Shown here piece after piece: positions 1 through 64,000 of a DNA stretch of 64,000 nucleotides. A model generated the notes under the pieces. That model saw only the letters and a program-made list of their open reading frames with translations. It was not told the DNA's origin and did no database searches. Both the position numbers and the translations under genes were made by a program. The DNA is taken from assembly GCA_947465395.1 (NCBI GenBank), contig CANIAL010000007.1, forward strand, positions 1-64,000, written 5' to 3'. Source of the DNA: Alphaproteobacteria bacterium. Its GTDB lineage: Bacteria > Pseudomonadota > Alphaproteobacteria > Micropepsales > Micropepsaceae. Position 1 is the stretch's first letter; every line of letters starts with the position of its first letter.

Positions 1-73
1 CGGGGCGGGTTGATGCCGGCTGGACAGGGCCGGAAGGCTCCTCTAATAACGCCGTCTTCCGCCCAAAAGGCGC

Positions 74-149
<76 letters not shown>

Positions 150-305
150 CTCTTTTTATCGAACAAAACCGAGCTTTATGTGAGAACGGATAGCTTTTCT
201 GCGTCCGAAACGGAAGGCTTCGTCCTGCAGGGACCGCAAACCGGCATCGAAGCGGACCGCGCGCCATGGAAACGATATAGTCAGCCCACATTGGAGGAAA
301 ATGAA

Positions 306-500
306 ATGCCCGATAAAAGTCCCGAAGACCTTGAATTGGACAAGCGTGCTGCGGAGCGGGCAATCGCCCATAAGGAAATGAAACTTGCCATGGGGACATC
401 CGCGCATCACGCGGCGGTAAAGAAGCACACCCTGGCCAGCGAGGCGCATGCGAAGGCTCTCATTGTTGCGCAAAAGGCCGCGACCCGTTCGCGCAAATAG
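306..500 (+). CDS. Small hypothetical protein, 64 aa, charged and Ala/Lys-rich
   Basis: The start is chosen at ATG 306 because GGAGG (293-297) lies 8 nt upstream; an open extension further upstream would run through the tRNA. The protein starts MPDKSPEDLELDKRAAERA and is hydrophilic. It looks helical throughout, with many Ala, Lys, Glu and His and a basic C-terminus (ATRSRK). There is no signal peptide or membrane segment. I do not recognise the family. It lies alone between the tRNA-Phe and a decayed hydrolase gene. A small stress or DNA-associated protein is possible, but nothing in the sequence shows this. Confidence 0.6.
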   Translation: MPDKSPEDLELDKRAAERAIAHKEMKLAMGTSAHHAAVKKHTLASEAHAKALIVAQKAATRSRK

Positions 501-601
501 ACCTAGCGCGCGCGGGTCATAACAAGTTTCCACAATATCCGCTTTATCGGAAAACGAACATCGCAGAGCCGCCGGACGCGCGAGGAGAAGTATTCCCAAT
601 A

Positions 602-1345
602 ATAAAGGCGATCAGTTTCACGCGGATACTGTCGGGGATAGCCATAACCGTGTCGATAATATTCTGCGGTGAGTCTGCGGGAGCCGGCATGCTCGAACAA
701 ACAAAAATCGTCGGCAGTGTCGCAGTTCACTACAAGGCCGTGCTGCCCGACGGCTACGACGCGACCAGAAATTATCCGGGAGTCATCATGTTTGGCGGCG
801 GTCCACAGACGATGGACACGGTGAGCGGAACGCTTACGCGTAACTTTCGGGCCGAGGCCGAGAAACGCGGATATATCGTCGTGGCACCGGCTGCGCCCAA
901 TGGCGTGCTGTTCTTCGAGAGCGGTGAGTGGATTTTCCAAAATTCCTGAAGATGGTCCTCGCGGACTACAAGATTTAGGACGGGAAGTTTCACATTGCCG
1001 GCCCATCCAACGGTGGCATCGCGGCGTTTCACGTCGCGGCCGCCGGTCCGGAATATTTCTTCTCGGTCACGGCATTTCCAGGATACATGCGGCAATCGAC
1101 GCCGACCAAACTCCAGGCGATCTCCAAGATGTGCGTCTTCATGTATATGGGCGAAAATGAAGAGCATCGCCGGCACTCTGAAATGCAGCGTGAGGCGGAG
1201 TTCCTGCGTGCGAAGGGTGCTGTCGCGCATTATAGCGTCGAAAAAAGCGAGCCGCACCGGCTGGACACGCTTGCCGGCGCGAATGCCAGCCGGCTTTTCG
1301 ACGGTTTCGAAGATACAAAAAGGCTGCAGCAAGTAGAGACGCGCG
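602..1345 (+). pseudogene. Decayed alpha/beta hydrolase (esterase/depolymerase-like)
   Basis: The first part, read in one frame to 949, encodes a signal-peptide-like stretch (SFTRILSGIAITVSIIFC) and hydrolase N-terminal sequence (VLPDGYDATRNYPGVIMFGGG, VVAPAAPNG). The rest is in another frame: FLKMVLADYKI, then TAG at 976-978, then DGKFHIAGPSNGG. GPSNGG is a plausible nucleophile elbow (G-x-S-x-G-G). Further on come FFSVTAFPGYM and a C-terminal part ending near FDGFEDTKRLQQ. So there is at least one frameshift near 925-945, one nonsense codon, and possibly a lost start: ATA at 602 sits where an ATG would fit behind GAGGAG. It would have been an exported serine hydrolase. The exact ends are uncertain. 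Confidence 0.7.
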
Positions 1346-1368
1346 CCAATAAAAGACGCGCGCCAATA
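1337..1368 (+). repeat. 15-bp perfect direct repeat, period 17
   Basis: AGACGCGCGCCAATA occurs at 1337-1351 and again at 1354-1368, separated by AA. It lies exactly at the 3' end of the decayed hydrolase and just past the stop of the convergent fusion gene. It looks like a local tandem duplication. Confidence 0.85.
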
Positions 1369-1372
1369 TTAG

Positions 1373-2326
1373 TTAGGTGCCTACTTTTTTTGGCCGGCCT
1401 GCGCTATTTCTTCTTTTTGGCTTTGAGCGGCGGCTTGGTTTTTTCGCTGGCTTGGCAGCGGGTTTGGCCGTTTTCTTCACGGCTTTCTTTTCCGGCTTTT
1501 TGGGCGCGGCTTTTGGCGCGGGCGCCGCTTTCCTCGTGGTGGGAGCCGGTGGCTTGGCGGGTGACTTGAGTTTGACCACGATCTCGACAGGGCTGGTCGT
1601 AACCTTGGCAGCAGCGGGCAACGCCTTATCAAGAGGCAGGACCGGCTGCCCATTTATCATGGCGGCCAGGCGGGCAGAAATCTGCTTGGGCTTTTTTTCC
1701 ATCGCCGCTGCTGGGTCATGATCCAGAAACGCCGCAACGTCTTTTTTTGATTTGCAGATGCCGGCGCGGCCATGCGCCAAGATGACCGGGCCGTTCACCA
1801 GCGCAGGATGTTCTGCGATGGCGGTCCAGTATTCGCCTTCGCTGATGAAACGGTCATCCAGCTGCAGTCCCAGGAACACGGGATGATACCGGCGCACCAG
1901 GCTCTGGTCATTGGCGCCCACCAGCAACGCCAGATGCTTGAGCTGCTCCACCGTCAACGGCGCCGCCGCATAATCCACCACGACCGGCGCAAGGTTCCTG
2001 GCGCGGACGGCATCTTCCACGGATTCGGCTTCTGGGTTGGCGGGGTCCAGATAGATGGTCAGGCTTTGCCGCACGATGGGCGCAGGGGCTTGCCGCAGGA
2101 CGGGCGCGGGTTGCGGAGCCTCCGTCAGCAATTTCAAATTGGCAGCCTTTTCGCCCCGGGGATCGGATTCGCGTTCGAAGGAAACGCGCTGTCCCGGCTT
2201 GAGCCTGGGAAGGTCGCCGGCCGTGGCCGCGGTGGCGGGAAGGTAGATATCCTTGCCGCCGTCATCAGGCGTGACGAAACCGAATTTCTTGGCGGCATTG
2301 AAGAATTTTATGGCACCGGTGATCAT
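1373..2326 (-). CDS. Cold-shock domain / Cys-less ArsC(Spx)-like domain / lysine-rich tail fusion protein
   Basis: The protein is 317 aa. The start is MITGAIKFFN at 2326, preceded by AAGG. A longer reading from 2365 adds 13 residues without a ribosome site and is less likely. Residues 1-68 are a cold-shock OB-fold with RNP1-like KKFGFVTP (13-20) and a modified RNP2 DIYLP (26-30). Residues 69-87 are a Pro-rich linker. Residues 88-204 resemble ArsC/Spx thioredoxin-like proteins (LTIYLDPANP, VVVDYAAAPLTVEQLKHL, EHPALVNGPVILAHGRAGI), but the catalytic Cys position after the first strand is absent. Residues 252-317 are a Lys/Ala/Pro histone-H1-like tail. It is probably cytoplasmic and nucleic-acid binding. 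A role linking RNA or DNA to another partner (Spx binds RNA polymerase) is inference only. Confidence 0.8.
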   Translation of the reverse strand: MITGAIKFFNAAKKFGFVTPDDGGKDIYLPATAATAGDLPRLKPGQRVSFERESDPRGEKAANLKLLTEAPQPAPVLRQAPAPIVRQSLTIYLDPANPEAESVEDAVRARNLAPVVVDYAAAPLTVEQLKHLALLVGANDQSLVRRYHPVFLGLQLDDRFISEGEYWTAIAEHPALVNGPVILAHGRAGICKSKKDVAAFLDHDPAAAMEKKPKQISARLAAMINGQPVLPLDKALPAAAKVTTSPVEIVVKLKSPAKPPAPTTRKAAPAPKAAPKKPEKKAVKKTAKPAAKPAKKPSRRSKPKRRNSAGRPKKVGT

Positions 2327-2438
2327 GAACGCCTTGAGAGGAAATGGAGATGGCCGGAACGCCATGCAGCGCGGACGGCGAGGTCACGCATCTAATGGGT
2401 CCGGCGCGCCGGGGCAAGGTTCATCTGGCGGTATTGGA

Positions 2439-3854
2439 TCAGCGCGTGCCGATCCTCAGACCCATCAGCTTGGGAAGCGCCGCGACGGCTGATGCGGCCA
2501 AGGGCGGGGCCTGCCCGCGCTCTTCGGCGTCTTCGCAGGCGAGGATGGCGCGCCGGACCGCCGTGCCGCCCAGATAGCGCAAAGGCTCTGGCGGCAGGCT
2601 GGGCAGCGCGCGGGTGCAGAGGGGAAGGTTCGTCCACATGTCGTGAGCGTTCAGAACCAGCGAGGCCAGGCATTGGCCGCCGATCCAGGACGGATTGACG
2701 CCATGGCCGGAATAGCCGCAGCCGAAATGCACCCGCGTGCCGGGCATGGTCTTGAAGAAGGGAAGCCGGTCGGCGCTGACATCTATCGGCCCGCCCCAGG
2801 CGCGCGCAATCGGCACATCGGCAAGCGCGGGCAGCAGGCGGCGCAGGCCCCGTTCCGCCCGCAAAGCACTGGCGGCATCTTCACGCAGCTTTGTCGCGGT
2901 GGTGCCACCGCCATAGGCGATCGGTCCCGATCCAGACCCCATCAGCACGCGGCCATCCGCCGTGGTGCGGAAATAATGCACGAACATCCGCATGTCCGAG
3001 ATGCCTTCTTCGCCGGTCCAGCCCATGGCGGCGAGTTTTTCCGGCGCAGGCTCGCTCATCACCGCATAGCTTGAGAAGACGCTGACATGGGCGCGGGCCA
3101 GCGGCTCGGCCGCCGATTCGCAGTTGGTGGCCAGCACGACATCGCGGGCGATAATTTGTCCATTTTGTGTGCGGACGCGGTTGGGCGCGCCCTTGTCCAA
3201 GCCGATCATGGCCGTGTTCTCGTACAGCATCACGCCGGACTTGATGGCGGCGGCGCGCAAGGCGCGGGCCAGGCGGGCGGGATGCACCGTCGCCCCTTCG
3301 GGCAGGAAAACCCCGCCGCGGAACACAGGCGAGCGGCAACGCGCCGCGACGTCCGCCGCCGTCAATGCCATGGCGGTATCGGGTACGCCAAGCCGCCGCG
3401 CAGCCTGGATGTAACCGGCGATCCGTGCGTCCTGGGCGGGGGCGGCCGAGACGCGCAGGGTGCCGCCCTCGCGCCACCAGACATCGTGATTTTTTGCAAA
3501 TTCACGGATGGCGTCCTGGGCGATGGTGCCCGCGCGCGCGACGGACAGCGCCGCGTCATCGCCGATATTCTTCGCCATGCCCGCCAGCGACGCCCAATAG
3601 CCATGCACCTTGCCGCCATTCTTGCCGCTGGCGCCGCTTCCACACAATTTGGCTTCTATCAGCGCCACGCGTAGGGCCGGGCTGCGTTCCTTCAGGGCCA
3701 GCGCGGTCCACAGCCCGGTATAGCCGCCGCCGACAATCGCCACGTCCACCATGATCTCGCCGCTCAGGGGCGGCGCGGCTGCGCCCTCGGCGCGCATGGC
3801 ATCTGCGAACCACCAGGATGGATCGGCGGGCATGATGCTGGGCGTATGGGCCAT
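2439..3854 (-). CDS. FAD-dependent amino-acid/amine oxidoreductase (DAO superfamily)
   Basis: 471 aa. The Rossmann FAD motif [14 protein letters not shown] is near residues 37-50, followed by the conserved [13 protein letters not shown] stretch typical of the gamma-glutamylputrescine oxidase/DAO family. A C-terminal FAD contact is [16 protein letters not shown]. It likely oxidises an amine or amino acid (or N-methyl derivative) with release of ammonia or aldehyde; the substrate is not readable. Its start overlaps the stop of the ABC ATPase gene by one base (TGATG), so it is the last gene of the transporter operon. The imported solute is therefore the likely substrate. It is cytoplasmic, with no signal peptide. 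Confidence 0.88.
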
Positions 3855-4624
3855 CAGTTTGCCGCCAGGATGCGCGCCAGGAAAGCCTGGGTGCGCGGAT
3901 GCGCGGGCGCGGAGAATAATTGTTCCGGCGGGGCGGCTTCGACCACCTGTCCATCGGCCATCATCACCACCCGGTCGGCCACTTCACGTGCGAAGGACAT
4001 TTCATGGGTGACCACGATCATGGTCATGCCGCCATCGGCCAGGCGGCGCATGGTTTCCAGCACTTCGCCCACCAGTTCGGGGTCCAGCGCCGAAGTCGGC
4101 TCGTCGAACAGCATCAGGCGCGGCTCCATCGCAAGCGCCCGCGCAATGGCAACGCGCTGCTGCTGGCCGCCGGAAAGTTCGTGGGGGTAAAGTTCCGCCT
4201 TTTTCTCCAGCCCGACACTGGCCAGCAAATCCAGCGCACGGCGGCGCGCCGCGTCGGGCGACATTCCAAGCACCTGCACCGGCGCTTCGGTAACATTTTC
4301 CAGCGCCGTCAGATGAGCGAAAAGATTGAAACGCTGGAACACCATGCCGATGCGGGCGCGCTTGGCCGCGGTCAGCCGGTCGCGTTCCGCGCGCAGCTTG
4401 CCGTCGGCCCCGCGGGCATAGCCGACCAGCTCGCCCGCCACCTTTATTTCGCCCTGGTCTATGGTCTCCAGGTGGTTGATACAGCGCAGAAGCGTGGTCT
4501 TGCCGCTGCCGCTGGCGCCCAGCAGGCAAACCACCTCGCCGGCGTCCACCTTCAGCGAAATGCCGCGCAGGATATCGCTGCCGCCCAGGCGCTTGTGCAC
4601 ATTCTCGATTTCGACCAATGCCAT
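3854..4624 (-). CDS. Polar amino-acid ABC transporter, ATP-binding subunit (GlnQ/HisP type)
   Basis: 256 aa, the usual length. Walker [10 protein letters not shown] is at residues 36-44, the Q-loop is in VFQRFNLF, the signature LSGGQQQR is near 150, Walker B is [12 protein letters not shown], and the H-loop is VVTHEM. The insertion after the first strands ([14 protein letters not shown]) is typical of polar amino-acid uptake ATPases. It energises import with the permease and binding protein encoded directly upstream. It shares bases with both neighbours: its ATG abuts the permease stop and its TGA overlaps the oxidase ATG. Co-translation is therefore likely. Confidence 0.95.
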
Positions 4625-5334
4625 CAGCCATGCTCCCCGGCGGGAATGGCCAGGCGGCGCGTATTCTTGCGCGCGCCTAGGCGGCGCTCCACCGCCTTCT
4701 GCACCGTGGTCAGAAGCGCCGTCAGCGCCAGGTACCAGATGCTGACCACCGCCAGGACTTCAAAATACTTGAAATTCTGGCTGTAGATGTTGGTGCCGGT
4801 GGAGAAAATCTCGGGCACCGCGATGGCGAAAAGCAGCGACGTGGTCTTCAGCATGGCGATGAACTGGTTGCCGGTTGGCGGCACGATGATCCGCAGCGCC
4901 TGTGGCATCACGATGCGGCGCATGGCCTGTGGCCGCGTCATGCCCAGCGCACGGGCGGCTTCGCGCTGGCCCGGGTCCACCGCGATCAGGCCAGAGCGGA
5001 TGATTTCGGTCATGTAGGCCCCTTCGTTGAGGCCCAGCGCGATGGTGCCCGCAATCAGCGCGGGCAGGTTGATGGCGTTGCCGGTAAGAACCGGGATGGC
5101 GTTGTACCAGAACACGATCTGCACCAGGACCGGCACGCCGCGAAAGAAGCCCAGATAGCAATGGGCCAGCCAGCGCAGGGGCCGCACACCGGACAGCGCC
5201 GCCATCGCGCCGCCAAAGCCCAGCAGGATCGCCAGCGCCATGGCCACCATGGTTATGCCCAGGGTGGTGAGCGCAGGCATGATGAACATGGTGGAAAACA
5301 GAATGTCGAAAAACGCCTTGCTGTCGAAAACCAT
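4624..5334 (-). CDS. Polar amino-acid ABC transporter, permease subunit (HisM/GlnP family)
   Basis: 236 aa from [10 protein letters not shown]. This start has GGGGA upstream and leaves 17 bp after the binding-protein stop; a longer reading would overlap that gene by 40 bp. There are about five membrane segments. The EAA loop contacting the ATPase is [35 protein letters not shown] and the [13 protein letters not shown] stretch are hallmarks of the family. Only one permease gene is present, so the channel is likely a homodimer. Confidence 0.93.
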
Positions 5335-5351
5335 TCCGGCTGTCCCCGCTT

Positions 5352-6179
5352 TCAGATCGGCTTGCTGATATCGCCGCGTTCTAGGTGCCACTTCTCAAGA
5401 ATCTTGCTGTATTCACCGGTCCTTTCGATGCTCTGCAAAGCGGCGGCCACGGCGTCCCGCATGGCCGCGTCATTCTTGCGGAAGGCCATGCCCAGCTTGT
5501 TGCGCGGCACTTCCTTGCGGCCCGAAATGATGGGGCTGGCGACCGTCAATTCCGGCAGCAGGCGGGTGACATAGGCGGCAAAGCCCCAATCCACGAAGGC
5601 GACATCGGCCGATTTCTTGCGAAGCTGGATGATGGCGTCGTTGAAGCTGGGAAAATACTTCAAGGTGATCTTGTTGCCCGGCTTGCAGACGACATCGTTG
5701 GCGGTTTCGATGGCGCGGGCCTGGGTGGTGCCGGAAATGGTGGCGACGCTGTGACCGCACAGATCATTTTCGTCCTTGAAGCGCAGACCGCTGTCCTTGC
5801 GCGTGACAAGCTGGATGCCGCCGACCAGGTATGGCAAAAAATCGAAAACCTGCTGGCGCTGCGGCGTGATGCCAAGGCCAGAAGTGACATAGTCGAACTT
5901 GTGCGCCACCAGGCCGGGGAACAGCCCGCCAAAGGCGATGTTGATGAACACCGGCTTCAGGCACATGGCCCCCGCCAGCGCCCGGGACAGGTCAATTTCA
6001 AAACCGGCGGGCTGGCCATTCTCGATGAACATCTGGGGCGGCGTGGACATGTTGGAGCCGATGGTCAGCGCCCCCGGCGTCACCAGACCCGGCGGCGGCT
6101 TGACCGCGCAGGCGGCAAAAGCCGGTGTGGCGGCCCCTGCCAGAAGCAGCACGGCAATTCCAGCAGCAAGATTTTTCAT
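5352..6179 (-). CDS. Amino-acid ABC transporter periplasmic binding protein (SBP family 3)
   Basis: 275 aa from MKNLAAGIAV, with GGGGG-ACCGGCC-ATG as ribosome site. The signal peptide is residues 1-22 (LLLAGAATPAFA). Mature sequence GALTIGSNMSTPPQMFIENGQPAGFEIDLSRALA and DYVTSGLGITPQRQQVFDF match the family-3 fold, as does the ending ERTGEYSKILEKWHL. Several cysteines may form disulfides. It is the first gene of the four-gene operon, consistent with the binding protein being made in excess. The ligand cannot be deduced. Confidence 0.92.
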   Translation of the reverse strand: MKNLAAGIAVLLLAGAATPAFAACAVKPPPGLVTPGALTIGSNMSTPPQMFIENGQPAGFEIDLSRALAGAMCLKPVFINIAFGGLFPGLVAHKFDYVTSGLGITPQRQQVFDFLPYLVGGIQLVTRKDSGLRFKDENDLCGHSVATISGTTQARAIETANDVVCKPGNKITLKYFPSFNDAIIQLRKKSADVAFVDWGFAAYVTRLLPELTVASPIISGRKEVPRNKLGMAFRKNDAAMRDAVAAALQSIERTGEYSKILEKWHLERGDISKPI

Positions 6180-6246
6180 GGCCGGTCCCCCTGGCGCCAC
6201 GCTAGACGGTTTGGCGCGCCATCTCAAACGCGGGCCCGGAAGCATT

Positions 6247-6282
6247 CGGGGCCAGGGCGCAAAAGCGCCCCGGCCCCGTTTT
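6247..6282. other. Strong GC-rich hairpin
   Basis: CGGGGCC-A-GGGCGC (6247-6260), loop AAAA, GCGCCC-C-GGCCCCG (6265-6278), then TTTT on the plus strand. It separates the SGNH gene from the transporter operon, both on the minus strand. The T-run is on the plus-strand side only, so termination of the minus-strand upstream gene is possible but not classical. Confidence 0.6.
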
Positions 6283-6304
6283 ATCGCCTGAACCTGCCTG
6301 CGGG

Positions 6305-7210
6305 CTACTTGGCGCGTGTCACATGCAGGGACGCCAGCATCTTCTTCATCAACGGGTTCACCAGCGCATAGCCATTGTCGTTGAAATGCTCGCCGTCAAA
6401 GAACAATTCCGGGCGCACATGGCCCTTGGCGTCCAGCACGCCCGCATCCATGTCGAAATATTTGAACAGCGGGTCCTTCTTGGCCTGCGCCTTGGCCAGG
6501 TCATTGAACTTGTCGATGTTGGCGGGCTCGCCCAGATCCGCGAAGGCGGAGTTGGGCGCATGCTTCATGCTGAGGAATACAAACGGCACCTTGGGAAAAT
6601 CGGCGCGGACACGGGCATAGACGTCCATCGTCTTCTGGAAGGCCACGCTGCCATCGGCGCCGCCGGTGACGTCATTGTCGCAATAGAAGAGGATGGCGGA
6701 GGGATGGTATTTCCCGATTGTCTCTTTATAAAAATACTGCACATCGCCGATCACCGAGCCGCCAATGGCGCGGTTGATGATGTTGAACTCCGGGAAGGCT
6801 TCCGCCGTCTTCCAGCGCCGGGGTGTGGAACTGCCCACAAAGATGGCCGGGTTTTTCGGCAGCGTGTTCTTGGCTTCATATTCCTCGAAGCCGTCAATTT
6901 CCTTGCGGTACAATTCTTCCGCCGACTTGCGTTCGTTCTTGCGGTGATAGATGGCCTGGTTCGCCTTGTAGAGGCCCATCACCTCGGCGTAATTCTCTGG
7001 ATGCTGCGAATAGTCCAGCCAGTGTGCGCGCCAATAGGCACCTGTGGTCTTGTAAAAGGCGGCCGTCTTGTCCGCGTCCGGGCTGGCGGCGGTTTTTGCC
7101 TGCGCCAGGAAATCACGGAAGGCCTGCTTGTCGCTGGCGTCATCGGCCTGGGCAATAACGGCGCTCCCCAGCAGCAATAGCGGCACAAGACCCATCACAA
7201 ATTTACGCAT
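6305..7210 (-). CDS. Exported SGNH/GDSL-type hydrolase
   Basis: 301 aa. The start is MRKFVMGLVP, with GGGGAG 7 nt upstream. The signal peptide is roughly residues 1-23 (LLLLGSAVIAQA). Block I is IFVGSSTPRRW, with the candidate nucleophile Ser after VG. Block II glycine is in NRAIGGSVIGD, and block III Asn is in FYCDNDVTGG. The C-terminal catalytic pair is DGEHFNDNGY (D-x-x-H). This suggests a periplasmic esterase or O-acyl/acetyl-hydrolase; GDSL proteins of this style often act on polysaccharide or lipid esters. The substrate is unknown. It stands upstream of, but separate from, the ABC operon. Confidence 0.85.
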   Translation of the reverse strand: MRKFVMGLVPLLLLGSAVIAQADDASDKQAFRDFLAQAKTAASPDADKTAAFYKTTGAYWRAHWLDYSQHPENYAEVMGLYKANQAIYHRKNERKSAEELYRKEIDGFEEYEAKNTLPKNPAIFVGSSTPRRWKTAEAFPEFNIINRAIGGSVIGDVQYFYKETIGKYHPSAILFYCDNDVTGGADGSVAFQKTMDVYARVRADFPKVPFVFLSMKHAPNSAFADLGEPANIDKFNDLAKAQAKKDPLFKYFDMDAGVLDAKGHVRPELFFDGEHFNDNGYALVNPLMKKMLASLHVTRAK

Positions 7211-7253
7211 CTTCACACTCCCCATTCGATTGAAACACTTTCGATGCCAAAGC

Positions 7254-7601
7254 CTATAGGAGCGCGGGGCGGCCTGCATAGCGGCGGCGACGTTTACAAT
7301 TTGCGACACCGTTGCCCTTTGATTCCAACTGTATAGCCAGTCTTATAGCAGCACGCAGGATCGGCGGCAGGCGGTGAGTTTTGGCGGCGCGCATCTGTCG
7401 GCGTTCCTGGCGATAGCGAGTGAGTTCCAATACCGCTTCGCCGCCGCTCATCAGGGGCTGGCCGTCCAGCGACTTCGGCATGTCGGCAGGCGTGATTTGG
7501 GCGGTGGGCCAGCCGCGGGGATCAGAACTGGCGCGGGCTACTTCACCAGGCCGGCCGCCCAGCCCAAAACGATTTGCCGCAATCACGCCTTCCAGGGACA
7601 T
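7254..7601 (-). pseudogene. Remnant of a DUF1800-family gene (N-terminus only)
   Basis: The residues from MSLEGVIAANRFGLGGRPGE through SSDPRGWPTAQI match the characteristic start of DUF1800 proteins, which normally run to about 450-500 aa. After roughly 80 residues (ELTRYRQERRQMRAAK) the resemblance ends and the frame closes at 7254. The partner DUF1501 gene, usually adjacent, is also missing. I read it as a deletion remnant. A real short protein of about 115 aa is the weaker alternative. Confidence 0.6.
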
Positions 7602-7736
7602 GCGATGATCCGTTGTTCCGCGCGCCAAGTCTTAGCTCCCAGTCTCGACCCGTAGGTTTGAATGGCAAATGAATAAAGCCCTGAGCGGAATTACAGATGC
7701 GTCATGCACCGATGCTGCCGGGTTCAGTTACGACGG

Positions 7737-10700
7737 TCAGTACGCCGACTTGACGGTGCCGAACCGTTCTAGCTTGCCCCAGCCCACGAACGGGCCCCGC
7801 GCCGCCACGACGATGGAACGCATCACCACGTAATACATGATCTGGCGGTATCCGAAGCGTTGCAGAACCAGCCACCAGAGTAGCGACCAGTTTTCGCGGC
7901 GCTCCATGGCGAAGCCCACCACCGCGGCCATCAAATCCACCGCCATGAAGATCATGTAGTAGATGCCGATGTCGCGAAGACCGAAGCTGGAGTACTCCGA
8001 GCCATGCTGGGCGTAATTCATCCACTGGCCTATCAACTGCCAGACCAGGAGCAGGTCCGCCACCGGCGCCAAAGTCGTGAGCATGATCTGGAACAGCCAT
8101 ACCTGGGGCAGGGCGATCATGCCTAGCTGGCGATAGCGCGGGTTGAAGGTGCTGCCGCGGTACTTCCATAGGCATTGCAGCGTGCCATAGGCCCAGCGGA
8201 AACGCTGCTTGGCGAGGCCGCGCACCGTGGCGGGCGCTTCGGTCCAGGCGATGGCGCCGGGATCGAATAGCACGCGGTAACCGGCCACCTGCACGGCGAT
8301 GGTGAGGTCCTGGTCTTCGGCCAGGGTGTCGGTGGGAAAACCGCCCAGCGCTAGCACGGCTTTGCGCCGCCAGGCGCCCACCGCGCCCGGCACCACAGTC
8401 AGCGTGTCGAGCGCCGAGAGCGCCCGGCGTTCCAGATTCTGCGCCACGATATATTCCAGCGCCTGCCAGCGGGTGATCATGTTGATGCGGTTGCCAACCT
8501 TGGCATTGCCCGCCACAGCGCCTACCACTGGGTCCACGAACCAGCGCGCCAGTTTTGAAATCGTGTCGGGGGCGAATTGCGTGTCGGCGTCCAGCGCCAC
8601 CACCACCTCCCCCTTGGCATGGCGCAGGCCGATGTTGAGCGCGCCCGCCTTGCCGCCATTGGGAATGGACAGAAGCGTGACGCGGGGATCACCAGAAAAA
8701 GCGACCTTCACCATGGCCGCGGTGCCGTCGGCAGAGCCATCGTCAATCACCAGTATTTCCATGTGCGGATAATCGCTGGCCAGAATGCGATCAATGGTGA
8801 CGGCGATGACCTTTTCTTCGTTATAGGCGGGGATCAGCACCGACACCATCTGCGTGCCGGCCACAGGCGGCACGATGCCTGATTTGCGCCAGCGGTTTGC
8901 CAGCGCCAGCCCGCACAGCAGCAGCAGCCGCCCCATGCCCAGTATGATTGCGCCGATGAAACAGTAATAAAGCGCCTGGCCGATATAGGAGAGGGACAGG
9001 AATACAATGCGGTCGGCCCACAGCGCCACCGTCAGCGGCAATTTCGGCATCACCTGGTCGCGGCTGAATCCGGCCAGCGCCGATACGGGCACAAAGGTGT
9101 AACCTTCGGCCCGCAGATGATCGATAAGAACCGGCAGCAATTTCACAGTCTGGGCGCGGTCGCCGCCGGAATCATGCAGCAGCACGATATTGCCGCGCAA
9201 CTCGTCGCGCGGGTGATGCACCTGTTTTTCTACCAGCGCCATCATCTGGTCGACGGACGGCGACATCCAGTCCAGCGTGTCCACCTGGGTGCCGATGGTG
9301 AGATAGCCAAGGCCCTGCGCCACTTCCATGGGCACGATCTCGTCCGCGTCGGTGGGCTGGGCGTCGCCCAGATAGGGCGGACGCAACAGGATCATGGAAC
9401 GGCCCGTCAGCGCCTCGAACAGACGCTGCGTGGCGTTCAGCTCCAGCCGCACCGCGGCTGCGGGCGTGTCGGCCAGATTGGGATGCGTATAGGTGTGGTT
9501 GCCCACCTCATGGCCTTCTGCCAGCACGCGCTGCGCCAGGCCGGGATGCGCCTGCATGTTCGAGCCAATCATGAAGAAGGCGGCCGGCACATGCTTTTGG
9601 CGAAGGATATCCAGAATCTGCGGCGTCCAGGCCGGGTCCGGCCCGTCGTCAAATGTCAGCGCGATCTTGTTGGGGGAAAGCCCTACGCGGCGGATCACGT
9701 AATTGGTGGGCAGGGCGGTATAGGTTTCCGTGTTGATATCACCACTGGCTTCCATCACCAGCTTGCGCGTGCCTTCCGCCGGATCGGCTTCCACCCGCAG
9801 GATTTCGCCATTGCCGTCATAATCAATGTCGTCATTGGTGGGGATGGTGGTGAGCGAGGCGGGCGGGGCCACGCCATAGCGCCGCCCCAGCAGCGGAATG
9901 ACGCTGGGGTCTTCGCTGCCCAGCCGCCACAAGGCATAGCCCGCGGGCTGGTAGGGATCGGCGGCGTGGATCTGGTTGAAGACGGTGACGCCGTCCAGGA
10001 ACCAGATCTCGTGGGAATCCCCGTCGCTTTCCTTGTAGGCGAAATGCGGATTGTTGGTGTCGTCGTCGAACTGAATGGGCGCCGCGGCATCGCGCGCCGC
10101 CACCATGGCGTCGGCAAAGGCCAGCGGCGTGCCTGCGCCACGATTGACCCAGTCATAGCCATAGCTGCCCACCGCGATGATGGTGCTGTCTGCGGGCAGG
10201 TCGCGCATGCGCTTGTCCAGTATGTCTTCATACCAGGACTGGCCTGCGATGGCGCCGGCGGGGTCGGAAATTTCATGCTGGTCATAGGCCATGAGCATCG
10301 TGTAATCCACGATCTGGGCGTATTCTTTGTACGGCCAGTCGCCATCATCGAATGGCGCGGCCTGGGCTATGATCCATTGATGCGGCGCGAAGCTTTGCGA
10401 AAGCCCCGCCAGGAATTTTTCCAAATCCTTGTGCGCCGCCTTGGGGATATTCTCGAAATCAATCGTCACGCCCTGCAGCTTGTTGGCGGCGATGAAAGCG
10501 ACTACCTGGCGGTTTAGTTCGGCGGTGCGCGTAGGATCAGCCAGCAGGCGCTGAAGCCCGGCACCATCCCATTTGCCTGCCGTGGCGTTCTGAAGCATGG
10601 GCAGTATAGCGACACCCGGCTTGTTGGCACGGATATAGTTCAGCGCCTTGCGATCCATGCTGGTCTTGAATTCCAGGCCCGGCCCGTTCAGCGCCATCCA

Positions 10701-11171
10701 GCTTGGCACCACCCAGTCCAGTTGCGGCAAGGCGCGCTTCAGCGCCGGATAGCTGGCGTCATTCGCCCCAGCCCAGTTGGTGTAGAAGGCGATGGCAAGC
10801 GAGCGGCCCTTTTGCGGCGCCAGGATCGCCGTATGCACCCGCGACGGGGCTTCGTTGCGCGCCCGGCGCTCGCGGCGGATTTTCATGCGCCGGTCCTCGG
10901 CCTGGACTGCCAGGCGGTTGGCCTGGCTGAGCAGGCCAGGGGCGACGGCCTTCTTCACCAGTTCGGGCTTGGCGATGGCATAGGAGCGGGCAGGCAGGTT
11001 GGGCGCCTGCACCGGCTTGGAAATCACCAGGCTGGTGACAAAGCCGATGCCGAAAATGGTGCTGATGATGGCCGCGCTCCAGCCCAGCCAGGCCAGGCGG
11101 CGGCCGCGCCTTCCCGTGGCGTCGAAAAAGACGGGCGGCTTGTCGTTTGAATCTGGGGAGTCTGGCGACAT
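7737..11171 (-). CDS. Trifunctional exopolysaccharide protein: GH18-like + NodB deacetylase + GT2 synthase
   Basis: 1144 aa. A membrane anchor is at residues 28-50. A GH18-like barrel spans about 120-430, with the catalytic-type strand GVTIDFENI (D238, E240; the first Asp of DxxDxDxE is replaced) and DYTMLMAYDQHE at 289-300. A NodB polysaccharide deacetylase spans about 502-700, with TFDDGPD (506-512), metal-site NHTYTH (558-563) and RPPY. After a two-helix region (713-757) comes a GT2 synthase from 776, with VSVLIPAYNEE, DADTQF (861-866), EDQD (952-955) and QRFRW (989-993), then C-terminal helices. The topology puts the hydrolase and deacetylase in the periplasm and the transferase in the cytosol. 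It resembles PgaB plus PgaC joined in one chain, so a beta-1,6- or 1,4-linked N-acetylglucosamine polymer is a reasonable guess. Confidence 0.9.
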   Translation of the reverse strand: MSPDSPDSNDKPPVFFDATGRRGRRLAWLGWSAAIISTIFGIGFVTSLVISKPVQAPNLPARSYAIAKPELVKKAVAPGLLSQANRLAVQAEDRRMKIRRERRARNEAPSRVHTAILAPQKGRSLAIAFYTNWAGANDASYPALKRALPQLDWVVPSWMALNGPGLEFKTSMDRKALNYIRANKPGVAILPMLQNATAGKWDGAGLQRLLADPTRTAELNRQVVAFIAANKLQGVTIDFENIPKAAHKDLEKFLAGLSQSFAPHQWIIAQAAPFDDGDWPYKEYAQIVDYTMLMAYDQHEISDPAGAIAGQSWYEDILDKRMRDLPADSTIIAVGSYGYDWVNRGAGTPLAFADAMVAARDAAAPIQFDDDTNNPHFAYKESDGDSHEIWFLDGVTVFNQIHAADPYQPAGYALWRLGSEDPSVIPLLGRRYGVAPPASLTTIPTNDDIDYDGNGEILRVEADPAEGTRKLVMEASGDINTETYTALPTNYVIRRVGLSPNKIALTFDDGPDPAWTPQILDILRQKHVPAAFFMIGSNMQAHPGLAQRVLAEGHEVGNHTYTHPNLADTPAAAVRLELNATQRLFEALTGRSMILLRPPYLGDAQPTDADEIVPMEVAQGLGYLTIGTQVDTLDWMSPSVDQMMALVEKQVHHPRDELRGNIVLLHDSGGDRAQTVKLLPVLIDHLRAEGYTFVPVSALAGFSRDQVMPKLPLTVALWADRIVFLSLSYIGQALYYCFIGAIILGMGRLLLLCGLALANRWRKSGIVPPVAGTQMVSVLIPAYNEEKVIAVTIDRILASDYPHMEILVIDDGSADGTAAMVKVAFSGDPRVTLLSIPNGGKAGALNIGLRHAKGEVVVALDADTQFAPDTISKLARWFVDPVVGAVAGNAKVGNRINMITRWQALEYIVAQNLERRALSALDTLTVVPGAVGAWRRKAVLALGGFPTDTLAEDQDLTIAVQVAGYRVLFDPGAIAWTEAPATVRGLAKQRFRWAYGTLQCLWKYRGSTFNPRYRQLGMIALPQVWLFQIMLTTLAPVADLLLVWQLIGQWMNYAQHGSEYSSFGLRDIGIYYMIFMAVDLMAAVVGFAMERRENWSLLWWLVLQRFGYRQIMYYVVMRSIVVAARGPFVGWGKLERFGTVKSAY

Positions 11172-11331
11172 CTTTTTGCCTGGTGGAGCGGGACTTACAT
11201 AGCGGATCGGAGGGGGGCGGAAATAGGGCCTCAGTACCCTTGAACGGCCACATTAAAATTATGGCAGGTGAGGCTGGAACCCGCCATGCTATTCGTGGCC
11301 ACGCCCCACCTCTCACCACAGGATTTTAGCC

Positions 11332-11784
11332 GTGTTTGCCCAGCTTGCCCGCCTGCTCCAGGCCCCCCAGCCCCAGCGCCAGTTGCCCTCCACCCGCGAG
11401 GCGGTGGCCATATTGCTGGTGGAAGCCGCCCGCATGGACGACACGTTCGGGCCGGACGAGCGGGCCATGATCGCCCATCTGCTGGCGCAGAAATTCGCAT
11501 TGTCGGCGGAAGAGTGCGGCAAGCTGCTGGCCGACAGCGAGGCGCTCAGCGCCCGCATGACCCAGCTTCATCCCTATACCCATGCCATCTTCGAGCAGAT
11601 GCCCATGGCGGAGCGCATCGAGCTGATCGAGATGCTGTGGGACGTCGCCTATGCCGATGGTGTGCTGGACCCGGAAGAGGATTCCCTGATCCGCCGCATC
11701 GCGGGGCTGATCTATGTCACCGACCGCGACCGTGTGCTGGCGCGCAAGAAGGTGTTGGACCGGCTTGCCGCCAAAAGCAGCTAG
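11332..11784 (+). CDS. TerB-like (tellurite resistance/DUF533-type) helical protein
   Basis: 150 aa. The start is GTG at 11332 with AGGA 8 nt upstream. Repeated acidic helices carry the TerB signature: VEAARMDDTFGPDERAMI and VAYADGVLDPEEDSLIRRI, each an Asp/Glu-rich metal-site-like turn. It is cytoplasmic, with no signal. TerB-like domains are linked to metal or membrane stress and often stand alone in alphaproteobacteria. Its 3' end overlaps the convergent NHL-repeat gene by 4 bp. Its specific role is unknown. Confidence 0.8.
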   Translation: MFAQLARLLQAPQPQRQLPSTREAVAILLVEAARMDDTFGPDERAMIAHLLAQKFALSAEECGKLLADSEALSARMTQLHPYTHAIFEQMPMAERIELIEMLWDVAYADGVLDPEEDSLIRRIAGLIYVTDRDRVLARKKVLDRLAAKSS

Positions 11785-12995
11785 GGCGTCGGTCCCAGTT
11801 GCGCGCCCAGTTGCGATGAAGTGAGCGCGTTGGCGGGCAGGGTCTTTGACATGCCCTTGAGGATGAAACGCTGCGCCCGGCCGCCCGGCGCGACTTCCGC
11901 GGCATAGAGATTGCCTTTTGAATCTGCCGCGATGTGGTGGATGCCCTGGAAGTTGCCCGGCTCCGCCCCGCGCTGGCCAAACTGGTACAGCACCGTCAAC
12001 GATTTCCGGTCCACCACCGCTATGTGTGAATTGCCATAGTCTGAAAGATACAGATATTTCTGCGCGGCATCGGGCGAGAAGGCCAGGCCCGAAACGGAGC
12101 CAGGCGCGGGCCCGCCCCGGTTCAGGAACATCTGGGTGAGGTATTTTCCATCCGGCGTGAACAGCTGCACCCGGCGGTTGCTGCGGTCGGCGACATAGAC
12201 GATCCCGTCATTGGACACCATCACGCCATGCACGGGGCTGTCGAAACGGTCCGAGCCGGGGCCTTCGGTGTCCAGCACGGGCTTGGGCGCCGGTGTGGCG
12301 GGGCGCGGCGGCACGGGATCGGGGCCGCCGGACGGGCCCACGCCGCCCGAACCCGCATCATCAGTGGGCGGCTTGCCGAACGCGGCCCACATGCGCTTGA
12401 AGGCGAAGGTGGTCGCATCCAGCACCATCACCCGGCGGTTGCCATAGCCATCGGCGATGAAAAGCTCGTTGGTCTTGGGCCAGACATAAATGTCGCCCGG
12501 CTTGTTCACCGAGGCCGGATCGTTGCTGCCTTTTGAAACGGTGCGCCCGCCGAATTGCTTGATGAATTTTCCGTCCGCCGTGAACTTGATGATCATGTCG
12601 TCGGAATTGCGGGTCTTGGACTGGCCCGAGGGGCTGGAGCCGGAGATATAGACATTGTCGTGGCCGTCCACGAAGACATTGTGTTCGGCATCGGGCCAGT
12701 CATAGCCCGCAGCTTCACCGCCCCAGGCGCGCACGAATTTGCCGTTCTTGTCGAACACGATTACCGGCGGCGCGGCGGTCTTGCCGGCGGCGACGGTGCG
12801 CGGGCGATGGATCAGCCAGACATTGTCATGGGAATCCACCGCCACCTTGGCGACAAAGCCCAGCGACCAGTTGTTGGGCAGCACGGGCCAATGCGTGTCC
12901 ACTTCAAACACAGGCACCGGCTCGTTGGTTTGTGCGGCGGCGGGCGCGGCAAAGGACAAGGCCAAAGCCAGCGCCACCAGGATTTTGCGTGCCAT
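11781..12995 (-). CDS. Secreted NHL-repeat beta-propeller protein (PAL-like)
   Basis: 404 aa with a clear signal peptide (MARKILVALALALSFAAPAAAQ). NHL-type repeats recur as VAVDSHDNVWLIHR, VFVDGHDNVYISG, LFIADGYGNRRVMVLD, VYVADRSNRRVQLF, LYLSDYGNSHIAVVD and AADSKGNLYAAEV, enough for a six-bladed propeller. It resembles peptidyl-alpha-hydroxyglycine alpha-amidating-lyase-like bacterial proteins. A Pro/Gly-rich insertion (about residues 215-245) interrupts the propeller. It is periplasmic; either a lyase or a binding role is possible. No obvious operon partner. Confidence 0.85.
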   Translation of the reverse strand: MARKILVALALALSFAAPAAAQTNEPVPVFEVDTHWPVLPNNWSLGFVAKVAVDSHDNVWLIHRPRTVAAGKTAAPPVIVFDKNGKFVRAWGGEAAGYDWPDAEHNVFVDGHDNVYISGSSPSGQSKTRNSDDMIIKFTADGKFIKQFGGRTVSKGSNDPASVNKPGDIYVWPKTNELFIADGYGNRRVMVLDATTFAFKRMWAAFGKPPTDDAGSGGVGPSGGPDPVPPRPATPAPKPVLDTEGPGSDRFDSPVHGVMVSNDGIVYVADRSNRRVQLFTPDGKYLTQMFLNRGGPAPGSVSGLAFSPDAAQKYLYLSDYGNSHIAVVDRKSLTVLYQFGQRGAEPGNFQGIHHIAADSKGNLYAAEVAPGGRAQRFILKGMSKTLPANALTSSQLGAQLGPTP

Positions 12996-13067
12996 GTTTC
13001 TCGCCCCTTTATATTTTTGCCATCCTAGCGCGGGACGGAAGGGAGCGGGACTCTGTGCCGCGTTTAT

Positions 13068-13703
13068 TTACCGGGTTTTTGACCCGACTTTGCGCCAAAG
13101 ACTGGCCAGCCAGGGCTGTTCCTCGCGCGGCAGGCCTTCGGGCCGATAATAATGGGACAGCTCGACAAACCCCGCTGCCGTCAGGAATTTCCGCCACTGG
13201 GCCAGGTCATGGAAGGCGCCGAATCGCCCGTTGGAAAAACGCTCCTCATTCTGGCCGTGCGGGTTGGAGCTGAACAGCACGCCGCCAGGCCGCAGCGTGT
13301 CGAAAAGCTGGCCCAGCACGCGGGGCAATTCCTGCGTCGGCACATGAAACAGCGTGGCATTGGCGAAGATGCCATCGAACCGTGCGGGCGGCAGGTCCAG
13401 GTTCAGGAAATTCTGCTCCCATACCTCGAACCCCGCCTCGCGCCCCATGCGGGCAAAAGCGGCAGCGCCTTCCACGCCTACGGGCCGGTGGCCCCGGGCC
13501 GCGAATTGCTTCAGGTCGCGTCCCGGCCCGCAACCAAGATCAAGAATGTCGGCGGGCGCGGGCATATCCATCGCTTCCAGCAGGGCGTTGATGTTCTGGC
13601 TGACGTCATGGTCATGCGTGCGCTCGCGGAACGATTCCGCGATGGTGTCGTAATGCGCCAGTGTGTCGCTGGTCGCCTTGGCAAGATCAATCTTCCCAGC
13701 CAT
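13068..13703 (-). CDS. Class I SAM-dependent methyltransferase
   Basis: 211 aa. Motif I is ILDLGCGPGRDL (about residues 53-64), the acidic strand-2 end is PVGVEGA, and motif IV region is FDGIFANATLFHV. The LRPGGVLFSS segment is the usual motif VI area. The fold is that of small-molecule or ubiquinone/tellurite-type methyltransferases; the substrate is not evident. The ATG overlaps the stop of the upstream M1 peptidase by one base, so it is the last gene of that operon. Confidence 0.85.
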   Translation of the reverse strand: MAGKIDLAKATSDTLAHYDTIAESFRERTHDHDVSQNINALLEAMDMPAPADILDLGCGPGRDLKQFAARGHRPVGVEGAAAFARMGREAGFEVWEQNFLNLDLPPARFDGIFANATLFHVPTQELPRVLGQLFDTLRPGGVLFSSNPHGQNEERFSNGRFGAFHDLAQWRKFLTAAGFVELSHYYRPEGLPREEQPWLASLWRKVGSKTR

Positions 13704-15670
13704 CAGGGCGCGATGTTCAGCACATTGTTGGCGCGATCCATGTCCGGGATCACGTGATCCGGGTCAATCGTCACCGACGTGATGCGTGTCGTGCTGGGCA
13801 GGCGGATGGTGGCGGTCTTGCTCTGGATGAAGGCTTCGGCCGGCACCTGCACACGCTGGCGCGGCGCGCCGTCAAAGGCGATCTCGACCGTGGTGGGCAA
13901 CACCAGCCTTTCGCGGTTGGCGATGATGACCACCGACCCCTTGTCCCAGCCGCCATCGGCGGGCTTGGCGCTTTCCACGCCCAGGTCAAGTTGCCAGTTG
14001 CGCATGTACCAGCCGCGCCAGTACCAGGACAGGTCTTCGCCGCCCGCGCTTTCCATGGCCCGGAAGAAATCCGACGGCGTGGGATGCTTGAACGACCAGT
14101 CGCGGATGAATTTGCGGAAGGCCCAGTCGAAGCGATCTGGTCCAAGAATCTGCTCGCGCAACAGCACCAGCCCCAGCGCCGATTTGAAATAGCTGACGGG
14201 GTGGCGGTATTTCTCGGTCACCTGGTCGGAGCGGGCCAGGATCACCGGCGCCTGGCGGTCGGCCAGCAGGGGCAATATCTCGTCCACCGGGTTGCCACCC
14301 TTGGGCGCATATTCGCCGTCGCGCTTGGGGCCATATTCCTTGAAGTCGTCGGATTCATAAATGTCGATGAAGGTGTTGAAGCCTTCATCCATCCACTGGT
14401 CGCGCCGCTCGTTGAAACCTACCACCATGGGAAACCAGGTGTGGCCGATCTCGTGCGCCGTGATCCAGAACAGAGATTTGCCCTTCAGCTTGTAGCTGTC
14501 AAAGGCGACGCCGGGATATTCCATGCCGCTGATGGGCCCGCCGATGCTGAAGGCCACCGGCCAGGGATAGGGCGACCAGCGTTTGGAGAAATTCTCCACC
14601 GCGTGCTTCAGGTATTCGGTGGAACGGCCCCAGGCGCCATCGCCCGCGCCTTCCACCGGATAGACCGACATGGCCAGCGCCGTCTTGCCGGCAGGCAAAT
14701 TCATCCGCGCCGCATCCCACATAAAGGCGCGGCTGGCGCTGAAGGCGACATCACGCGTGTTCGCCATGTGGAAGCGCCAGGCCAGGGTGCCATTCTGCAC
14801 TGGGCGGCTGGCGGGATCATTCACTTCGGCGGCGGTGCGTATGAAAACCGTCTTGTCGCTGGCGCGTGCCTGGGCCATGCGCTCGCGCTGCAAAGGCGTC
14901 AGAACATCATCGGGATTGGTCAGCTCGCCCGACCCCGCCACGATGTAATCCCATGGCACGGTGACGGCGTAATCAATGTCGCCGAACTCCAGGTAAAATT
15001 CCGAACTCAGATAGGGCAGCGTGTCCCAGCCATGCTGGTCGTCAAACACCGCCATGCGCGGATACCATTGCGCGGCATCGAAAATCTCGCCGTCCTTGGC
15101 CGGGGCATGGCCGGTGCGGCCCGATGTGCCCTTGGGCATGGTGTAGTGATAGCGGATGCGGATGGCGATCTTGCCGCCCTTGCGCGGCAGGGGCTGGGCG
15201 AGCCTAATCTGCAGCCGCGTGTCGGCCTCGCTTGTTTCCGGTGCGCCGGCCTGTCCCACGATCTCCACGCCATCAATGACAAAGCCTTCGCTGGGCTGGG
15301 CGTTCACGCGCCGCCCGCCAAAGAAACGCGCCCGCGCATTGGTGCGGTAAAGATTTTCGTCCAGTTGAATCCACAATTCCGTCAGGTCGGACGGGCTGTT
15401 GTTGGTGTAGGTGATGGTCTCGTCGCCGGTGAGAAGCGCGGTGGCGGGATTGAGCGCCACATTGATGTTGTAGTCGGCGCGGTTCTGCCAGTAATCCGGC
15501 CCCGGCGTGCCATCGGCGGAACGATAGCCATTGACGGCGGAGGGCAGGGTCAGCGGCGCGAAAGTCTGGCGCGGCTCGAACGGCGCGGGACGCTGGGCGG
15601 GCTTTTGCGGCTGGCAGGCGGCCAGCGCCAGAAGCGAAAACACCAAAACAACGGATTTGCGCGCGATCAT
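13703..15670 (-). CDS. M1-family zinc metallopeptidase, lipoprotein
   Basis: 655 aa from MIARKSVVLVF, chosen because GAGGA lies just upstream of ATG 15670; an ATG four codons earlier is the alternative. The lipobox is LLALAAC followed by Q, so it is probably membrane-tethered in the periplasm. The zinc site is HEIGH (in ITAHEIGHTWFP) plus the third ligand Glu in WMDEGFNTF 18 residues later. The GxMEN motif appears as GMEYPG, lacking the Asn, which suggests altered exopeptidase specificity. The N-terminal beta domain and C-terminal GLVLLREQILGPDRFDWAFRKF region fit M1. It sits between a small membrane protein and a methyltransferase. Confidence 0.92.
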   Translation of the reverse strand: MIARKSVVLVFSLLALAACQPQKPAQRPAPFEPRQTFAPLTLPSAVNGYRSADGTPGPDYWQNRADYNINVALNPATALLTGDETITYTNNSPSDLTELWIQLDENLYRTNARARFFGGRRVNAQPSEGFVIDGVEIVGQAGAPETSEADTRLQIRLAQPLPRKGGKIAIRIRYHYTMPKGTSGRTGHAPAKDGEIFDAAQWYPRMAVFDDQHGWDTLPYLSSEFYLEFGDIDYAVTVPWDYIVAGSGELTNPDDVLTPLQRERMAQARASDKTVFIRTAAEVNDPASRPVQNGTLAWRFHMANTRDVAFSASRAFMWDAARMNLPAGKTALAMSVYPVEGAGDGAWGRSTEYLKHAVENFSKRWSPYPWPVAFSIGGPISGMEYPGVAFDSYKLKGKSLFWITAHEIGHTWFPMVVGFNERRDQWMDEGFNTFIDIYESDDFKEYGPKRDGEYAPKGGNPVDEILPLLADRQAPVILARSDQVTEKYRHPVSYFKSALGLVLLREQILGPDRFDWAFRKFIRDWSFKHPTPSDFFRAMESAGGEDLSWYWRGWYMRNWQLDLGVESAKPADGGWDKGSVVIIANRERLVLPTTVEIAFDGAPRQRVQVPAEAFIQSKTATIRLPSTTRITSVTIDPDHVIPDMDRANNVLNIAP

Positions 15671-15687
15671 TGCCGTCCTCATCTTGT

Positions 15688-15903
15688 TCAGTGCTGGCGG
15701 GTATTGCTCCACACCAGTTGCGCCAGCCCGACCAGCGCCAGCACCACGCCGTAAAAGGTCCAGTGCGGGTCGCCCACCATGAAGCCGCGGCGAAAGGCCA
15801 GGTTCAGGCCCTGCAGCGCGAAGATGGTGCCCATCGCCATCATCAGAAGTCCGATGGCGCTGGAAACCACGCGCATCACCCCATTGAAGACGCGCCGCAT
15901 CAT
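15688..15903 (-). CDS. Small two-helix membrane protein, 71 aa
   Basis: It begins MMRRVFNGVMRVV at ATG 15903, whose ATGA overlaps the stop of the symporter gene. Two hydrophobic stretches (AIGLLMMAMGTIFALQ and YGVVLALVGLAQLVW) flank a short basic and polar turn (RRGFMVGDPHW). Translational coupling to the dicarboxylate symporter supports it as a real gene. It may be a symporter accessory or a small DUF family membrane protein; I do not recognise it. Confidence 0.75.
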   Translation of the reverse strand: MMRRVFNGVMRVVSSAIGLLMMAMGTIFALQGLNLAFRRGFMVGDPHWTFYGVVLALVGLAQLVWSNTRQH

Positions 15904-17150
15904 GCGCCCAGCGATGCCCTGCGCAGGGCGCGGGCCTCGCCATGGGCTTCCCATTTGTTCACCACCGCCGACGCCATGGCGTTGCCGATGACGTTGGTGG
16001 CGCTGCGGCCCATGTCCATCAGATTGTCCACCGCCAGGACCAGGAACAGGCCCGCTTCCGGCAGATTGAAATAGGGCAGGGTGGCGGCCACCACCACCAA
16101 TGATGCGCGCGGCACGCCGGCAATGCCCTTGGACGTCACCATCAGCATCAGCAGCATCAATACCTGCTGGCCCAGCGGGATATGCACGCCATAGGCCTGG
16201 GCGATGAACATTACTGCAAAGGTGCAATACATGGTCGAGCCGACCAGGTTGAAGGAATAACCCAGCGGTAAAACAAAACTGACGATCTTGGGGTTGAGGC
16301 CCATCTCCTCCAGCGTTTCCAGCAGCAGCGGGAAAGCGGATTCCGAGCTGGCGGTGGAAAAGGCCAGCAGCGCGGGCGAGCGCGTGGCGATGAAGAGTTT
16401 CTTGAAGGCGGTGTTGCCGATCACCAGATAGGTGACACAGCCCATGGCCAACACCAGCACGATCAGCGCCAGATACAGATCGCCCACCAGCCGCGCATAG
16501 GTGACCATGATGCCCGCGCCCTGTAGCGAGAGGGAGCTGGCCAGGGCCGAGAAGATGGCGACGGGCGCGAACATCATCACATACATGGTGATCTTCAGGA
16601 TCACCTGGGCGCCGGATTCAACCACTTCCAGCAGGGCATGGCCCTTCTTGCCCACGGCTGAGATCGCCATGCCCGCGAAGAGCGAGAACACCACCACCTG
16701 GAGGATTTCGTTGCGCGCCATGGCGTCGAAGATGGAGGCGGGGATCAGGTGTTCGATGAAACCGCTCAGGCCTTCGGGCGGCGCCAAATTGGCGGCCTTG
16801 CCTGTTGCCGCCACGACGCCGGCGCCCGCGCCGGGTTCCAGGATATTGACTGCGATCAGCCCGATCACCAGCGCCACGAAGGACGAGATCAAAAACCAGA
16901 TCATCGCCTTGGCGCCGATGCGCCCCACGGTGGAGGCGTTTTCGATATGGCCGATGCTGCTGGTCAGCGTGGTCAGGATCAGCGGCGCAATGATCATCTT
17001 GATCAGGCGCAGGAAGATGGTGGTGACCTGGTTGAAATAGCCTGCCGCGGTGACGGCGCCGGCGGGTGTCAGGAACTCGTGCAGAAGCAGGCCGGTGACA
17101 ACGCCGCCGATCATGGCGGCAATCACGAAAAGGATAAAACCACGCTTCAT
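15900..17150 (-). CDS. Dicarboxylate/amino-acid:cation symporter (DAACS, DctA/GltP type)
   Basis: 416 aa, normal for the family, with about eight membrane helices and two hairpins. The hallmark serine-rich re-entrant loop is FSTASSESAFPLLLETLE. The second half contains LGYSFNLVGSTMYCTFAVMF, VTSKGIAGVPRASL (second hairpin) and DNLMDMGRSATNVIGNA (substrate/Na site with the conserved Asp and Asn-Arg). It imports C4-dicarboxylates, glutamate or aspartate with Na+ or H+. The Asp/Glu racemase lies directly upstream, favouring an acidic amino-acid substrate. Confidence 0.93.
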   Translation of the reverse strand: MKRGFILFVIAAMIGGVVTGLLLHEFLTPAGAVTAAGYFNQVTTIFLRLIKMIIAPLILTTLTSSIGHIENASTVGRIGAKAMIWFLISSFVALVIGLIAVNILEPGAGAGVVAATGKAANLAPPEGLSGFIEHLIPASIFDAMARNEILQVVVFSLFAGMAISAVGKKGHALLEVVESGAQVILKITMYVMMFAPVAIFSALASSLSLQGAGIMVTYARLVGDLYLALIVLVLAMGCVTYLVIGNTAFKKLFIATRSPALLAFSTASSESAFPLLLETLEEMGLNPKIVSFVLPLGYSFNLVGSTMYCTFAVMFIAQAYGVHIPLGQQVLMLLMLMVTSKGIAGVPRASLVVVAATLPYFNLPEAGLFLVLAVDNLMDMGRSATNVIGNAMASAVVNKWEAHGEARALRRASLGA

Positions 17151-17154
17151 GCCC

Positions 17155-17191
17155 AGCCCCCGCTTTTTTCCATGGTTGGGGAAAGCGGGCT
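17155..17191 (-). promoter_or_regulatory. Leader hairpin overlapping the symporter ribosome site
   Basis: In the minus-strand transcript AGCCCGCTTT pairs with AAAGCGGGGGCT (two bulged G), just before ATG 17150. The 3' arm contains the purine-rich GCGGGGG that would serve as ribosome-binding site. It might occlude translation or mark a weak attenuator; there is no T-run, so it is not a simple terminator. Confidence 0.35.
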
Positions 17192-17207
17192 GCGAGTCAA
17201 ATGTTGC

Positions 17208-17900
17208 CTAAAGGACGGGCAAGGCGCGGCGGCCATAGGCGATATCCATGGCGGCGCGGGCCAGGATGGCGGTGGAATCCAGCAGCGGCACCGCAACATC
17301 GCCCGCGCCCAGCACCAGCGGCACTTCGGTGCAGCCGGCGATGATATGGGCCGCGCCCTGGTCCGCCAGGCCTTTCGCCAGCGTTGCCATGCGGGCCTTG
17401 ATGGCGGCACCGGTGTCGCCGGTCTTGATGTCATAAAGAAGCGTCATCAGCGCTCCGCGGTCCGGCAGCAGGATGGTCCGTGCCCCCAGCGCCTTTTGAT
17501 AAAGCCCGGCATCCAGGCAACCCGCCGCCGCCATCAATCCCACCGGCGCGGACCCGGCGGGCAGCGCCGCCACGGTCTCTGCAATCATGTCCAGAAGCGG
17601 AATGGAAATCGCGGCGCGGATGTCGGCTGCGAAGGCGTGCGCGGTGTTGCAGGCGATGACCAGGAAATCCGCGCCGGACTTTTCAAGGCCGCGCGCCATC
17701 TCGGCAAGCTGGGGCCCGGGCGACGGACCCTTGCCCGCGATGGCCAGGTTGCGGTCGGGCAGCAGGGGATTGTTGTCCACCAGCATGCGCACGCAGTCCT
17801 GGTCCGACTTGCCAAATGAGAGACGCAGCATCCGGTCCATGAGATCCAGCGTCGCCGCCGGTCCCATGCCGCCAATGATGCCGACCGTAAGACGCTTCAT
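17208..17900 (-). CDS. Aspartate/glutamate racemase family protein
   Basis: 230 aa from MKRLTVGIIGGMGPAAT, the family's typical opening. The two catalytic cysteines are present: C84 in IACNTAH and C190 in AGCTEV. It interconverts L- and D-aspartate or glutamate by two-base proton transfer without cofactor. The ATG overlaps the stop of the upstream D-cysteine desulfhydrase gene (ATGA), so the two enzymes are made together. The symporter for acidic amino acids follows 57 bp later. It is cytoplasmic. Confidence 0.92.
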   Translation of the reverse strand: MKRLTVGIIGGMGPAATLDLMDRMLRLSFGKSDQDCVRMLVDNNPLLPDRNLAIAGKGPSPGPQLAEMARGLEKSGADFLVIACNTAHAFAADIRAAISIPLLDMIAETVAALPAGSAPVGLMAAAGCLDAGLYQKALGARTILLPDRGALMTLLYDIKTGDTGAAIKARMATLAKGLADQGAAHIIAGCTEVPLVLGAGDVAVPLLDSTAILARAAMDIAYGRRALPVL

Positions 17901-18895
17901 CGGCCTTCGAGAATGTTTTGATAGGCATACAGCGCGGGCGCGCCGCCGGTATGCAGGAAGAGAATATTTTCTTTCGCGCCGAATTCTTTTTTGCGCGCCA
18001 TGCCGATCAGGCCCGCCATCGCCTTGCCGGTATAGACAGGGTCCAGCAGGATGGCCTCGTTCCGCGCCGTCATCTGCACGGCTTCCACCATTTCGGGCGT
18101 GGGCAGGGAATAGCCAGGCCCCACCCATTCATCACGGCAGACCACATCCTGCCGCCGCAGCTCGCCACGAATGCCCGCCAGCGCGGCGCATTTTTCCGCC
18201 AGAGCAAAGACATTGCCTTCTTGCTCCGGGCGGGGGCGGCGCACATTCACGCCGATGATGGGAATGTCCACGCTGCATCCGGCCGCGCCCACCAGCATGC
18301 CGGCATGGGTGCCGGCGCTGCCGCTGGCCAGCACGATGCGGTCAATTTTCAGGCCCATGTCGAAAAGCTGGCCGTTCATTTCCTCGAAGCAGGCGACATA
18401 GCCCAGCGAGCCAAGCGCGTTCGAGCCGCCGCCGGGAATGATGTAGCCCTTGCGGCCTAGTTTCTTCAGGTCGGCGGCGACGGCTTCCATCGCGGCCTGC
18501 AGATCGTCGCCCAGTTTCACAACCGAGACGCTTTCCACGCCCAGCAGGTTGAACAGGAAATTGTTGCCGCTGGCGTCCGGCTTGTAGGAGCCGGGCACGC
18601 GCTCTTCCAATATCAGGCGGCACTTCAACCCTTCCTTGGCGGCGGCGGCCAGGGTCAGGCGGGCATGGTTGGACTGCACCGCGCCCACCGTGATCACGGT
18701 ATCGGCACCTTGCGCCATCGCATCGGCCACCAAAAACTCCAGCTTGCGCGTCTTGTTGCCGCCCGATGCCAGTCCGGTCAGGTCGTCGCGCTTGATGAAG
18801 ACATTGGCGCCAATCGCGGCGCCAAGGCGCGGCATGGCCTCGATGGGCGTCGGCGCATTTGTGTAGCGGCGGCGGGGAAATCTTGCTAAATGCAT
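17897..18895 (-). CDS. dcyD: D-cysteine desulfhydrase / ACC-deaminase-family PLP enzyme
   Basis: 332 aa. PLP lysine K48 is in SGGNKTRKLE, with the phosphate and substrate loop VGAVQSNHARLT. The C-terminal TGGAPALYAY is diagnostic of the DcyD/ACC-deaminase group. N-terminal RFPRRRYTNAPTPIEAMPRL also fits. It most likely splits D-cysteine to pyruvate, H2S and ammonia. ACC deaminase is the alternative and cannot be fully excluded without alignment of the active-site Tyr/Glu pair. First gene of the minus-strand run to 13068, divergent from the threonine dehydratase gene. Confidence 0.88.
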   Translation of the reverse strand: MHLARFPRRRYTNAPTPIEAMPRLGAAIGANVFIKRDDLTGLASGGNKTRKLEFLVADAMAQGADTVITVGAVQSNHARLTLAAAAKEGLKCRLILEERVPGSYKPDASGNNFLFNLLGVESVSVVKLGDDLQAAMEAVAADLKKLGRKGYIIPGGGSNALGSLGYVACFEEMNGQLFDMGLKIDRIVLASGSAGTHAGMLVGAAGCSVDIPIIGVNVRRPRPEQEGNVFALAEKCAALAGIRGELRRQDVVCRDEWVGPGYSLPTPEMVEAVQMTARNEAILLDPVYTGKAMAGLIGMARKKEFGAKENILFLHTGGAPALYAYQNILEGR

Positions 18896-18953
18896 GGGCC
18901 GGCTCCTTCGCGGGCAAGTATGCGGGAATTGCCCCGCCTTTCAACCGACACCA

Positions 18954-19958
18954 ATGCCCGACCCCGAGATACCCCAATATAAAGACATCTTGGCCGCCGC
19001 CGCCCGCATCGCGCCCTATGCCGTGCGCACGCCGCTGGTGGAAAGCCCCGTGCTGTCGGCGCGGCTGGACCGGCCGGTATTCCTGAAACTGGAATTGCTG
19101 CAGCGGACTGGGTCTTTCAAGTTTCGCGGCGCGGTCAACCGGCTGGCGCTGATCCCGGAAGCAGCACGTGCGGGCGGCGTGGTGGCTTTCTCCAGCGGCA
19201 ATCACGCGCAAGGGGTGGCGGCGGCTGCGGCCCTGTTCGGCATGAAGGCGTTGATCGTGATGCCCGCCGATGCGCCGCGCGCCAAGATTGCGGGCACCGC
19301 AGCCCTGGGGGCCGAGATCGTGCATTATGACCGGGTGCACGATGACCGCGAGGCGATTGCCGCGAAAATATGCGCGGAACGCGGAGCGACATTGGTCGCG
19401 CCCTATGACGATCCCATTGTCATGGCGGGGCAGGGCACAGCGGGGCTTGAGATCGCGGAAGATGCAAAACGGTTTGGCGTGACCTTGGAACAGGTATTGG
19501 TGCCGGTATCGGGCGGCGGGTTGGCGGCGGGCATCGCCCTGGCGCTGAAAGGCGCGGGCGAGACGGTAACGGTGCACAGTGTCGAGCCGGAAAATTACGA
19601 CGGCATGCGCCGATCCCTGGAAGCGGGGACACGCGTGGCCGCACCGGGCGGAAAACTGTCCATGGCGGACGCGCTGATGGCGCCAATCCCCGGCCACCAC
19701 GTCTTCGCGCTGGCCGAGGGCTTGCTGGGCGCGGGGCTGGTTGTCAGCGAGGATGAACTGGAGCGGGCGCTGAGTTTTGCAGCGCAGAAGCTGAAGCTGT
19801 TTGTGGAGCCGGGCGGCTCTGCCGCGCTGGCGGCGGCATTGGCCAGGAAAGCGCCCGGCCCAAAAAACAACAAAGGCGCGCTTTGTTTGGTGTTGTCGGG
19901 CGGCAATGCGGATTTTGCAACCGTGGCGAATGCCGTGGCGCGGATTCCTGAACCTTAA
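18954..19958 (+). CDS. Threonine/serine dehydratase (PLP fold type II)
   Basis: 334 aa from MPDPEIPQYK. PLP lysine K56 is in GSFKFRGA; other sites are SSGNHAQG and the phosphate-binding SGGGLAAG. The C-terminal SGGNAD closes the domain. It lacks the ACT-type regulatory domain of biosynthetic IlvA (about 500 aa), so it is a catabolic dehydratase or serine-racemase-like enzyme. It gives 2-oxobutyrate or pyruvate plus ammonia. The ribosome site is weak. It is divergent from dcyD, and its 3' end overlaps the convergent transporter gene by 4 bp. Confidence 0.9.
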   Translation: MPDPEIPQYKDILAAAARIAPYAVRTPLVESPVLSARLDRPVFLKLELLQRTGSFKFRGAVNRLALIPEAARAGGVVAFSSGNHAQGVAAAAALFGMKALIVMPADAPRAKIAGTAALGAEIVHYDRVHDDREAIAAKICAERGATLVAPYDDPIVMAGQGTAGLEIAEDAKRFGVTLEQVLVPVSGGGLAAGIALALKGAGETVTVHSVEPENYDGMRRSLEAGTRVAAPGGKLSMADALMAPIPGHHVFALAEGLLGAGLVVSEDELERALSFAAQKLKLFVEPGGSAALAAALARKAPGPKNNKGALCLVLSGGNADFATVANAVARIPEP

Positions 19959-20869
19959 ATCCCGCCACTCTCGATCAAGATGACGCCGCCCGCGATCAGG
20001 GTCGCGCCGACTGCCTTGCGGACAAGATTGCGCGCCGACATATCCTCGCGCCCCAGCTTCGGGAAAAACAGAGTCAACAATATGCCGAAGCTGAAAACGA
20101 AAAAGGTAGTGGTGGAAGAAATGGCCGAGACCAGCGCCACCGGCGCCAGCATGCTGGCGTAACGCACGCCAAGGCCTGCGCCCAAATTGACCAGCTCGTT
20201 GGCGGCGTTGATTCCAATCACCGCGCCGGGATTGGCGCGAAACAAGTCCGCGAACTGACGGCGATAGGCGGGCCGCGCAAAAAACGCCAGGCCCACGAAA
20301 GCCTGGCCCACAAATGTCCAGAAGGTCACGGTCCAGAAATCATCGCGGATGGCGAAATATTTGAACATCACGCTGGAGACGGCCAGCACAAAGGTGCAGC
20401 CCAGCATCAGCACAACCACGCGCACGTTGAAACCCTTGAAATTCATCCCGTTGTTCAAGGACAGGCCCAGCGCGCCGATCAGGATCAAGGCGCCGCCGAA
20501 AATCTGGCCCGGCTTCAGGCTTTCGTGCAGGAAGATATAGCCCAGCATGAAAGTGAAAAGCGTGGAGGCCTGGAACAGGGGCGCCACCACGGACGCTTCC
20601 TCGCTCTGGATGGCGCGCAGGTAGAAAAGTATGGCGCTGATATAGAGCGCGCCGGAAAACATCATCACCGCGATGGGACCGGGCGCGGGCGACAGCACAT
20701 GCGGCTGCACGACATAGATCACTGGCAGCAAAGCCGCCCCGATCAGCGCCGTGAACAGGATCAGCACATTGGTGTCGGCGTCACGGAAATATTTGTCCAC
20801 CAGGTATTTGTCGATGTGCGTGGACACGGCCCACAGCAGGGGGCCGGAAAAGGCATAGAGCAGCCACAT
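19955..20869 (-). CDS. EamA/DMT-family transporter
   Basis: 304 aa with ten predicted helices in two EamA repeats. The first carries FYLRAIQSEEASVVAPLFQ and LGYIFLHESLKPGQIFGGALILIG; the second carries RYASMLAPVALVSAISSTTTFFVF. The Glu in FLHESL is typical of the family. It would export metabolites or amino acids from the inner membrane; the substrate is unknown. It begins one base inside the stop of the upstream small lipoprotein gene, so the pair is co-transcribed. Confidence 0.85.
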   Translation of the reverse strand: MWLLYAFSGPLLWAVSTHIDKYLVDKYFRDADTNVLILFTALIGAALLPVIYVVQPHVLSPAPGPIAVMMFSGALYISAILFYLRAIQSEEASVVAPLFQASTLFTFMLGYIFLHESLKPGQIFGGALILIGALGLSLNNGMNFKGFNVRVVVLMLGCTFVLAVSSVMFKYFAIRDDFWTVTFWTFVGQAFVGLAFFARPAYRRQFADLFRANPGAVIGINAANELVNLGAGLGVRYASMLAPVALVSAISSTTTFFVFSFGILLTLFFPKLGREDMSARNLVRKAVGATLIAGGVILIESGGI

Positions 20870-21207
20870 CAGCCGGCAGGCTGTTTCTTGATCGGCACTT
20901 CCAGGCGGTAAAGCTTCAGCGCCAGCCAGTCCTTGGGCTCAAAGCACAACGCGCCGGTCTGGAAGGCGCCCGTCGCCACGCCCGTCACCACCGCATGCAT
21001 GTCGCAGACGATGCCCGGGTCCCAGCCGATGAAGCGGTAGCCGGCCTTGTCCATGCAGGCGCGGATAGAATTGAACGGCTCGCCCGCATGCATGTTGCTG
21101 GGCGCGGCCACCTTGCAGGCGCTGAGCTGTTTTTGCTGGTCGGAATAACAGCCCGCCAGGATGGGCAGGGCGGCGGCAAGTATCAAAAGCGTCCGAAACC
21201 GGGCCAT
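20869..21207 (-). CDS. Small lipoprotein, 112 aa
   Basis: The signal peptide and lipobox are MARFRTLLILAAALPILAGC-Y, so the mature protein would start at Cys20. Four further cysteines (in SACKVA, RACMDK, GIVCDM and GALCFEP) could form two disulfides. AACMDKAGY-like text (IRACMDKAGYRF) occurs in several small alphaproteobacterial lipoproteins. Function unknown. It is upstream of and overlapping the EamA transporter gene, and divergent from ligD. Confidence 0.75.
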   Translation of the reverse strand: MARFRTLLILAAALPILAGCYSDQQKQLSACKVAAPSNMHAGEPFNSIRACMDKAGYRFIGWDPGIVCDMHAVVTGVATGAFQTGALCFEPKDWLALKLYRLEVPIKKQPAG

Positions 21208-21302
21208 TATTGCCTCGCTTATCTCGCATGGAATCTAGCAGAAAATCGATTCCGCCGCAGGGGATTTTTTCAGTCCCGGGACCATAATTGCGCCCCAATA
21301 TT

Positions 21303-21327
21303 GGAACCGCCACGCATGTGACGCTTT
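21303..21327 (+). promoter_or_regulatory. Possible weak EcfG-type promoter of ligD
   Basis: GGAAC (21303-21307), 16 nt, then CTTT (21324-21327) against the EcfG consensus GGAAC-N16/17-CGTT. That is one mismatch in the -10. It ends 19 nt before ATG 21347. It is credible mainly because ligD/ku are under general-stress sigma control in some alphaproteobacteria and the next gene has a perfect copy. Confidence 0.35.
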
Positions 21328-21346
21328 TCTCAACCGGAGACGCACC

Positions 21347-23938
21347 ATGCCCGCGCAAAAGCCAAAACAGAAACTGGGCCTCTACCGGGCCAAGCGCGAT
21401 TTCCAGAAGACCAGCGAGCCCAGCGGTGCTGCCAAGGTGGCGTCCGCGCCCGCCTTGCGCTTCGTGATCCAGAAACATGCCGCCACGCGGCTGCATTATG
21501 ACTTTCGCCTGGAATGGGAGGGCGTCTTCAAAAGCTGGGCGGTGACGCGCGGGCCCTCGCCCGATCCCGCAGACAAGCGCCTGGCAGTAGAGGTGGAAGA
21601 CCATCCGCTCGATTACGGCGATTTCGAAGGCACTATTCCCAAGGGCCAGTATGGCGGCGGCACGGTTCAGTTGTGGGATCGCGGCTTCTGGAAGCCGGAC
21701 GGCGATGCGACCCGGATGCTGAAAAAAGGCGATTTGAAATTCGTGCTGGCGGGCGGACGGCTGAAAGGCGGCTGGGTGCTGGTGCGGATGCGGCATGACA
21801 GGAATGGGGGCAAGCGCAACAACTGGCTCTTGATCAAGCACAAGGATGAATATGCGAAGGCGGGCAAGGGCGAGGCGATTCTGAAAGACGATGCCTCCAT
21901 CGCTTCGGGCCGCGCCATGGCCGACATCGCGGCGGGCAAGGGCAAGAAGCCCAGCCCCTTCATGCTGAAGAAAAGCTATGGCGCCGATGCGGTCTGGAAC
22001 AGCAAGGGCGGCATGGCGGAAACGGCAGCGAAGAAGAAAAAATCTGCGCCCGCGAAAAAAACGAAAATTCCCGTCTTCATTGCGCCGCAGCTTTGCCGCC
22101 TGGAGGACAGGCCGCCATCGGCCCCGGGCTGGGCGCATGAGATCAAGTTTGACGGCTATCGCGTGCAGGCGCGGGTGGAAGGCGGCAAGGCGCGGCTCTT
22201 CACCCGCAAGGGCCTGGACTGGACGTCGCGCTTTCCCGAAATCGCAAAAGCCGCCGCGCAGTTGCCCGATGTGATCCTGGACGGGGAGATCGTGGCGCTG
22301 GATCACAACGGCGCGCCGGATTTCGCGGGGCTGCAGGCGGCGTTGTCGGAGGAGAAAACCGCCGGGCTGGTCTTCTTCGCTTTCGACCTGCTGTTCGAAG
22401 AGGGCGAAGATTTGCGCAAGCTGCCGTTGCGGGACCGCAAGGCGCGGCTGGAGGCGCTGGTCACGGCGCATGAAAAGAAACTGGCGGTGCTGCGCTATGT
22501 CGAACATTTTTCCAATGGCGGTGATGCGGTGCTGCAATCGGCCTGCCGCATGTCGCTGGAAGGCATTGTCTCCAAGCGGCTGGATGCGCCCTATCGTTCG
22601 GGGCGCGGCGACACCTGGGTAAAAGCCAAATGCCGCGCCGGGCATGAAGTGGTGATCGGCGGCTGGTCCACCACGGCGGGAAAATTCCGCTCGCTTCTGG
22701 TGGGCGTGCATCGTGGCAAGCATCTGATCTATGTGGGCCGGGTCGGCACCGGCTATGGCGGCAAGACGGTGGCGCGGCTGCAGCCGCAACTGAAGAAGCA
22801 GGAAAGCAAAACCAATCCCTTCCAGGGCGATACCGCGCCGCGCGCCGAGGCGGGCATGCATTGGGTAAAGCCGAAGCTGGTGGCGGAAATCGAATTCGCC
22901 GGCTTTACGGGCGATGGCATGGTGCGACAGGCGTCCTTCAAGGGGTTGCGGCAGGACAAGTCGGCGGACGAGGTGGAAGCGGAAGTGCCAACCGGCAAGA
23001 CGGCGCTGGCAAAACCGAAAGCGGCAAAAGCTCAAACTTCCAAAGCAAGATCCAGCGTGGTGATGGGCGTTCCCATCTCCAAGCCGGACAAGCCGCTATG
23101 GCCCGATGCGGGCGACGGCAAGCCGGTGACCAAGCTGGAGCTGGCGGAGTATTTTGAAAAGATCGGCGAATGGATGCTGCCGCACATCAAGGGTCGGCCA
23201 TGCTCCATCGTGCGCGCCCCGGATGGTGTGAACGGCCAGCATTTCTTCCAGCGCCATGCCGGACAGGGCAGCTCCAGCCTGTTCACGGAGATTAAAGTGT
23301 CCGGCGAAGCGTATCTGGCCATTGACCGGGTGGAGGCGCTGGCGGCTGCCGCCCAGATGGGAGCGCTGGAACTGCATCCCTGGAACTGCCAGCCCGATGC
23401 GCCGCTGGTGCCGGGACGCTTTGTCTTTGACCTGGACCCCGCGCCGGATGTGGAATTCGCGGATGTGATTGCTGCGGCCAAGGAAATGAAGGCGCGGCTG
23501 GAGGCGTTGGGCCTTGTCGCCTTTTGCAAGACGACCGGCGGCAAGGGTCTTCACGTGGTGACGCCCATCAAGCGCGAAAAGCTGGACTGGAAGGCGGGGA
23601 AGGCCTTTGCCCATGCCGTGTCCGCCGCCATGGCCGCAGACAGTCCTGACAAATACCTGGTCAACATGTCGAAGAAAGCGCGGACGGGAAAAATCTTCCT
23701 CGATTACCTGCGCAATGATCGCACTGCCACCGCCGTGGCGCCGCTCAGCCCGCGCGCACGGGCGGGCGCCACCGTCTCCATGCCGCTGAACTGGAGCCAG
23801 GTGAAAAAAGGCCTGGACCCCGCGCAGTTCACGGTCCGCACAGCGCCCGGTCTTTTGGCCCGCGCCAGGCCCTGGGAAGATTGGTGCGAAAGCGAACGTC
23901 TGCTGACGGCTGCGCTGAAGAAATTCACGCGAAGCTGA
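21347..23938 (+). CDS. ligD: ATP-dependent DNA ligase D (PE-ligase-polymerase)
   Basis: 863 aa with GGAGA upstream of ATG. Three domains follow in order. The 3'-phosphoesterase domain (about 35-165) has [19 protein letters not shown] and [20 protein letters not shown] Lys/Ala linker (about 222-241) follows. The ATP ligase (about 242-560) has adenylated K267 in HEIKFDGYR and DGEIVALD. The AEP primase/polymerase (about 570-863) has the catalytic DLDPAPD and VVTPIKR. It repairs double-strand breaks by bacterial non-homologous end joining with Ku, in the cytoplasm. No ku gene lies in this window, which is unusual because ku is often adjacent. Confidence 0.96.
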
Positions 23939-23943
23939 ATTCT

Positions 23944-23968
23944 GGAACTTCGGCATGGCGCAGACGTT
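23944..23968 (+). promoter_or_regulatory. EcfG-type general-stress promoter of the hemerythrin gene
   Basis: GGAAC (23944-23948), a 16-nt spacer, then CGTT (23965-23968): a perfect match to the alphaproteobacterial EcfG/RpoE2/PhyR-regulon consensus. It starts 5 nt after the ligD stop and ends 36 nt before ATG 24005. Confidence 0.75.
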
Positions 23969-24004
23969 GCCACCCCGCCAAACATCATCATCAGGAACAT
24001 CACC

Positions 24005-24532
24005 ATGAGCATGAAGAGCACCATCAAGGCCGCAAGCGACAAGGTCGCGGAAGTCTTTTCCACCAAGCCGGAAAAGGCGGGCGACATGGACATACTGGAC
24101 AAGTTGCACATGGAGCATGACGAAGTGCAGGAGCTTTTGGAAAAGATCGTCGAAAGCCGCAAGACCGCCGAGCGCAAGACGCTGCTGGCGAAAATCCGCA
24201 AAGCGCTGATCCCCCACACCAAGGCGGAAGAAAGCGTGGTCTATGACGCCATCATCGCGGTCAAGAATGCGAAGAACAAGATTGACGGCGCCGAAGGCTA
24301 TGTCGAACACGAACTGGCCGACCGCACGCTGGCCCGGCTGTCCAAGATTCGCAATTTGACCTCGCCGGAATTCACGGCCACCGCCAAGGTGCTGAAAGAA
24401 CTGATCGAGCATCATGTGAAGGAAGAAGAGCGCAACATCTGGGCCGATGTGCGCGAGAAGTTCGATGCCAAGGCGCGCATTGCCATGAACCGCCGCTTCG
24501 AGGCCGCCAAGAAGAAGGTCAGGGTGGCCTGA
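24005..24532 (+). CDS. Hemerythrin HHE-domain protein
   Basis: 175 aa. The four-helix HHE pattern is visible: HMEHDEVQELL, HTKAEESVVYD, YVEHELADRTLARL and HHVKEEERNIW supply the His/Glu set for a di-iron site. A basic N-terminus (MSMKSTIKAASDKVAE) and C-terminus (AAKKKVRVA) frame the domain. It likely binds O2, NO or iron, or scavenges peroxide, under stress. Such proteins are common members of the general stress response. It has its own EcfG-type promoter and a strong terminator behind it. Confidence 0.88.
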   Translation: MSMKSTIKAASDKVAEVFSTKPEKAGDMDILDKLHMEHDEVQELLEKIVESRKTAERKTLLAKIRKALIPHTKAEESVVYDAIIAVKNAKNKIDGAEGYVEHELADRTLARLSKIRNLTSPEFTATAKVLKELIEHHVKEEERNIWADVREKFDAKARIAMNRRFEAAKKKVRVA

Positions 24533-24551
24533 GCGGACGGATGGGAATACG

Positions 24552-24586
24552 AAAAAGCCCGGCGGTGATTCCGCCGGGCTTTTTTA
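24552..24586. terminator. Bidirectional intrinsic terminator
   Basis: Stem AAGCCCGGCGG (24555-24565), loop TGATT, CCGCCGGGCTT (24571-24581), with an A-run on the left and a T-run on the right. It serves the hemerythrin gene on the plus strand and the DUF6496 gene ending at 24587 on the minus strand. Confidence 0.92.
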
Positions 24587-24784
24587 TTATTTCCTGGATG
24601 ACTTCTTTTTAGGCACCTTCTTGCCCTTTTTTCGGGCTTCCGAAAGCCCGATGGCGATGGCTTGCTTGCGGCTTTTGACCGTGCCGCCTTTGCCGTCTTT
24701 GCCGCTTTTCAGGGTGCCTTTCTTTTCCTTGGTGACAGCGCGCTCCACGTCCCTGGATGCGGATTTGGAATATTTGCGGGCCAT
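24587..24784 (-). CDS. DUF6496 small basic protein
   Basis: 65 aa, very Lys-rich, opening MARKYSKSASRDVERA and containing GTLKSGKDGK, VKSRKQAIAIGLSEARKKG and ending KKKSSRK, the pattern of the DUF6496 family. It probably binds nucleic acid given the charge; the function is not established. It lies downstream of the DUF3309 gene and may share its stress-type promoter. Confidence 0.85.
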   Translation of the reverse strand: MARKYSKSASRDVERAVTKEKKGTLKSGKDGKGGTVKSRKQAIAIGLSEARKKGKKVPKKKSSRK

Positions 24785-24797
24785 GAAACCTCCTTTG

Positions 24798-24953
24798 CTA
24801 GATCCGTCCCAATACCACCAGGATCAAAAGGATCAGCAAAACCACGCCCAACCCGCCGCTGGGGCCATAGCCCCAGCCCGTGCTGTAGCCCCACATGGGC
24901 ACCGAGCCGACAATCGCCAGCACCACCAGAATCAGAAGTAACAATCGCAACAT
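24798..24953 (-). CDS. DUF3309 small membrane protein
   Basis: 51 aa: two hydrophobic stretches (MLRLLLLILVVLAIVG and GVVLLILLILVVLG) around WGYSTGWGYGPSGG, the family's signature. It is an inner-membrane miniprotein frequent in alpha- and betaproteobacteria, often stress-inducible. It is the first gene of the DUF3309-DUF6496 pair, 13 bp apart. The long open frame covering it from the amtB/bio strand side is an antisense shadow; only this C-terminal segment is real. Confidence 0.85.
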   Translation of the reverse strand: MLRLLLLILVVLAIVGSVPMWGYSTGWGYGPSGGLGVVLLILLILVVLGRI

Positions 24954-24986
24954 GGGGTTTTCCGCCTTTTGAACCTTCCGGGGAAC

Positions 24987-25011
24987 AACGGGCCGGGGCG
25001 CGATTGGTTCA
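24987..25011 (-). promoter_or_regulatory. Near-consensus EcfG-type promoter for DUF3309-DUF6496
   Basis: On the minus strand TGAAC (25011-25007), 16 nt, then CGTT (24990-24987): one mismatch from GGAAC-N16-CGTT. The -10 ends 33 nt before ATG 24953. Confidence 0.5.
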
Positions 25012-25097
25012 ACCTGTGACGGTCTGGCGCTAGTCAGGACCTTGTCAGGAGGGGCGGGCTTCGCCATTTTGCGGGCCGACGCGCACGGGGAATTGGG

Positions 25098-26315
25098 ATG
25101 ATAAACGGGGCCGATACAGCCTGGCTGATGATGGCATCGGTGCTGGTCCTGCTGATGACCCTGCCGGCGCTGGCGCTGTTCTATGGCGGGCTGGTCCAGG
25201 CCAAGAATATCCTGTCGGTGCTGGTGCAATGCTGCGCCATTGCCTGCCTGGGTTCGGTGTTGTGGTTCGCCATCGGCTATTCGCTGGCCTATTCCGGCGA
25301 TGGACCATGGATCGGCAATCTCTCCGCCGCCTTCCTGCAGAATGCCGGGCGCGCTGCGCTGCATCCCGGCACCTTCATTCCCGAAAGCGTCTTCGTGATG
25401 TTCCAGATGACCTTTGCGGTCATCACGCCTGCCTTGATCATCGGCGCCTATGTGGAGCGCATTCGTTTTGACGCCGTGCTGGCCATTTCCGGGCTGTGGC
25501 TTCTTTTGGTTTATGCGCCGGTGGCCCATTGGGTATGGGGCGGCGGGTTCCTGGCCAAGGCGGGCGTGATCGATTTCGCGGGCGGCATCGTGGTCCATGT
25601 CACGGCCGGCGTTTCCGCCGTGGTGATTGCTTGGATGCTGAAGCCGCGCCACGAATTTCCCCACAATGTTCGCCCGCCCCATGCGCCCTGGATGGTGATG
25701 GTGGGCGCGTCGCTTTTGTGGGTGGGCTGGTTCGGCTTCAATGCCGGCAGCGCGCTGGCGGCCAATGCCGATGCCGGCATGGCCATGCTGAACACGCACA
25801 TGTCGGCGGCGGCCGCCACCCTGGTCTGGATCGCCATTGAATGGCGGTCCTTCGGCAAGCCCAGCCTGGTGGGCGCGGTCACCGGCACCATTGCGGGCCT
25901 GGCCACCATCACGCCCGCCGCCGGTACGGTCGGCGTCCTGGGCGCGGTGCTGCTGGGATCGGCCGCCAGCATCGTCTGTTATTCCGCCGTGCACCTGGTC
26001 AAGCGCGTGATGGCAGTGGATGACGCGCTGGACGTGCTGGGCGTGCATGGCGTGGGCGGGGCGCTGGGGACATTGGCGCTGCCGTTTTTGTCCGGGCTTG
26101 GTGTGGGCGGCGCGCCGCTGCATCATCCGGTGATGGCGCAATTCATCGTGCAGGCCGAAGGCGTGCTGGCCGCCGCCGTCTGGGCGGGCGTCGCAACCTT
26201 TGTCATCACCAAGCTGGTGGGCAAGGTGATCGGACTGCGCGTGGACCGCGATCATGAAATCCAGGGCCTGGACTATGCCACGCATGGCGAGTCCGGCTAT
26301 CACGGCAACCGTTAG
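25098..26315 (+). CDS. amtB: Ammonium transporter AmtB
   Basis: 405 aa, about eleven helices. Pore histidines H167 (VVHVTAG) and H317 (GVHGVGG) are both present, as are the family strings LALFYGGLVQAKN, WVWGGGFLAK and WFGFNAGSA. It conducts ammonium across the inner membrane and is gated by GlnK, encoded 9 bp downstream. No cleavable signal of note and a compact C-terminus ending ATHGESGYHGNR, the region that normally receives the PII T-loop. Confidence 0.95.
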   Translation: MINGADTAWLMMASVLVLLMTLPALALFYGGLVQAKNILSVLVQCCAIACLGSVLWFAIGYSLAYSGDGPWIGNLSAAFLQNAGRAALHPGTFIPESVFVMFQMTFAVITPALIIGAYVERIRFDAVLAISGLWLLLVYAPVAHWVWGGGFLAKAGVIDFAGGIVVHVTAGVSAVVIAWMLKPRHEFPHNVRPPHAPWMVMVGASLLWVGWFGFNAGSALAANADAGMAMLNTHMSAAAATLVWIAIEWRSFGKPSLVGAVTGTIAGLATITPAAGTVGVLGAVLLGSAASIVCYSAVHLVKRVMAVDDALDVLGVHGVGGALGTLALPFLSGLGVGGAPLHHPVMAQFIVQAEGVLAAAVWAGVATFVITKLVGKVIGLRVDRDHEIQGLDYATHGESGYHGNR

Positions 26316-26324
26316 GAGGCGCCC

Positions 26325-26663
26325 ATGAAGATGATTGTGGCGATCATTCAGCCCCACCGCCTGGACGCGGTGCGCGAGGCGCTGACGGCCATCGGCGTGG
26401 ACGGCATGACCGTGTCGGAAGTGCGCGGCTATGGCCGCCAGCGCGGCCATACCGAAATCTATCGCGGCGCGGAATATACCATCTCCTTCATTCCGAAACT
26501 GAAACTGGAAGTGGCGATTGCCGATTCCCGCGCGGCGGATGTGGTGACAGCCATCACGGGCGCGGCGCGCACCGGCAAGATCGGCGATGGCAAGATTTTC
26601 ACCCTCGATCTGGAAGCGGCGCTGCGCGTGCGCACGGGTGAGAGCGGCGACGGCGCGCTGTGA
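26325..26663 (+). CDS. glnK: Nitrogen regulatory protein PII (GlnK/GlnB)
   Basis: 112 aa, exact family length. The T-loop GYGRQRGHTEIYRGAEYTISF carries uridylylation Tyr51. The B-loop is TGAARTGKIGDGKIF. It senses ATP/ADP, 2-oxoglutarate and (through uridylylation) glutamine, and blocks AmtB when nitrogen is plentiful. GGAGG lies before ATG 26325. It is between amtB (9 bp) and bioF (6 bp), so all five genes can be one transcript. Confidence 0.95.
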   Translation: MKMIVAIIQPHRLDAVREALTAIGVDGMTVSEVRGYGRQRGHTEIYRGAEYTISFIPKLKLEVAIADSRAADVVTAITGAARTGKIGDGKIFTLDLEAALRVRTGESGDGAL

Positions 26664-26669
26664 GCCGCC

Positions 26670-27788
26670 ATGCAGGATCATAAGGACGTTCTGGCGTCGC
26701 TGGAAGCGCGCGGTCGGCTGCGGTCGCTGACCGGGCAGGGTGGGCTGGATCTGACATCGAATGATTATCTGGGGCTGGCGGACAGTTTCAAGCTGAAAGA
26801 CGCCGTCACGGCGGCGCTGGCGCGCGGTGTGCCGGTGGGCGCGGGCGGAGCGCGGCTGCTGCGCGGCAACCATCCCGAGCATGAAATGCTGGAAGCGGAA
26901 GCCGCCGCCTTTTTCGGCCATGAAGCGGCGTTGTATTTCCCTACCGGCTTTGCCGCCAATGCGGCCATCGCCGCCACCTTGCCGCGGCGGGGCGATTTGA
27001 TCGTCTATGACGCGCTGATGCATGCCAGTTTCCGCGACGGGCTGGACCCGGCGCGCATCGCCGCGGTGATGGCGGCGCATAATGATGTGAATGATGTGGA
27101 GGCGAAGATCCGCGCCTGGCGCGCCGAAGGCGGCAAGGGCCAGGTCTGGATCGCGGTGGAAACGCTGTATGGCATGGATGGCGACCGCGCGAAGCTGGCC
27201 GATCTGGCGGCGCTGGCCGACAGGCACGACGCCATGCTGCTTCTGGACGAAGCCCATGCCACCGGCGTGTTCGGCCCGGGCGGGCGCGGGCTTGGGTCTG
27301 CTCTGGAAGGGCGCGAAAATGTCGTGTCGCTGCACACCTGCGGCAAGGCGCTGGGCGTGGCAGGCGGGCTGGTTTGCTGTTCGGCGCTGATGCGCGATTT
27401 CCTGGTCAATCGCGGGCGCAGCTTCATCTATTCCACCGCGCCGTCGCCGCTGGTGGCCGCCGCCGTGCGCGCTGCGCTGAAATTGTGCGAAGGCGCGGAC
27501 GCGGAGCGCGCGGCGCTGGCGAAGCTGGTGGCCGAGGCGGACGGGCATATCAAAAGCAAGCTGGGGCGTTCGGGCAGCGGCTCCCAGGTGCAGCCCATCA
27601 TCATTGGCGAAGACCAGGCGGCGGTGGATGTGGCGGCGGCGATGCAGGCGCGCGGTTACGACATCCGCGCCATTCGCCCGCCCACCGTGCCGGAAGGCAC
27701 CGCAAGGCTGCGCCTGTCGCTGAGCCTGCATGTGGACAGCGCGGCGCTGGAAAAAATGTTCAGCGAACTGGCAGATGTGATCGCATGA
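26670..27788 (+). CDS. bioF: 8-amino-7-oxononanoate synthase
   Basis: 372 aa. PLP Lys226 is in HTCGKALGVAGG, the cofactor Asp is in LLDEAHATG (191-199), and the opening LTSNDYLGLA is typical. It condenses pimeloyl-ACP/CoA with L-alanine to give KAPA, the first ring-forming step of biotin synthesis. Its start lies 6 bp after glnK and its stop overlaps bioD by ATGA. The other members of the wide alpha-oxoamine synthase family (KBL, ALAS) are excluded mainly by the bioD-bioA neighbours. Confidence 0.95.
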   Translation: MQDHKDVLASLEARGRLRSLTGQGGLDLTSNDYLGLADSFKLKDAVTAALARGVPVGAGGARLLRGNHPEHEMLEAEAAAFFGHEAALYFPTGFAANAAIAATLPRRGDLIVYDALMHASFRDGLDPARIAAVMAAHNDVNDVEAKIRAWRAEGGKGQVWIAVETLYGMDGDRAKLADLAALADRHDAMLLLDEAHATGVFGPGGRGLGSALEGRENVVSLHTCGKALGVAGGLVCCSALMRDFLVNRGRSFIYSTAPSPLVAAAVRAALKLCEGADAERAALAKLVAEADGHIKSKLGRSGSGSQVQPIIIGEDQAAVDVAAAMQARGYDIRAIRPPTVPEGTARLRLSLSLHVDSAALEKMFSELADVIA

Positions 27789-28396
27789 GTGTTTTTGTCG
27801 TCACCGGCACCGATACCGGCATCGGCAAGACGGTGTTTTCCGCCGCGCTGGCGGGCGCGCTGGGCGCCACATACTTCAAGCCGGTGCAGGCGGGGCTGGA
27901 CGCGCCCACCGACAGCGAGGCCGTGGCGCAACTGTCCGGCTGCAAGACCTTGCCGGAAACATACCGGCTGAAGCTGTCGGCATCGCCGGACCGCGCCGCA
28001 CGGGCCGAGAATATCCGCCTTGATCCCGCCGCGCTGAAACTGCCCGATGCGCGGCCGCTGGTGGTGGAAGGCGCAGGCGGGCTGCTGGTGCCGCTGGATG
28101 GCAACACGCTCTATATAGATGTCTTTGCGCGCTGGGCCGCGCCGCTGATCCTGTGCGCCCGCACGGGGCTGGGCACCATCAACCACACCCTGTTGTCGCT
28201 GGAGGCCATCCGTACAAGACGCGTGCCGCTGCTGGGTGTGGCTTTCATCGGCGAAGCGCAGGCGGAAGCCGAAGACACCATCTGCCGCATCGGTGCGGTG
28301 AAGCGGTTGGGGCGGTTGGGGTTGGTCAATCCGCTCACCCGCGAAGGCCTGGCGAGGGAATTCGCGCGCGGCTTCAACATCGCGGATTTCCGATGA
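27785..28396 (+). CDS. bioD: Dethiobiotin synthetase
   Basis: 203 aa. The P-loop is GTDTGIGKT at residues 8-16. FKPVQAG is the substrate-lysine segment, and VEGAGGLLVPL carries the second nucleotide site. It carboxylates DAPA to dethiobiotin using ATP and CO2. The ATG overlaps the bioF stop, and its stop overlaps the bioA ATG. Confidence 0.96.
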   Translation: MSVFVVTGTDTGIGKTVFSAALAGALGATYFKPVQAGLDAPTDSEAVAQLSGCKTLPETYRLKLSASPDRAARAENIRLDPAALKLPDARPLVVEGAGGLLVPLDGNTLYIDVFARWAAPLILCARTGLGTINHTLLSLEAIRTRRVPLLGVAFIGEAQAEAEDTICRIGAVKRLGRLGLVNPLTREGLAREFARGFNIADFR

Positions 28397-29640
28397 CATC
28401 CCCAGTCTGGCACCCCTTCACCCAGCACGCGCTGATGCCGCCGCCGCCGGTGATTTCCAGGGCGGAAGGCGCATGGCTGTGGACGGACAAGGGCGACAAA
28501 ATCCTGGACGCGATTTCGTCCTGGTGGGTCATCACCCATGGCCATCGTCATCCCGCGATCATGGCCGCCATCAAGGAACAGGCCGATCACCTGGACCAGG
28601 TGATGTTTGCGGGCTTCACGCACCAGGCCGCGGAAGATGTGGCCCATGCGCTGGTCAAAATCGCGCCAAAACCCCTGGCGCATGTATTTTATTCCGACAG
28701 CGGTTCCACCGCCGTGGAAGTGGCGCTGAAGATGGCGCTGGGCTATTGGCGCAACAATGGAAAACCGCGCCGCCGCATCATCGCGCTGGAGCATGCCTAT
28801 CATGGCGACACCATCGGCACCATGTCGGCGGGCGCGCGCGGGGTTTTCAACGCCGCCTATGAACCCTTGCTGTTCGAGGCTGCGCGGATTCCTTTTCCGG
28901 AAAGCGGACGCGAGGATGAAACATTGAAGGCGCTGGAAGCCCTGGCCCCGGACGCCGCCGCCCTGTTGGTTGAGCCGCTGATCCTGGGCGCTGGCGGCAT
29001 GAAAATCTATCCGCCGGAAATGTTGCGCCAGATGAAAGCCATCTGCGAACGCCATGGCGCGCTATTCATCGCCGATGAAGTGATGACCGGCTTTGGCCGC
29101 ACCGGCACCTTGTTCGCCTGCCAGCAGGCCGGTATCACGCCCGACATCATGTGCATCGCCAAGGGACTTACCGGGGGGGCGCTGCCGCTGGCTGCCACGC
29201 TTTGCACCGCGCCCATATTCGACGCGCATTATTCCACCGACCGCGCCGCAACTTTTTTCCATTCCAGTTCCTTTACCGCCAATCCGCTGGCGCTGGCGGC
29301 GGCGCGCGCCAATCTGAAAATCTGGGCCAGCGAAGATGTGGCCGCGCGCATCACCGCCCTGGGCGCGATGCAGGAAAAGGCGCTGGCGCCATTTCTGAAA
29401 GATGCGCGATTTGAAAATGTGCGGCGCATCGGCACCATCACGGCGCTGGAGCTGAAGGTTCCCGACCCCGGCTATCTGGCGGGGCGTGGGCCGGAGCTCA
29501 CGGCCTTCCTGCAGGCGCGCGGGGTCTTGCTGCGGCCGCTGGGCAATACCATCTATGTGATGCCACCTTACTGCGTCACGGCGGATGAACTTGCCTTAAT
29601 TTATGGCGCGATTGCGGCGGCGGCGGATCATTTCGCGTAA
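28393..29640 (+). CDS. bioA: Adenosylmethionine-8-amino-7-oxononanoate aminotransferase
   Basis: 415 aa. VWHPFTQH at the N-terminus and SSWWVITHGHRHP are the BioA-specific SAM/KAPA contacts. PLP lysine K257 is in IAKGLTGGALPLAAT, and the cofactor Asp is in FIADEVMTGFGRTG. It converts KAPA to DAPA with SAM as amino donor. Last gene of the bioF-bioD-bioA block. bioB (biotin synthase) and pimeloyl-chain genes are not in the window. Confidence 0.96.
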   Translation: MTSPVWHPFTQHALMPPPPVISRAEGAWLWTDKGDKILDAISSWWVITHGHRHPAIMAAIKEQADHLDQVMFAGFTHQAAEDVAHALVKIAPKPLAHVFYSDSGSTAVEVALKMALGYWRNNGKPRRRIIALEHAYHGDTIGTMSAGARGVFNAAYEPLLFEAARIPFPESGREDETLKALEALAPDAAALLVEPLILGAGGMKIYPPEMLRQMKAICERHGALFIADEVMTGFGRTGTLFACQQAGITPDIMCIAKGLTGGALPLAATLCTAPIFDAHYSTDRAATFFHSSSFTANPLALAAARANLKIWASEDVAARITALGAMQEKALAPFLKDARFENVRRIGTITALELKVPDPGYLAGRGPELTAFLQARGVLLRPLGNTIYVMPPYCVTADELALIYGAIAAAADHFA

Positions 29641-29679
29641 ACGCGAACCGGTCTATGATGTTTTCAACCGGAGAACCCC

Positions 29680-30351
29680 ATGATGAAATCCCTGCTCTGC
29701 ACGGCCGCGATGGTGGCGATGATCGGCTCGGCCAGCGCCGCCGACCTGGACAAGCCCATCCCCGCCGCCACCGACGACGCGCCGATGACGGGAACGCAAA
29801 CCGTGGTGCTGGCGGGCGGCTGCTTCTGGGGCCAGCAGGCCGTGTTCGAACATGTGAAGGGCGTGATCAGCGTGGTGGCGGGTTATTCCGGCGGCGCCAG
29901 GAACACCGCCACCTATGACCAGGTCACCACCGAGACCACCGGCCATGCCGAATCCGTTCAGGTGACGTTTGATCCGGCGCAGGTTTCCTTCGGCACCCTG
30001 CTGCGGATTTTCTTCTCGGTGGCGCATGATCCCACACAGCTCAATTTCCAGGGGCCGGATCGCGGCACGTCCTACCGTTCGGAAATCTTCTTCGCCAATG
30101 CGGCGCAGGAAAAAACCGCCCGCACCTATATCGCGGCGCTGGATGCGGCCCATATCTTCTCCGGGCCCATTGTGACCAGGGTGGAACCGCTCAAGGGCTT
30201 CTACGCGGCCGAGGGCTATCACCAGGATTACCTGATCCATAATCCCACCCAGCCCTACATCGTCTTCAACGACCTGCCCAAGCTGGAGGCGCTGAAGAAG
30301 GTCTGGCCGCAATATTACCGGACCGTCCCGGTGCAGCTTGCGCGGCGTTAA
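29680..30351 (+). CDS. msrA: Peptide methionine-S-sulfoxide reductase MsrA, exported
   Basis: 223 aa with GGAGA upstream. The signal peptide is MMKSLLCTAAMVAMIGSASA. Catalytic Cys48 lies in GGCFWG; further signatures are GYSGG, GHAESVQV and YHQDYL. It reduces Met-S-sulfoxide in proteins. The signal peptide places it in the periplasm, where electrons would have to come from a DsbD/TlpA-like system. It forms a matching set with the exported MsrB at 31.8 kb. Confidence 0.94.
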   Translation: MMKSLLCTAAMVAMIGSASAADLDKPIPAATDDAPMTGTQTVVLAGGCFWGQQAVFEHVKGVISVVAGYSGGARNTATYDQVTTETTGHAESVQVTFDPAQVSFGTLLRIFFSVAHDPTQLNFQGPDRGTSYRSEIFFANAAQEKTARTYIAALDAAHIFSGPIVTRVEPLKGFYAAEGYHQDYLIHNPTQPYIVFNDLPKLEALKKVWPQYYRTVPVQLARR

Positions 30352-30424
30352 CGCCTTGTCATTAAGCGGGGCATGACCGCACGGCGCTAACCAAAGCCTG
30401 AAAAAGGGCCAAAAAGCTGCCCGG

Positions 30425-30449
30425 ACGGCCCAAGGGGGCCGTTTCTTTT
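30425..30449 (+). terminator. Intrinsic terminator after msrA
   Basis: Stem ACGGCCC (30425-30431), loop AAGG, GGGCCGT (30436-30442), followed by a T-rich tract TTCTTTT. It separates msrA from the IalB pair. Confidence 0.7.
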
Positions 30450-30526
30450 GGGAATGTGATCTGCTAACTCCTGCGCCGGTCCGGCACCGCCGTGACCCCG
30501 AAATCAGGCGAAAGCAATTTCAGACC

Positions 30527-31090
30527 ATGAACAACACGATCCTGAATCTTGTCAAAGCGGGCGCGCTGGTGCTGGCCGGGCTTGTCCTGGGCTGGGCGGT
30601 GCGCGGAGTTGTTGGCTATGACACCACCATGCAGTCCGTCAGCGATTACCAGGACTGGCACACCGCCTGTCCGCCGGCCACGGCCAAGGACGCTTCCTGC
30701 GAGATGGTGGAAAATGTGGTGGACAGCAACACCAAGTCGGAAGTGGCCCGCATCACCATCACCAAGGACATGGGCAAGGATGTCTTCGGCATCACCATGC
30801 CGTTCGGCGTGGCGCTGGAGCCGGGCATCGGCCTGATCTTCGGCACCGATCCGGTCAAGGTCTATCAGTACCGCACCTGCACTAGCGTGGGCTGCCTGGC
30901 GGTCATTCCGCTGGACGACAAGCTGGCGGCGCAGTTGAAGGCGGGCAAGGATGGCCGCGTGCTGTTCGCGGGCCTGGACAACAAGCCGGTGGCGCTGCCG
31001 ATCTCGCTCAAGGGTTATTCCGAAGCCTCGCGCGCATTCCGCCGCAGCGAAGCCAAGCGCAGTTCCTGGTTCTGGAGAATGTGGTCATGA
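30527..31090 (+). CDS. IalB-family (invasion-associated locus B) protein 1
   Basis: 187 aa. An N-terminal hydrophobic helix (AGALVLAGLVLGWAVRGVVG) acts as anchor or signal. Then comes the IalB-like fold: DWHTACPPATAKDASCEM, ITMPFGVALEPG, YRTCTSVGCLAVIPL with the conserved Cys pairs, and a basic C-terminus. IalB proteins are periplasmic or envelope proteins widespread in alphaproteobacteria; the name comes from Bartonella, not from shown function. Coupled by ATGA to the second copy. Confidence 0.82.
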   Translation: MNNTILNLVKAGALVLAGLVLGWAVRGVVGYDTTMQSVSDYQDWHTACPPATAKDASCEMVENVVDSNTKSEVARITITKDMGKDVFGITMPFGVALEPGIGLIFGTDPVKVYQYRTCTSVGCLAVIPLDDKLAAQLKAGKDGRVLFAGLDNKPVALPISLKGYSEASRAFRRSEAKRSSWFWRMWS

Positions 31091-31698
31091 GGTCTTTTTC
31101 GATTCTGTCCCGCGCCGTTGCCGGTATCGCGCTCGCGTCGCTGACCCTGTCGTCGGCGCTTGCCGCCGCCCCGGCCCCGGCGGCTGAAGCAGCTCCGGCT
31201 GCCGCGCCCGCGCCTCCCGGCCAGCCCACGGTCGTCAGGGAATCCGGTGACTGGGTGGCGCGCTGCTTCCCGGTGGCCACGGCTTCGCCCTGCGACATGT
31301 ACCAGGAACTTGCCGACCGCGAGACCAAGCAGAAGGTGCTGGGCATTTCCATCGCCTTCATCCCCTCCAGCGACCGCTATGCCATCCAGATTTCCGTGCC
31401 GCTGGGCGTGGCGCTGGCCAATGGCGTTGTGGTCTCCATGGGCAGCTACAATTCGCCGGCGATGAAGTTCCGCCGCTGCGACCGTGGCGGCTGCTATGTG
31501 GAAACCCTGCTGGACGCCACCATCCCGGACAAGATGGCCGCGTCGGGCAATGAGGGCGTGATCAAGATCGTGGCCAACAATGACAAGCCCTTTCCCATCA
31601 AATTCTCGCTCAACGGTTTTTCCGGTGCGCGCGAAGCCATGATGGAAGCGGCCCGCCAAAAGGCCAAGGCGCCGGCTGCCGCGGCTCCCGCGAAGTAG
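31087..31698 (+). CDS. IalB-family protein 2
   Basis: 203 aa from MRSFSILSRAVAG, the ATG overlapping the stop of copy 1. The signal peptide runs to about ALAAAP. A Pro/Ala-rich linker (APAPAAEAAPAAAPAPP) precedes the domain: GDWVARCFPVATASPCDMYQ, ISVPLGVALANG, KFRRCDRGGCYVETLLD. The tail is again Ala-rich. Both copies keep the paired Cys spacing, so two disulfides are likely. Tandem duplication, diverged. Confidence 0.88.
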   Translation: MRSFSILSRAVAGIALASLTLSSALAAAPAPAAEAAPAAAPAPPGQPTVVRESGDWVARCFPVATASPCDMYQELADRETKQKVLGISIAFIPSSDRYAIQISVPLGVALANGVVVSMGSYNSPAMKFRRCDRGGCYVETLLDATIPDKMAASGNEGVIKIVANNDKPFPIKFSLNGFSGAREAMMEAARQKAKAPAAAAPAK

Positions 31699-31715
31699 GA
31701 AACCCGCAGATAATA

Positions 31716-31748
31716 AAAAAAGCCGCCGGGTGACCGGCGGCTTTTTTG
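31716..31748. terminator. Bidirectional intrinsic terminator
   Basis: AAAAAAGCCGCCGG (31716-31729), loop GTGA, CCGGCGGCTTTTTT (31734-31747). It sits between the convergent IalB2 and msrB genes. Confidence 0.93.
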
Positions 31749-31765
31749 TTTTCCATGTCGCGCTT

Positions 31766-32239
31766 CTAGGCTTTCTTGAAGGTCAGCGCCACGCCGTTCA
31801 TGCAATAGCGCAAGCCGGTCGGCCTGGGACCGTCGTCAAAGACATGGCCCAGATGCCCGCCGCAGTTTTTGCAATGCACTTCAGTGCGGATCATGCCCAG
31901 GCTGACATCGCGCGAGGTCAGGACGGCGCCCGGCAGCGGCTGCCAGAAGCTGGGCCAGCCGGTCTTGCTGTCATACTTGCTGGCGCTAGAGAAATTGACC
32001 TGGCCGCAACCGGCGCAGGCATAGGTGCCTTTGCGGAAATCCATGTCCAGCGGGCTGGAGAAGGGCGCTTCGGTGCCTTCATGGCGCAGCACGTCATAGG
32101 CGGCGGGTGACAGCATCTTCTTCCATTCCGCATCCGTCCGGGTAACGGCATAGCTTGCCGCAGCAAACGTGCCGCGCATGCCAAGGGCCGCCACCGCGCC
32201 GCTGGCCATCAGGCCCGCCAGAAAGTTCCGTCGCTGCAT
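31766..32239 (-). CDS. msrB: Peptide methionine-R-sulfoxide reductase MsrB, Tat-exported
   Basis: 157 aa. The N-terminus MQRRNFLAGLMASGAVAALG is a twin-arginine signal (RRNFLAG). Zinc cysteines C75/C78 (CAGC) and C123/C126 (CKNC) hold the fold, and the nucleophile is C146 in RYCMN. Tat export fits a zinc protein folded in the cytoplasm. It reduces Met-R-sulfoxide, complementing the Sec-exported MsrA. Confidence 0.94.
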   Translation of the reverse strand: MQRRNFLAGLMASGAVAALGMRGTFAAASYAVTRTDAEWKKMLSPAAYDVLRHEGTEAPFSSPLDMDFRKGTYACAGCGQVNFSSASKYDSKTGWPSFWQPLPGAVLTSRDVSLGMIRTEVHCKNCGGHLGHVFDDGPRPTGLRYCMNGVALTFKKA

Positions 32240-32307
32240 GGGATTATCCTTTCACGGGATCGGTATGGTTACGCATCCTGGCACAGGGCAGATCACAAAA
32301 AAACTTC

Positions 32308-32332
32308 GGAACGGGGTCCGGCAGGGGCCGTT
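32308..32332 (+). promoter_or_regulatory. EcfG-type general-stress promoter of csbD
   Basis: GGAAC (32308-32312), 16 nt, CGTT (32329-32332): perfect consensus. It ends 29 nt before ATG 32362. Confidence 0.78.
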
Positions 32333-32361
32333 ACCGTCACGACCAGCACAGGAGAGATAGT

Positions 32362-32544
32362 ATGGACAAGGACAGAATCCAAGGTTCCGCCAACCAGGCC
32401 AAGGGCGCCATCAAGGAAGGCGTGGGCAAGCTGACGGGCGATGCCAAGCTGCAGGCGGAAGGCGCGATGGACAAGGCCAAGGGCAAGGTCCAGAACGCCG
32501 TGGGCGGCGCCAAGGATGCCATCAGGGACGCCGCAAAAAACTAA
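32362..32544 (+). CDS. CsbD-family stress protein
   Basis: 60 aa, with AGGAGA upstream. It opens MDKDRIQGSANQAKGAIKEG and ends with the Lys/Ala repeat pattern GKVQNAVGGAKDAIRD that defines CsbD. It is hydrophilic and probably disordered or helical. CsbD genes are markers of the general stress regulon (SigB in Bacillus, EcfG in alphaproteobacteria), in agreement with the promoter seen here. Single-gene transcript closed by a terminator. Confidence 0.92.
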   Translation: MDKDRIQGSANQAKGAIKEGVGKLTGDAKLQAEGAMDKAKGKVQNAVGGAKDAIRDAAKN

Positions 32545-32566
32545 GCTGAATATCCCGTAACGTCGC

Positions 32567-32593
32567 AAAACCCGGAGCAACCCTCCGGGTTTT
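32567..32593 (+). terminator. Intrinsic terminator after csbD
   Basis: AAAACCCGGA (32567-32576), loop of 7, TCCGGGTTTT (32584-32593). Confidence 0.85.
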
Positions 32594-32666
32594 GGCGCAT
32601 ATACGCGCACCCCTGATCCGGGCTAGAAACGGCCACCATTTTTTAAAATCATTTCAGGAACGCGCC

Positions 32667-34442
32667 ATGAGATTTTTTCGCTGGCTGGGACACATTACGG
32701 CTTCCGTGCTGAACGGGGTGGCCAAGATCGTGGTGGCGCTGGTGCTGCTGTTCCTGGTGCTGCTGGCCGTGGGGCTGGTGCAGGGCGATGGCATGCCCAA
32801 GAACATGATCTTGTCGCTGGACCTGCGCCAGGCCATCGCCGATTCGGATTCCAGCACCGCTCTTCCATTCACCGGCCAGAAGCTGACCGTGATGAACCTG
32901 GTGCTGGGGCTGGATGCGGCCTCGCGCGATGCCCGCGTCAAGGTCGTCTTCATGCGCCTTGGCAATGGCGCCGTCGGGCTGGCGCAAGCCGAGGAAATCG
33001 CCGCCGCGCTGGCCCGCTTCCGGGCGCAAAAGAAATTCGTCATCGCCCAGGCCACGTCTTTCGCCGGGGCGGGCATGGGCGATTATGTGACGGCCGCCGC
33101 CGCCGACCAGATCTGGATGCAGCCCAAGAGCGACTTCCGCGTGTCGGGCGCGGCCGCGGGCGAGATTTTCCTGCGCGGCGCGTTCGAGAAGATCCATGCC
33201 GAGCCGCAGATCGCCAAGCGCGCCGAATATAAAAGCGCCGCCGACATGTACATGGAAAAGAACATGACCCCGGCCGACCGCGAGCAACTGACCGCGCTGC
33301 TGCGCTCCTGGTATGATGCGGCGGTGGGCGCGGTGGCGTCGGCGCGCAACCTGACGCCGGCCGCGGTGGCAGCATCCTTCGAAGCCTCGCCGCAATTCGC
33401 CGAGGAAGCGATGGCCGCCAAATTGGTAGACAGGATAGGCTTTGACGATGACGCGCTGGGCGCGGCACGTGGCCGGGCGCAGGGCGATACCAAGACACGC
33501 ATCCGCGCCGTCAAGATGGGTGACTATATCAAGAACCAGGATTTCAATGCCGTGCCGAATGCCAACGTGGCGGTGATCGAGGCGGCTGGCGAAATCAATG
33601 ACGGCACCGCGGGCGATTCGGTTTTCAGCACCGCATCGGGCATCGCCAGCGACGATCTGTCGGCCACCATCCGCCGGGCCACCCGCGACAAGGCCATCAA
33701 GGCCATCGTGCTGCGCGTGGATTCGCCGGGCGGATCGGTCACCGCATCGGACCAGATATTGGATGCGGTGAAAAAGGCGCAGGCCGCCGGCAAGCCCGTG
33801 GTGGTGAGCATGGGCGCGCTGGCCGCGTCCGGCGGCTATTATATTTCCGCCAGCGCCAATCGCATCGTGGCGCAGCCCGCCACGCTTACCGGCTCCATCG
33901 GCGTGCTGACGGGCAAGGTGTCCTTCGGCAAATCGCTGGACATGGTCGGGGTGGGCTTCGACGAGGTCGCCCAGGGCAAGAACGCGCTGATGGATTCGGC
34001 CTTGACGCCCTACACGCCGGAACAATGGGCCATGCTCAAAAAGCAGGCCGATGTGATCTATCAAGATTTCCTGCAAAAGGTTTCGGCTGGGCGCAAAATC
34101 CCGCTGGCCAGGGTGGAAGCCGCCGCCAAGGGCCGCGTCTGGACCGGGGCTGACGCCAAGGGCCAGGGCCTGGTGGACGAGCTGGGCGGCTTCTGGACTG
34201 CCCGAGACGCAGCCGCCCGGCTGGCGAATATCCAGTCCCCCGTGCTGAAGGTTTATCCCCGCCGCAGCGGCATTTTTGCAGGCCTCGCCGGCCTTCTGGG
34301 CCGGGCAGGGGCAAGCATGGGCATCCTGGAAAAGCTGGGCGCCCTGATGGCCCTGCCGGGCGTGAACGGGGCCATGGACGCACTGATCCAGGCCCCGAGG
34401 GGGCGGGTGGAGCTGCGTTCGCCCAATCTGCCCCACGGGTAA
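32667..34442 (+). CDS. sppA: Signal peptide peptidase SppA, 67K type
   Basis: 591 aa, the long double-domain form. A single membrane anchor is at residues 19-40. The catalytic dyad is split between the two halves: Lys189 in AEYKSAADMYM and Ser388 in ALAASGGYYIS. Conserved DSPGGSVTAS and LTGSIGVLTGK mark the second repeat. It degrades cleaved signal peptides from the periplasmic face. Start ATG 32667 with AGGA upstream. The C-terminus extends into a Pro/Arg-containing tail. Confidence 0.94.
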   Translation: MRFFRWLGHITASVLNGVAKIVVALVLLFLVLLAVGLVQGDGMPKNMILSLDLRQAIADSDSSTALPFTGQKLTVMNLVLGLDAASRDARVKVVFMRLGNGAVGLAQAEEIAAALARFRAQKKFVIAQATSFAGAGMGDYVTAAAADQIWMQPKSDFRVSGAAAGEIFLRGAFEKIHAEPQIAKRAEYKSAADMYMEKNMTPADREQLTALLRSWYDAAVGAVASARNLTPAAVAASFEASPQFAEEAMAAKLVDRIGFDDDALGAARGRAQGDTKTRIRAVKMGDYIKNQDFNAVPNANVAVIEAAGEINDGTAGDSVFSTASGIASDDLSATIRRATRDKAIKAIVLRVDSPGGSVTASDQILDAVKKAQAAGKPVVVSMGALAASGGYYISASANRIVAQPATLTGSIGVLTGKVSFGKSLDMVGVGFDEVAQGKNALMDSALTPYTPEQWAMLKKQADVIYQDFLQKVSAGRKIPLARVEAAAKGRVWTGADAKGQGLVDELGGFWTARDAAARLANIQSPVLKVYPRRSGIFAGLAGLLGRAGASMGILEKLGALMALPGVNGAMDALIQAPRGRVELRSPNLPHG

Positions 34443-34460
34443 GATCAGGACAGGAAAGTA

Positions 34461-34506
34461 CTTGCCGGGCTATTTTTTGGATATATAATTTCTCGACCCC
34501 GGCAAG
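34461..34506 (+). promoter_or_regulatory. Predicted sigma70-type promoter inside a 9-bp inverted repeat, upstream of xseB-dxs
   Basis: A -35-like TTGCCG (34462-34467), 16 bp, and a perfect -10 TATAAT (34484-34489). The inverted repeat CTTGCCGGG (34461-34469) / CCCGGCAAG (34498-34506) brackets the -35 and the expected start site. The spacer between the arms is AT-rich, unlike its surroundings. Confidence 0.55.
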
Positions 34507-34627
34507 GGATGGCATAGCCCTTCCAAACTTGCGAAATTGATCCTATTCGCCAGCCACGGGGGCGTGGACGGCGAGGAGTTGGAGACGCATCATTCCCGCG
34601 AACAGCAAGGCCGAACCTGTCGGCACC

Positions 34628-34843
34628 ATGAGCTTTGAGGCTGCCCTCAAGGAGTTCGAGGCCATTGTGGCCCGGCTCGAACAGGGGGAAGTCGAACTGG
34701 AGGATTCCATTGCGTTGTACGAGCGCGGCCAGGCGCTCAAGGCGCATTGCGAAGAGAAATTAAAGGCGGCGGAAGGCCGTTTGGAAAAAATCGTTCTGGG
34801 TGTGGCGGGGCCGGCCCTGGGCGGCAAGATGGAAACAGCGTGA
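34628..34843 (+). CDS. xseB: Exonuclease VII small subunit
   Basis: 71 aa. It opens [21 protein letters not shown] and continues [14 protein letters not shown], the two-helix hairpin of XseB that wraps the XseA shaft. It forms Exo VII with XseA (encoded at 48.2 kb), degrading single-stranded DNA. It is one base from dxs. The ribosome site is weak. Confidence 0.94.
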
Positions 34844-34844
34844 C

Positions 34845-36779
34845 ATGACTGCCAGCAAGACACCGTTGCTCGACAAGGTTGAATTTCCCGCCGATTTGCG
34901 CGCGCTGCCCAAGAGCAAGCTGCGCCAGTTCGCCGACGAATTGCGCACCGACCTGATTGATATCGTCTCGGTCACGGGCGGCCATTTCGGCGCGGGCCTT
35001 GGCGTGGTGGAACTGACCACGGCGCTGCACTACGTATTCAATACGCCGGCCGACAGGCTGATCTGGGATGTGGGCCACCAGGCCTATCCCCACAAGATTC
35101 TGACGGGCCGCCGCAGCCGCATGCGCAGCCTGCGCCAGGGCGCGGGCCTTTCCGGTTTCACCAAGCGCAGCGAAAGCGAATATGACCCCTTTGGCGCGGC
35201 CCATTCCTCGACCTCTATCTCGGCGGGCCTGGGCATGGCGGTGGCGCGCGATCTGAAGGGCGGCAACAACAATGTCATCGCCGTGATCGGCGACGGTTCG
35301 ATGAGCGCCGGCATGGCCTATGAAGCCATGAACAATGCGGGCGCCAACAAGAACCGCCTGATCGTGATCCTGAACGACAATGACATGTCCATCGCCCCGC
35401 CGGTTGGCGCGATGAGCGCGTACCTGGCGCGCCTGGTCTCCAGCCGCCCCTATACGGGCCTGCGCAATTTCGGCAAGCGCCTGGCCAAGAAGCTGCTGCC
35501 GCGCGCGCTTTTCACCATGGCGCGCCGCACGGAAGAATTTGCCCGCGGCATGGCCATGGGCGGCACGCTGTTTGAGGAGATGGGTTTCTTCTATGTCGGC
35601 CCGATTGACGGCCACAACCTCGACCATTTGATCCCGGTTCTGGAAAATGTGCGCGACACCATGAAGGGCCCCGTGCTGGTGCATGTGGTGACCAAGAAGG
35701 GTCATGGCTATGCCCCCGCCGAAGCCAGCGCCGACAAGTATCACGCGGTCACCAAATTCACCGTCCTGACCGGCGAACAGAGCAAGGCTGCGGCCAAGAA
35801 CCCCACCTATCAAAAGGTGTTCGGCGAAAGCCTGATCGCCGAAGCCCGCAAGGACGAAACCATCGTCGCCATCACGGCCGCCATGCCGTCCGGCACCGGC
35901 GTGGATCTGTTCGGCGCGCAATTCCCGGCTCGCACATTCGATGTCGGCATTGCCGAACAACATGCCGTGACATTCGCCGCTGGTTTGGCCTCTGAGGGCA
36001 TGAAGCCTTTCTGCGCCATCTATTCCACCTTCCTGCAGCGCGCCTATGACCAGGTGGTGCATGACGTGGCCATCCAGTCGCTGCCCGTGCGTTTCGCCAT
36101 GGACCGCGCCGGCCTTGTCGGCTCTGACGGCTGCACCCATGCCGGTTCGTTCGACGTGGCGTATCTGGCGACCCTGCCCAATTTCGTGATCATGGCCCCG
36201 GCCGACGAGGCCGAGCTGACGCACATGGTGGCAACCGCCGTGGGCATCAATGACCGTCCCAGCGCCATCCGCTATCCGCGCGGCGAAGGTACGGGTGTTG
36301 CCCGTCCTGCCCAGGGCGTTCCCATGGAAATCGGCAAGGGCCGCATGATCCGCGAAGGCGCGGGCATCGCTATTCTGTCGTTCGGCACGCGCCTGTCGGA
36401 AGTGCTGCTGGCCTGCGAGAAGCTGTCGGCCTATGGCCTGTCGCCCACCGTGGCCGATGCGCGCTTCGCCAAGCCGCTGGACACCGACCTGATCGCCAGG
36501 CTGGCGCGGGGCCACGACGTCCTGATCACGATCGAGGCAGGTGCCGCGGGCGGTTTCGGCGCCCATGTGATGCAGTTCCTGGCCTGGGAAGGCCTGCTCG
36601 ACAAGGGCCTCAAGATGCGGCCCATGACCCTGCCGGATATTTTCCAGGACCATGACACGCCCGAGAAGCAGTATGCACAGGCGGGCCTGGATGCGGACGG
36701 CATTGTCGCCACGGTGCTGAATGCGCTGGGCCGCGAGTCGGAAGCGCCTGCTGCCGTCGCGGTTGGAAAAATCGCCTAA
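34845..36779 (+). CDS. dxs: 1-deoxy-D-xylulose-5-phosphate synthase
   Basis: 644 aa, standard. The thiamine-diphosphate motif is [18 protein letters not shown], with [15 protein letters not shown] near the N-terminus and the transketolase middle domain [34 protein letters not shown] completes the active site. It makes DXP from pyruvate and glyceraldehyde 3-phosphate, the first MEP-pathway step. The ispA gene usually found between xseB and dxs is missing. Confidence 0.97.
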
Positions 36780-36809
36780 ATCAGTCTTGCCCCGCTTTCA
36801 GTGGGACAT

Positions 36810-36827
36810 TGGCCATGTTCATGGCCA
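36810..36827. repeat. 18-bp palindrome between dxs and tlyA
   Basis: TGGCCATG-TT-CATGGCCA, perfect 8-bp arms with a 2-nt centre. Too short a loop for a stable RNA hairpin with full arms; it is a possible protein-binding site or chance. Confidence 0.5.
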
Positions 36828-36851
36828 TGCATGTGACCTATGGGAATATGA

Positions 36852-37580
36852 ATGACCCGCGCAGACCAGTTTCTTGTCGAGCAAGGCTATGCCAAAAGCC
36901 GCGCCGAAGCCCAGGCCGCCATCAAGTCAGGCCTGGTGCAGGTGGATGGCCAGACCCTGACCAAATCCTCAAAGCCCGTAACGATGGAGGCTGTGATCGC
37001 CTATCAACGACCCCATGATTTTGTCAGCCGTGGCGGCGTCAAGCTGGCCGCCGCGCTGGAACGCTTCGGGCTGGATGCCAATGACCGGGTGGCGCTGGAT
37101 GTGGGCGCCTCCACCGGCGGCTTCACGCAGGTCTTGCTGCAGGCAGGTGCGGCCAGGGTTTACGCGGTGGATGTTGGCCATGACCAGATGCACCCTGTGT
37201 TGGCGCGCGATCCGCGCATCGTGCGGCGCGATGGCGTCAACGCCCGCAATCTCAGCCGCAATGAAGTGCCCGAGATCGTCACCGCCATCACATTGGACGT
37301 CAGTTTTATCGGCTTGCGCCTGGTGCTGCCGCCGGTAATGGCGCTGGCGGGGCAGGGGGCCTGGATGGTGGCCCTGGTCAAGCCGCAATTCGAAGTGGGC
37401 CGCGACGGCCTCTCCAAGGGCGGCATCGTGCGGGACGAGGAATTGCGCGACGCCTCCCTGGCGGGGATCGAGGAGTTCATCGGCGCGCAGGGCGGATGGA
37501 CCGTGACGGGGCGCATGGAAAGCCCCATTGCGGGCGGCGACGGCAACCGCGAATTCCTTGTGGCGGCAATGAAGCCGTGA
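36852..37580 (+). CDS. tlyA: TlyA-family rRNA 2'-O-methyltransferase (S4 + FtsJ)
   Basis: 242 aa. The S4 domain spans residues 1-60 (ADQFLVEQGYAKSRAEAQAAIKSG). The FtsJ-like fold begins VALDVGASTGGFTQVLLQ (SAM motif I), with VYAVDVGHDQ and LVKPQFEVG. In mycobacteria TlyA methylates 16S and 23S rRNA; related proteins also have hemolysin labels of doubtful meaning. It is coupled to the next methyltransferase by GTGA. Confidence 0.92.
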   Translation: MTRADQFLVEQGYAKSRAEAQAAIKSGLVQVDGQTLTKSSKPVTMEAVIAYQRPHDFVSRGGVKLAAALERFGLDANDRVALDVGASTGGFTQVLLQAGAARVYAVDVGHDQMHPVLARDPRIVRRDGVNARNLSRNEVPEIVTAITLDVSFIGLRLVLPPVMALAGQGAWMVALVKPQFEVGRDGLSKGGIVRDEELRDASLAGIEEFIGAQGGWTVTGRMESPIAGGDGNREFLVAAMKP

Positions 37581-38617
37581 GCGCCTGCCGCCACTTCGGA
37601 AGCTGTGGCGGCTGCACGCATCAGGATGGCAGCGACTATCACGCCCTCAAGCGCGCCACGGTGATGGCGGCCCTGGCCCGTGCCGGTGTTGAGGCGCAAG
37701 TGGAAGAAACCAGGGCGGTGGGCGAGGGATCGCGCCGCCGCGCCGCCTTCAAGCTGGCGCGCACGAATGCCGGGCTTGAGATTGGCTTTCACGCCGCCCG
37801 CAGCCACCAGATCGTGGACATGGGTGAATGCCTGGTGCTGACGCCGCCGCTCTTCGCGCTGGTGGAGAAATTGCGTGCCACGCTGACGGGTGTGATGAAG
37901 GAAGGCGAAAAGGCCGAGCTGCATGCCCTGGAAAGCGAGACAGGCTTTGATCTGAGCATTCGCATGGAGCGCAAGTTGACGCCAGCACTGACGGCGGCGA
38001 TTGCGGCGGTAAAGCTTCCGGCGGCCCGCATTCTCTTCAATGGCGAGATATTGCTGGAAAATGCATCGCCCCGGGTCAGCTTTGACGGCATTGCTGTTCT
38101 GCCGCCGCCCATGGCATTCTTGCAGGCCACGGCGGAAGGTGAAGGCGTCTTGCGCGAAAAGGTACTGGCGATCACGGGCGGCGCCAAGAAGGTCTCGGAT
38201 CTGTTTTCCGGCCTTGGCACGGTTTCGCTGCCGCTGGCCCGGCGGGCCAAAGTCCATGCCGTGGAGCAGGATAAGGACGCACTTGCCGCGCTGGCAGCAG
38301 CGGCACGGGTAGCAACAGGCCTGAAACCCGTGACGACCGAGAAACGCGATCTTTTCAAGCTGCCGCTCGACGCACTGGAACTGAATGCCTATGACGCGGT
38401 GGTGATGGACCCGCCGCGCGCGGGCGCGGAAGCCCAGGCGCGGATGCTGGCGGCATCAAAGGTCAAGCGCGTCGCCTATGTGTCGTGCGATGCCGCCACC
38501 TTCGCCCGCGACGCGCGCATCTTGATTGATGGCGGATACAGGATTGGCGTGGTGACGCCGGTGGACCAGTTTCTCTATTCAAACCACATTGAAATGGTCG
38601 CGGGTTTTACCCGTTAA
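37577..38617 (+). CDS. RNA m5U-type methyltransferase with Fe-S cluster (TrmA/RlmCD family)
   Basis: 346 aa, starting at GTG 37577, which overlaps the tlyA stop. The cluster motif [10 protein letters not shown] lies at the N-terminus, with a fourth Cys in DMGECLVL. The SAM domain is [30 protein letters not shown] is the motif IV DPPR, and [12 protein letters not shown] holds the catalytic Cys. The TRAM domain is absent, as in the short alphaproteobacterial forms. It methylates uridine in 23S rRNA or tRNA. Its 3' end overlaps aroC by 4 bp. Confidence 0.9.
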
Positions 38618-39714
38618 CCGACCTGCGCTCTGTGACGCAAAGCGTGATCCGCCAGAACCAGCGCCATCATCGCTTCGCCAACGGGGACCGCACGGATGCC
38701 GACACAGGGGTCGTGGCGGCCCTTGGTGATGATTTCCACCTCCGCGCCCGCCTTGTCGATGGTGCGGCGGGCGGTGAGGATGGAAGACGTAGGCTTGACC
38801 ACGAAACGCGCCACGATGGGCTGGCCGGTGGAAATCCCGCCCAGGATTCCGCCGGCATGGTTGGACAGGAACAGAGGCTTGCCATCGTTACCGGCGCGCA
38901 TCTCGTCGGCATTGTCGGCGCCGGTCATGGCAGCGGTAGCAAAGCCGTCACCGATCTCCACGCCCTTGACGGCGTTGATGCTCATCAGGGCCGAGGCCAG
39001 ATCATTGTCCAGCTTGGCATAGACCGGCGCACCCAGCCCGGCTGGCACGCCTTCGGCGGTAACCTCGACAATCGCGCCTACGGAAGAACCCGCCTTGCGG
39101 ATGCCCTCTAGATATTCCGTCCACGAATCAACGGATTTCGCGTCGGGGCAGAAAAAGGGATTGCGCGCGGTCTCGTCCCAGTCCCAGCGGGCGCGGTCAA
39201 TTTTCTGCGTGCCCATCTGCACCAAAGCGGCGCGGATAACGACCTTGCCGTAAATCTGATCCAGCACCTTGCGCGCAATCGCGCCCGCCGCCACCCGCAT
39301 GGCGGTTTCGCGCGCCGATTGCCGCCCGCCGCCGCGATAATCGCGCACGCCATACTTGGCGTCATAGGTGTAGTCGGCATGGCCGGGACGATAGGCATCG
39401 CGGATGTCGGAATAATCCTTGGACCGCTGGTCGGTATTCTCGATCAGCAACCCGATGGGCGTGCCGGTGGTGAGCTGGGCCGGCATGCGTTCATCCTGGA
39501 AAACGCCGGACAGGATTTTCACCGCGTCCGCTTCCTGGCGCTGGGTGACGAATTTGCTTTGCCCCGGACGGCGGCGCTCCAGGTCGGCCTGGATGTCAGC
39601 TTCGGTCAGCATGATGCCGGGCGGGCAGCCATCCACCACACAGCCAATGGCCGGCCCATGGCTTTCGCCAAAGGTGATGACGCGGAAAAGATGGCCGAAC
39701 GAATTGTGCGACAT
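38614..39714 (-). CDS. aroC: Chorismate synthase
   Basis: 366 aa. [43 protein letters not shown] and FKPTSSI-like [16 protein letters not shown] are the three family signatures. It converts EPSP to chorismate using reduced FMN, the last shikimate step. It stands 25 bp behind the phosphatase gene on the same strand. Confidence 0.97.
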
Positions 39715-39739
39715 AAGCCAGCAATTAAACCGATTTGGC

Positions 39740-40333
39740 TTAAGCGTCCAGCCGCGTCACGGTCTGGCCGGACAGGCGGTAAACGCAGCCCTGCGGCTCG
39801 TCCAGCGCGCTCATGGCCTTCCAGTCCAGGCCCAGAACCATGCCCCGCAGGATGCGGATAAAGGCGCCATGGCTGATGGCGAAGGTGTCGCCCGAAAGGC
39901 TTGCCAGCCAGTCTTCCGCACGGGCGGCGACATCGGCGTAATTCTCGCCGCCCGGCACTTTCACATGCCACTTGTCATTGCCGCGTGCGCTGAACAGCAC
40001 CGGATCGCGGGTGCGGGCTTCGTCGTCCGTCAACTGGTCCCATTCACCCAGGTCAATTTCCTGCAAGCGCGCATCGGTGGAAAAATCCTGCGGCGGCAAT
40101 TCCAGATCGCCCCGCACGATTTCCATGGTGGTGCGGGCGCGCTGCAACGGGCTGGCGACAAAGCCAAGGGCGGGCTTCAGACCCAGCTCGCGGCGCAGGA
40201 TGGCGCCCACCTGATGCGCCTGTTCCAAACCGCGCGCCGTCAGGGGCGTGTCTTTTTTGCCGGAAAAGCGGTGTTCGATATTGGCCTGGGTCTCGCCATG
40301 CCGGGCGATATAGAGCGTATGCTCAACCTTCAT
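39740..40333 (-). CDS. Histidine phosphatase (phosphoglycerate-mutase-like)
   Basis: 197 aa. The phosphohistidine motif is YIARHGET, then [22 protein letters not shown] and the second His in ISHGAFIR. It is probably a small-molecule or alpha-ribazole-type phosphatase; the substrate is not fixed by sequence. Its start lies 11 bp within the fabI 3' end, so the genes are coupled. Confidence 0.9.
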
Positions 40334-41147
40334 GCTTGTTGGGGACCGCGATGTCGGGCGCGTCTTCCGCCTTCATGCCCACCACATGATACCCCGCATC
40401 CACATGCATGTTCTCGCCCGTGACGGCGCTGCCCAAATCGGACAGCAGGAACAGCGCGGCATTGCCCACTTCGGCTTGCGTCACATTGCGGCGCAGCGGC
40501 GAGTTGTATTCGTTCCATTTCAGGATATAGCGGAAATCGCCGATGCCGCTGGCGGCCAGGGTCTTGATGGGGCCGGCAGAAATGGAATTGACGCGGATAT
40601 TCTTCTTGCCCAGGTCTTCGGCCATGTAGCGCACCGAAGACTCCAGCGCCGCCTTGGCAACGCCCATCACATTGTAATGCGGCATCACCCGCTCGGCGCC
40701 GTAATAGGACAGCGTCACCAGCGAGCCGCCATTGGTCATCAGCTTTTCGGCGCGCTGCGCCACCGCCGTGAACGAGTAGCAGGAGATGTCCATGGTCATG
40801 CGGAAATTGTCGGGGCTGGTGTCCACGTAGCGGCCCTTGAGCTGGTCCTTGTCGGAAAAGGCCACCGCATGCACCACGAAATCCAGCCGGTCCCAGACCT
40901 TGGCGATTTGCGCGAATGTCTTGTCCAGCGATCCCTGGTCGGAGACATCGCAGTCAATCAGGGCGGCCGGCTTCATGGGTTCGACCAGCGGCAGGACGCG
41001 CTTCTTGAACAGGTCGCCCTGGTAGGTGAAGGCCAGTTCGGCGCCCGCGTCATGCAGCGCCTGGGCAATGCCCCAGGCGATGGAATGCTGGTTGGCGACG
41101 CCCATGATAAGCCCGCGCTTGCCCTTCATCAGGCCTTCGAACGCCAT
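40323..41147 (-). CDS. fabI: Enoyl-ACP reductase (NADH)
   Basis: 274 aa, with AGGAG ahead of ATG. The nucleotide loop is GVANQHSIAWGIAQAL. The active-site Tyr-x6-Lys is YNVMGVAK following YYGAERVMPH. It reduces enoyl-ACP in the last step of fatty-acid elongation and is the triclosan/isoniazid-class target. The substrate-loop SGIGDFRYILKWNEYNSPL is standard. Confidence 0.97.
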   Translation of the reverse strand: MAFEGLMKGKRGLIMGVANQHSIAWGIAQALHDAGAELAFTYQGDLFKKRVLPLVEPMKPAALIDCDVSDQGSLDKTFAQIAKVWDRLDFVVHAVAFSDKDQLKGRYVDTSPDNFRMTMDISCYSFTAVAQRAEKLMTNGGSLVTLSYYGAERVMPHYNVMGVAKAALESSVRYMAEDLGKKNIRVNSISAGPIKTLAASGIGDFRYILKWNEYNSPLRRNVTQAEVGNAALFLLSDLGSAVTGENMHVDAGYHVVGMKAEDAPDIAVPNKHEG

Positions 41148-41240
41148 TGATTCCCAGCTCCTGTAATGGCTGCAATTCTAGCGATTTGGCCTTAAATGGC
41201 CAGCGCCAGGCGCAAAGGGTCCAAACCGGACAAAGCCGCT

Positions 41241-42191
41241 TCAGCGCATCCGCGCGCGCGGGTCATAGGCGCTGTCCCAGCCCTGTGCAAATGTTTTCAG
41301 GGCTTCGTCGGGCTTGTCGGGAAGCGTCACCACCATCCTTACATAAAGGTCACCTGCGCCCTGGCCGGCATGGGCCGGAACGCCCTTGCCCTTCAGGCGC
41401 AGGACCGCGCCGCTGTTGGAGCCGGGCGGCACCGTCAGGCTGACGCTGGCCCCCAATGTTGGCACCGGAACTTTCGCCCCCAGCACGGCTTCTCTTACCG
41501 TCACCGGCAGGTCCATTTTCAGGTCGTTGCCGTCGCGCACTATGAAGGCATGGGGCGCCACGCTGACCTGGATCAGGATGTCGCCCGCGGGACCGCCCGC
41601 CCGGCCTGCGCCGCCCCGGCCCTTGGCCCGAATCTGCTGGCCGTCCTTCACGCCAGCCGGAACATGCACGTCAATCTGTTCGCCATTCTGAAGGACGAGG
41701 CGGCGGGTGCTGCCCATCACCGCTTCGGCGAACGCCACCGTGATGGCGGCAGAAAAATCCTCGCCCTTGGCGGCGCGGGTGCGTCCACCGCGTTTCGCCC
41801 CGCCGAGAAAATCCGCGAAAATGTCTTCGGCGCTGAAGCCCTGTTGTGGCTGTTCGCCGCCTTCGCCCCAGCTGAAATGAAAATCCTTGGCGCCGAACGG
41901 CCCGGGACGGAAGCCGCGTCCACCCTTGCTGCCCGGTTGGCCATAGGCACGCGGATCGAAACTCTTGGCGTTGCCGCCCGCGTCTATCTCGCCTGCGTTG
42001 AACTTCACGCGCTTTTCCTTGTCGCCCAGAATGTCATAGGCGCCGGAAATTTCCTGGAAGCGCTGCTTGGCCTTTTCGTCGCCGGGATGGGCGTCGGGAT
42101 GGTGCTTCTTGGCCAGGCTGCGGAATGCCTTTTTGATTTCCGCCTCGCTGGCGGAACGGCCCACACCCAGAATTTCATACGGATCGCGCAT
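41241..42191 (-). CDS. DnaJ-class co-chaperone (CbpA-like, type II)
   Basis: 316 aa. The J-domain is at residues 1-66 with HPD at 31-33. A Gly/Phe-rich region (about 72-125) follows. The C-terminal substrate domains carry no CxxCxGxG zinc finger (residues 145-290, e.g. VHVPAGVKDGQQIRAKG). It stimulates DnaK ATPase and binds unfolded clients. It precedes fabI on the same strand with 93 bp between. Confidence 0.93.
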   Translation of the reverse strand: MRDPYEILGVGRSASEAEIKKAFRSLAKKHHPDAHPGDEKAKQRFQEISGAYDILGDKEKRVKFNAGEIDAGGNAKSFDPRAYGQPGSKGGRGFRPGPFGAKDFHFSWGEGGEQPQQGFSAEDIFADFLGGAKRGGRTRAAKGEDFSAAITVAFAEAVMGSTRRLVLQNGEQIDVHVPAGVKDGQQIRAKGRGGAGRAGGPAGDILIQVSVAPHAFIVRDGNDLKMDLPVTVREAVLGAKVPVPTLGASVSLTVPPGSNSGAVLRLKGKGVPAHAGQGAGDLYVRMVVTLPDKPDEALKTFAQGWDSAYDPRARMR

Positions 42192-42224
42192 CTTAATTCC
42201 AATATAGAGCGCGAAGCGCGTCTC

Positions 42225-42788
42225 TCAAGGCGTCTTGTTTGCCGGGGCTGGACCTGGAGTAGGTCCGAGGGCGGCCAGCCGGTCCGCAGCCTGCTTCATG
42301 CCATGGCTGGCGGCGGCATAAAGGTTGCAGGCAGCAAGCATATCCTGCGGCACCTGGTTGCCGGTTTCATAAAGCTGGGCTAGCTCATACTGGGCGATGG
42401 GGTGGTTGGCGGCCGCTGCTGCTTCCAGCAGGGGCAGGGCGCGCGCCACATTGGGCGGCCCGGCTTCGCCCTTTAGCAGCATGTCTGCCAGGTCGGCCTG
42501 GGCGGTGGGCAACCCGGCATCGGCGGCGCGCTGGTACATTTCCACAGCGCCCGCCGGGTCTTTTTCCGTGCCGGTGCCGTTGCGGCGCATCATGGCCACA
42601 TTGCGCATGGCGGCAATGTCTTCATCCGTGATGGATGACCAGATTCGATACGCATTCGCAAAGTCGCCCGCATCATAGGCGGCCACGCCGGAATCAAATG
42701 TGGCCTTGAGGCGTTCGCCGGTCTGGGCGGTGGCGCAACCGGCCAGGGCGCAGAAGAAAAACGGAACAAGGACAAATGATTTGCGCAT
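42225..42788 (-). CDS. Lipoprotein with Sel1-like repeats
   Basis: 187 aa from [17 protein letters not shown] upstream. The lipobox is CALAGC-A. Sel1/TPR-type repeats are [38 protein letters not shown] and [27 protein letters not shown]. These helical repeats support protein-protein contacts in the envelope. It is 33 bp upstream of the dnaJ-like gene. Confidence 0.85.
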
Positions 42789-42863
42789 GGCACCTCCCAT
42801 GGCGAAAGGCTAGCCTGTCCCCGGCCGGGATGCTACGGGCCGATTACAAAGCGGGACGGAAGA

Positions 42864-43487
42864 ATGGGTGATGTAGGCGGACCTTTGGATGATGGCGGCA
42901 TAGCGCCCACAGGTGATCCCATGGCGCTGTTTGCGTCCTGGATGGCGGAAGCTGACAAGGCCGAGATCAACGAAGCCAACGCCATGTCGCTGGCGACGGT
43001 GGATGCTGAAGGCCGGCCCAATGTCCGCATGGTGCTGCTGAAGGGCTGGGACCAGAATGGTTTTGTTTTCTACAGCAACAAGGAAAGCGCCAAGGGTGGC
43101 GAGCTGGCGGCCAATGCCCATGCCGCCATTTGTCTCCATTGGAAATCCTTGCGCCGCCAGATTCGCGTGCGCGGATCGGTCAGCGAAGTCAGCGCCGCCG
43201 AAGCCGACGCCTATTTCGCCAGCCGCGCCAAGGACAGCCAGATCGGGGCCTGGGCCTCGGCCCAGTCGCGGCCCATGGAAGGGCGCTGGGTGTTTGAAAA
43301 GGCCATCGCCCGTTATGCCGCGCAGTATGGCCTGACGAAGGTGCCGCGCCCGGAATATTGGAGCGGCTGGCGCATCACGCCCTTCGAGATCGAGTTCTGG
43401 GGCGATCGTCACTTCCGGCTGCATGACCGGCTGGTCTATCGCCGCGATGGCGGCGGTCCCTGGACCACGCAGCGTCTTTTCCCGTGA
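42864..43487 (+). CDS. pdxH: Pyridoxamine 5'-phosphate oxidase
   Basis: 207 aa. [23 protein letters not shown] and [22 protein letters not shown] are the FMN-binding segments. The C-terminal signature is [18 protein letters not shown]. It oxidises PNP/PMP to PLP, supplying the many PLP enzymes encoded here. Its stop overlaps the cation efflux start (GTGA). Confidence 0.95.
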
Positions 43488-44383
43488 CGCTGTTAGACGA
43501 AAAAGGCCGCATCATGCGTCGGGCGGCCCGTGCGTCCGTCGCGGTGGCGCTGCTGCTGGTGACGATCAAGGCCGTCGCCTATTTCGCGTCGCATTCCGTG
43601 GCGCTGCTGGCCAGCCTCGCCGACAGTTCGCTGGACCTTTTCACCTCCGCGCTCAATCTGTTTGCGATCCATGAGGCCCTGGCGCCAGCCGATGCCGAGC
43701 ATCGCTTTGGCCATGGCAAGGCCGAACCGCTGGCTGGCCTGGCGCAGGGCGCCTTTATCGCCGCCTCTGCCCTGTTCCTGGTGATCCAGGCCATTGGCCG
43801 CCTGCAGGCGCCGCAACCGGTTGAAAACAGTGGCGAGGCCATCGTGGTGATGCTGGTGTCGGTCGCCGCCACCGTTGGTTTGGTCCTGTACCAGCGCCGC
43901 GCCATCCAGCGCAGCGGCTCGCTGGCCGTGCGCGCCGACCAGATGCATTATCTGGGCGACCTTGCCACCAATATCGGCGTGGTGGCGGCGATCTGGCTGG
44001 TGGCGGAATGGGGCTGGCTCAGCGCCGATCCCATAATCGCGCTGATGATCGCGGCCATTCTGGTGGCCAGCGCCTGGCAGGTCTTTCGCCAGAGCCTGGA
44101 CCAGTTGATGGACCATGAATTGCGGACGGACCAGCGGGACCGCATCAAGTCCATCATCATGGCCCATCCCGAAGTCCTAAGCCTGCATGAGTTGAAAACG
44201 CGCCAGGCGGGGCTGCACACCTTCATCCAGGTGCATATCGAATTGCCGCCGCACATGAAGCTGGCGGAAGCGCACCAGGTCAGCGATGCGGTGGAAGGCG
44301 ACTTGATGGGCGCATTCCCGCACGCCCAGGTGATCATTCACCAGGACCCTGCAGGGCTGGAGCAATCCCCCGTCGAACCATGA
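43484..44383 (+). CDS. Cation diffusion facilitator (FieF/ZitB-like)
   Basis: 299 aa, starting at GTG 43484 within the pdxH stop. About six helices. The helix-2 metal-site pair is LADSSLDLF and the helix-5 pair [23 protein letters not shown] is the family loop, and the C-terminal cytoplasmic domain ends [18 protein letters not shown]. It exports Zn2+, Fe2+ or related metal by proton antiport. Confidence 0.93.
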
Positions 44384-44483
44384 GGCTGGACAAATCAATG
44401 CCCCAGAAGCCTGCCTGTGTCTGCGCCAGTTTGTGCAGCAGCCGCGCAGCCAGGAACCAGACGGGGCTGACAAGCAGGGACAT
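44334..44483 (-). CDS. Candidate 49-aa small protein, partly antisense to the cation efflux gene
   Basis: ATG at 44483 is preceded by GAGGA at good spacing and begins MSLLVSPVWFLAARLLHKL, a hydrophobic/amphipathic helix, then ends at 44334. Its last 50 bp run antisense to the end of the cation efflux gene. The region 44383-44589 otherwise holds no gene. The evidence is a ribosome site plus protein-like composition only, so this is a weak call. Confidence 0.25.
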   Translation of the reverse strand: MSLLVSPVWFLAARLLHKLAQTQAGFWGIDLSSLMVRRGIAPALQGPGE

Positions 44484-44588
44484 GATGTCCTCGGGCAGAC
44501 TGCTTCGTCAGGCCCCGAGTCTAGGGAATCAGTTTGGAAGGGTCCAGCGATTCGTCCCCAATTTTATTGGCCGATTCTTATGGCGGCG

Positions 44589-44810
44589 TTAACTTTTACC
44601 CGCGTCGGCCAGGACCTCGGCGATGGCATCCTTGCCGTCGGGACTGTGGATCCATGCTTCCGCAGCCTGCTGGGTGGGGAATTGCAGCGGCACCTTGTGC
44701 GGCTTGTTGCGGCCTTCCACGGGGATCAGCACCTCGAAGGTGCCGGCCAGCCGCGCGTCCTTGGTGGCGGCGGCATAGGGCGGGGGAAGCTTGTGGGCTT
44801 TCTTTTTCAT
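44589..44810 (-). CDS. Small conserved-looking hypothetical protein, 73 aa
   Basis: MKKKAHKLPPPYAAATKDARL, then TFEVLIPVEGRNKPHKVPLQFPTQQAAEAWIHSPDG, ending AEVLADAGKS. The middle could form a beta-hairpin plus helix. A basic N-terminus and no signal peptide. It follows rluB on the same strand by 39 bp, so it may share its transcript. Family unknown. Confidence 0.6.
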   Translation of the reverse strand: MKKKAHKLPPPYAAATKDARLAGTFEVLIPVEGRNKPHKVPLQFPTQQAAEAWIHSPDGKDAIAEVLADAGKS

Positions 44811-44849
44811 GGAAATCTCGTGGCTGTGTTGCCGGGCTTCTAGCAGAAG

Positions 44850-45770
44850 TTACTCCGGCTTGTCCCGCTTCTTGCGCCCAATACCCAGCTGTTCCCGCCA
44901 CAATTTCGCGGGGATTTCCTCGACCGCGCCTTCGGCCAGGTGACCGAGCTGGAAGGGGCCATACGAGACCCGGATCAGGCGCGCCACCTTCAGCCCCAGG
45001 CTTTCCATCACCCGCTTCACTTCGCGGTTCTTGCCTTCCTTCAGCGAAACCATGGCCCAGGAATAAACGCCCTTGCTGCGTTCCAGGTCCGCCAGGATGG
45101 GGCCATAGCTGGTGCCATCAATGGTGACGCCGGTGGCCAGCTTCTCCAAATCCTTCTGCGTGATCTTGCCGAACAGGCGCACCCGGTATTTGCGGACCCA
45201 GCCTGCGGACGGCACTTCCAGACGCCGCGCCAACTCGCCGTCATTGGTCAGCAGCAACAGGCCTTCGGAATTGAAATCCAGCCGTCCCACCGACACCACC
45301 CGCGCCATGGTGCCGGGCAGGCTGGCAAACACTGTCGGGCGGCCCTGCGGGTCCTTGTGGGTTGTCACCAGGCCCGATGGCTTGTGATAGCGCCAAAGGC
45401 GGGCGGCTTCCGGCGCGCCCAGCGGCTTGCCATCCACTGCCACGATATTGTCCGGCGTCACGCGAATGGCGGGCGTGGTGATTACAACGCCGTCAATCGC
45501 CACGCGGCCTTCGGCGATCCATTTCTCGGCATCGCGGCGTGAGCATAGTCCAGCCCGCGCCATCACTTTTGCTATGCGGTCGCCAGCGGCGCTGTCTTTC
45601 TCATCGTCGTCATCGGCAGTTTGCGGCTTGGGACCACGTGGCTTGTCGCCGGCGCGCCTGGGCTCGGGCTGCGCCACCGGGCTCCATTTCTTGTAGTCGC
45701 CCGCACCCGTCTGGCGTGCTAAACGCTTGTCCCGTGTTTTGCGATCTTCAACCAAGCGCGGCTTCCCCAT
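44850..45770 (-). CDS. rluB: Ribosomal large-subunit pseudouridine synthase (RluB/RsuA family)
   Basis: 306 aa from MGKPRLVEDR, chosen because GGGGA sits 6 nt upstream. A charged, disordered N-terminus (about 1-62) precedes the S4 domain (RIAKVMARAGLCSRRDAEKWI). The catalytic segment VGRLDFNSEGLLLLTND holds Asp165. EGKNREVKRVMESLGLKVARLIRVSYGP is the C-terminal signature. It makes pseudouridine in 23S rRNA. The ATG shares a CATG with the divergent tadA start. Confidence 0.92.
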   Translation of the reverse strand: MGKPRLVEDRKTRDKRLARQTGAGDYKKWSPVAQPEPRRAGDKPRGPKPQTADDDDEKDSAAGDRIAKVMARAGLCSRRDAEKWIAEGRVAIDGVVITTPAIRVTPDNIVAVDGKPLGAPEAARLWRYHKPSGLVTTHKDPQGRPTVFASLPGTMARVVSVGRLDFNSEGLLLLTNDGELARRLEVPSAGWVRKYRVRLFGKITQKDLEKLATGVTIDGTSYGPILADLERSKGVYSWAMVSLKEGKNREVKRVMESLGLKVARLIRVSYGPFQLGHLAEGAVEEIPAKLWREQLGIGRKKRDKPE

Positions 45771-46221
45771 GGACGATCCCCAAGCCATAGCACTGGCGCT
45801 GTCCCAGGCCCAAGCCGCCGCCAGCCGGGGCGAGGTGCCGGTGGGCGCGGTGCTGGTTTCGGGGGAGGGCGCGATCCTGGCCCAGGACGGCAACCGCATA
45901 AGGGAGCGGGCCGATCCCACCGCCCATGCCGAAATGCTGGTCCTGCGCGCCGGGGCCAATGTCCTGGGCAATGAACGGCTTTTGGGGACCACGCTGTACG
46001 TCTCGCTGGAGCCTTGCGCCATGTGCGCGGGCGCGATTTCGCTGGCCCGGGTGGCGCGGCTGGTTTTTGTGGCCCCTGATCCCAAGGGCGGAGCTGTGCT
46101 GCATGGGCCACGCTTTTTTGATCAGCCCACCTGCCATCACCGGCCAAACGTGGAGCAGGCGGGCGACGCCGAAGGCGCAGGCGCGATGCTGCGGGATTTC
46201 TTTAAAGCGCGCCGGTCCTGA
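45769..46221 (+). CDS. tadA: tRNA adenosine deaminase
   Basis: 150 aa from MDDPQAIALALSQAQ. The zinc site is H53-A-E55 (AHAEM) with C83/C86 in PCAMCAGA, and EVPVGAVLV is the family opening. It converts A34 to inosine in tRNA-Arg(ACG). No clear ribosome site is visible. Its start codon overlaps that of rluB on the other strand. Confidence 0.93.
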   Translation: MDDPQAIALALSQAQAAASRGEVPVGAVLVSGEGAILAQDGNRIRERADPTAHAEMLVLRAGANVLGNERLLGTTLYVSLEPCAMCAGAISLARVARLVFVAPDPKGGAVLHGPRFFDQPTCHHRPNVEQAGDAEGAGAMLRDFFKARRS

Positions 46222-46842
46222 TCAGAACCAAAATGGCGATGATCCCGGGAAACCCAGCAGCAGCACTTCGCGCGCCGCGATCAGGCCGATGCCCGCCCCG
46301 ATCAGCACATCGCTGACGAAATGCGCCGTCAGCAGGGCCCGCGTCACCGCCAGTACCATGGCCACCGAAAACCACAGGGGCCACAGCATGGTCCAGACAC
46401 AGGTGAAGATCACCGCCACGCAGGCGATGGTCAGCGCATGGCCGGACGGGAAGGAATTGTAGTTGAGGTTGAAGGCCAGCGGCATGAAGCCGTAAAGCCC
46501 CATTTCCATGTCGTCGCGCGGGCGGCGTCGGCCCAAGACCAGCTTGATGCCATGCAGAATGGCGCTGCCGATGGTGAGGCTGGCGATGAAGGCCAGGCTG
46601 TAGGTGAAGATCAATGACAGGTCTTTTCCCTGATAACCGAAATGCCGCGCGATGGCCGCCCCTGCCAGCGCGATGATGGCGGCGGCAAGCCAATGCCCGG
46701 CCTTGGCATAATGGGTGATGCTGTCCAGGAATTTGTGGCTGCGGGCGCTGACATGGTCATAGATGAAATGCGCCGCCTGGCGGTCAATCGCCAGGGCCGC
46801 GACGCCCAGCAGGATCAATATAAATCCGGCCCAGAACAGCAT
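46222..46842 (-). CDS. PAP2-family membrane phosphatase
   Basis: 206 aa, about six helices. The three phosphatase motifs are KLVLGRRRP (100-108), PSGH (132-135) and TRALLTAHFVSD (167-178); Ser of the usual SR is Thr. It likely acts on undecaprenyl pyrophosphate, phosphatidic acid or a lipid A phosphate. The ATG overlaps the purD stop by one base (TGATG); its own stop is adjacent to that of tadA. Confidence 0.88.
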   Translation of the reverse strand: MLFWAGFILILLGVAALAIDRQAAHFIYDHVSARSHKFLDSITHYAKAGHWLAAAIIALAGAAIARHFGYQGKDLSLIFTYSLAFIASLTIGSAILHGIKLVLGRRRPRDDMEMGLYGFMPLAFNLNYNSFPSGHALTIACVAVIFTCVWTMLWPLWFSVAMVLAVTRALLTAHFVSDVLIGAGIGLIAAREVLLLGFPGSSPFWF

Positions 46843-48143
46843 CAGGCGTTTCCCTTGCGCGACAACGCGCGCCAGCCAATGTCGGTGCGGTGGAAGCAGC
46901 CGGGCCAGTGAATTTTCGCCACCGCGGCATAGGCGCGGTCGCGCGCTTCCGCAACCGAGCGGCCCGTGGCGGTGACGTCCAGTACGCGTCCGCCAACAGC
47001 AAAAGTTTTTCCATCGCGCCGTTCTGTCCCGGCATGGAAAATGGCGACGCCAGGCAATGCGGCGGCTTCGTCCAGCCCGGTGATTTCCGCGCCCTTCTCG
47101 TAAGCGCCGGGATAGCCGCCCGACGCCATCACCACCGTCAGCGCCACGTCGTCGCGCCAGGCCGGCTCCAACGTCTTCAAGGTGCCATTGCGCGCCGCCA
47201 GCAGCAACGTCAGCAGGTCGGTCTTCAGGCGCGGCAGCAGCACCTGCGCCTCCGGGTCGCCAAAGCGGCAATTATATTCTACCAGCTTGGGGCCATCCTT
47301 TGTGATCATCAGTCCCAGATAGACTACGCCCATATAGTTGAGGCCGCGCTTGGCCATGGCGGCGATGGTGGGGCGGATGAATTGGGTCATCGCCACGTCT
47401 TCCAGCGCCGCTGTCAGGACCGGCGCGGGCGAATAGGCGCCCATGCCGCCCGTGTTGGGACCGGTGTCGCCATCGAAAGCGCGCTTGTGATCCTGGGCCC
47501 CCGCCAGCTTGACCACATTCGTGCCGTCGGACAGGGCGAAGAAACTGGCTTCTTCCCCCACCATGAATTCTTCCACCACGATTTCCGCGCCGGATTCACC
47601 AAACCCGCCGTCGAACATGAAGGCGATGGCGTCATCGGCTTCCTTTTCATTCTGCGCGATGATGACGCCCTTGCCCGCCGCCAGGCCATCGGCCTTGATC
47701 ACCACCGGATATCCCCCCGTTTGACCAAGCGTGCGGGCATAGCTTTTGGCGAATTCCGGCGTGCGGAATCGGCGATAGGCGGCGGTGGGAATGCCCGCAT
47801 CCATGCAAAGGTCTTTTATGAAGCCCTTGGAGCCTTCCAGCACGGCGGCGGCGCGGCTGGGACCCAGGCTCTTGATGCCCGCGTCTTCCAGCACATCCCA
47901 CAGCCCGCCCACCAGCTGGGCGTCGGCGGCGATGACGGCAAAATCTATGCCGGTCTTGCACGCGAAATTGGCCAGGCCGGCGAAATCCGTGGCCGGAATG
48001 GCGACACATTGCGTCTTTCCCCCAAGCCCGGCCATGCCGCCATTGCCGGGGGCGCAATAAAGCCCCGTCAGCAGCGGGCTGGCCGCCAGGCTGGCCGCCA
48101 GCGCATGCTCGCGCCCGCCCGATCCCACCAGCAGAACCTTCAC
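46842..48143 (-). CDS. purD: Phosphoribosylamine-glycine ligase
   Basis: 433 aa. MKVLLVGSGGREHALA opens the protein. YPVVIKADGLAAGKGVIIA is the ATP-grasp loop, and YNCRFGDPEAQVLLPRL the metal site near the end. It makes GAR in purine synthesis. It is divergent from xseA and translationally coupled to the membrane phosphatase. Confidence 0.97.
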   Translation of the reverse strand: MKVLLVGSGGREHALAASLAASPLLTGLYCAPGNGGMAGLGGKTQCVAIPATDFAGLANFACKTGIDFAVIAADAQLVGGLWDVLEDAGIKSLGPSRAAAVLEGSKGFIKDLCMDAGIPTAAYRRFRTPEFAKSYARTLGQTGGYPVVIKADGLAAGKGVIIAQNEKEADDAIAFMFDGGFGESGAEIVVEEFMVGEEASFFALSDGTNVVKLAGAQDHKRAFDGDTGPNTGGMGAYSPAPVLTAALEDVAMTQFIRPTIAAMAKRGLNYMGVVYLGLMITKDGPKLVEYNCRFGDPEAQVLLPRLKTDLLTLLLAARNGTLKTLEPAWRDDVALTVVMASGGYPGAYEKGAEITGLDEAAALPGVAIFHAGTERRDGKTFAVGGRVLDVTATGRSVAEARDRAYAAVAKIHWPGCFHRTDIGWRALSRKGNA

Positions 48144-48214
48144 TGGAACCTCATATCCGTCATGCGCAATCCTGTATCATTCCAGGGACCGAAACGGCCA
48201 TAATAATCCTTCCC

Positions 48215-49615
48215 ATGAGCGAAGCGTCCACACCAGCCCTGCAAAACCTGCCCGAATATTCGGTCAGCGAGCTCAGCGCCGCCATCAAGCGGACGGTGGA
48301 GGACGGCTTTGCCCTGGTGCGGGTCCGGGGCGAGATTTCGGGGCTAAAGGCCGCGGCCTCCGGCCACATCTATTTCGACCTCAAGGATGAAAAGGCGGTG
48401 CTGAACGCCATCATCTGGAAGCCCACGGCGCGGCTTTTGAAAATCCGCCCCGAGCCGGGTTTGGAAGTGATCTGCACCGGGCGGCTGACCACCTATCCCG
48501 GATCATCGCGCTACCAGGTGATCGTGGAGCAGATGGAGCTCGCGGGCGCGGGCGCGCTGATGGCCATGCTGGAGGAGCGCCGCAAGCGGCTGGCCGCCGA
48601 AGGCCTGTTCGATGCCGCGCGCAAAAAACCGTTGCCCTTCCTGCCGGAGGTGATCGGGGTGATCACTTCTCCCACGGGCGCGGTGCTGCGCGACATCATG
48701 CACCGGCTGAATGCGCGCTTTCCCCGCAATGTCCTGATCTGGCCGGTGGCGGTGCAGGGCGCCAATGCGGCGGCGGAAGTTGCCGCCGCCATCGCCGGCT
48801 TCAATGCACCTGGCGCGTTTCCCAGGCCCGATCTGATCATCGTGGCGCGTGGCGGCGGCTCCGCCGAAGACCTGATGGCCTTCAACGAAGAGGTGGTGGT
48901 GCGCGCCGCCTTTGCCAGCATCATTCCGCTGATTTCCGCGGTGGGACACGAAACCGACACCACCTTGTTGGATTTCGCGGCCGACATGCGCGCGCCCACG
49001 CCCACCGCCGCCGCCGAAATGGCGGTGCCGGTGCGCACCGAGCTAGTGGGGCAGGTGCAGGATTTTGAGCGCCGGGTGCGCAACAGTTTCGACAAGATGC
49101 TGGAACAGCGCCGCCGCCATCTGGGGCAGTTGGCGCGCATCTTGCCACGGGCCGAGCAACTGTTCGCTGCCCCCCGCCAGCGGCTGGATGCGGCGGGCGA
49201 AAGATTAGGCACAGGCCTGCGCCGCAATTTCGATTTGCACCGGGCGCGATTCTTGAAAGACGCGGCGTTGCTGCGGCCGCGCGCACTGTCCCACCGCATT
49301 GCTCTGGGACGCGAAAGGCTGAAGGCGCTGGACAGCCGGGCGACGCGGGTGCGGCTGACACGTTTGACCGATGCGCGGGCGCGCCTGGCCGGGCTGGCGC
49401 GGATGCTGGACAGTGTTTCCCACCACGCCGTGCTGGCGCGGGGATTTGCGCTGGTCAGGGGCGAGGACGGCAAGGTGCGCCGCCGCGCCGATGCCGTGAA
49501 GCCGGGCGAAAGCCTGACCCTGGTCTTCGTGGATGGCGAGGCAAATGCGGTTGCGGGCGGCAAAAAGCCCGCAAAAACGAAAACGTCGGGACCCGGCCAG
49601 GACAGACTTTTTTGA
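48215..49615 (+). CDS. xseA: Exonuclease VII large subunit
   Basis: 466 aa. The OB-fold YSVSELSAAIKRTVEDGFALVRVRGEISG is at the N-terminus. The catalytic domain carries GVITSPTGAVLRDIMHRLNARFP, IIVARGGGSAEDLMAFNEE and GHETDTTLLDFAADMRAPTPTAAAE. A long coiled shaft binds XseB. It is far from xseB in the window, as usual. DUF2093 and the M23 peptidase follow on the same strand. Confidence 0.97.
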   Translation: MSEASTPALQNLPEYSVSELSAAIKRTVEDGFALVRVRGEISGLKAAASGHIYFDLKDEKAVLNAIIWKPTARLLKIRPEPGLEVICTGRLTTYPGSSRYQVIVEQMELAGAGALMAMLEERRKRLAAEGLFDAARKKPLPFLPEVIGVITSPTGAVLRDIMHRLNARFPRNVLIWPVAVQGANAAAEVAAAIAGFNAPGAFPRPDLIIVARGGGSAEDLMAFNEEVVVRAAFASIIPLISAVGHETDTTLLDFAADMRAPTPTAAAEMAVPVRTELVGQVQDFERRVRNSFDKMLEQRRRHLGQLARILPRAEQLFAAPRQRLDAAGERLGTGLRRNFDLHRARFLKDAALLRPRALSHRIALGRERLKALDSRATRVRLTRLTDARARLAGLARMLDSVSHHAVLARGFALVRGEDGKVRRRADAVKPGESLTLVFVDGEANAVAGGKKPAKTKTSGPGQDRLF

Positions 49616-49628
49616 TATATAAGAGCGC

Positions 49629-49844
49629 ATGATGAATCGCATGGAAACCGGCCAAGCCCGGCTGCACTATCTGGACGGCGACTATGAAGTGCTGTCGCCG
49701 GGCACCTATGTCGCCTGCGCCGTCAGTGGCGTGCATATCCCGCTGGATGCGCTGCGTTACTGGAGCGTGGATTTGCAGGAAGCCTACGCCACGCCGGAAA
49801 TCGCCACCAAACGCTTCCAGGAAAAAAAACTGGTGCCGGAATGA
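49629..49844 (+). CDS. DUF2093 protein, 71 aa
   Basis: METGQARLHYLDGDYEVLSPGTYVACAVSGVHIPLDALRYWSVDLQEAYA is the alphaproteobacterial DUF2093 signature. It begins ATGATG 14 bp after xseA and overlaps the M23 peptidase start by ATGA. Cytoplasmic, function unknown; the xseA-DUF2093 pairing is frequent in the class. Confidence 0.92.
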   Translation: MMNRMETGQARLHYLDGDYEVLSPGTYVACAVSGVHIPLDALRYWSVDLQEAYATPEIATKRFQEKKLVPE

Positions 49845-50674
49845 TGCGGCGGCGAGAATTTGTTGGCGCCTGCCTGGCAACACCCTTGCTGCTGCGTCCA
49901 GCCTTCGGCGCATCGCGTCTGGTCGTGAAAGGCGCCCTGGAGCAGGGCAGCCTGGCCATCGGGCATGCCGGGCGCGGCGCAACCGTGACGGTGGACGGGC
50001 AGCAAGTGCGCGTCTCACCCGGCGGCGCGTTTGCCTTTGGCTTTCCCTATGACCAGCTGAAGCCTGTTTCCGTGGAAGCGCGCTTTGCCGACGGCAAGAC
50101 GGACAGCGCCAGCTTCACGCCGACAGCGCGGCAATATGACATCCAGCGCGTGGATGGCTTGCCCCAGTCCACGGTGACGCCGCCGCCGGAGATACTGGAG
50201 CGCATCAAGCGCGAAGGCGCGGAGATTTTCGAAGGCCGCACGCGCGACACGGCAGGCGATGATTTTCTGTCCGGTTTTGACTGGCCCGCGCCGGGCCGGG
50301 AAAGCGGCGTGTTCGGCAGCCAGCGCATAGACAATGGCGTGCCCATGGCGCCGCATTTCGGCGTGGACATGGCGGCGCCCACCGGCACGCCCATCCATGC
50401 CCCCGCCGACGGCGTGGTGACGATTTCCGCCGATCATTATCTGAATGGCGGTTTTATCCTGATGGATCATGGCCAGGGCGTTTCCACATCCTTCCTGCAC
50501 CAGTCCAAACGGATCGCGCAGGCGGGTGATGTGGTCAGGCGCGGGCAGGTGATCGGGCTGGTAGGACAGACGGGCCGCGCCACCGGGCCGCATCTGCACT
50601 GGGCGATGAACTGGTTTCAGGTGAAGCTGGATCCGTCCCGTTCTACGAAGACGCCCAAGCCTAAACCGCTCTGA
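49841..50674 (+). CDS. M23-family (LytM) peptidase, exported
   Basis: 277 aa. The N-terminus MMRRREFVGACLATPLLLRPAFG is a signal, possibly Tat-like. The zinc site is HFGVDMAAP (H and D, near residue 173) and HLHW (near 251), in the order GTPIHAPADGVVTISADHYLNGGFILMDHGQG. It cuts peptidoglycan cross-links or activates amidases. It has intact catalytic residues. Confidence 0.93.
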   Translation: MMRRREFVGACLATPLLLRPAFGASRLVVKGALEQGSLAIGHAGRGATVTVDGQQVRVSPGGAFAFGFPYDQLKPVSVEARFADGKTDSASFTPTARQYDIQRVDGLPQSTVTPPPEILERIKREGAEIFEGRTRDTAGDDFLSGFDWPAPGRESGVFGSQRIDNGVPMAPHFGVDMAAPTGTPIHAPADGVVTISADHYLNGGFILMDHGQGVSTSFLHQSKRIAQAGDVVRRGQVIGLVGQTGRATGPHLHWAMNWFQVKLDPSRSTKTPKPKPL

Positions 50675-50702
50675 TTTTACCCCCTCCGGCCTTCGCATCT
50701 TT

Positions 50703-50735
50703 CCGCCGCCCTCTTAAACAGAAGATGGGCGGCGG
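50703..50735. terminator. Strong hairpin between convergent genes
   Basis: CCGCCGCCCTCTT (50703-50715), loop AAACAG, AAGA-T-GGGCGGCGG (50722-50735, one bulged T). It lies between the M23 and lpxL-like gene ends; there is no long T-run. Confidence 0.6.
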
Positions 50736-50748
50736 GATGCTACGGCCA

Positions 50749-50785
50749 CCTCCCCCTCTTGTGCGCTGCGCGCACGATGGGGAGG
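50749..50785. repeat. Second nested inverted repeat
   Basis: CCTCCCC (50749-50755) pairs with GGGGAGG (50779-50785). Inside, GTGCGC (50761-50766) pairs with GCGCAC (50770-50775). It may be a dispersed intergenic palindrome or a second terminator; only one copy was noticed here. Confidence 0.5.
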
Positions 50786-50799
50786 CGGACCTGCGTTTC

Positions 50800-51702
50800 C
50801 TAAGATTTCGCGAGCTTTGCTCTGTCGCGCGCCGTTGTCCAGCGGCGGTGAATCCACAACCATTGCGCGGGATCGGCCCGCACCATTTCTTCCAGGCGCT
50901 GGTTGATGACCACCGTCATGGCCTGCACATCGGCTTTTTCATCGCCCGATGGCGTGAAGGCCAAAGGCGGGTGCAGCGTCACCTCAAAATGCGCGCCGCC
51001 GGTGCGGCGGTTGGATGCGAACAGTATCGGCACGCCAAGCTTCAGCGCCAATGCCGCGGGCACCGGCGTGGTCATCGCCCCTCGCCCGAAGAACGGCGCT
51101 TCGATGCCTTCACTGGTCTTCTGGTCGGCCAGCAGCAGGATGCATTTGCCGCCGCGCAGCAAGGTGAAGATGCGCTTGGCGCCGTTGTGCTTGCTGATCT
51201 GTTCGGTATAGCCGCGCTTGCCCCGCATGCGCGCGATCCAGCGATCCACGAAAGGATTGTTGGGCGGGCGATAGACGATGGCGCCATCCAGCCCGTACTG
51301 CGCCGCCGCGATGGGCAGGATTTCCCAGTTGGCGAAATGCCCGGACAGGAACAGTGCGCCTTGCGTCTGGGCGGCATTGTCGACACCCCTGATGGTGATG
51401 CGGGCATCCGGCCCGTCAATGCCGAAACGGTCCAGATGGGCATACTCGGCCACGGTGCGGCCCAGATTGTCCCACATGCGGCTGATGATGGCGGCGATTT
51501 CGGCAGCGGATTTTTCGGGGAAAGCAGCGACAAGATTTTCGCGGGCGCGCGCTGTCAGCTTTGTGCGCGAAAAGACATTCCGCCCAATAAAGCCGCCCAG
51601 CGCCGATGCCGCATCCAGCCCCATGATGCGGAACAGGCCCATGAACAGGAAAAACCCCGCTGCCTCGGCGCAGTAACGCAATGTGTGGCGGCGTGCGCGC
51701 AT
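50800..51702 (-). CDS. Lipid A acyltransferase (LpxL/HtrB family)
   Basis: 300 aa from MRARRHTLRYC, the ATG overlapping the lpxK stop. One N-terminal membrane helix (AGFFLFMGLFRIMG). The catalytic HX4E is H122-E127 in LSGHFANWEILP. VYRPPNNPFVDRWI and LLADQKTSEGIEAPFFGR are typical. It adds a secondary acyl chain to lipid A on the inner-membrane face. Last of the lipid A block. Confidence 0.92.
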   Translation of the reverse strand: MRARRHTLRYCAEAAGFFLFMGLFRIMGLDAASALGGFIGRNVFSRTKLTARARENLVAAFPEKSAAEIAAIISRMWDNLGRTVAEYAHLDRFGIDGPDARITIRGVDNAAQTQGALFLSGHFANWEILPIAAAQYGLDGAIVYRPPNNPFVDRWIARMRGKRGYTEQISKHNGAKRIFTLLRGGKCILLLADQKTSEGIEAPFFGRGAMTTPVPAALALKLGVPILFASNRRTGGAHFEVTLHPPLAFTPSGDEKADVQAMTVVINQRLEEMVRADPAQWLWIHRRWTTARDRAKLAKS

Positions 51703-52637
51703 CAGGCCAGCCTGTCCAGGAGCGCCGAGACTTGCGCGGGGTCGTCGAACACCGCGCGCACCGACAGCACGGCGATGCCCGAGCGCTGGTGCGGCGCGAG
51801 GCGGACGAAATCCTTTTGCGTGGTGACAAGCTGCGCGCCGCCGGCTTGTTTTATCAAACAATCCAGGTCACCCAGGCTGTAGGGGTGATGGTCCGGAAAA
51901 AATCTGCTGCCGGTGACAATTGCGCCCGCCTGTTCCAGCGAAGCGATGAACTTCTGCGGCCGCCCGATCCCGGCAAAGGCGAAAACCCGCATTCCACGAA
52001 AAGCCTCACCATCGGCCGTCAGGTTCGCTCGCAGCACCGGGCCGCGAAAATCGCCAAGCGCCACATCGCCGCCGCCCATGATCACCACCGCATCGGCGCG
52101 GGCAAGGCCCTGCGCCACAGGCTCGCGCAAGGGCCCGGCGGGGATCATCAGGCCATTGCCAAAGCCAGTTTCGCCATCCACCACGACCACCGACAGGGTC
52201 TTGGCGAGCATGAAGTTCTGGTGGCCGTCATCCATCACGATCACATCTGCGTCTGTGAGGCGCGCGCCCACTGCCCGGTCCGCCGCCAGGATGGTGGGCG
52301 CGATGTTGGCCAGCAACAGGGCTTCATCGCCCACCCGCGCAGCATCGTCGTTTGGCGATACCATCACAGGCCCCGCCAGGCTGCCGCCATAGCCGCGCGT
52401 GAGAAAAGCGATCGTTTTCCCGCGTGCCATCAGCGCCGCGCCCAGCGCCAGCGCCACCGGTGTTTTGCCGCTGCCGCCCGCCGTCAGATTGCCCACGCAC
52501 AAGACGCGCGCGCGCGCCTGCGCTGGATTCGCCAGCGCCGCCCTCAGGGCCACGCTGGCGCCATACAGCCAGCCCAGCGGCGCCAGCAACAGCGCCAGCG
52601 GGCTCCGGTTCTGCCAGAAATCAGGCGCGCGCATCAT
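51702..52637 (-). CDS. lpxK: Tetraacyldisaccharide 4'-kinase
   Basis: 311 aa from MMRAPDFWQNRS. The P-loop is GNLTAGGSGKTPVALAL, followed by FLTRGYGGS and VIVMDDGHQNF. It phosphorylates lipid A precursor at 4'. The start lies 17 bp within the waaA 3' end. The ribosome site is weak, so translational coupling is probable. Confidence 0.95.
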   Translation of the reverse strand: MMRAPDFWQNRSPLALLLAPLGWLYGASVALRAALANPAQARARVLCVGNLTAGGSGKTPVALALGAALMARGKTIAFLTRGYGGSLAGPVMVSPNDDAARVGDEALLLANIAPTILAADRAVGARLTDADVIVMDDGHQNFMLAKTLSVVVVDGETGFGNGLMIPAGPLREPVAQGLARADAVVIMGGGDVALGDFRGPVLRANLTADGEAFRGMRVFAFAGIGRPQKFIASLEQAGAIVTGSRFFPDHHPYSLGDLDCLIKQAGGAQLVTTQKDFVRLAPHQRSGIAVLSVRAVFDDPAQVSALLDRLA

Positions 52638-53889
52638 GCGCCAGAAGATTTTTGAGGACCGCCACCGTGCGCGCCACAGCGCCTGACAAGGTGGCCGCGC
52701 CCTGCGCCGCCGCCGCGCCCGCAATGCGCGCCGCATCGGGGTCGGTGATCAGGCGTGCGGCTTCGCGCGCGATGTCGGCGCTGGAGGTGACGGTGCCGAA
52801 AGCCTGCGCGCCTAAAATGGCGTCATAGGCGCTTGCCGCGCTGCTGCGATGCGGCCCGGCCAGGATCGCGCGCTCCAGCACGGCGGGTTCCAATGGATTG
52901 TGCCCGCCCATGGCCACCAATGTGCCGCCGATGAAGCAGAAGGGCGCGGCGCGATAGAACAGGCCCAATTCGCCCAGCGTATCGGCGATATAGACGGCGG
53001 TTTCCGGCGTGATGGGCTGACCCAGCGAGCGGCGCGCGGGAATGCGGGTGCCGCACAGCATGGCGATGTCGGCGCCGCGGGCAGGATGGCGCGGCACGAT
53101 GATGGTCAGAAGATTGGGAAAGCGCGCGCGCAAAATGTCATGGGCGGGCAGCACGGTTTCGTCTTCGCCCGGATGGGTCTGGGCCGCCAGCAGCACGGGC
53201 CGCGCACCGATCTGCGCTTTCAACGTCGCCAGCGCGGCGGGATCATGCGCCAGCGGCGGCGCGTCTGCCTTCAAGCTACCGACCACCTGCACATTGCCTG
53301 CGCCCAGGGCGCGGAAGCGGGCGGTTATTTCCTCGTCCTGCGCCAGCACCGCGTCAAAGGCACCCAGCAAGGTTTGAACGCTTTTGGGCGCGCGCCGCCA
53401 GCGCCGCGCCGAGCGTTCGGAAATACGCGCATTGATAAGCGCCATGCGAACGCCCTGCGCCTTTGCCGCCAAGATCAAATTGGGCCAGAGATCGGATTCC
53501 ACGAACAGGCCTGCATCCGGTCGCCAATGTTCCAGGAAATGGCGCGACGCACGCGGCGTGTCCAGCGGCACATACTGATGGATCGCACCTTTCGGCAACC
53601 GCGCTGCCAGTATCGTGGCGCTGGTAACGGTGCCGCTGGTGGCCAGAACCTTGAAACCGTCCGCCAGCAATTTTTCCACCAGCGGCAGGGCGGCCAGGCT
53701 TTCGCCCACGCTGGCGCCATGCACCCAGACCAGCCGGCCGGCGGGCCGCGCGATCTTGCTGATGCCCAGCCGTTCATCGAGCCTTGCGCGGTCTTCCTTG
53801 CCGCGCGCCGCGCGTTGCTGCAGCAGCAATGGCGACAGCGGCGACAATGCCGCCGTCAGCCTGCGCCAGAGGGTCAACCCCAGCGGCAT
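52621..53889 (-). CDS. waaA: 3-deoxy-D-manno-octulosonic acid transferase
   Basis: 422 aa. VWVHGASVGESLAALPLVEKL and LATSGTVTSATILAARLP are the GT30 openings. VESDLWPNLILAAKAQGVRMALINARISERS and GGTLVAMGGHNPLEPAV complete the family pattern. An N-terminal hydrophobic helix anchors it. It adds Kdo to lipid IVA. The ATG overlaps the stop of the ABC exporter gene. Confidence 0.96.
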   Translation of the reverse strand: MPLGLTLWRRLTAALSPLSPLLLQQRAARGKEDRARLDERLGISKIARPAGRLVWVHGASVGESLAALPLVEKLLADGFKVLATSGTVTSATILAARLPKGAIHQYVPLDTPRASRHFLEHWRPDAGLFVESDLWPNLILAAKAQGVRMALINARISERSARRWRRAPKSVQTLLGAFDAVLAQDEEITARFRALGAGNVQVVGSLKADAPPLAHDPAALATLKAQIGARPVLLAAQTHPGEDETVLPAHDILRARFPNLLTIIVPRHPARGADIAMLCGTRIPARRSLGQPITPETAVYIADTLGELGLFYRAAPFCFIGGTLVAMGGHNPLEPAVLERAILAGPHRSSAASAYDAILGAQAFGTVTSSADIAREAARLITDPDAARIAGAAAAQGAATLSGAVARTVAVLKNLLAHDARA

Positions 53890-55679
53890 CAGCCATTCTC
53901 CGCTTCGGACAGATTGTGGCTGTAAAGCCGGGCATACAGCCCGTCCATGGCCAGCAATTCGCTGTGGGTTCCGGCTTCTGCAATGCGCCCGCCATCCAGC
54001 ACGAAAATGCGGTCTGCATCGCGCACGGTGGACAGGCGATGGGCGATCACGATGGTGGTACGGTCATGCATCAAGCGGGACAAGGCATCCTGCACCTGGC
54101 GTTCGCTTTCGCTGTCCAGGGCGCTGGTGGCTTCGTCCAGCAGCAAGATGGGCGCGTTGCGCAGCATGGCGCGGGCGATGGCAATGCGCTGGCGCTGGCC
54201 GCCCGAAAGCTTCAGCCCGCCTTCGCCGATGCGCGTGTCATAACCCTTTGGCAAAGCCATGATGAAATCATGGGCGGCGGCGTCGGTTGCGGCGCGTTCG
54301 ATTTCCGCCTGGCTGGCGCCGGGGCGGCCCAGGGCGATATTCTCCGCCACGCTTTCGTCGAACAGGATGGATTCCTGGGTCACCAGCGCGATATTGGCGC
54401 GCAAGGAGCTGCGGGTGACATCGCGGATATCGGCGCCATCAATGGTGATGGACCCGGAATCCAGGTCATAAAAACGCAGCAGCAGGCTGAAGATTGTGGT
54501 TTTTCCTGCGCCAGACGGACCCACCAGCGCGATCTTGCTGCCGGGCGTGATGGACAGATCAATGCCGTCCAGCGCTGCATCCCCGCCGGGAGCATAGGAA
54601 AACACGGCCTTGTGGAATGCCACAGCGCCGCCTTTGGGCGCGCGGTCGACTTGCAAGGTGGCGGCGTCTGGCTTGTCGGTGATGCGGGGCCGCGCATCCA
54701 TCATGGCGAAGCTGCGGCTGGCGGCGGCGATGCCGGCGGAGGCCGCGGGCCAGAGCTGGCTGAGGTTTCGCACCGGCTGCTGCGCCAGCAGCATCGCGCC
54801 TACGAAGGAAAAGAATGTCGCCAGGCTGAGCTGCCCTTCGGCGGATTGATACCCCGCGTAGAATAGCGTGGCGGCGATCACCAGCCCGGCAAAGACGTCG
54901 GTGGAGGGGGCGGAGGCCGCGCGCACACGCGCCACGCGTATGAGTGTCGCCAGCCGCGCGCCGATCTGAGCATGGGCGCGTGTCGACGCGTGACTTTCCA
55001 GCCCATAAGCCTTGATGATGCGCCGTCCATCCAGGGTTTCGGACAAAAGCGTGGAAAGATTGCCCGTCTCGGTCATGCCGCGCGAGGCGGCGCGGCGCAT
55101 GGAGCCGCCCAGCTTCTGCATCACCCAGGCGACAGCGGGCAGCACAAGAATCGACAGGATCGCCAACTGCCAGTCGCGGTAGAACATCACCGCGGCATAA
55201 AAAAACAGCTGCACCAGTTCTAGCGCGATGGCGGCCACGCCCTGGGTGATGGCATCACGCATCAAGGTGGCGTCATAGAGAAAGCTGGAAACAAATTGCC
55301 CGGAATGCACGGCGTTCAGCGCGGCCAAATCCTGGCGCACCAGCCGGTCGAACATGTCGCGCTGGACACCAGCCACGGCGCGCTCGCCAACGCTGTCCAT
55401 CAGCGACTTGCCTGCGAAGAATGTCACGGCCCGCACCAGCATGATGCCCAGCGCGGCCAGCGCGATGGGCGCCAGCAAGTCGCGGCGATGTTCGACAAAG
55501 ATCAGCCGCAGCGCCGGTTCCAGCCCCAGCGGGATCAGCGCCGAGGCCGCCGATGTCAGCAGCATGAAGATCACGGCGGCGGCCAGGATCGGCCCCTGCG
55601 CCCGCACATAATCGCGGAGCAGGCGGCGGATCACCGCACCAGTTCCCGGCTCAGGGTTTGTCGTTGCGGAAAGCGCCAT
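53889..55679 (-). CDS. MsbA-like lipid/lipid A ABC exporter
   Basis: 596 aa from MALSATTNPEP, with upstream ATGs possible. Six helices form the first half (about 20-320), including EYVQL-like SLMDSVGERAVAGVQRDMFDRLV. The ATPase half has Walker A GPSGAGKTT, LSGGQRQRIAIARAML and ILLLDEATSALDSESE. It would flip lipid A-core across the inner membrane; position beside waaA supports that. Function inferred from context. Confidence 0.92.
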   Translation of the reverse strand: MALSATTNPEPGTGAVIRRLLRDYVRAQGPILAAAVIFMLLTSAASALIPLGLEPALRLIFVEHRRDLLAPIALAALGIMLVRAVTFFAGKSLMDSVGERAVAGVQRDMFDRLVRQDLAALNAVHSGQFVSSFLYDATLMRDAITQGVAAIALELVQLFFYAAVMFYRDWQLAILSILVLPAVAWVMQKLGGSMRRAASRGMTETGNLSTLLSETLDGRRIIKAYGLESHASTRAHAQIGARLATLIRVARVRAASAPSTDVFAGLVIAATLFYAGYQSAEGQLSLATFFSFVGAMLLAQQPVRNLSQLWPAASAGIAAASRSFAMMDARPRITDKPDAATLQVDRAPKGGAVAFHKAVFSYAPGGDAALDGIDLSITPGSKIALVGPSGAGKTTIFSLLLRFYDLDSGSITIDGADIRDVTRSSLRANIALVTQESILFDESVAENIALGRPGASQAEIERAATDAAAHDFIMALPKGYDTRIGEGGLKLSGGQRQRIAIARAMLRNAPILLLDEATSALDSESERQVQDALSRLMHDRTTIVIAHRLSTVRDADRIFVLDGGRIAEAGTHSELLAMDGLYARLYSHNLSEAENG

Positions 55680-55745
55680 GCCGCGCCCGTTTAGCATGGG
55701 GGCGGCGGGGCTGTAAGACCCCATAAGCCATTGAATAAAAATCCT

Positions 55746-55988
55746 TTACGGCTGGGCTGCGGCGTCCGGCTCGATCAGGCGGTGGATATGCACCACGAAA
55801 TAGCGCATCTGGGCATTGTCCACCGTGCCCTGCGCCTTGGCCAGCCAGGCCTGACGGGCGGCGGCGAAGTTGGGATAGATGCCCACCACGTCCAGCTTGG
55901 ACAGGTCCTTGAATTCCACCGTGCCGGGGGATGTCAGTTCGCCGCCGAATACCAGGTGCAGCAGTTGGCGCGATTCGGTGGTGGTCAT
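55746..55988 (-). CDS. DUF4170 protein, 80 aa
   Basis: MTTTESRQLLHLVFGGELTSP, then KDLSKLDVVGIYPNFAAARQAWLAKAQGTVDNAQMRYFVVHIHRL, the DUF4170 signature. It is an alphaproteobacterial family typically found next to cysQ and the Kdo/lipid A genes, as here. Cytoplasmic; role unknown. Confidence 0.9.
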   Translation of the reverse strand: MTTTESRQLLHLVFGGELTSPGTVEFKDLSKLDVVGIYPNFAAARQAWLAKAQGTVDNAQMRYFVVHIHRLIEPDAAAQP

Positions 55989-56001
55989 GGGTAAGCCTGA
56001 A

Positions 56002-56044
56002 GGTTTGCGGGGCCTCCTTAACGGCAAACCGCGCCGGGGTTAAG
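56002..56044 (-). other. Interleaved inverted repeats in the DUF4170 leader
   Basis: GGTTTGC (56002-56008) pairs with GCAAACC (56024-56030), and CTTAAC (56017-56022) pairs with GTTAAG (56039-56044). The arms alternate, giving a pseudoknot-like layout in the region between the cysQ stop and DUF4170 start. The arms are short. Confidence 0.35.
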
Positions 56045-56846
56045 CCCCTTTTTTCGCCAGCTTTGGCAAATGTTCCAGGATGGCGGCATTCAGCGCGGGC
56101 GCCGCCGCGATGCTGGCGCCCTGGGTGGCGGGGGCCAGGTTATAGACGGGCCGTGCGCCGTCCGCGCCGCACAGGATGCCGCCCGCCTCGGCCAGGATGA
56201 TGTCCGCCGCCGCAAGGTCCCAGTCGCGCTTGACGGTCAGGCTGACCATGGCGTCGAAACGCCCCGCCGCCACCAGCGCCAGGCGATAGGCGATGGAGCT
56301 GAAATTTTCGATCGTCATGGCCGGCCAATGATTGGCGGGATCTTCAAACAACGCCTTCTGGCCCAGCATGCGGCAACCCGCCAGTATGGCGTGGGTGCCG
56401 ACATGGATAGGCGCGCCGTTCAGATGCGCGCCGCCGCCGAGATGGGCCGTGAAACATTCATCGGTGGCGGGATTGAAGACCACGCCCGCCAGCGGGCGGC
56501 CGGATTCCACCAACGCGATGCAGATGGTGAAGTGCGGGCGGTTTTTCAGGAAGGCCATGGTGCCGTCAATCGGGTCCACGATGAACAGCCGCGATGATTG
56601 CAGGCGCGCCGGATCGTCCACGCTTTCTTCCGACAGCCAGCCATGGTCCGGCCGCGCCGCACGCAGACTGGTTTTGAGAAAAGCGTCTATGGCCAGGTCG
56701 GCTTCGGTGACGGGGCTGCCGCCCGACTTGCTCCAGCTTTTGTAATCGCCGCCGAAAAATTTCAGGGCGATCTTGCCCGCTTCGCGCGCTTTTTCTTCCA
56801 GCAGCGCCAGTTCGGATTTCAGCGCCTGTGCCTCAGGCCCCGGCAA
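56040..56846 (-). CDS. cysQ: Inositol-phosphatase-family 3'(2'),5'-bisphosphate nucleotidase (CysQ-like)
   Basis: 268 aa. Metal motif I is LSEESVDDP (E73/E74) with DPIDGT (D91-T96), and WDLAAADIILAEAGG near 208. It probably hydrolyses pAp or inositol phosphate. The start is uncertain: TTG at 56846 overlaps the pmbA end by 14 bp and no ATG lies close by. The lipid A context fits the usual alphaproteobacterial order. Confidence 0.88.
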   Translation of the reverse strand: MPGPEAQALKSELALLEEKAREAGKIALKFFGGDYKSWSKSGGSPVTEADLAIDAFLKTSLRAARPDHGWLSEESVDDPARLQSSRLFIVDPIDGTMAFLKNRPHFTICIALVESGRPLAGVVFNPATDECFTAHLGGGAHLNGAPIHVGTHAILAGCRMLGQKALFEDPANHWPAMTIENFSSIAYRLALVAAGRFDAMVSLTVKRDWDLAAADIILAEAGGILCGADGARPVYNLAPATQGASIAAAPALNAAILEHLPKLAKKGA

Positions 56847-58170
56847 TCGTCATGCCCTCGATGCGGATGGTGGGGGCGTTGGTGCCATAGCGGAAGACCA
56901 GATCGCTGGCGGGGGTCAGGTTCAGGAACATGTCTTTCAGGTTGCCCGCGATGGTGACTTCCGAAACAGCGAAGGCGATCTGGCCATTTTCGATCCAGAA
57001 ACCGGCGGCACCGCGGCTGTAATCGCCGGTGACGCCATTGACGCCCATGCCCATCAGTTCGGTGACGTAAAAGCCTTGGCGGATATCGGCGATCAGCTCT
57101 TCCGGCGAAAGCGCGCCCGGCTCCATATAGAGATTGGTGGCGGAAGGATGCGGCGGCCCGCCGGTGCCGCGCGCGGCATGGCCCGTTGTTTCAACGCCCA
57201 ACTGCCGGGCGCTGGCGCAATCCAGCAGCCAGGTGGTGAGGCGGCCCTTGTCTATCAGGGCGCGGCGCTGGTTGGCGACGCCTTCACCATCGAACGGCTT
57301 GGAACGCTGGCCGCGCAGACGATGCGGATCATCCATCACCGTGATGCCGGGGCCGAACACGGGCTGGCCCATGCGGTCTTTCAGGAAGCTGACGCCGCGC
57401 GCGATGGCCGCGCCCGAGATGGCGCCCGCGAAATGGCCCAGCAGGCCTGCGGATTCGCGGGTGTCGAAAATCACCGGCACGCTTTGGGATTTCACCTTGC
57501 GGGGATTGAGGCGCTTGACGGCCCGTTCGCCCGCGCTGGTGCCGATCTCGGCGGCGCTTTTCAAATCGCTGGCATGGCGGGCGGAGGCCTGGTCGTAATC
57601 GCGTTCCATGCCGGTGCCTTCACCGGCCAGCACCGCCACGCCGATGCCATGGCTGGTGCCGGCATAGCGGCCATAGAAACCTTCGCTGGTGGCGAGCGCC
57701 ACCGCGGCGCGGGAAAAGGATGCACCGCCGCCTTCGGAATTGGTGACGCCGGGAACGGCCAGGGCCGCGGCTTCGCAGTCGCGCGCGCGGTCAACCAATG
57801 TTTCCGGCGCGGGTTCGGTTTTGTCTTCGAGATCAAGCGCGGGAATGGCTTTTGCCAGGCGGTCTTTCGGCGCCAGGCCCGCATATTTGTCTTCCGGGGC
57901 CAGCCGCGCCATGGCCAGCGCCCGGCCGGGCAAACCGTCAAGCGCATCGTTGCTGAAATCGCAGGAGGAGACGAAGGCCACCCGGTTGCCCACGAAAACC
58001 CGCAGGCCCAGATCGGCGCTTTCACTGCGCTCCACATCTTCCAGCTTGCCCAAACGATAGGAAACACTGGCCGAGACATTTTCCACGAACAGGGCATCGG
58101 CGGCGTCGGCGCCCGTCTTCATGGCGCCGTCTATCGCCGCCTGCAGGATTTTCTCGGGATCATGGGCCAT
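56833..58170 (-). CDS. pmbA: TldD/PmbA-family metallopeptidase subunit
   Basis: 445 aa from MAHDPEKILQ. ESADLGLRVFVGNRVAFVSS, RLNPRKVKSQSVPVIFDTRESAGLL and DDPHRLRGQRSKPFDGEGV mark the PmbA (TldE) branch. GVTGDYSRGAAGFWIENGQIAFAVSEVTIAGN lies near the end. With TldD it trims peptides such as microcin precursors. The tldD gene is not in this window. Confidence 0.93.
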   Translation of the reverse strand: MAHDPEKILQAAIDGAMKTGADAADALFVENVSASVSYRLGKLEDVERSESADLGLRVFVGNRVAFVSSCDFSNDALDGLPGRALAMARLAPEDKYAGLAPKDRLAKAIPALDLEDKTEPAPETLVDRARDCEAAALAVPGVTNSEGGGASFSRAAVALATSEGFYGRYAGTSHGIGVAVLAGEGTGMERDYDQASARHASDLKSAAEIGTSAGERAVKRLNPRKVKSQSVPVIFDTRESAGLLGHFAGAISGAAIARGVSFLKDRMGQPVFGPGITVMDDPHRLRGQRSKPFDGEGVANQRRALIDKGRLTTWLLDCASARQLGVETTGHAARGTGGPPHPSATNLYMEPGALSPEELIADIRQGFYVTELMGMGVNGVTGDYSRGAAGFWIENGQIAFAVSEVTIAGNLKDMFLNLTPASDLVFRYGTNAPTIRIEGMTIAGA

Positions 58171-58217
58171 GGCGTTTCGATGCCGCAAAGACAGGGCGCG
58201 GTCAAGCTTTCGGGGTG

Positions 58218-59261
58218 CTATTGCGTGCTGGAAGTGGTCCCGGAATCGGCTTTTGCGTCCTTGTCCTTGTAGGCGAAAAGGGCAGAGTGGCCGCGCACCG
58301 CCTCGCTGACATAAAGCTTGTTCTCCGCCCGCGCCAGATAGACATGCAGATGGCGCAGCACATCCATGCCGATCACGATATCGGGCAGGGTCAGCGTGGA
58401 TTCGCGCGTGACGAAGCGGCCCGGATCGCGCGAATGCATCTGGTCGGGAAGCACCAGGACCTTGAGGTTGCCCACCTCGACCCCTTCAAAGGTCAGGTTG
58501 GGAAATTTGTGGCTATAGACTTTCAGGCCGGGCGCGCCCTGCAAATCGTCCAGGCGCGGCATCTCCGGCGAGTCAGGGGTAAGGCCGAAAAGATTGCGCG
58601 CCACGTTCATGTTCATGCTGGTCTGCTGCGCGCCCGTGTCCAGCACCGCCTTCAGGGGGTGGCCATCCACCATCACATCCATGCTGATATGGCCGCGGTC
58701 CAGTCTTACCGGCACCACCGCGATATTGTCCGCCGGCCAATAGACCACCCGGCCATCGCAATGGTCGGGTGCGAAAGCCGTCAGCCGCGCCGCGCCGAAA
58801 TCCATGTCGATATCGGCATTGGCGAACATGTCGGTGGCCAGCACGCCGTCATAGGCGGGGATGCGGCCCAGCGTGGGATTGGGCGCCACCTGCAAGGCCA
58901 CGCGGTGCCTGTCCTGCGCGCCAAGGGTGAAATTATCGGCAGTGACGCGCGTGCTGGAGATATTGCCCGCCACGTCAAACAGGCGCGTGCGGCTGTATTC
59001 CTGGTGCAGGCGCAATTCCTGGGCGGTGTCGCGGCTGATCTGGCTGACCTGGCCGCCGGTATCCAGCAACAGGGACTTGGTCTGGCCTTCGATCTTCACC
59101 GGCACGAACATTTCGCTGCGCGCCGCCGTGGTCTGCATCTGCACGGAATTGAGGATACGCAAGGGGCCGCAGGCCGGCGCATCCGCCGGTGTTTCGGCGC
59201 GTGCCGATGACAGCATCGCGGCAAGGAAGGCGGGCGCCAACCCGATAAGGGATTTTTTCAT
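58218..59261 (-). CDS. Secreted bilobed retropepsin/pepsin-like protein, paralogue 1
   Basis: 347 aa from MKKSLIGLAPAF, signal peptide about 1-22. Two aspartic-protease-like lobes each carry a D-T-G: SLLLDTGGQVSQIS (Asp67) and KAVLDTGAQQTSMN (Asp208). Each lobe also has a hydrophobic second turn (DGVLATDMF at 138-146 and DIVIGMDVLRHL at 294-305). Between lobes lies DHCDGRVVYW, with Cys168 possibly bonded to Cys31. It is the most C-terminally extended paralogue (KDKDAKADSG tail). Both catalytic Asp are kept, so activity is plausible. Confidence 0.85.
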   Translation of the reverse strand: MKKSLIGLAPAFLAAMLSSARAETPADAPACGPLRILNSVQMQTTAARSEMFVPVKIEGQTKSLLLDTGGQVSQISRDTAQELRLHQEYSRTRLFDVAGNISSTRVTADNFTLGAQDRHRVALQVAPNPTLGRIPAYDGVLATDMFANADIDMDFGAARLTAFAPDHCDGRVVYWPADNIAVVPVRLDRGHISMDVMVDGHPLKAVLDTGAQQTSMNMNVARNLFGLTPDSPEMPRLDDLQGAPGLKVYSHKFPNLTFEGVEVGNLKVLVLPDQMHSRDPGRFVTRESTLTLPDIVIGMDVLRHLHVYLARAENKLYVSEAVRGHSALFAYKDKDAKADSGTTSSTQ

Positions 59262-59303
59262 GCCACCAGAATAGCGCGGGGTCGCACGCTCCGCAAAGAT
59301 CAC

Positions 59304-60344
59304 CTATTTGGCGGGTTCCGCATTCTTGAACAGCACGGATTCGCCGGTTCCGGCGGGGGTGACATAGAGCTTGCCTTCGTTGAAGGCCACATACATGTGC
59401 AGGCGGCTGAGAACATCCATGCCGATCACCAGGTCCGGCATGGACCCCTTGGTGGTGGCGTGGCTGCCCAGCCGCATCTGGTCTGCTTCGGGGTCCGCCA
59501 CCAGCTTGTTATTCTGGAGCAGGACGTTCAGATTCTTAACCGCCACGCCCGCAAAACCCAGCGATGCGAAAACATGGCTGAAGACCTGTTGGCCCTTGGA
59601 ATCGCGCAAGCCCTCCACGGGAACCATGTCCTTGCCTTCGCGCACGCCGAAGCGGGATTCACCGATGCCGCGCCGCATGGTGGTGCGCGATGCGCCCGTA
59701 TCAATCACCGCGTCAATGCTGCGCCCGTCAATGGTCACCGGCACGATGATCTGGTCGTCCACCCGCTCCATGGCCACGACAGCGACGCTGTCATGCGGCC
59801 AATAGACCACCTGGGCGGGACAATGAAACGAATCGAAATAGTTGAGGCGATGGGCGCCGAAGTCCATGTCCAGGTCATAGAGCTTGAACAAATCCATCCC
59901 CAGATAGCCGTCATAGGGCTTGGCCTTGCCCAGCTCGGGATCGGCGGCGATCTGGAACTGGATTCCCGACCCGTTGACCGAACCCATGCCGAAGCTGGTG
60001 GTGGAAACGCGCACGCGGGCGGCATCCGTCTTGACGGCGCCGCGCACATCCACGGCGCGGAGCTGGTTGAAATCAACTTTCTCGAATTCCGGGAGCTGTA
60101 ATTCCCTGACCGTGGCTGCGGAAACCTGGCCCACCGGCGTGCCGGTTGAAACCAGCAGTTTCCTGGCGGCGCCATTGATGGTCACCGGCACCATCATGGT
60201 GTTTTCGCCCGGCACCGGCAGCAGGTTGACGCTGTTGAGGATATGCAACGGCGCGCAGCTTGGCGTTTGCGCCTGCGCTGCGCCGGACAGCATGCTAGCC
60301 ATGGTGCCGGCCATCACGGCCAGCCAACAAGCGGAGTTTTTCAT
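59304..60344 (-). CDS. Secreted bilobed retropepsin/pepsin-like protein, paralogue 2 (first Asp lost)
   Basis: 346 aa, signal MKNSACWLAVMAGTMASMLSGAAQA. The N-lobe site is LLVSTGTPVGQVS: S66-T-G replaces D-T-G. The C-lobe keeps AVIDTGASRTTMR (Asp215). DLVIGMDVLSRLHMYVAFNEGKLYVTPAG ends the fold. The linker FHCPAQVVYW keeps the Cys. With a single Asp it cannot make a normal bilobed dyad alone, so it may be inactive, a dimer, or a binding protein. 42 bp from paralogue 1. Confidence 0.85.
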   Translation of the reverse strand: MKNSACWLAVMAGTMASMLSGAAQAQTPSCAPLHILNSVNLLPVPGENTMMVPVTINGAARKLLVSTGTPVGQVSAATVRELQLPEFEKVDFNQLRAVDVRGAVKTDAARVRVSTTSFGMGSVNGSGIQFQIAADPELGKAKPYDGYLGMDLFKLYDLDMDFGAHRLNYFDSFHCPAQVVYWPHDSVAVVAMERVDDQIIVPVTIDGRSIDAVIDTGASRTTMRRGIGESRFGVREGKDMVPVEGLRDSKGQQVFSHVFASLGFAGVAVKNLNVLLQNNKLVADPEADQMRLGSHATTKGSMPDLVIGMDVLSRLHMYVAFNEGKLYVTPAGTGESVLFKNAEPAK

Positions 60345-60394
60345 TTCAGCCTCCCCAGACCCTTGATCAGTCTAGCACAGGCAGGGGCAGTGGT

Positions 60395-61408
60395 TCAGGG
60401 GGCAGGGGCCGGCGCGGCAGTCTTGAAAAGCACGGATTCCCCGGTCCCGGCGGGGGTGATGTAGAGCTTCTTTTCACCGTAAGCGACATAGATGTGCAGC
60501 TTCTTCAGCACGTTCATCCCGATGATCAGGGAATCGCTCGCCCGGCTATAGGGATCCTGAGTTGCGCCCCTGATGCTGTTGGTCGCCAGCCGTGCGCCCA
60601 TGCGGTCTGCCACGACTGTGATTTTGGGATTCGCGACGGTCAGGCCTTCAATGGTTATGCTGCTGAAGGCGTGGCTGTAACTGTTCAGCTTGTTCTCTTT
60701 CGTCAACGCCTCGTCCAGTGGCGCGTCCGGCGAACCGGGCGCGATGGCAAAGGATTTCTGGAACTAGGTGGCGCTCATAAGCGTGTCGGTGGAGCCGGTA
60801 TCAATCATGGCCAACATCTGGTGGCCATCCACCAAGACCGGGAAATTGATGTGACTGCTCCGGTCCGTAAAGGGAATGATGGCCAAAGGGCGTTCGGCCC
60901 AATAGGCGACCTTGCCTTCGCAATGATCCTGGGAAAAATAATTCAGGCGTGATGCGCCGAAATCAAAATCCACGTCATATTGAAGAAACAGATCGCGGGC
61001 CAGAATTCCGTCAAGGCCATCGTCCGTCATCTGCGCCGATGGCGATACCTGCAGGATAACGTCCTTGCCGCCCTGAATGCCCATCACGAATGTCTTGGCG
61101 GTGACCTTGGTGTCGGAATCATTGCCGTACATGTCGAACAGTTGCCAGCGACTGGCTTCTTCCTTCATGCCCAGCGACTTTGCGGCAGCTCGGGAAATCT
61201 GCGAAATGCCACCGCCCGTATCCAGAAGAAATTTCTGCGGCTTGTCGTTGACAGTGACGGGAACAAGGTAGCGCGTGCCATCCTTGTTGGCTTCCATCTT
61301 TATGGTGTTGAGAATTTGCAGCGGCTTGCAGTCGGCGGCGTGTGCGGCCTGGCCGGTGATCGCAAAGAGCATTGCCCCCAGGCATGAAATCCAATGTATT
61401 TTTTTCAT
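60395..61408 (-). pseudogene. Bilobed retropepsin/pepsin-like paralogue 3, interrupted by in-frame TAG
   Basis: From MKKIHWISCLGAM (signal ending GQAAHA) the frame reads to codon 214. There TAG (60764-60766) stops it directly after the second site MIDTGSTDTLMSAT. The remaining 122 codons continue in the same frame (FQKSFAIAPGSPDAPL to KTAAPAPAP) and match the paralogues. The first D-T-G (Asp63) and second (Asp203) are intact. Alignment with paralogue 4 places Glu at the stop, so GAG to TAG is likely. The gene is otherwise undecayed, which suggests a recent mutation, suppression or an assembly error. A truncated 214-aa product is possible. Confidence 0.8.
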
Positions 61409-61436
61409 CGTTCCCCCAATGTTTATTGTCCACCCG

Positions 61437-62453
61437 TCAATTCGCGGGCGGTGTTGGCGCGGCGTTCTTGAACAGCACGGATTCCCCGGTCCCGGCGGGG
61501 GAGATATAAAGTTTCTTTTCGCCATAGGCGATGTAGACGTGCAATTGCTTCAGAACTTTCACGCCCAGGATCACGGGCGGCAATTTTGGATGGGGGTCAT
61601 CCATCAGCATGGTGTGAATGCTGGTGCTGGGCGCACGCTGCGACGAAACGCGGTCATTCACGATGTTGATATTGGGATTGGCGATTGTCACGCCTTCAAT
61701 GGCCAGGTTGCCGAAGCTGTGGGAGTAATATTTCAGATCACTGTCGCTCTGCGATTCGCGCAGCAAGGGGGCTTCGGGTGATCCCGCCTTGACGCCAAAC
61801 ACCCGGTCCAGCTCATCGGCATTCATCAGCGTGTCGGCGCCGGTATCGATGATGGCCGGCAAGTCCTTGCCGTCGATGGTGACGGGTATGTTGATATGGT
61901 AACCCGTGACCGTGAAAGGCACGACCGCGATGGGCCGCTCGGTCCAGTACACCACCTTGCCGTCGCAATGATCCTGGGAAAAGTAATTCAGGCGCATGGC
62001 GCCGAAATCCATGTCCACATCGAATTTGCGGAACATGTCCCCGGCCAGGATGCCGTCCACGCCTTCGCGGGGAAGGTCTGACGCGATTGCCACCTGAAGA
62101 TCGAGATTTTTTCCCTGCATGACCCCCATTTCAAAAGTCTTTGCGATGACCTTGGTCTGGGACTTGTTGCCATGCACGTCGATGATATGGATGTTGCTTC
62201 CCCGCTCCGTCATGCCCATGGCGCTGGCGGCTTCACGGGTAATTTCTGTGACCACCCCGCCCGTGTCCAGCAGGAATTTCAGCGGCTTGCCATCAATGGT
62301 GACCGGCACGATATAGCGTGCGCCGTTGCCGATGCTTTCTATCTTGACGCTGTTGATGATCGCCAGCGGCTTGCAATCGGCCGCGTGTGCCGCGCCCGCC
62401 AATGTCAGAAAAACGGATGCAACACACATGAATATGCGTGCGGTTGTTCGCAT
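61437..62453 (-). CDS. Secreted bilobed retropepsin/pepsin-like protein, paralogue 4
   Basis: 338 aa from MRTTARIFMCVAS, signal to about AAHAA. First site KFLLDTGGVVTEIT (Asp63), second AIIDTGADTLMNADEL (Asp203). Cysteines 27 and 163 (ADCKPL and QDHCDGKVVYW) are the only two in the mature chain. Closest to paralogue 3: shared HAADCKPL, LNYFSQDHC and the ending KKLYISPAGTGESVLFK. The first gene of the array in transcription order, 28 bp before paralogue 3. Confidence 0.87.
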   Translation of the reverse strand: MRTTARIFMCVASVFLTLAGAAHAADCKPLAIINSVKIESIGNGARYIVPVTIDGKPLKFLLDTGGVVTEITREAASAMGMTERGSNIHIIDVHGNKSQTKVIAKTFEMGVMQGKNLDLQVAIASDLPREGVDGILAGDMFRKFDVDMDFGAMRLNYFSQDHCDGKVVYWTERPIAVVPFTVTGYHINIPVTIDGKDLPAIIDTGADTLMNADELDRVFGVKAGSPEAPLLRESQSDSDLKYYSHSFGNLAIEGVTIANPNINIVNDRVSSQRAPSTSIHTMLMDDPHPKLPPVILGVKVLKQLHVYIAYGEKKLYISPAGTGESVLFKNAAPTPPAN

Positions 62454-62561
62454 CGCTACCCCCAAGCCCTGTCCCCGGCGCAAGTGGGCCATAAAATGCG
62501 CTGTAAAATCAAACGCGATTGATTTTAAAGGCCTATTTCCAGCCGCGCGCGGACGCGCGCA

Positions 62562-64000
62562 TTACTTCCAAATGGGTTTGCCGGTTCCCGGCAAACCCAG
62601 GCGCGGCCATTTCTCGGTCACGGTGCGGACCACGTCGTCGTCCATCGTGATCTTGCGGCCCCATTCGCGATTGGTTTCCGGCGGCAGCTTGTTGGTGGCG
62701 TCCAGCCCGATCTTGCTGCCCAGTCCGCTGACGGGCGAGGCGAAGTCCAGGTAATCAATCGGCGTGTTCTCGATCACCGTGATGTCGCGCGCCGGGTCCA
62801 TGCGGGTGGAGACGGCCCACATCACGTCTTTCCAGTCGCGCGCATTAATGTCGTCATCCACCACGATCACCCATTTGGTGTACATGAACTGGCGCAGGTA
62901 CGACCACACCGCCATCATCACCCGCTTGGCATGGCCGGGGAACGCCTTCTTCATGCTGACCACCGCGATGCGGTAGCTGCAGCCTTCCGGCGGCAGCCAG
63001 AAATCCACGATCTCGGGAAATTGCTGCTTGATCAGCGGCACGAAGACTTCGTTCAGCGCCTCGCCCAGGATGGACGGCTCATCCGGCGGCCGCCCGGTAT
63101 AGGTGGATAGGTAAATCGGATTCTTCCGCATGGTAATGGCGGTGGCGGTGAAAACCGGAAACTGTTCCACCGCATTGTAATAGCCGGTATGATCGCCATA
63201 GGGGCCTTCGTCGCGGTAATCCGACAGCGACACGGTGCCTTCGATCACGATCTCGGCCTCGGCCGGTACTTTCAGCGGCTGGCTGACGCAATCGGCCAGC
63301 ACCATCCGCTCGCCGCGCAGCAATCCCGCGAATTGATACTCCGACAATGTTTCCGGCACCGGCGTGACTGCCGCCAGGATGATGCCGGGGTCCGCGCCCA
63401 GCACGATGGCGGCGGGCAACGGTTCCGGCTTCGCCGCGCCCCACCGCTGGTGATGCTGCGCGCCGCCGCGATGCTTCAGCCAGCGCATGATGGCCTGGTT
63501 CTTTCCCAAGACCTGCATGCGGTAGATGCCCAGATTGTAATTGTCTTCGCGCGCATCGCTGGGGCCCTTGGTCACCACCAGCGGCCAGGTGATCAGCGGC
63601 GCCGGTTCGCCCGGCCAGCAGGTCTGGATGGGCAGGCGCGACAGGTCGATGTCATCGCCGCGCCAGACGATCTCCTGGCAGGCAGGCTTGCCCACGGTTT
63701 TCGGCTTCATGGCCAGCACGGTTTTCACCAGCGGCAGCAATCCGGCCGCTTCGCTTAATGACCGCGGCGGCTGGGGCTGGCGAAGCTGCGCCAGCAATTC
63801 GCCCACCTCGCGCAAATCCAGCGCGGTGCTGCGTTCACGATCTCCCATGGTCACGCCCATGGCCACGCGCTTGATGGTGCCGAACAGGTTGACCAGCACC
63901 GGCATGTCGCTGGGGCTGCCGTCCGCCTTGACGGGCTTTTCGAAGATCACCGCCGGGCCGCCTGCGGCAATCAGGCGGGTCTGGATCTCGGTCATCTCCA
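62562..64000 (-). CDS. ubiD: UbiD-family decarboxylase, 5' truncated by the window edge
   Basis: At least 479 codons; the reading frame runs past 64000 ([10 protein letters not shown] near the edge is internal in the family, so about 30 residues are missing). [11 protein letters not shown] and [17 protein letters not shown] are the prenyl-FMN enzyme strings, with Glu-Asp-Arg-type residues in [38 protein letters not shown] is also typical. It decarboxylates octaprenyl-hydroxybenzoate in ubiquinone synthesis or a related aromatic acid. No ubiX in the window. Confidence 0.95.

Follow-up and report, generated by a model that had tools for sequence, protein, structure and literature searches.

The window, a stretch of alphaproteobacterial DNA of 64,000 nucleotides, holds four consecutive paralogous genes (A1 to A4) on the minus strand at 58218-62453, whose products resemble exported aspartic peptidases with two lobes in one chain. 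This arrangement raises the question of whether these proteins belong with the pepsins or with the retropepsins, and of how many of the four genes still encode an enzyme. The analysis indicates that the products of A1-A4 are probably aspartic peptidases that are exported and carry two retropepsin-like lobes in a single chain; A1 and A4 would be active and A3 would be a pseudoprotease, while A2 is interrupted.

The four genes were found to be separated by gaps of 28, 50, and 42 bp and to share 35-52% pairwise identity (Table 1), which agrees with the original prediction of four minus-strand paralogues 28-50 bp apart. When the N-termini were inspected by eye, all were Sec signal-peptide-like (MRTTARIFM...AHA/ADC in A1, MKKIHW...AHA/ADC in A2, MKNSAC...AQA/QT in A3, and MKKSLI...ARA/ET in A4), as had been proposed for each gene. 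The two D/S-T-G sites of each chain, expected about 140 residues apart, were at a distance of 140-149 residues. The IGMDVL-type second turn was exact in A3 and A4 and present as the variants IGMNVL in A2 and LGVKVL in A1, and the supposedly common ending ESVLFK was found in A1-A3, whereas A4 ended in HSALFA. The four genes are neither all intact nor equivalent: A2 contains an in-frame TAG, and A3 carries STG in place of the lobe-1 DTG, a loss of one catalytic Asp that the wording "D/S-T-G" had masked. The catalytic D-T/S-G was present in both lobes of A1, A4, and the interrupted A2, and missing from lobe 1 of A3, so that only A1 and A4 combine an uninterrupted gene with both DTG motifs. The array is thus genuine but was in part misread. 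It is of a kind already known, though little studied, and stands out as a variant by having two lobes in a single chain, by its tandem expansion in a conserved slot and by the retention of a lobe-1-deficient clade.

Table 1. Coordinates of the array genes, their motifs and the genes bordering the slot in the window.
Feature	Position	Strand	Remarks
ubiD (UbiD decarboxylase), upstream slot border	62562..63995	-	PF01977, E 2.9e-79
A1, exported two-lobed aspartic protease-like gene, 338 aa	61437..62453	-	both DTG present
A1 lobe-1 motif	62256-62267		DTGG
A1 lobe-2 motif	61836-61847		DTGA
A1 second turn	61551-61568		LGVKVL
A2, sister of A1, 52% identity	60395..61408	-	DTG at 61211-61222 and 60791-60802; TAG-interrupted
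A2 premature in-frame TAG, within lobe 2	60764..60766	-	
A3, two-lobed paralogue, 346 aa	59304..60344	-	lobe-1 STGT 60138-60149; lobe-2 DTGA 59691-59702
A4, two-lobed aspartic protease-like gene, 347 aa	58218..59261	-	DTG at 59052-59063 and 58629-58640; IGMDVL 58356-58373
pmbA/tldE (PmbA/TldD metallopeptidase family), downstream slot border	56833..58188	-	PF19289, E 1.9e-76

A1 (61.8 and 48.1 bits), A3 (48.8 and 46.1 bits), and A4 (82.0 and 73.7 bits) scored above the curated cut-off of PF13650/PF13975, with two matched stretches in each chain and an E value of 1.1e-16 for A1 against PF13650. With such two-lobe matches, a chance origin of the pattern is untenable. When PF13650 was run on the window's genome, each of the four genes gave the two matches per chain that the original prediction had called for, with lobe 1 of A3 below the cut-off at 22.1 bits; the nine lobe matches in this genome were all located in A1-A4 and in one distant paralogue on contig C16. 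The best score against TIGR02281 (clan AA aspartic protease) was 46.3 bits, for A4, compared to a cut-off of 57.95. With two lobes per chain, A1-A4 depart from the plan of peptidase family A2, in which a one-lobe chain is active as a homodimer, and the layout of peptidase family A1, two lobes with one Asp motif each, was found in A1 and A4 only. These findings show that A1-A4 are pepsin-like in layout and retropepsin-like (PF13650/PF13975) in sequence.

The TAG in A2 falls 12 codons past the start of the second DTG. Beyond it the frame is open down to 60395, and the normal end retains IGMNVLKKLHIYVAYGEKKLY. In a tree of 115 members, A1 and A2 were sisters with support of 100/99. A single copy is present in their nearest relatives, L065 and L067, so the duplication that produced A2 is confined to the window's lineage. 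A2 would appear to be a recently interrupted duplicate of A1. Recoding of the TAG was rejected as an explanation because the stops of relatives are equally TAG, TGA, and TAA; the gene is more probably interrupted, or the assembly in error at this point. An interruption similar in kind was observed in L048/L099 (genome G015), where an in-frame TAG shortly past the lobe-1 motif divides the copy in the slot.

In A3, Ser replaces the catalytic Asp of lobe 1 and the lobe-2 DTGA is intact. The canonical lobe-1 DTG was absent from all seven members of the A3 clade (STG, STG, STS, DLS, DIG, DIG, and AIS). In the sole close pair of A3 orthologues measured (L065/L066), dN/dS was 0.18, compared to 0.03-0.07 in close A4 pairs; the L065/L066 pair is under purifying selection, and its constraint is weaker than that of the intact A4-type enzyme. 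The fifth paralogue in the window's genome (L005, G000:C16:8262-9278) has neither DTG and is a member of the A3 clade. Loss of the lobe-1 DTG with the lobe-2 motif kept was also observed in the two-lobed L187, L191, and L195, from other alphaproteobacterial families.

The A4 stop lies 29 bp from the pmbA/tldE frame, beyond which are an inositol monophosphatase-type gene, an ABC transporter (ABC_membrane/ABC_tran), a Kdo transferase and lpxK. The order ubiD, slot, pmbA, IMPase, ABC transporter, Kdo transferase and lpxK is conserved genus-wide, with zero to four aspartic-protease-like genes in the slot (seen in the window at 56833-63995 and in L025, L027, L031, L065-L069, L079, and L086). One to three family frames were found between ubiD and pmbA at 34 loci, some genomes having been fetched twice. 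Among the readable slots of the genus, family genes were present in approximately 21 of 30 genomes and a remnant in G005, the slots of G013 and G025 were empty (29-30 bp), and the rest held other or unrecognized content. Family members were also observed beside the B12-dependent methionine synthase gene (metH) at seven loci (L029, L063, L100, L101, L102, L103, and L111) that are 76-85% identical to each other, L029 and L100 being the same. Other members adjoin unrelated genes, and because neighbors vary between loci, no pathway is implied. Functional coupling to pmbA was rejected in view of the empty slots of G013 and G025 and of the many members located elsewhere, at metH or unrelated genes; pmbA need not be a partner. 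The ubiD-pmbA slot is a duplication-prone site between core genes and not a sign of a shared pathway, and the set probably grew there by tandem duplication. Scans for promoters and terminators found no signal beyond the level of shuffled sequences.

The TAG in A2, the remnant or interrupted copies in relatives such as L133 and L048/L099, and the empty slots would all be expected of a degrading duplicate array under little selection, with A2 and A3 as outgoing pseudogenes and organized function limited to one or two working copies. We consider this unlikely, since A3-type frames are open in several genomes with the same motif absent and with the dN/dS of the close pair at 0.18, and since the gene order A1/A2-type, A3-type, A4-type is preserved in L065. 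A3 is more readily understood as a pseudoprotease that has been kept, with its fold preserved and with a possible role in binding peptides or a partner.

Of the 36 other genomes of the window's genus, 32 had 1-11 family matches, many of them tandem, and four had no detected copy, indicating that the family is dispensable. The amplification suggested by the original prediction is borne out genus-wide, with up to 11 matches in one genome. In a genome scan with a set of close sequences, the nearest records were Alphaproteobacteria MAGs, and the named ones include Micropepsaceae/Rhizomicrobium MAGs and Rhizomicrobium electricum DSM 21034. With 1.77 Mb and 93.5% completeness, the assembly of the window's genome (G000) is smaller than the other genomes in the genus, which measure 2.2-5.0 Mb.

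When a strict D-T/S-G test was applied to the 115 aligned members, which are related to one another, both lobes passed in 83, lobe 1 alone failed in 12 (two of these being frames that end early at lobe 1) and both failed in 20. Failure of lobe 2 only was found in 0 of 115; L197, outside the set, shows this reverse pattern. All six members of the A4 orthologue clade carry DTG in both lobes, and Cys30 and Cys167 (A4 numbering) were invariant in 54 sequences. As about one-quarter of the relatives sampled are missing a full DTG in one lobe or both, catalysis is perhaps not the sole function of the family. It could even be mainly non-catalytic, an exported peptide-binding or inhibitor-like scaffold on which the DTG motifs of A1 and A4 are merely ancestral, a reading that gains from the conserved clade without canonical lobe-1 DTG, from the 32 of 115 members failing in at least one lobe and from the dispensability of the family in some genomes. 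It is nevertheless quite unlikely, because both motifs are kept in 72% of members and without exception in the A4 clade down to approximately 55% identity, and because dN/dS in close A4 pairs is only 0.03-0.07.

The AlphaFold2 model of A4 had a pLDDT of 85.5 and a pTM of 0.82 (54 related sequences), and that of A3 had a pLDDT of 79.5 and a pTM of 0.78 (31 sequences), with low confidence in lobe-1 residues 91-109 and the lobe-2 loop 281-300. The top PDB match for the A4 and A3 models was 9IY9 (VIA Z 21.5 and 20.9, respectively, approximately 255 aligned residues), the crystal structure of a "putative endopeptidase" or "Exported protein" from Bacteroides fragilis, released in 2025. Pepsins, renin, and plasmepsins came next (VIA Z approximately 17-19, 237-257 residues across both lobes), and a tethered HIV-1 protease dimer was also matched by Foldseek. 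In the profile alignment, 9IY9 has two DTG sites at positions corresponding to those of the A4/A3 family, and its combination of an exported chain, two DTG lobes and the same fold was found in A1 and A4. Searches of papers on 9IY9 or on the window's protein family returned nothing. As both models align with pepsins over both lobes, the proposal of two lobes in a single chain on the pepsin plan stands. That the proteins are true pepsins (peptidase family A1, shewasin-like), acquired from eukaryotes or ancestral, is very improbable, for although the fold match covers the whole chain at Z approximately 17-19 and each chain has two lobes, none of A1-A4 matched PF00026 (pepsin, family A1) at E up to 1 while retropepsin-type families scored above the cut-off, a profile search of PDB sequences ranked 9IY9, Ddi1, tethered and retroviral proteases, and APRc first, and the lobes of the array family are still mutually similar, unlike pepsin lobes (PMC2761423).

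Lobe-1 and lobe-2 profiles, built from 84 members with both motifs, aligned over the full lobe with an hhalign probability of 99.1 and E of 1.3e-17 in that single comparison. PF13650 matches were found in 37 of 114 surveyed alphaproteobacterial genomes. Two matches within one frame of approximately 300-490 aa were read from the match table in seven of the 114, representing six families (G000, G061, G039, G047, G049, G099, and G152, several with tandem copies); most of the remaining positive genomes had a single lobe in a shorter frame. In a class-wide draw, the profile of the window's family matched 15 of 289 genomes at E up to 1e-10. In a tree of 27 lobe-1, 27 lobe-2, and 27 single-lobe sequences (132 columns), lobes grouped by position, the lobe-1 label requiring 3 changes compared to a shuffled mean of 22.8, and the single lobes formed one starred group. 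A single lobe-1 clade was not rejected (p-AU 0.15), 132 columns being too few for an exact count of fusions. Since lobes cluster by position across families, the fusion probably predates the window's genus, and an independent fusion in each family is disfavored.

These findings show that the two-lobed layout is sparse but old and reaches beyond the window's array. The earlier view that it is special to the array has to be given up, in light of the six alphaproteobacterial families, the position-wise clustering and the solved Bacteroides structure. How a one-lobe ancestor gave rise to the two lobes of pepsin has long been asked, and Rawlings and Bateman (PMC2761423) noted that these lobes have diverged too far for their sequences to show it. 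In the bacterial family both lobes are retropepsin-like and still alike, which makes it possible to trace the lobe duplication and to compare forms with one lobe, with two lobes and with half of the active site lost.

Under the preferred reading of exported two-lobed peptidases, each lobe of the modeled architecture would contribute one of the two catalytic Asp residues to a common cleft, and a homodimer would not be needed. The products are presumably exported to the periplasm, where, under oxidizing conditions, the invariant cysteine just behind the signal peptide is probably disulfide-bonded to the one in the linker between the lobes. Peptidase activity is expected of A1 and A4. The Ala following the lobe-2 DTG (DTGA) suggests, by analogy, a near-neutral pH optimum, a relationship argued for renin, retropepsin, and bacterial pepsins (PMC2761423). 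The array products most likely process or turn over envelope or imported peptides. A bolder view is that the bacterial bilobed retropepsin-like proteins are a lineage where a pepsin-type fusion is still legible in sequence, and that in this genus they form an exported multi-member system in which a selected pseudoprotease modulates or guides the active enzymes; we regard it as speculative and rather improbable. The conserved A3-type proteins also allow pseudoproteases among the aspartic peptidases to be tested in bacteria.

Among known systems, 9IY9 is similar to A1 and A4 in having two PF13650-like lobes per chain, a DTG in each and an exported designation, and differs from the array proteins in its low identity (14%), its approximately 150 extra N-terminal residues ahead of the bilobed part and its phylum. 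Shewasins and bacterial pepsins (family A1; PMC2761423, PMC4814920) share the bilobed single chain of A1-A4 but are predicted to be intracellular, belong to sequence family A1 and have lobes dissimilar in sequence. The alphaproteobacterial PF13650/PF13975 and TIGR02281 proteins are of the same lobe family, yet contain a single lobe of approximately 120 residues per chain and are presumed homodimers, in contrast to the two-lobed A1-A4. Pregnancy-associated glycoproteins and Bla g 2 are, like A3, retained and catalytically incomplete paralogues of active enzymes; they are eukaryotic pepsins of family A1, while A3 has retropepsin-like lobes. The RloA proteins of Pseudomonas are likewise secreted bacterial retropepsin-like peptidases with several per genome, and have redundant roles in osmotic stress and biofilm formation, but they were found to be single-lobe homodimers by crystal structure and SEC-MALS, whereas the array proteins are two-lobed (PMC12239564). 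RloA is the closest experimental guide to the array, though not one that is directly transferable to it.
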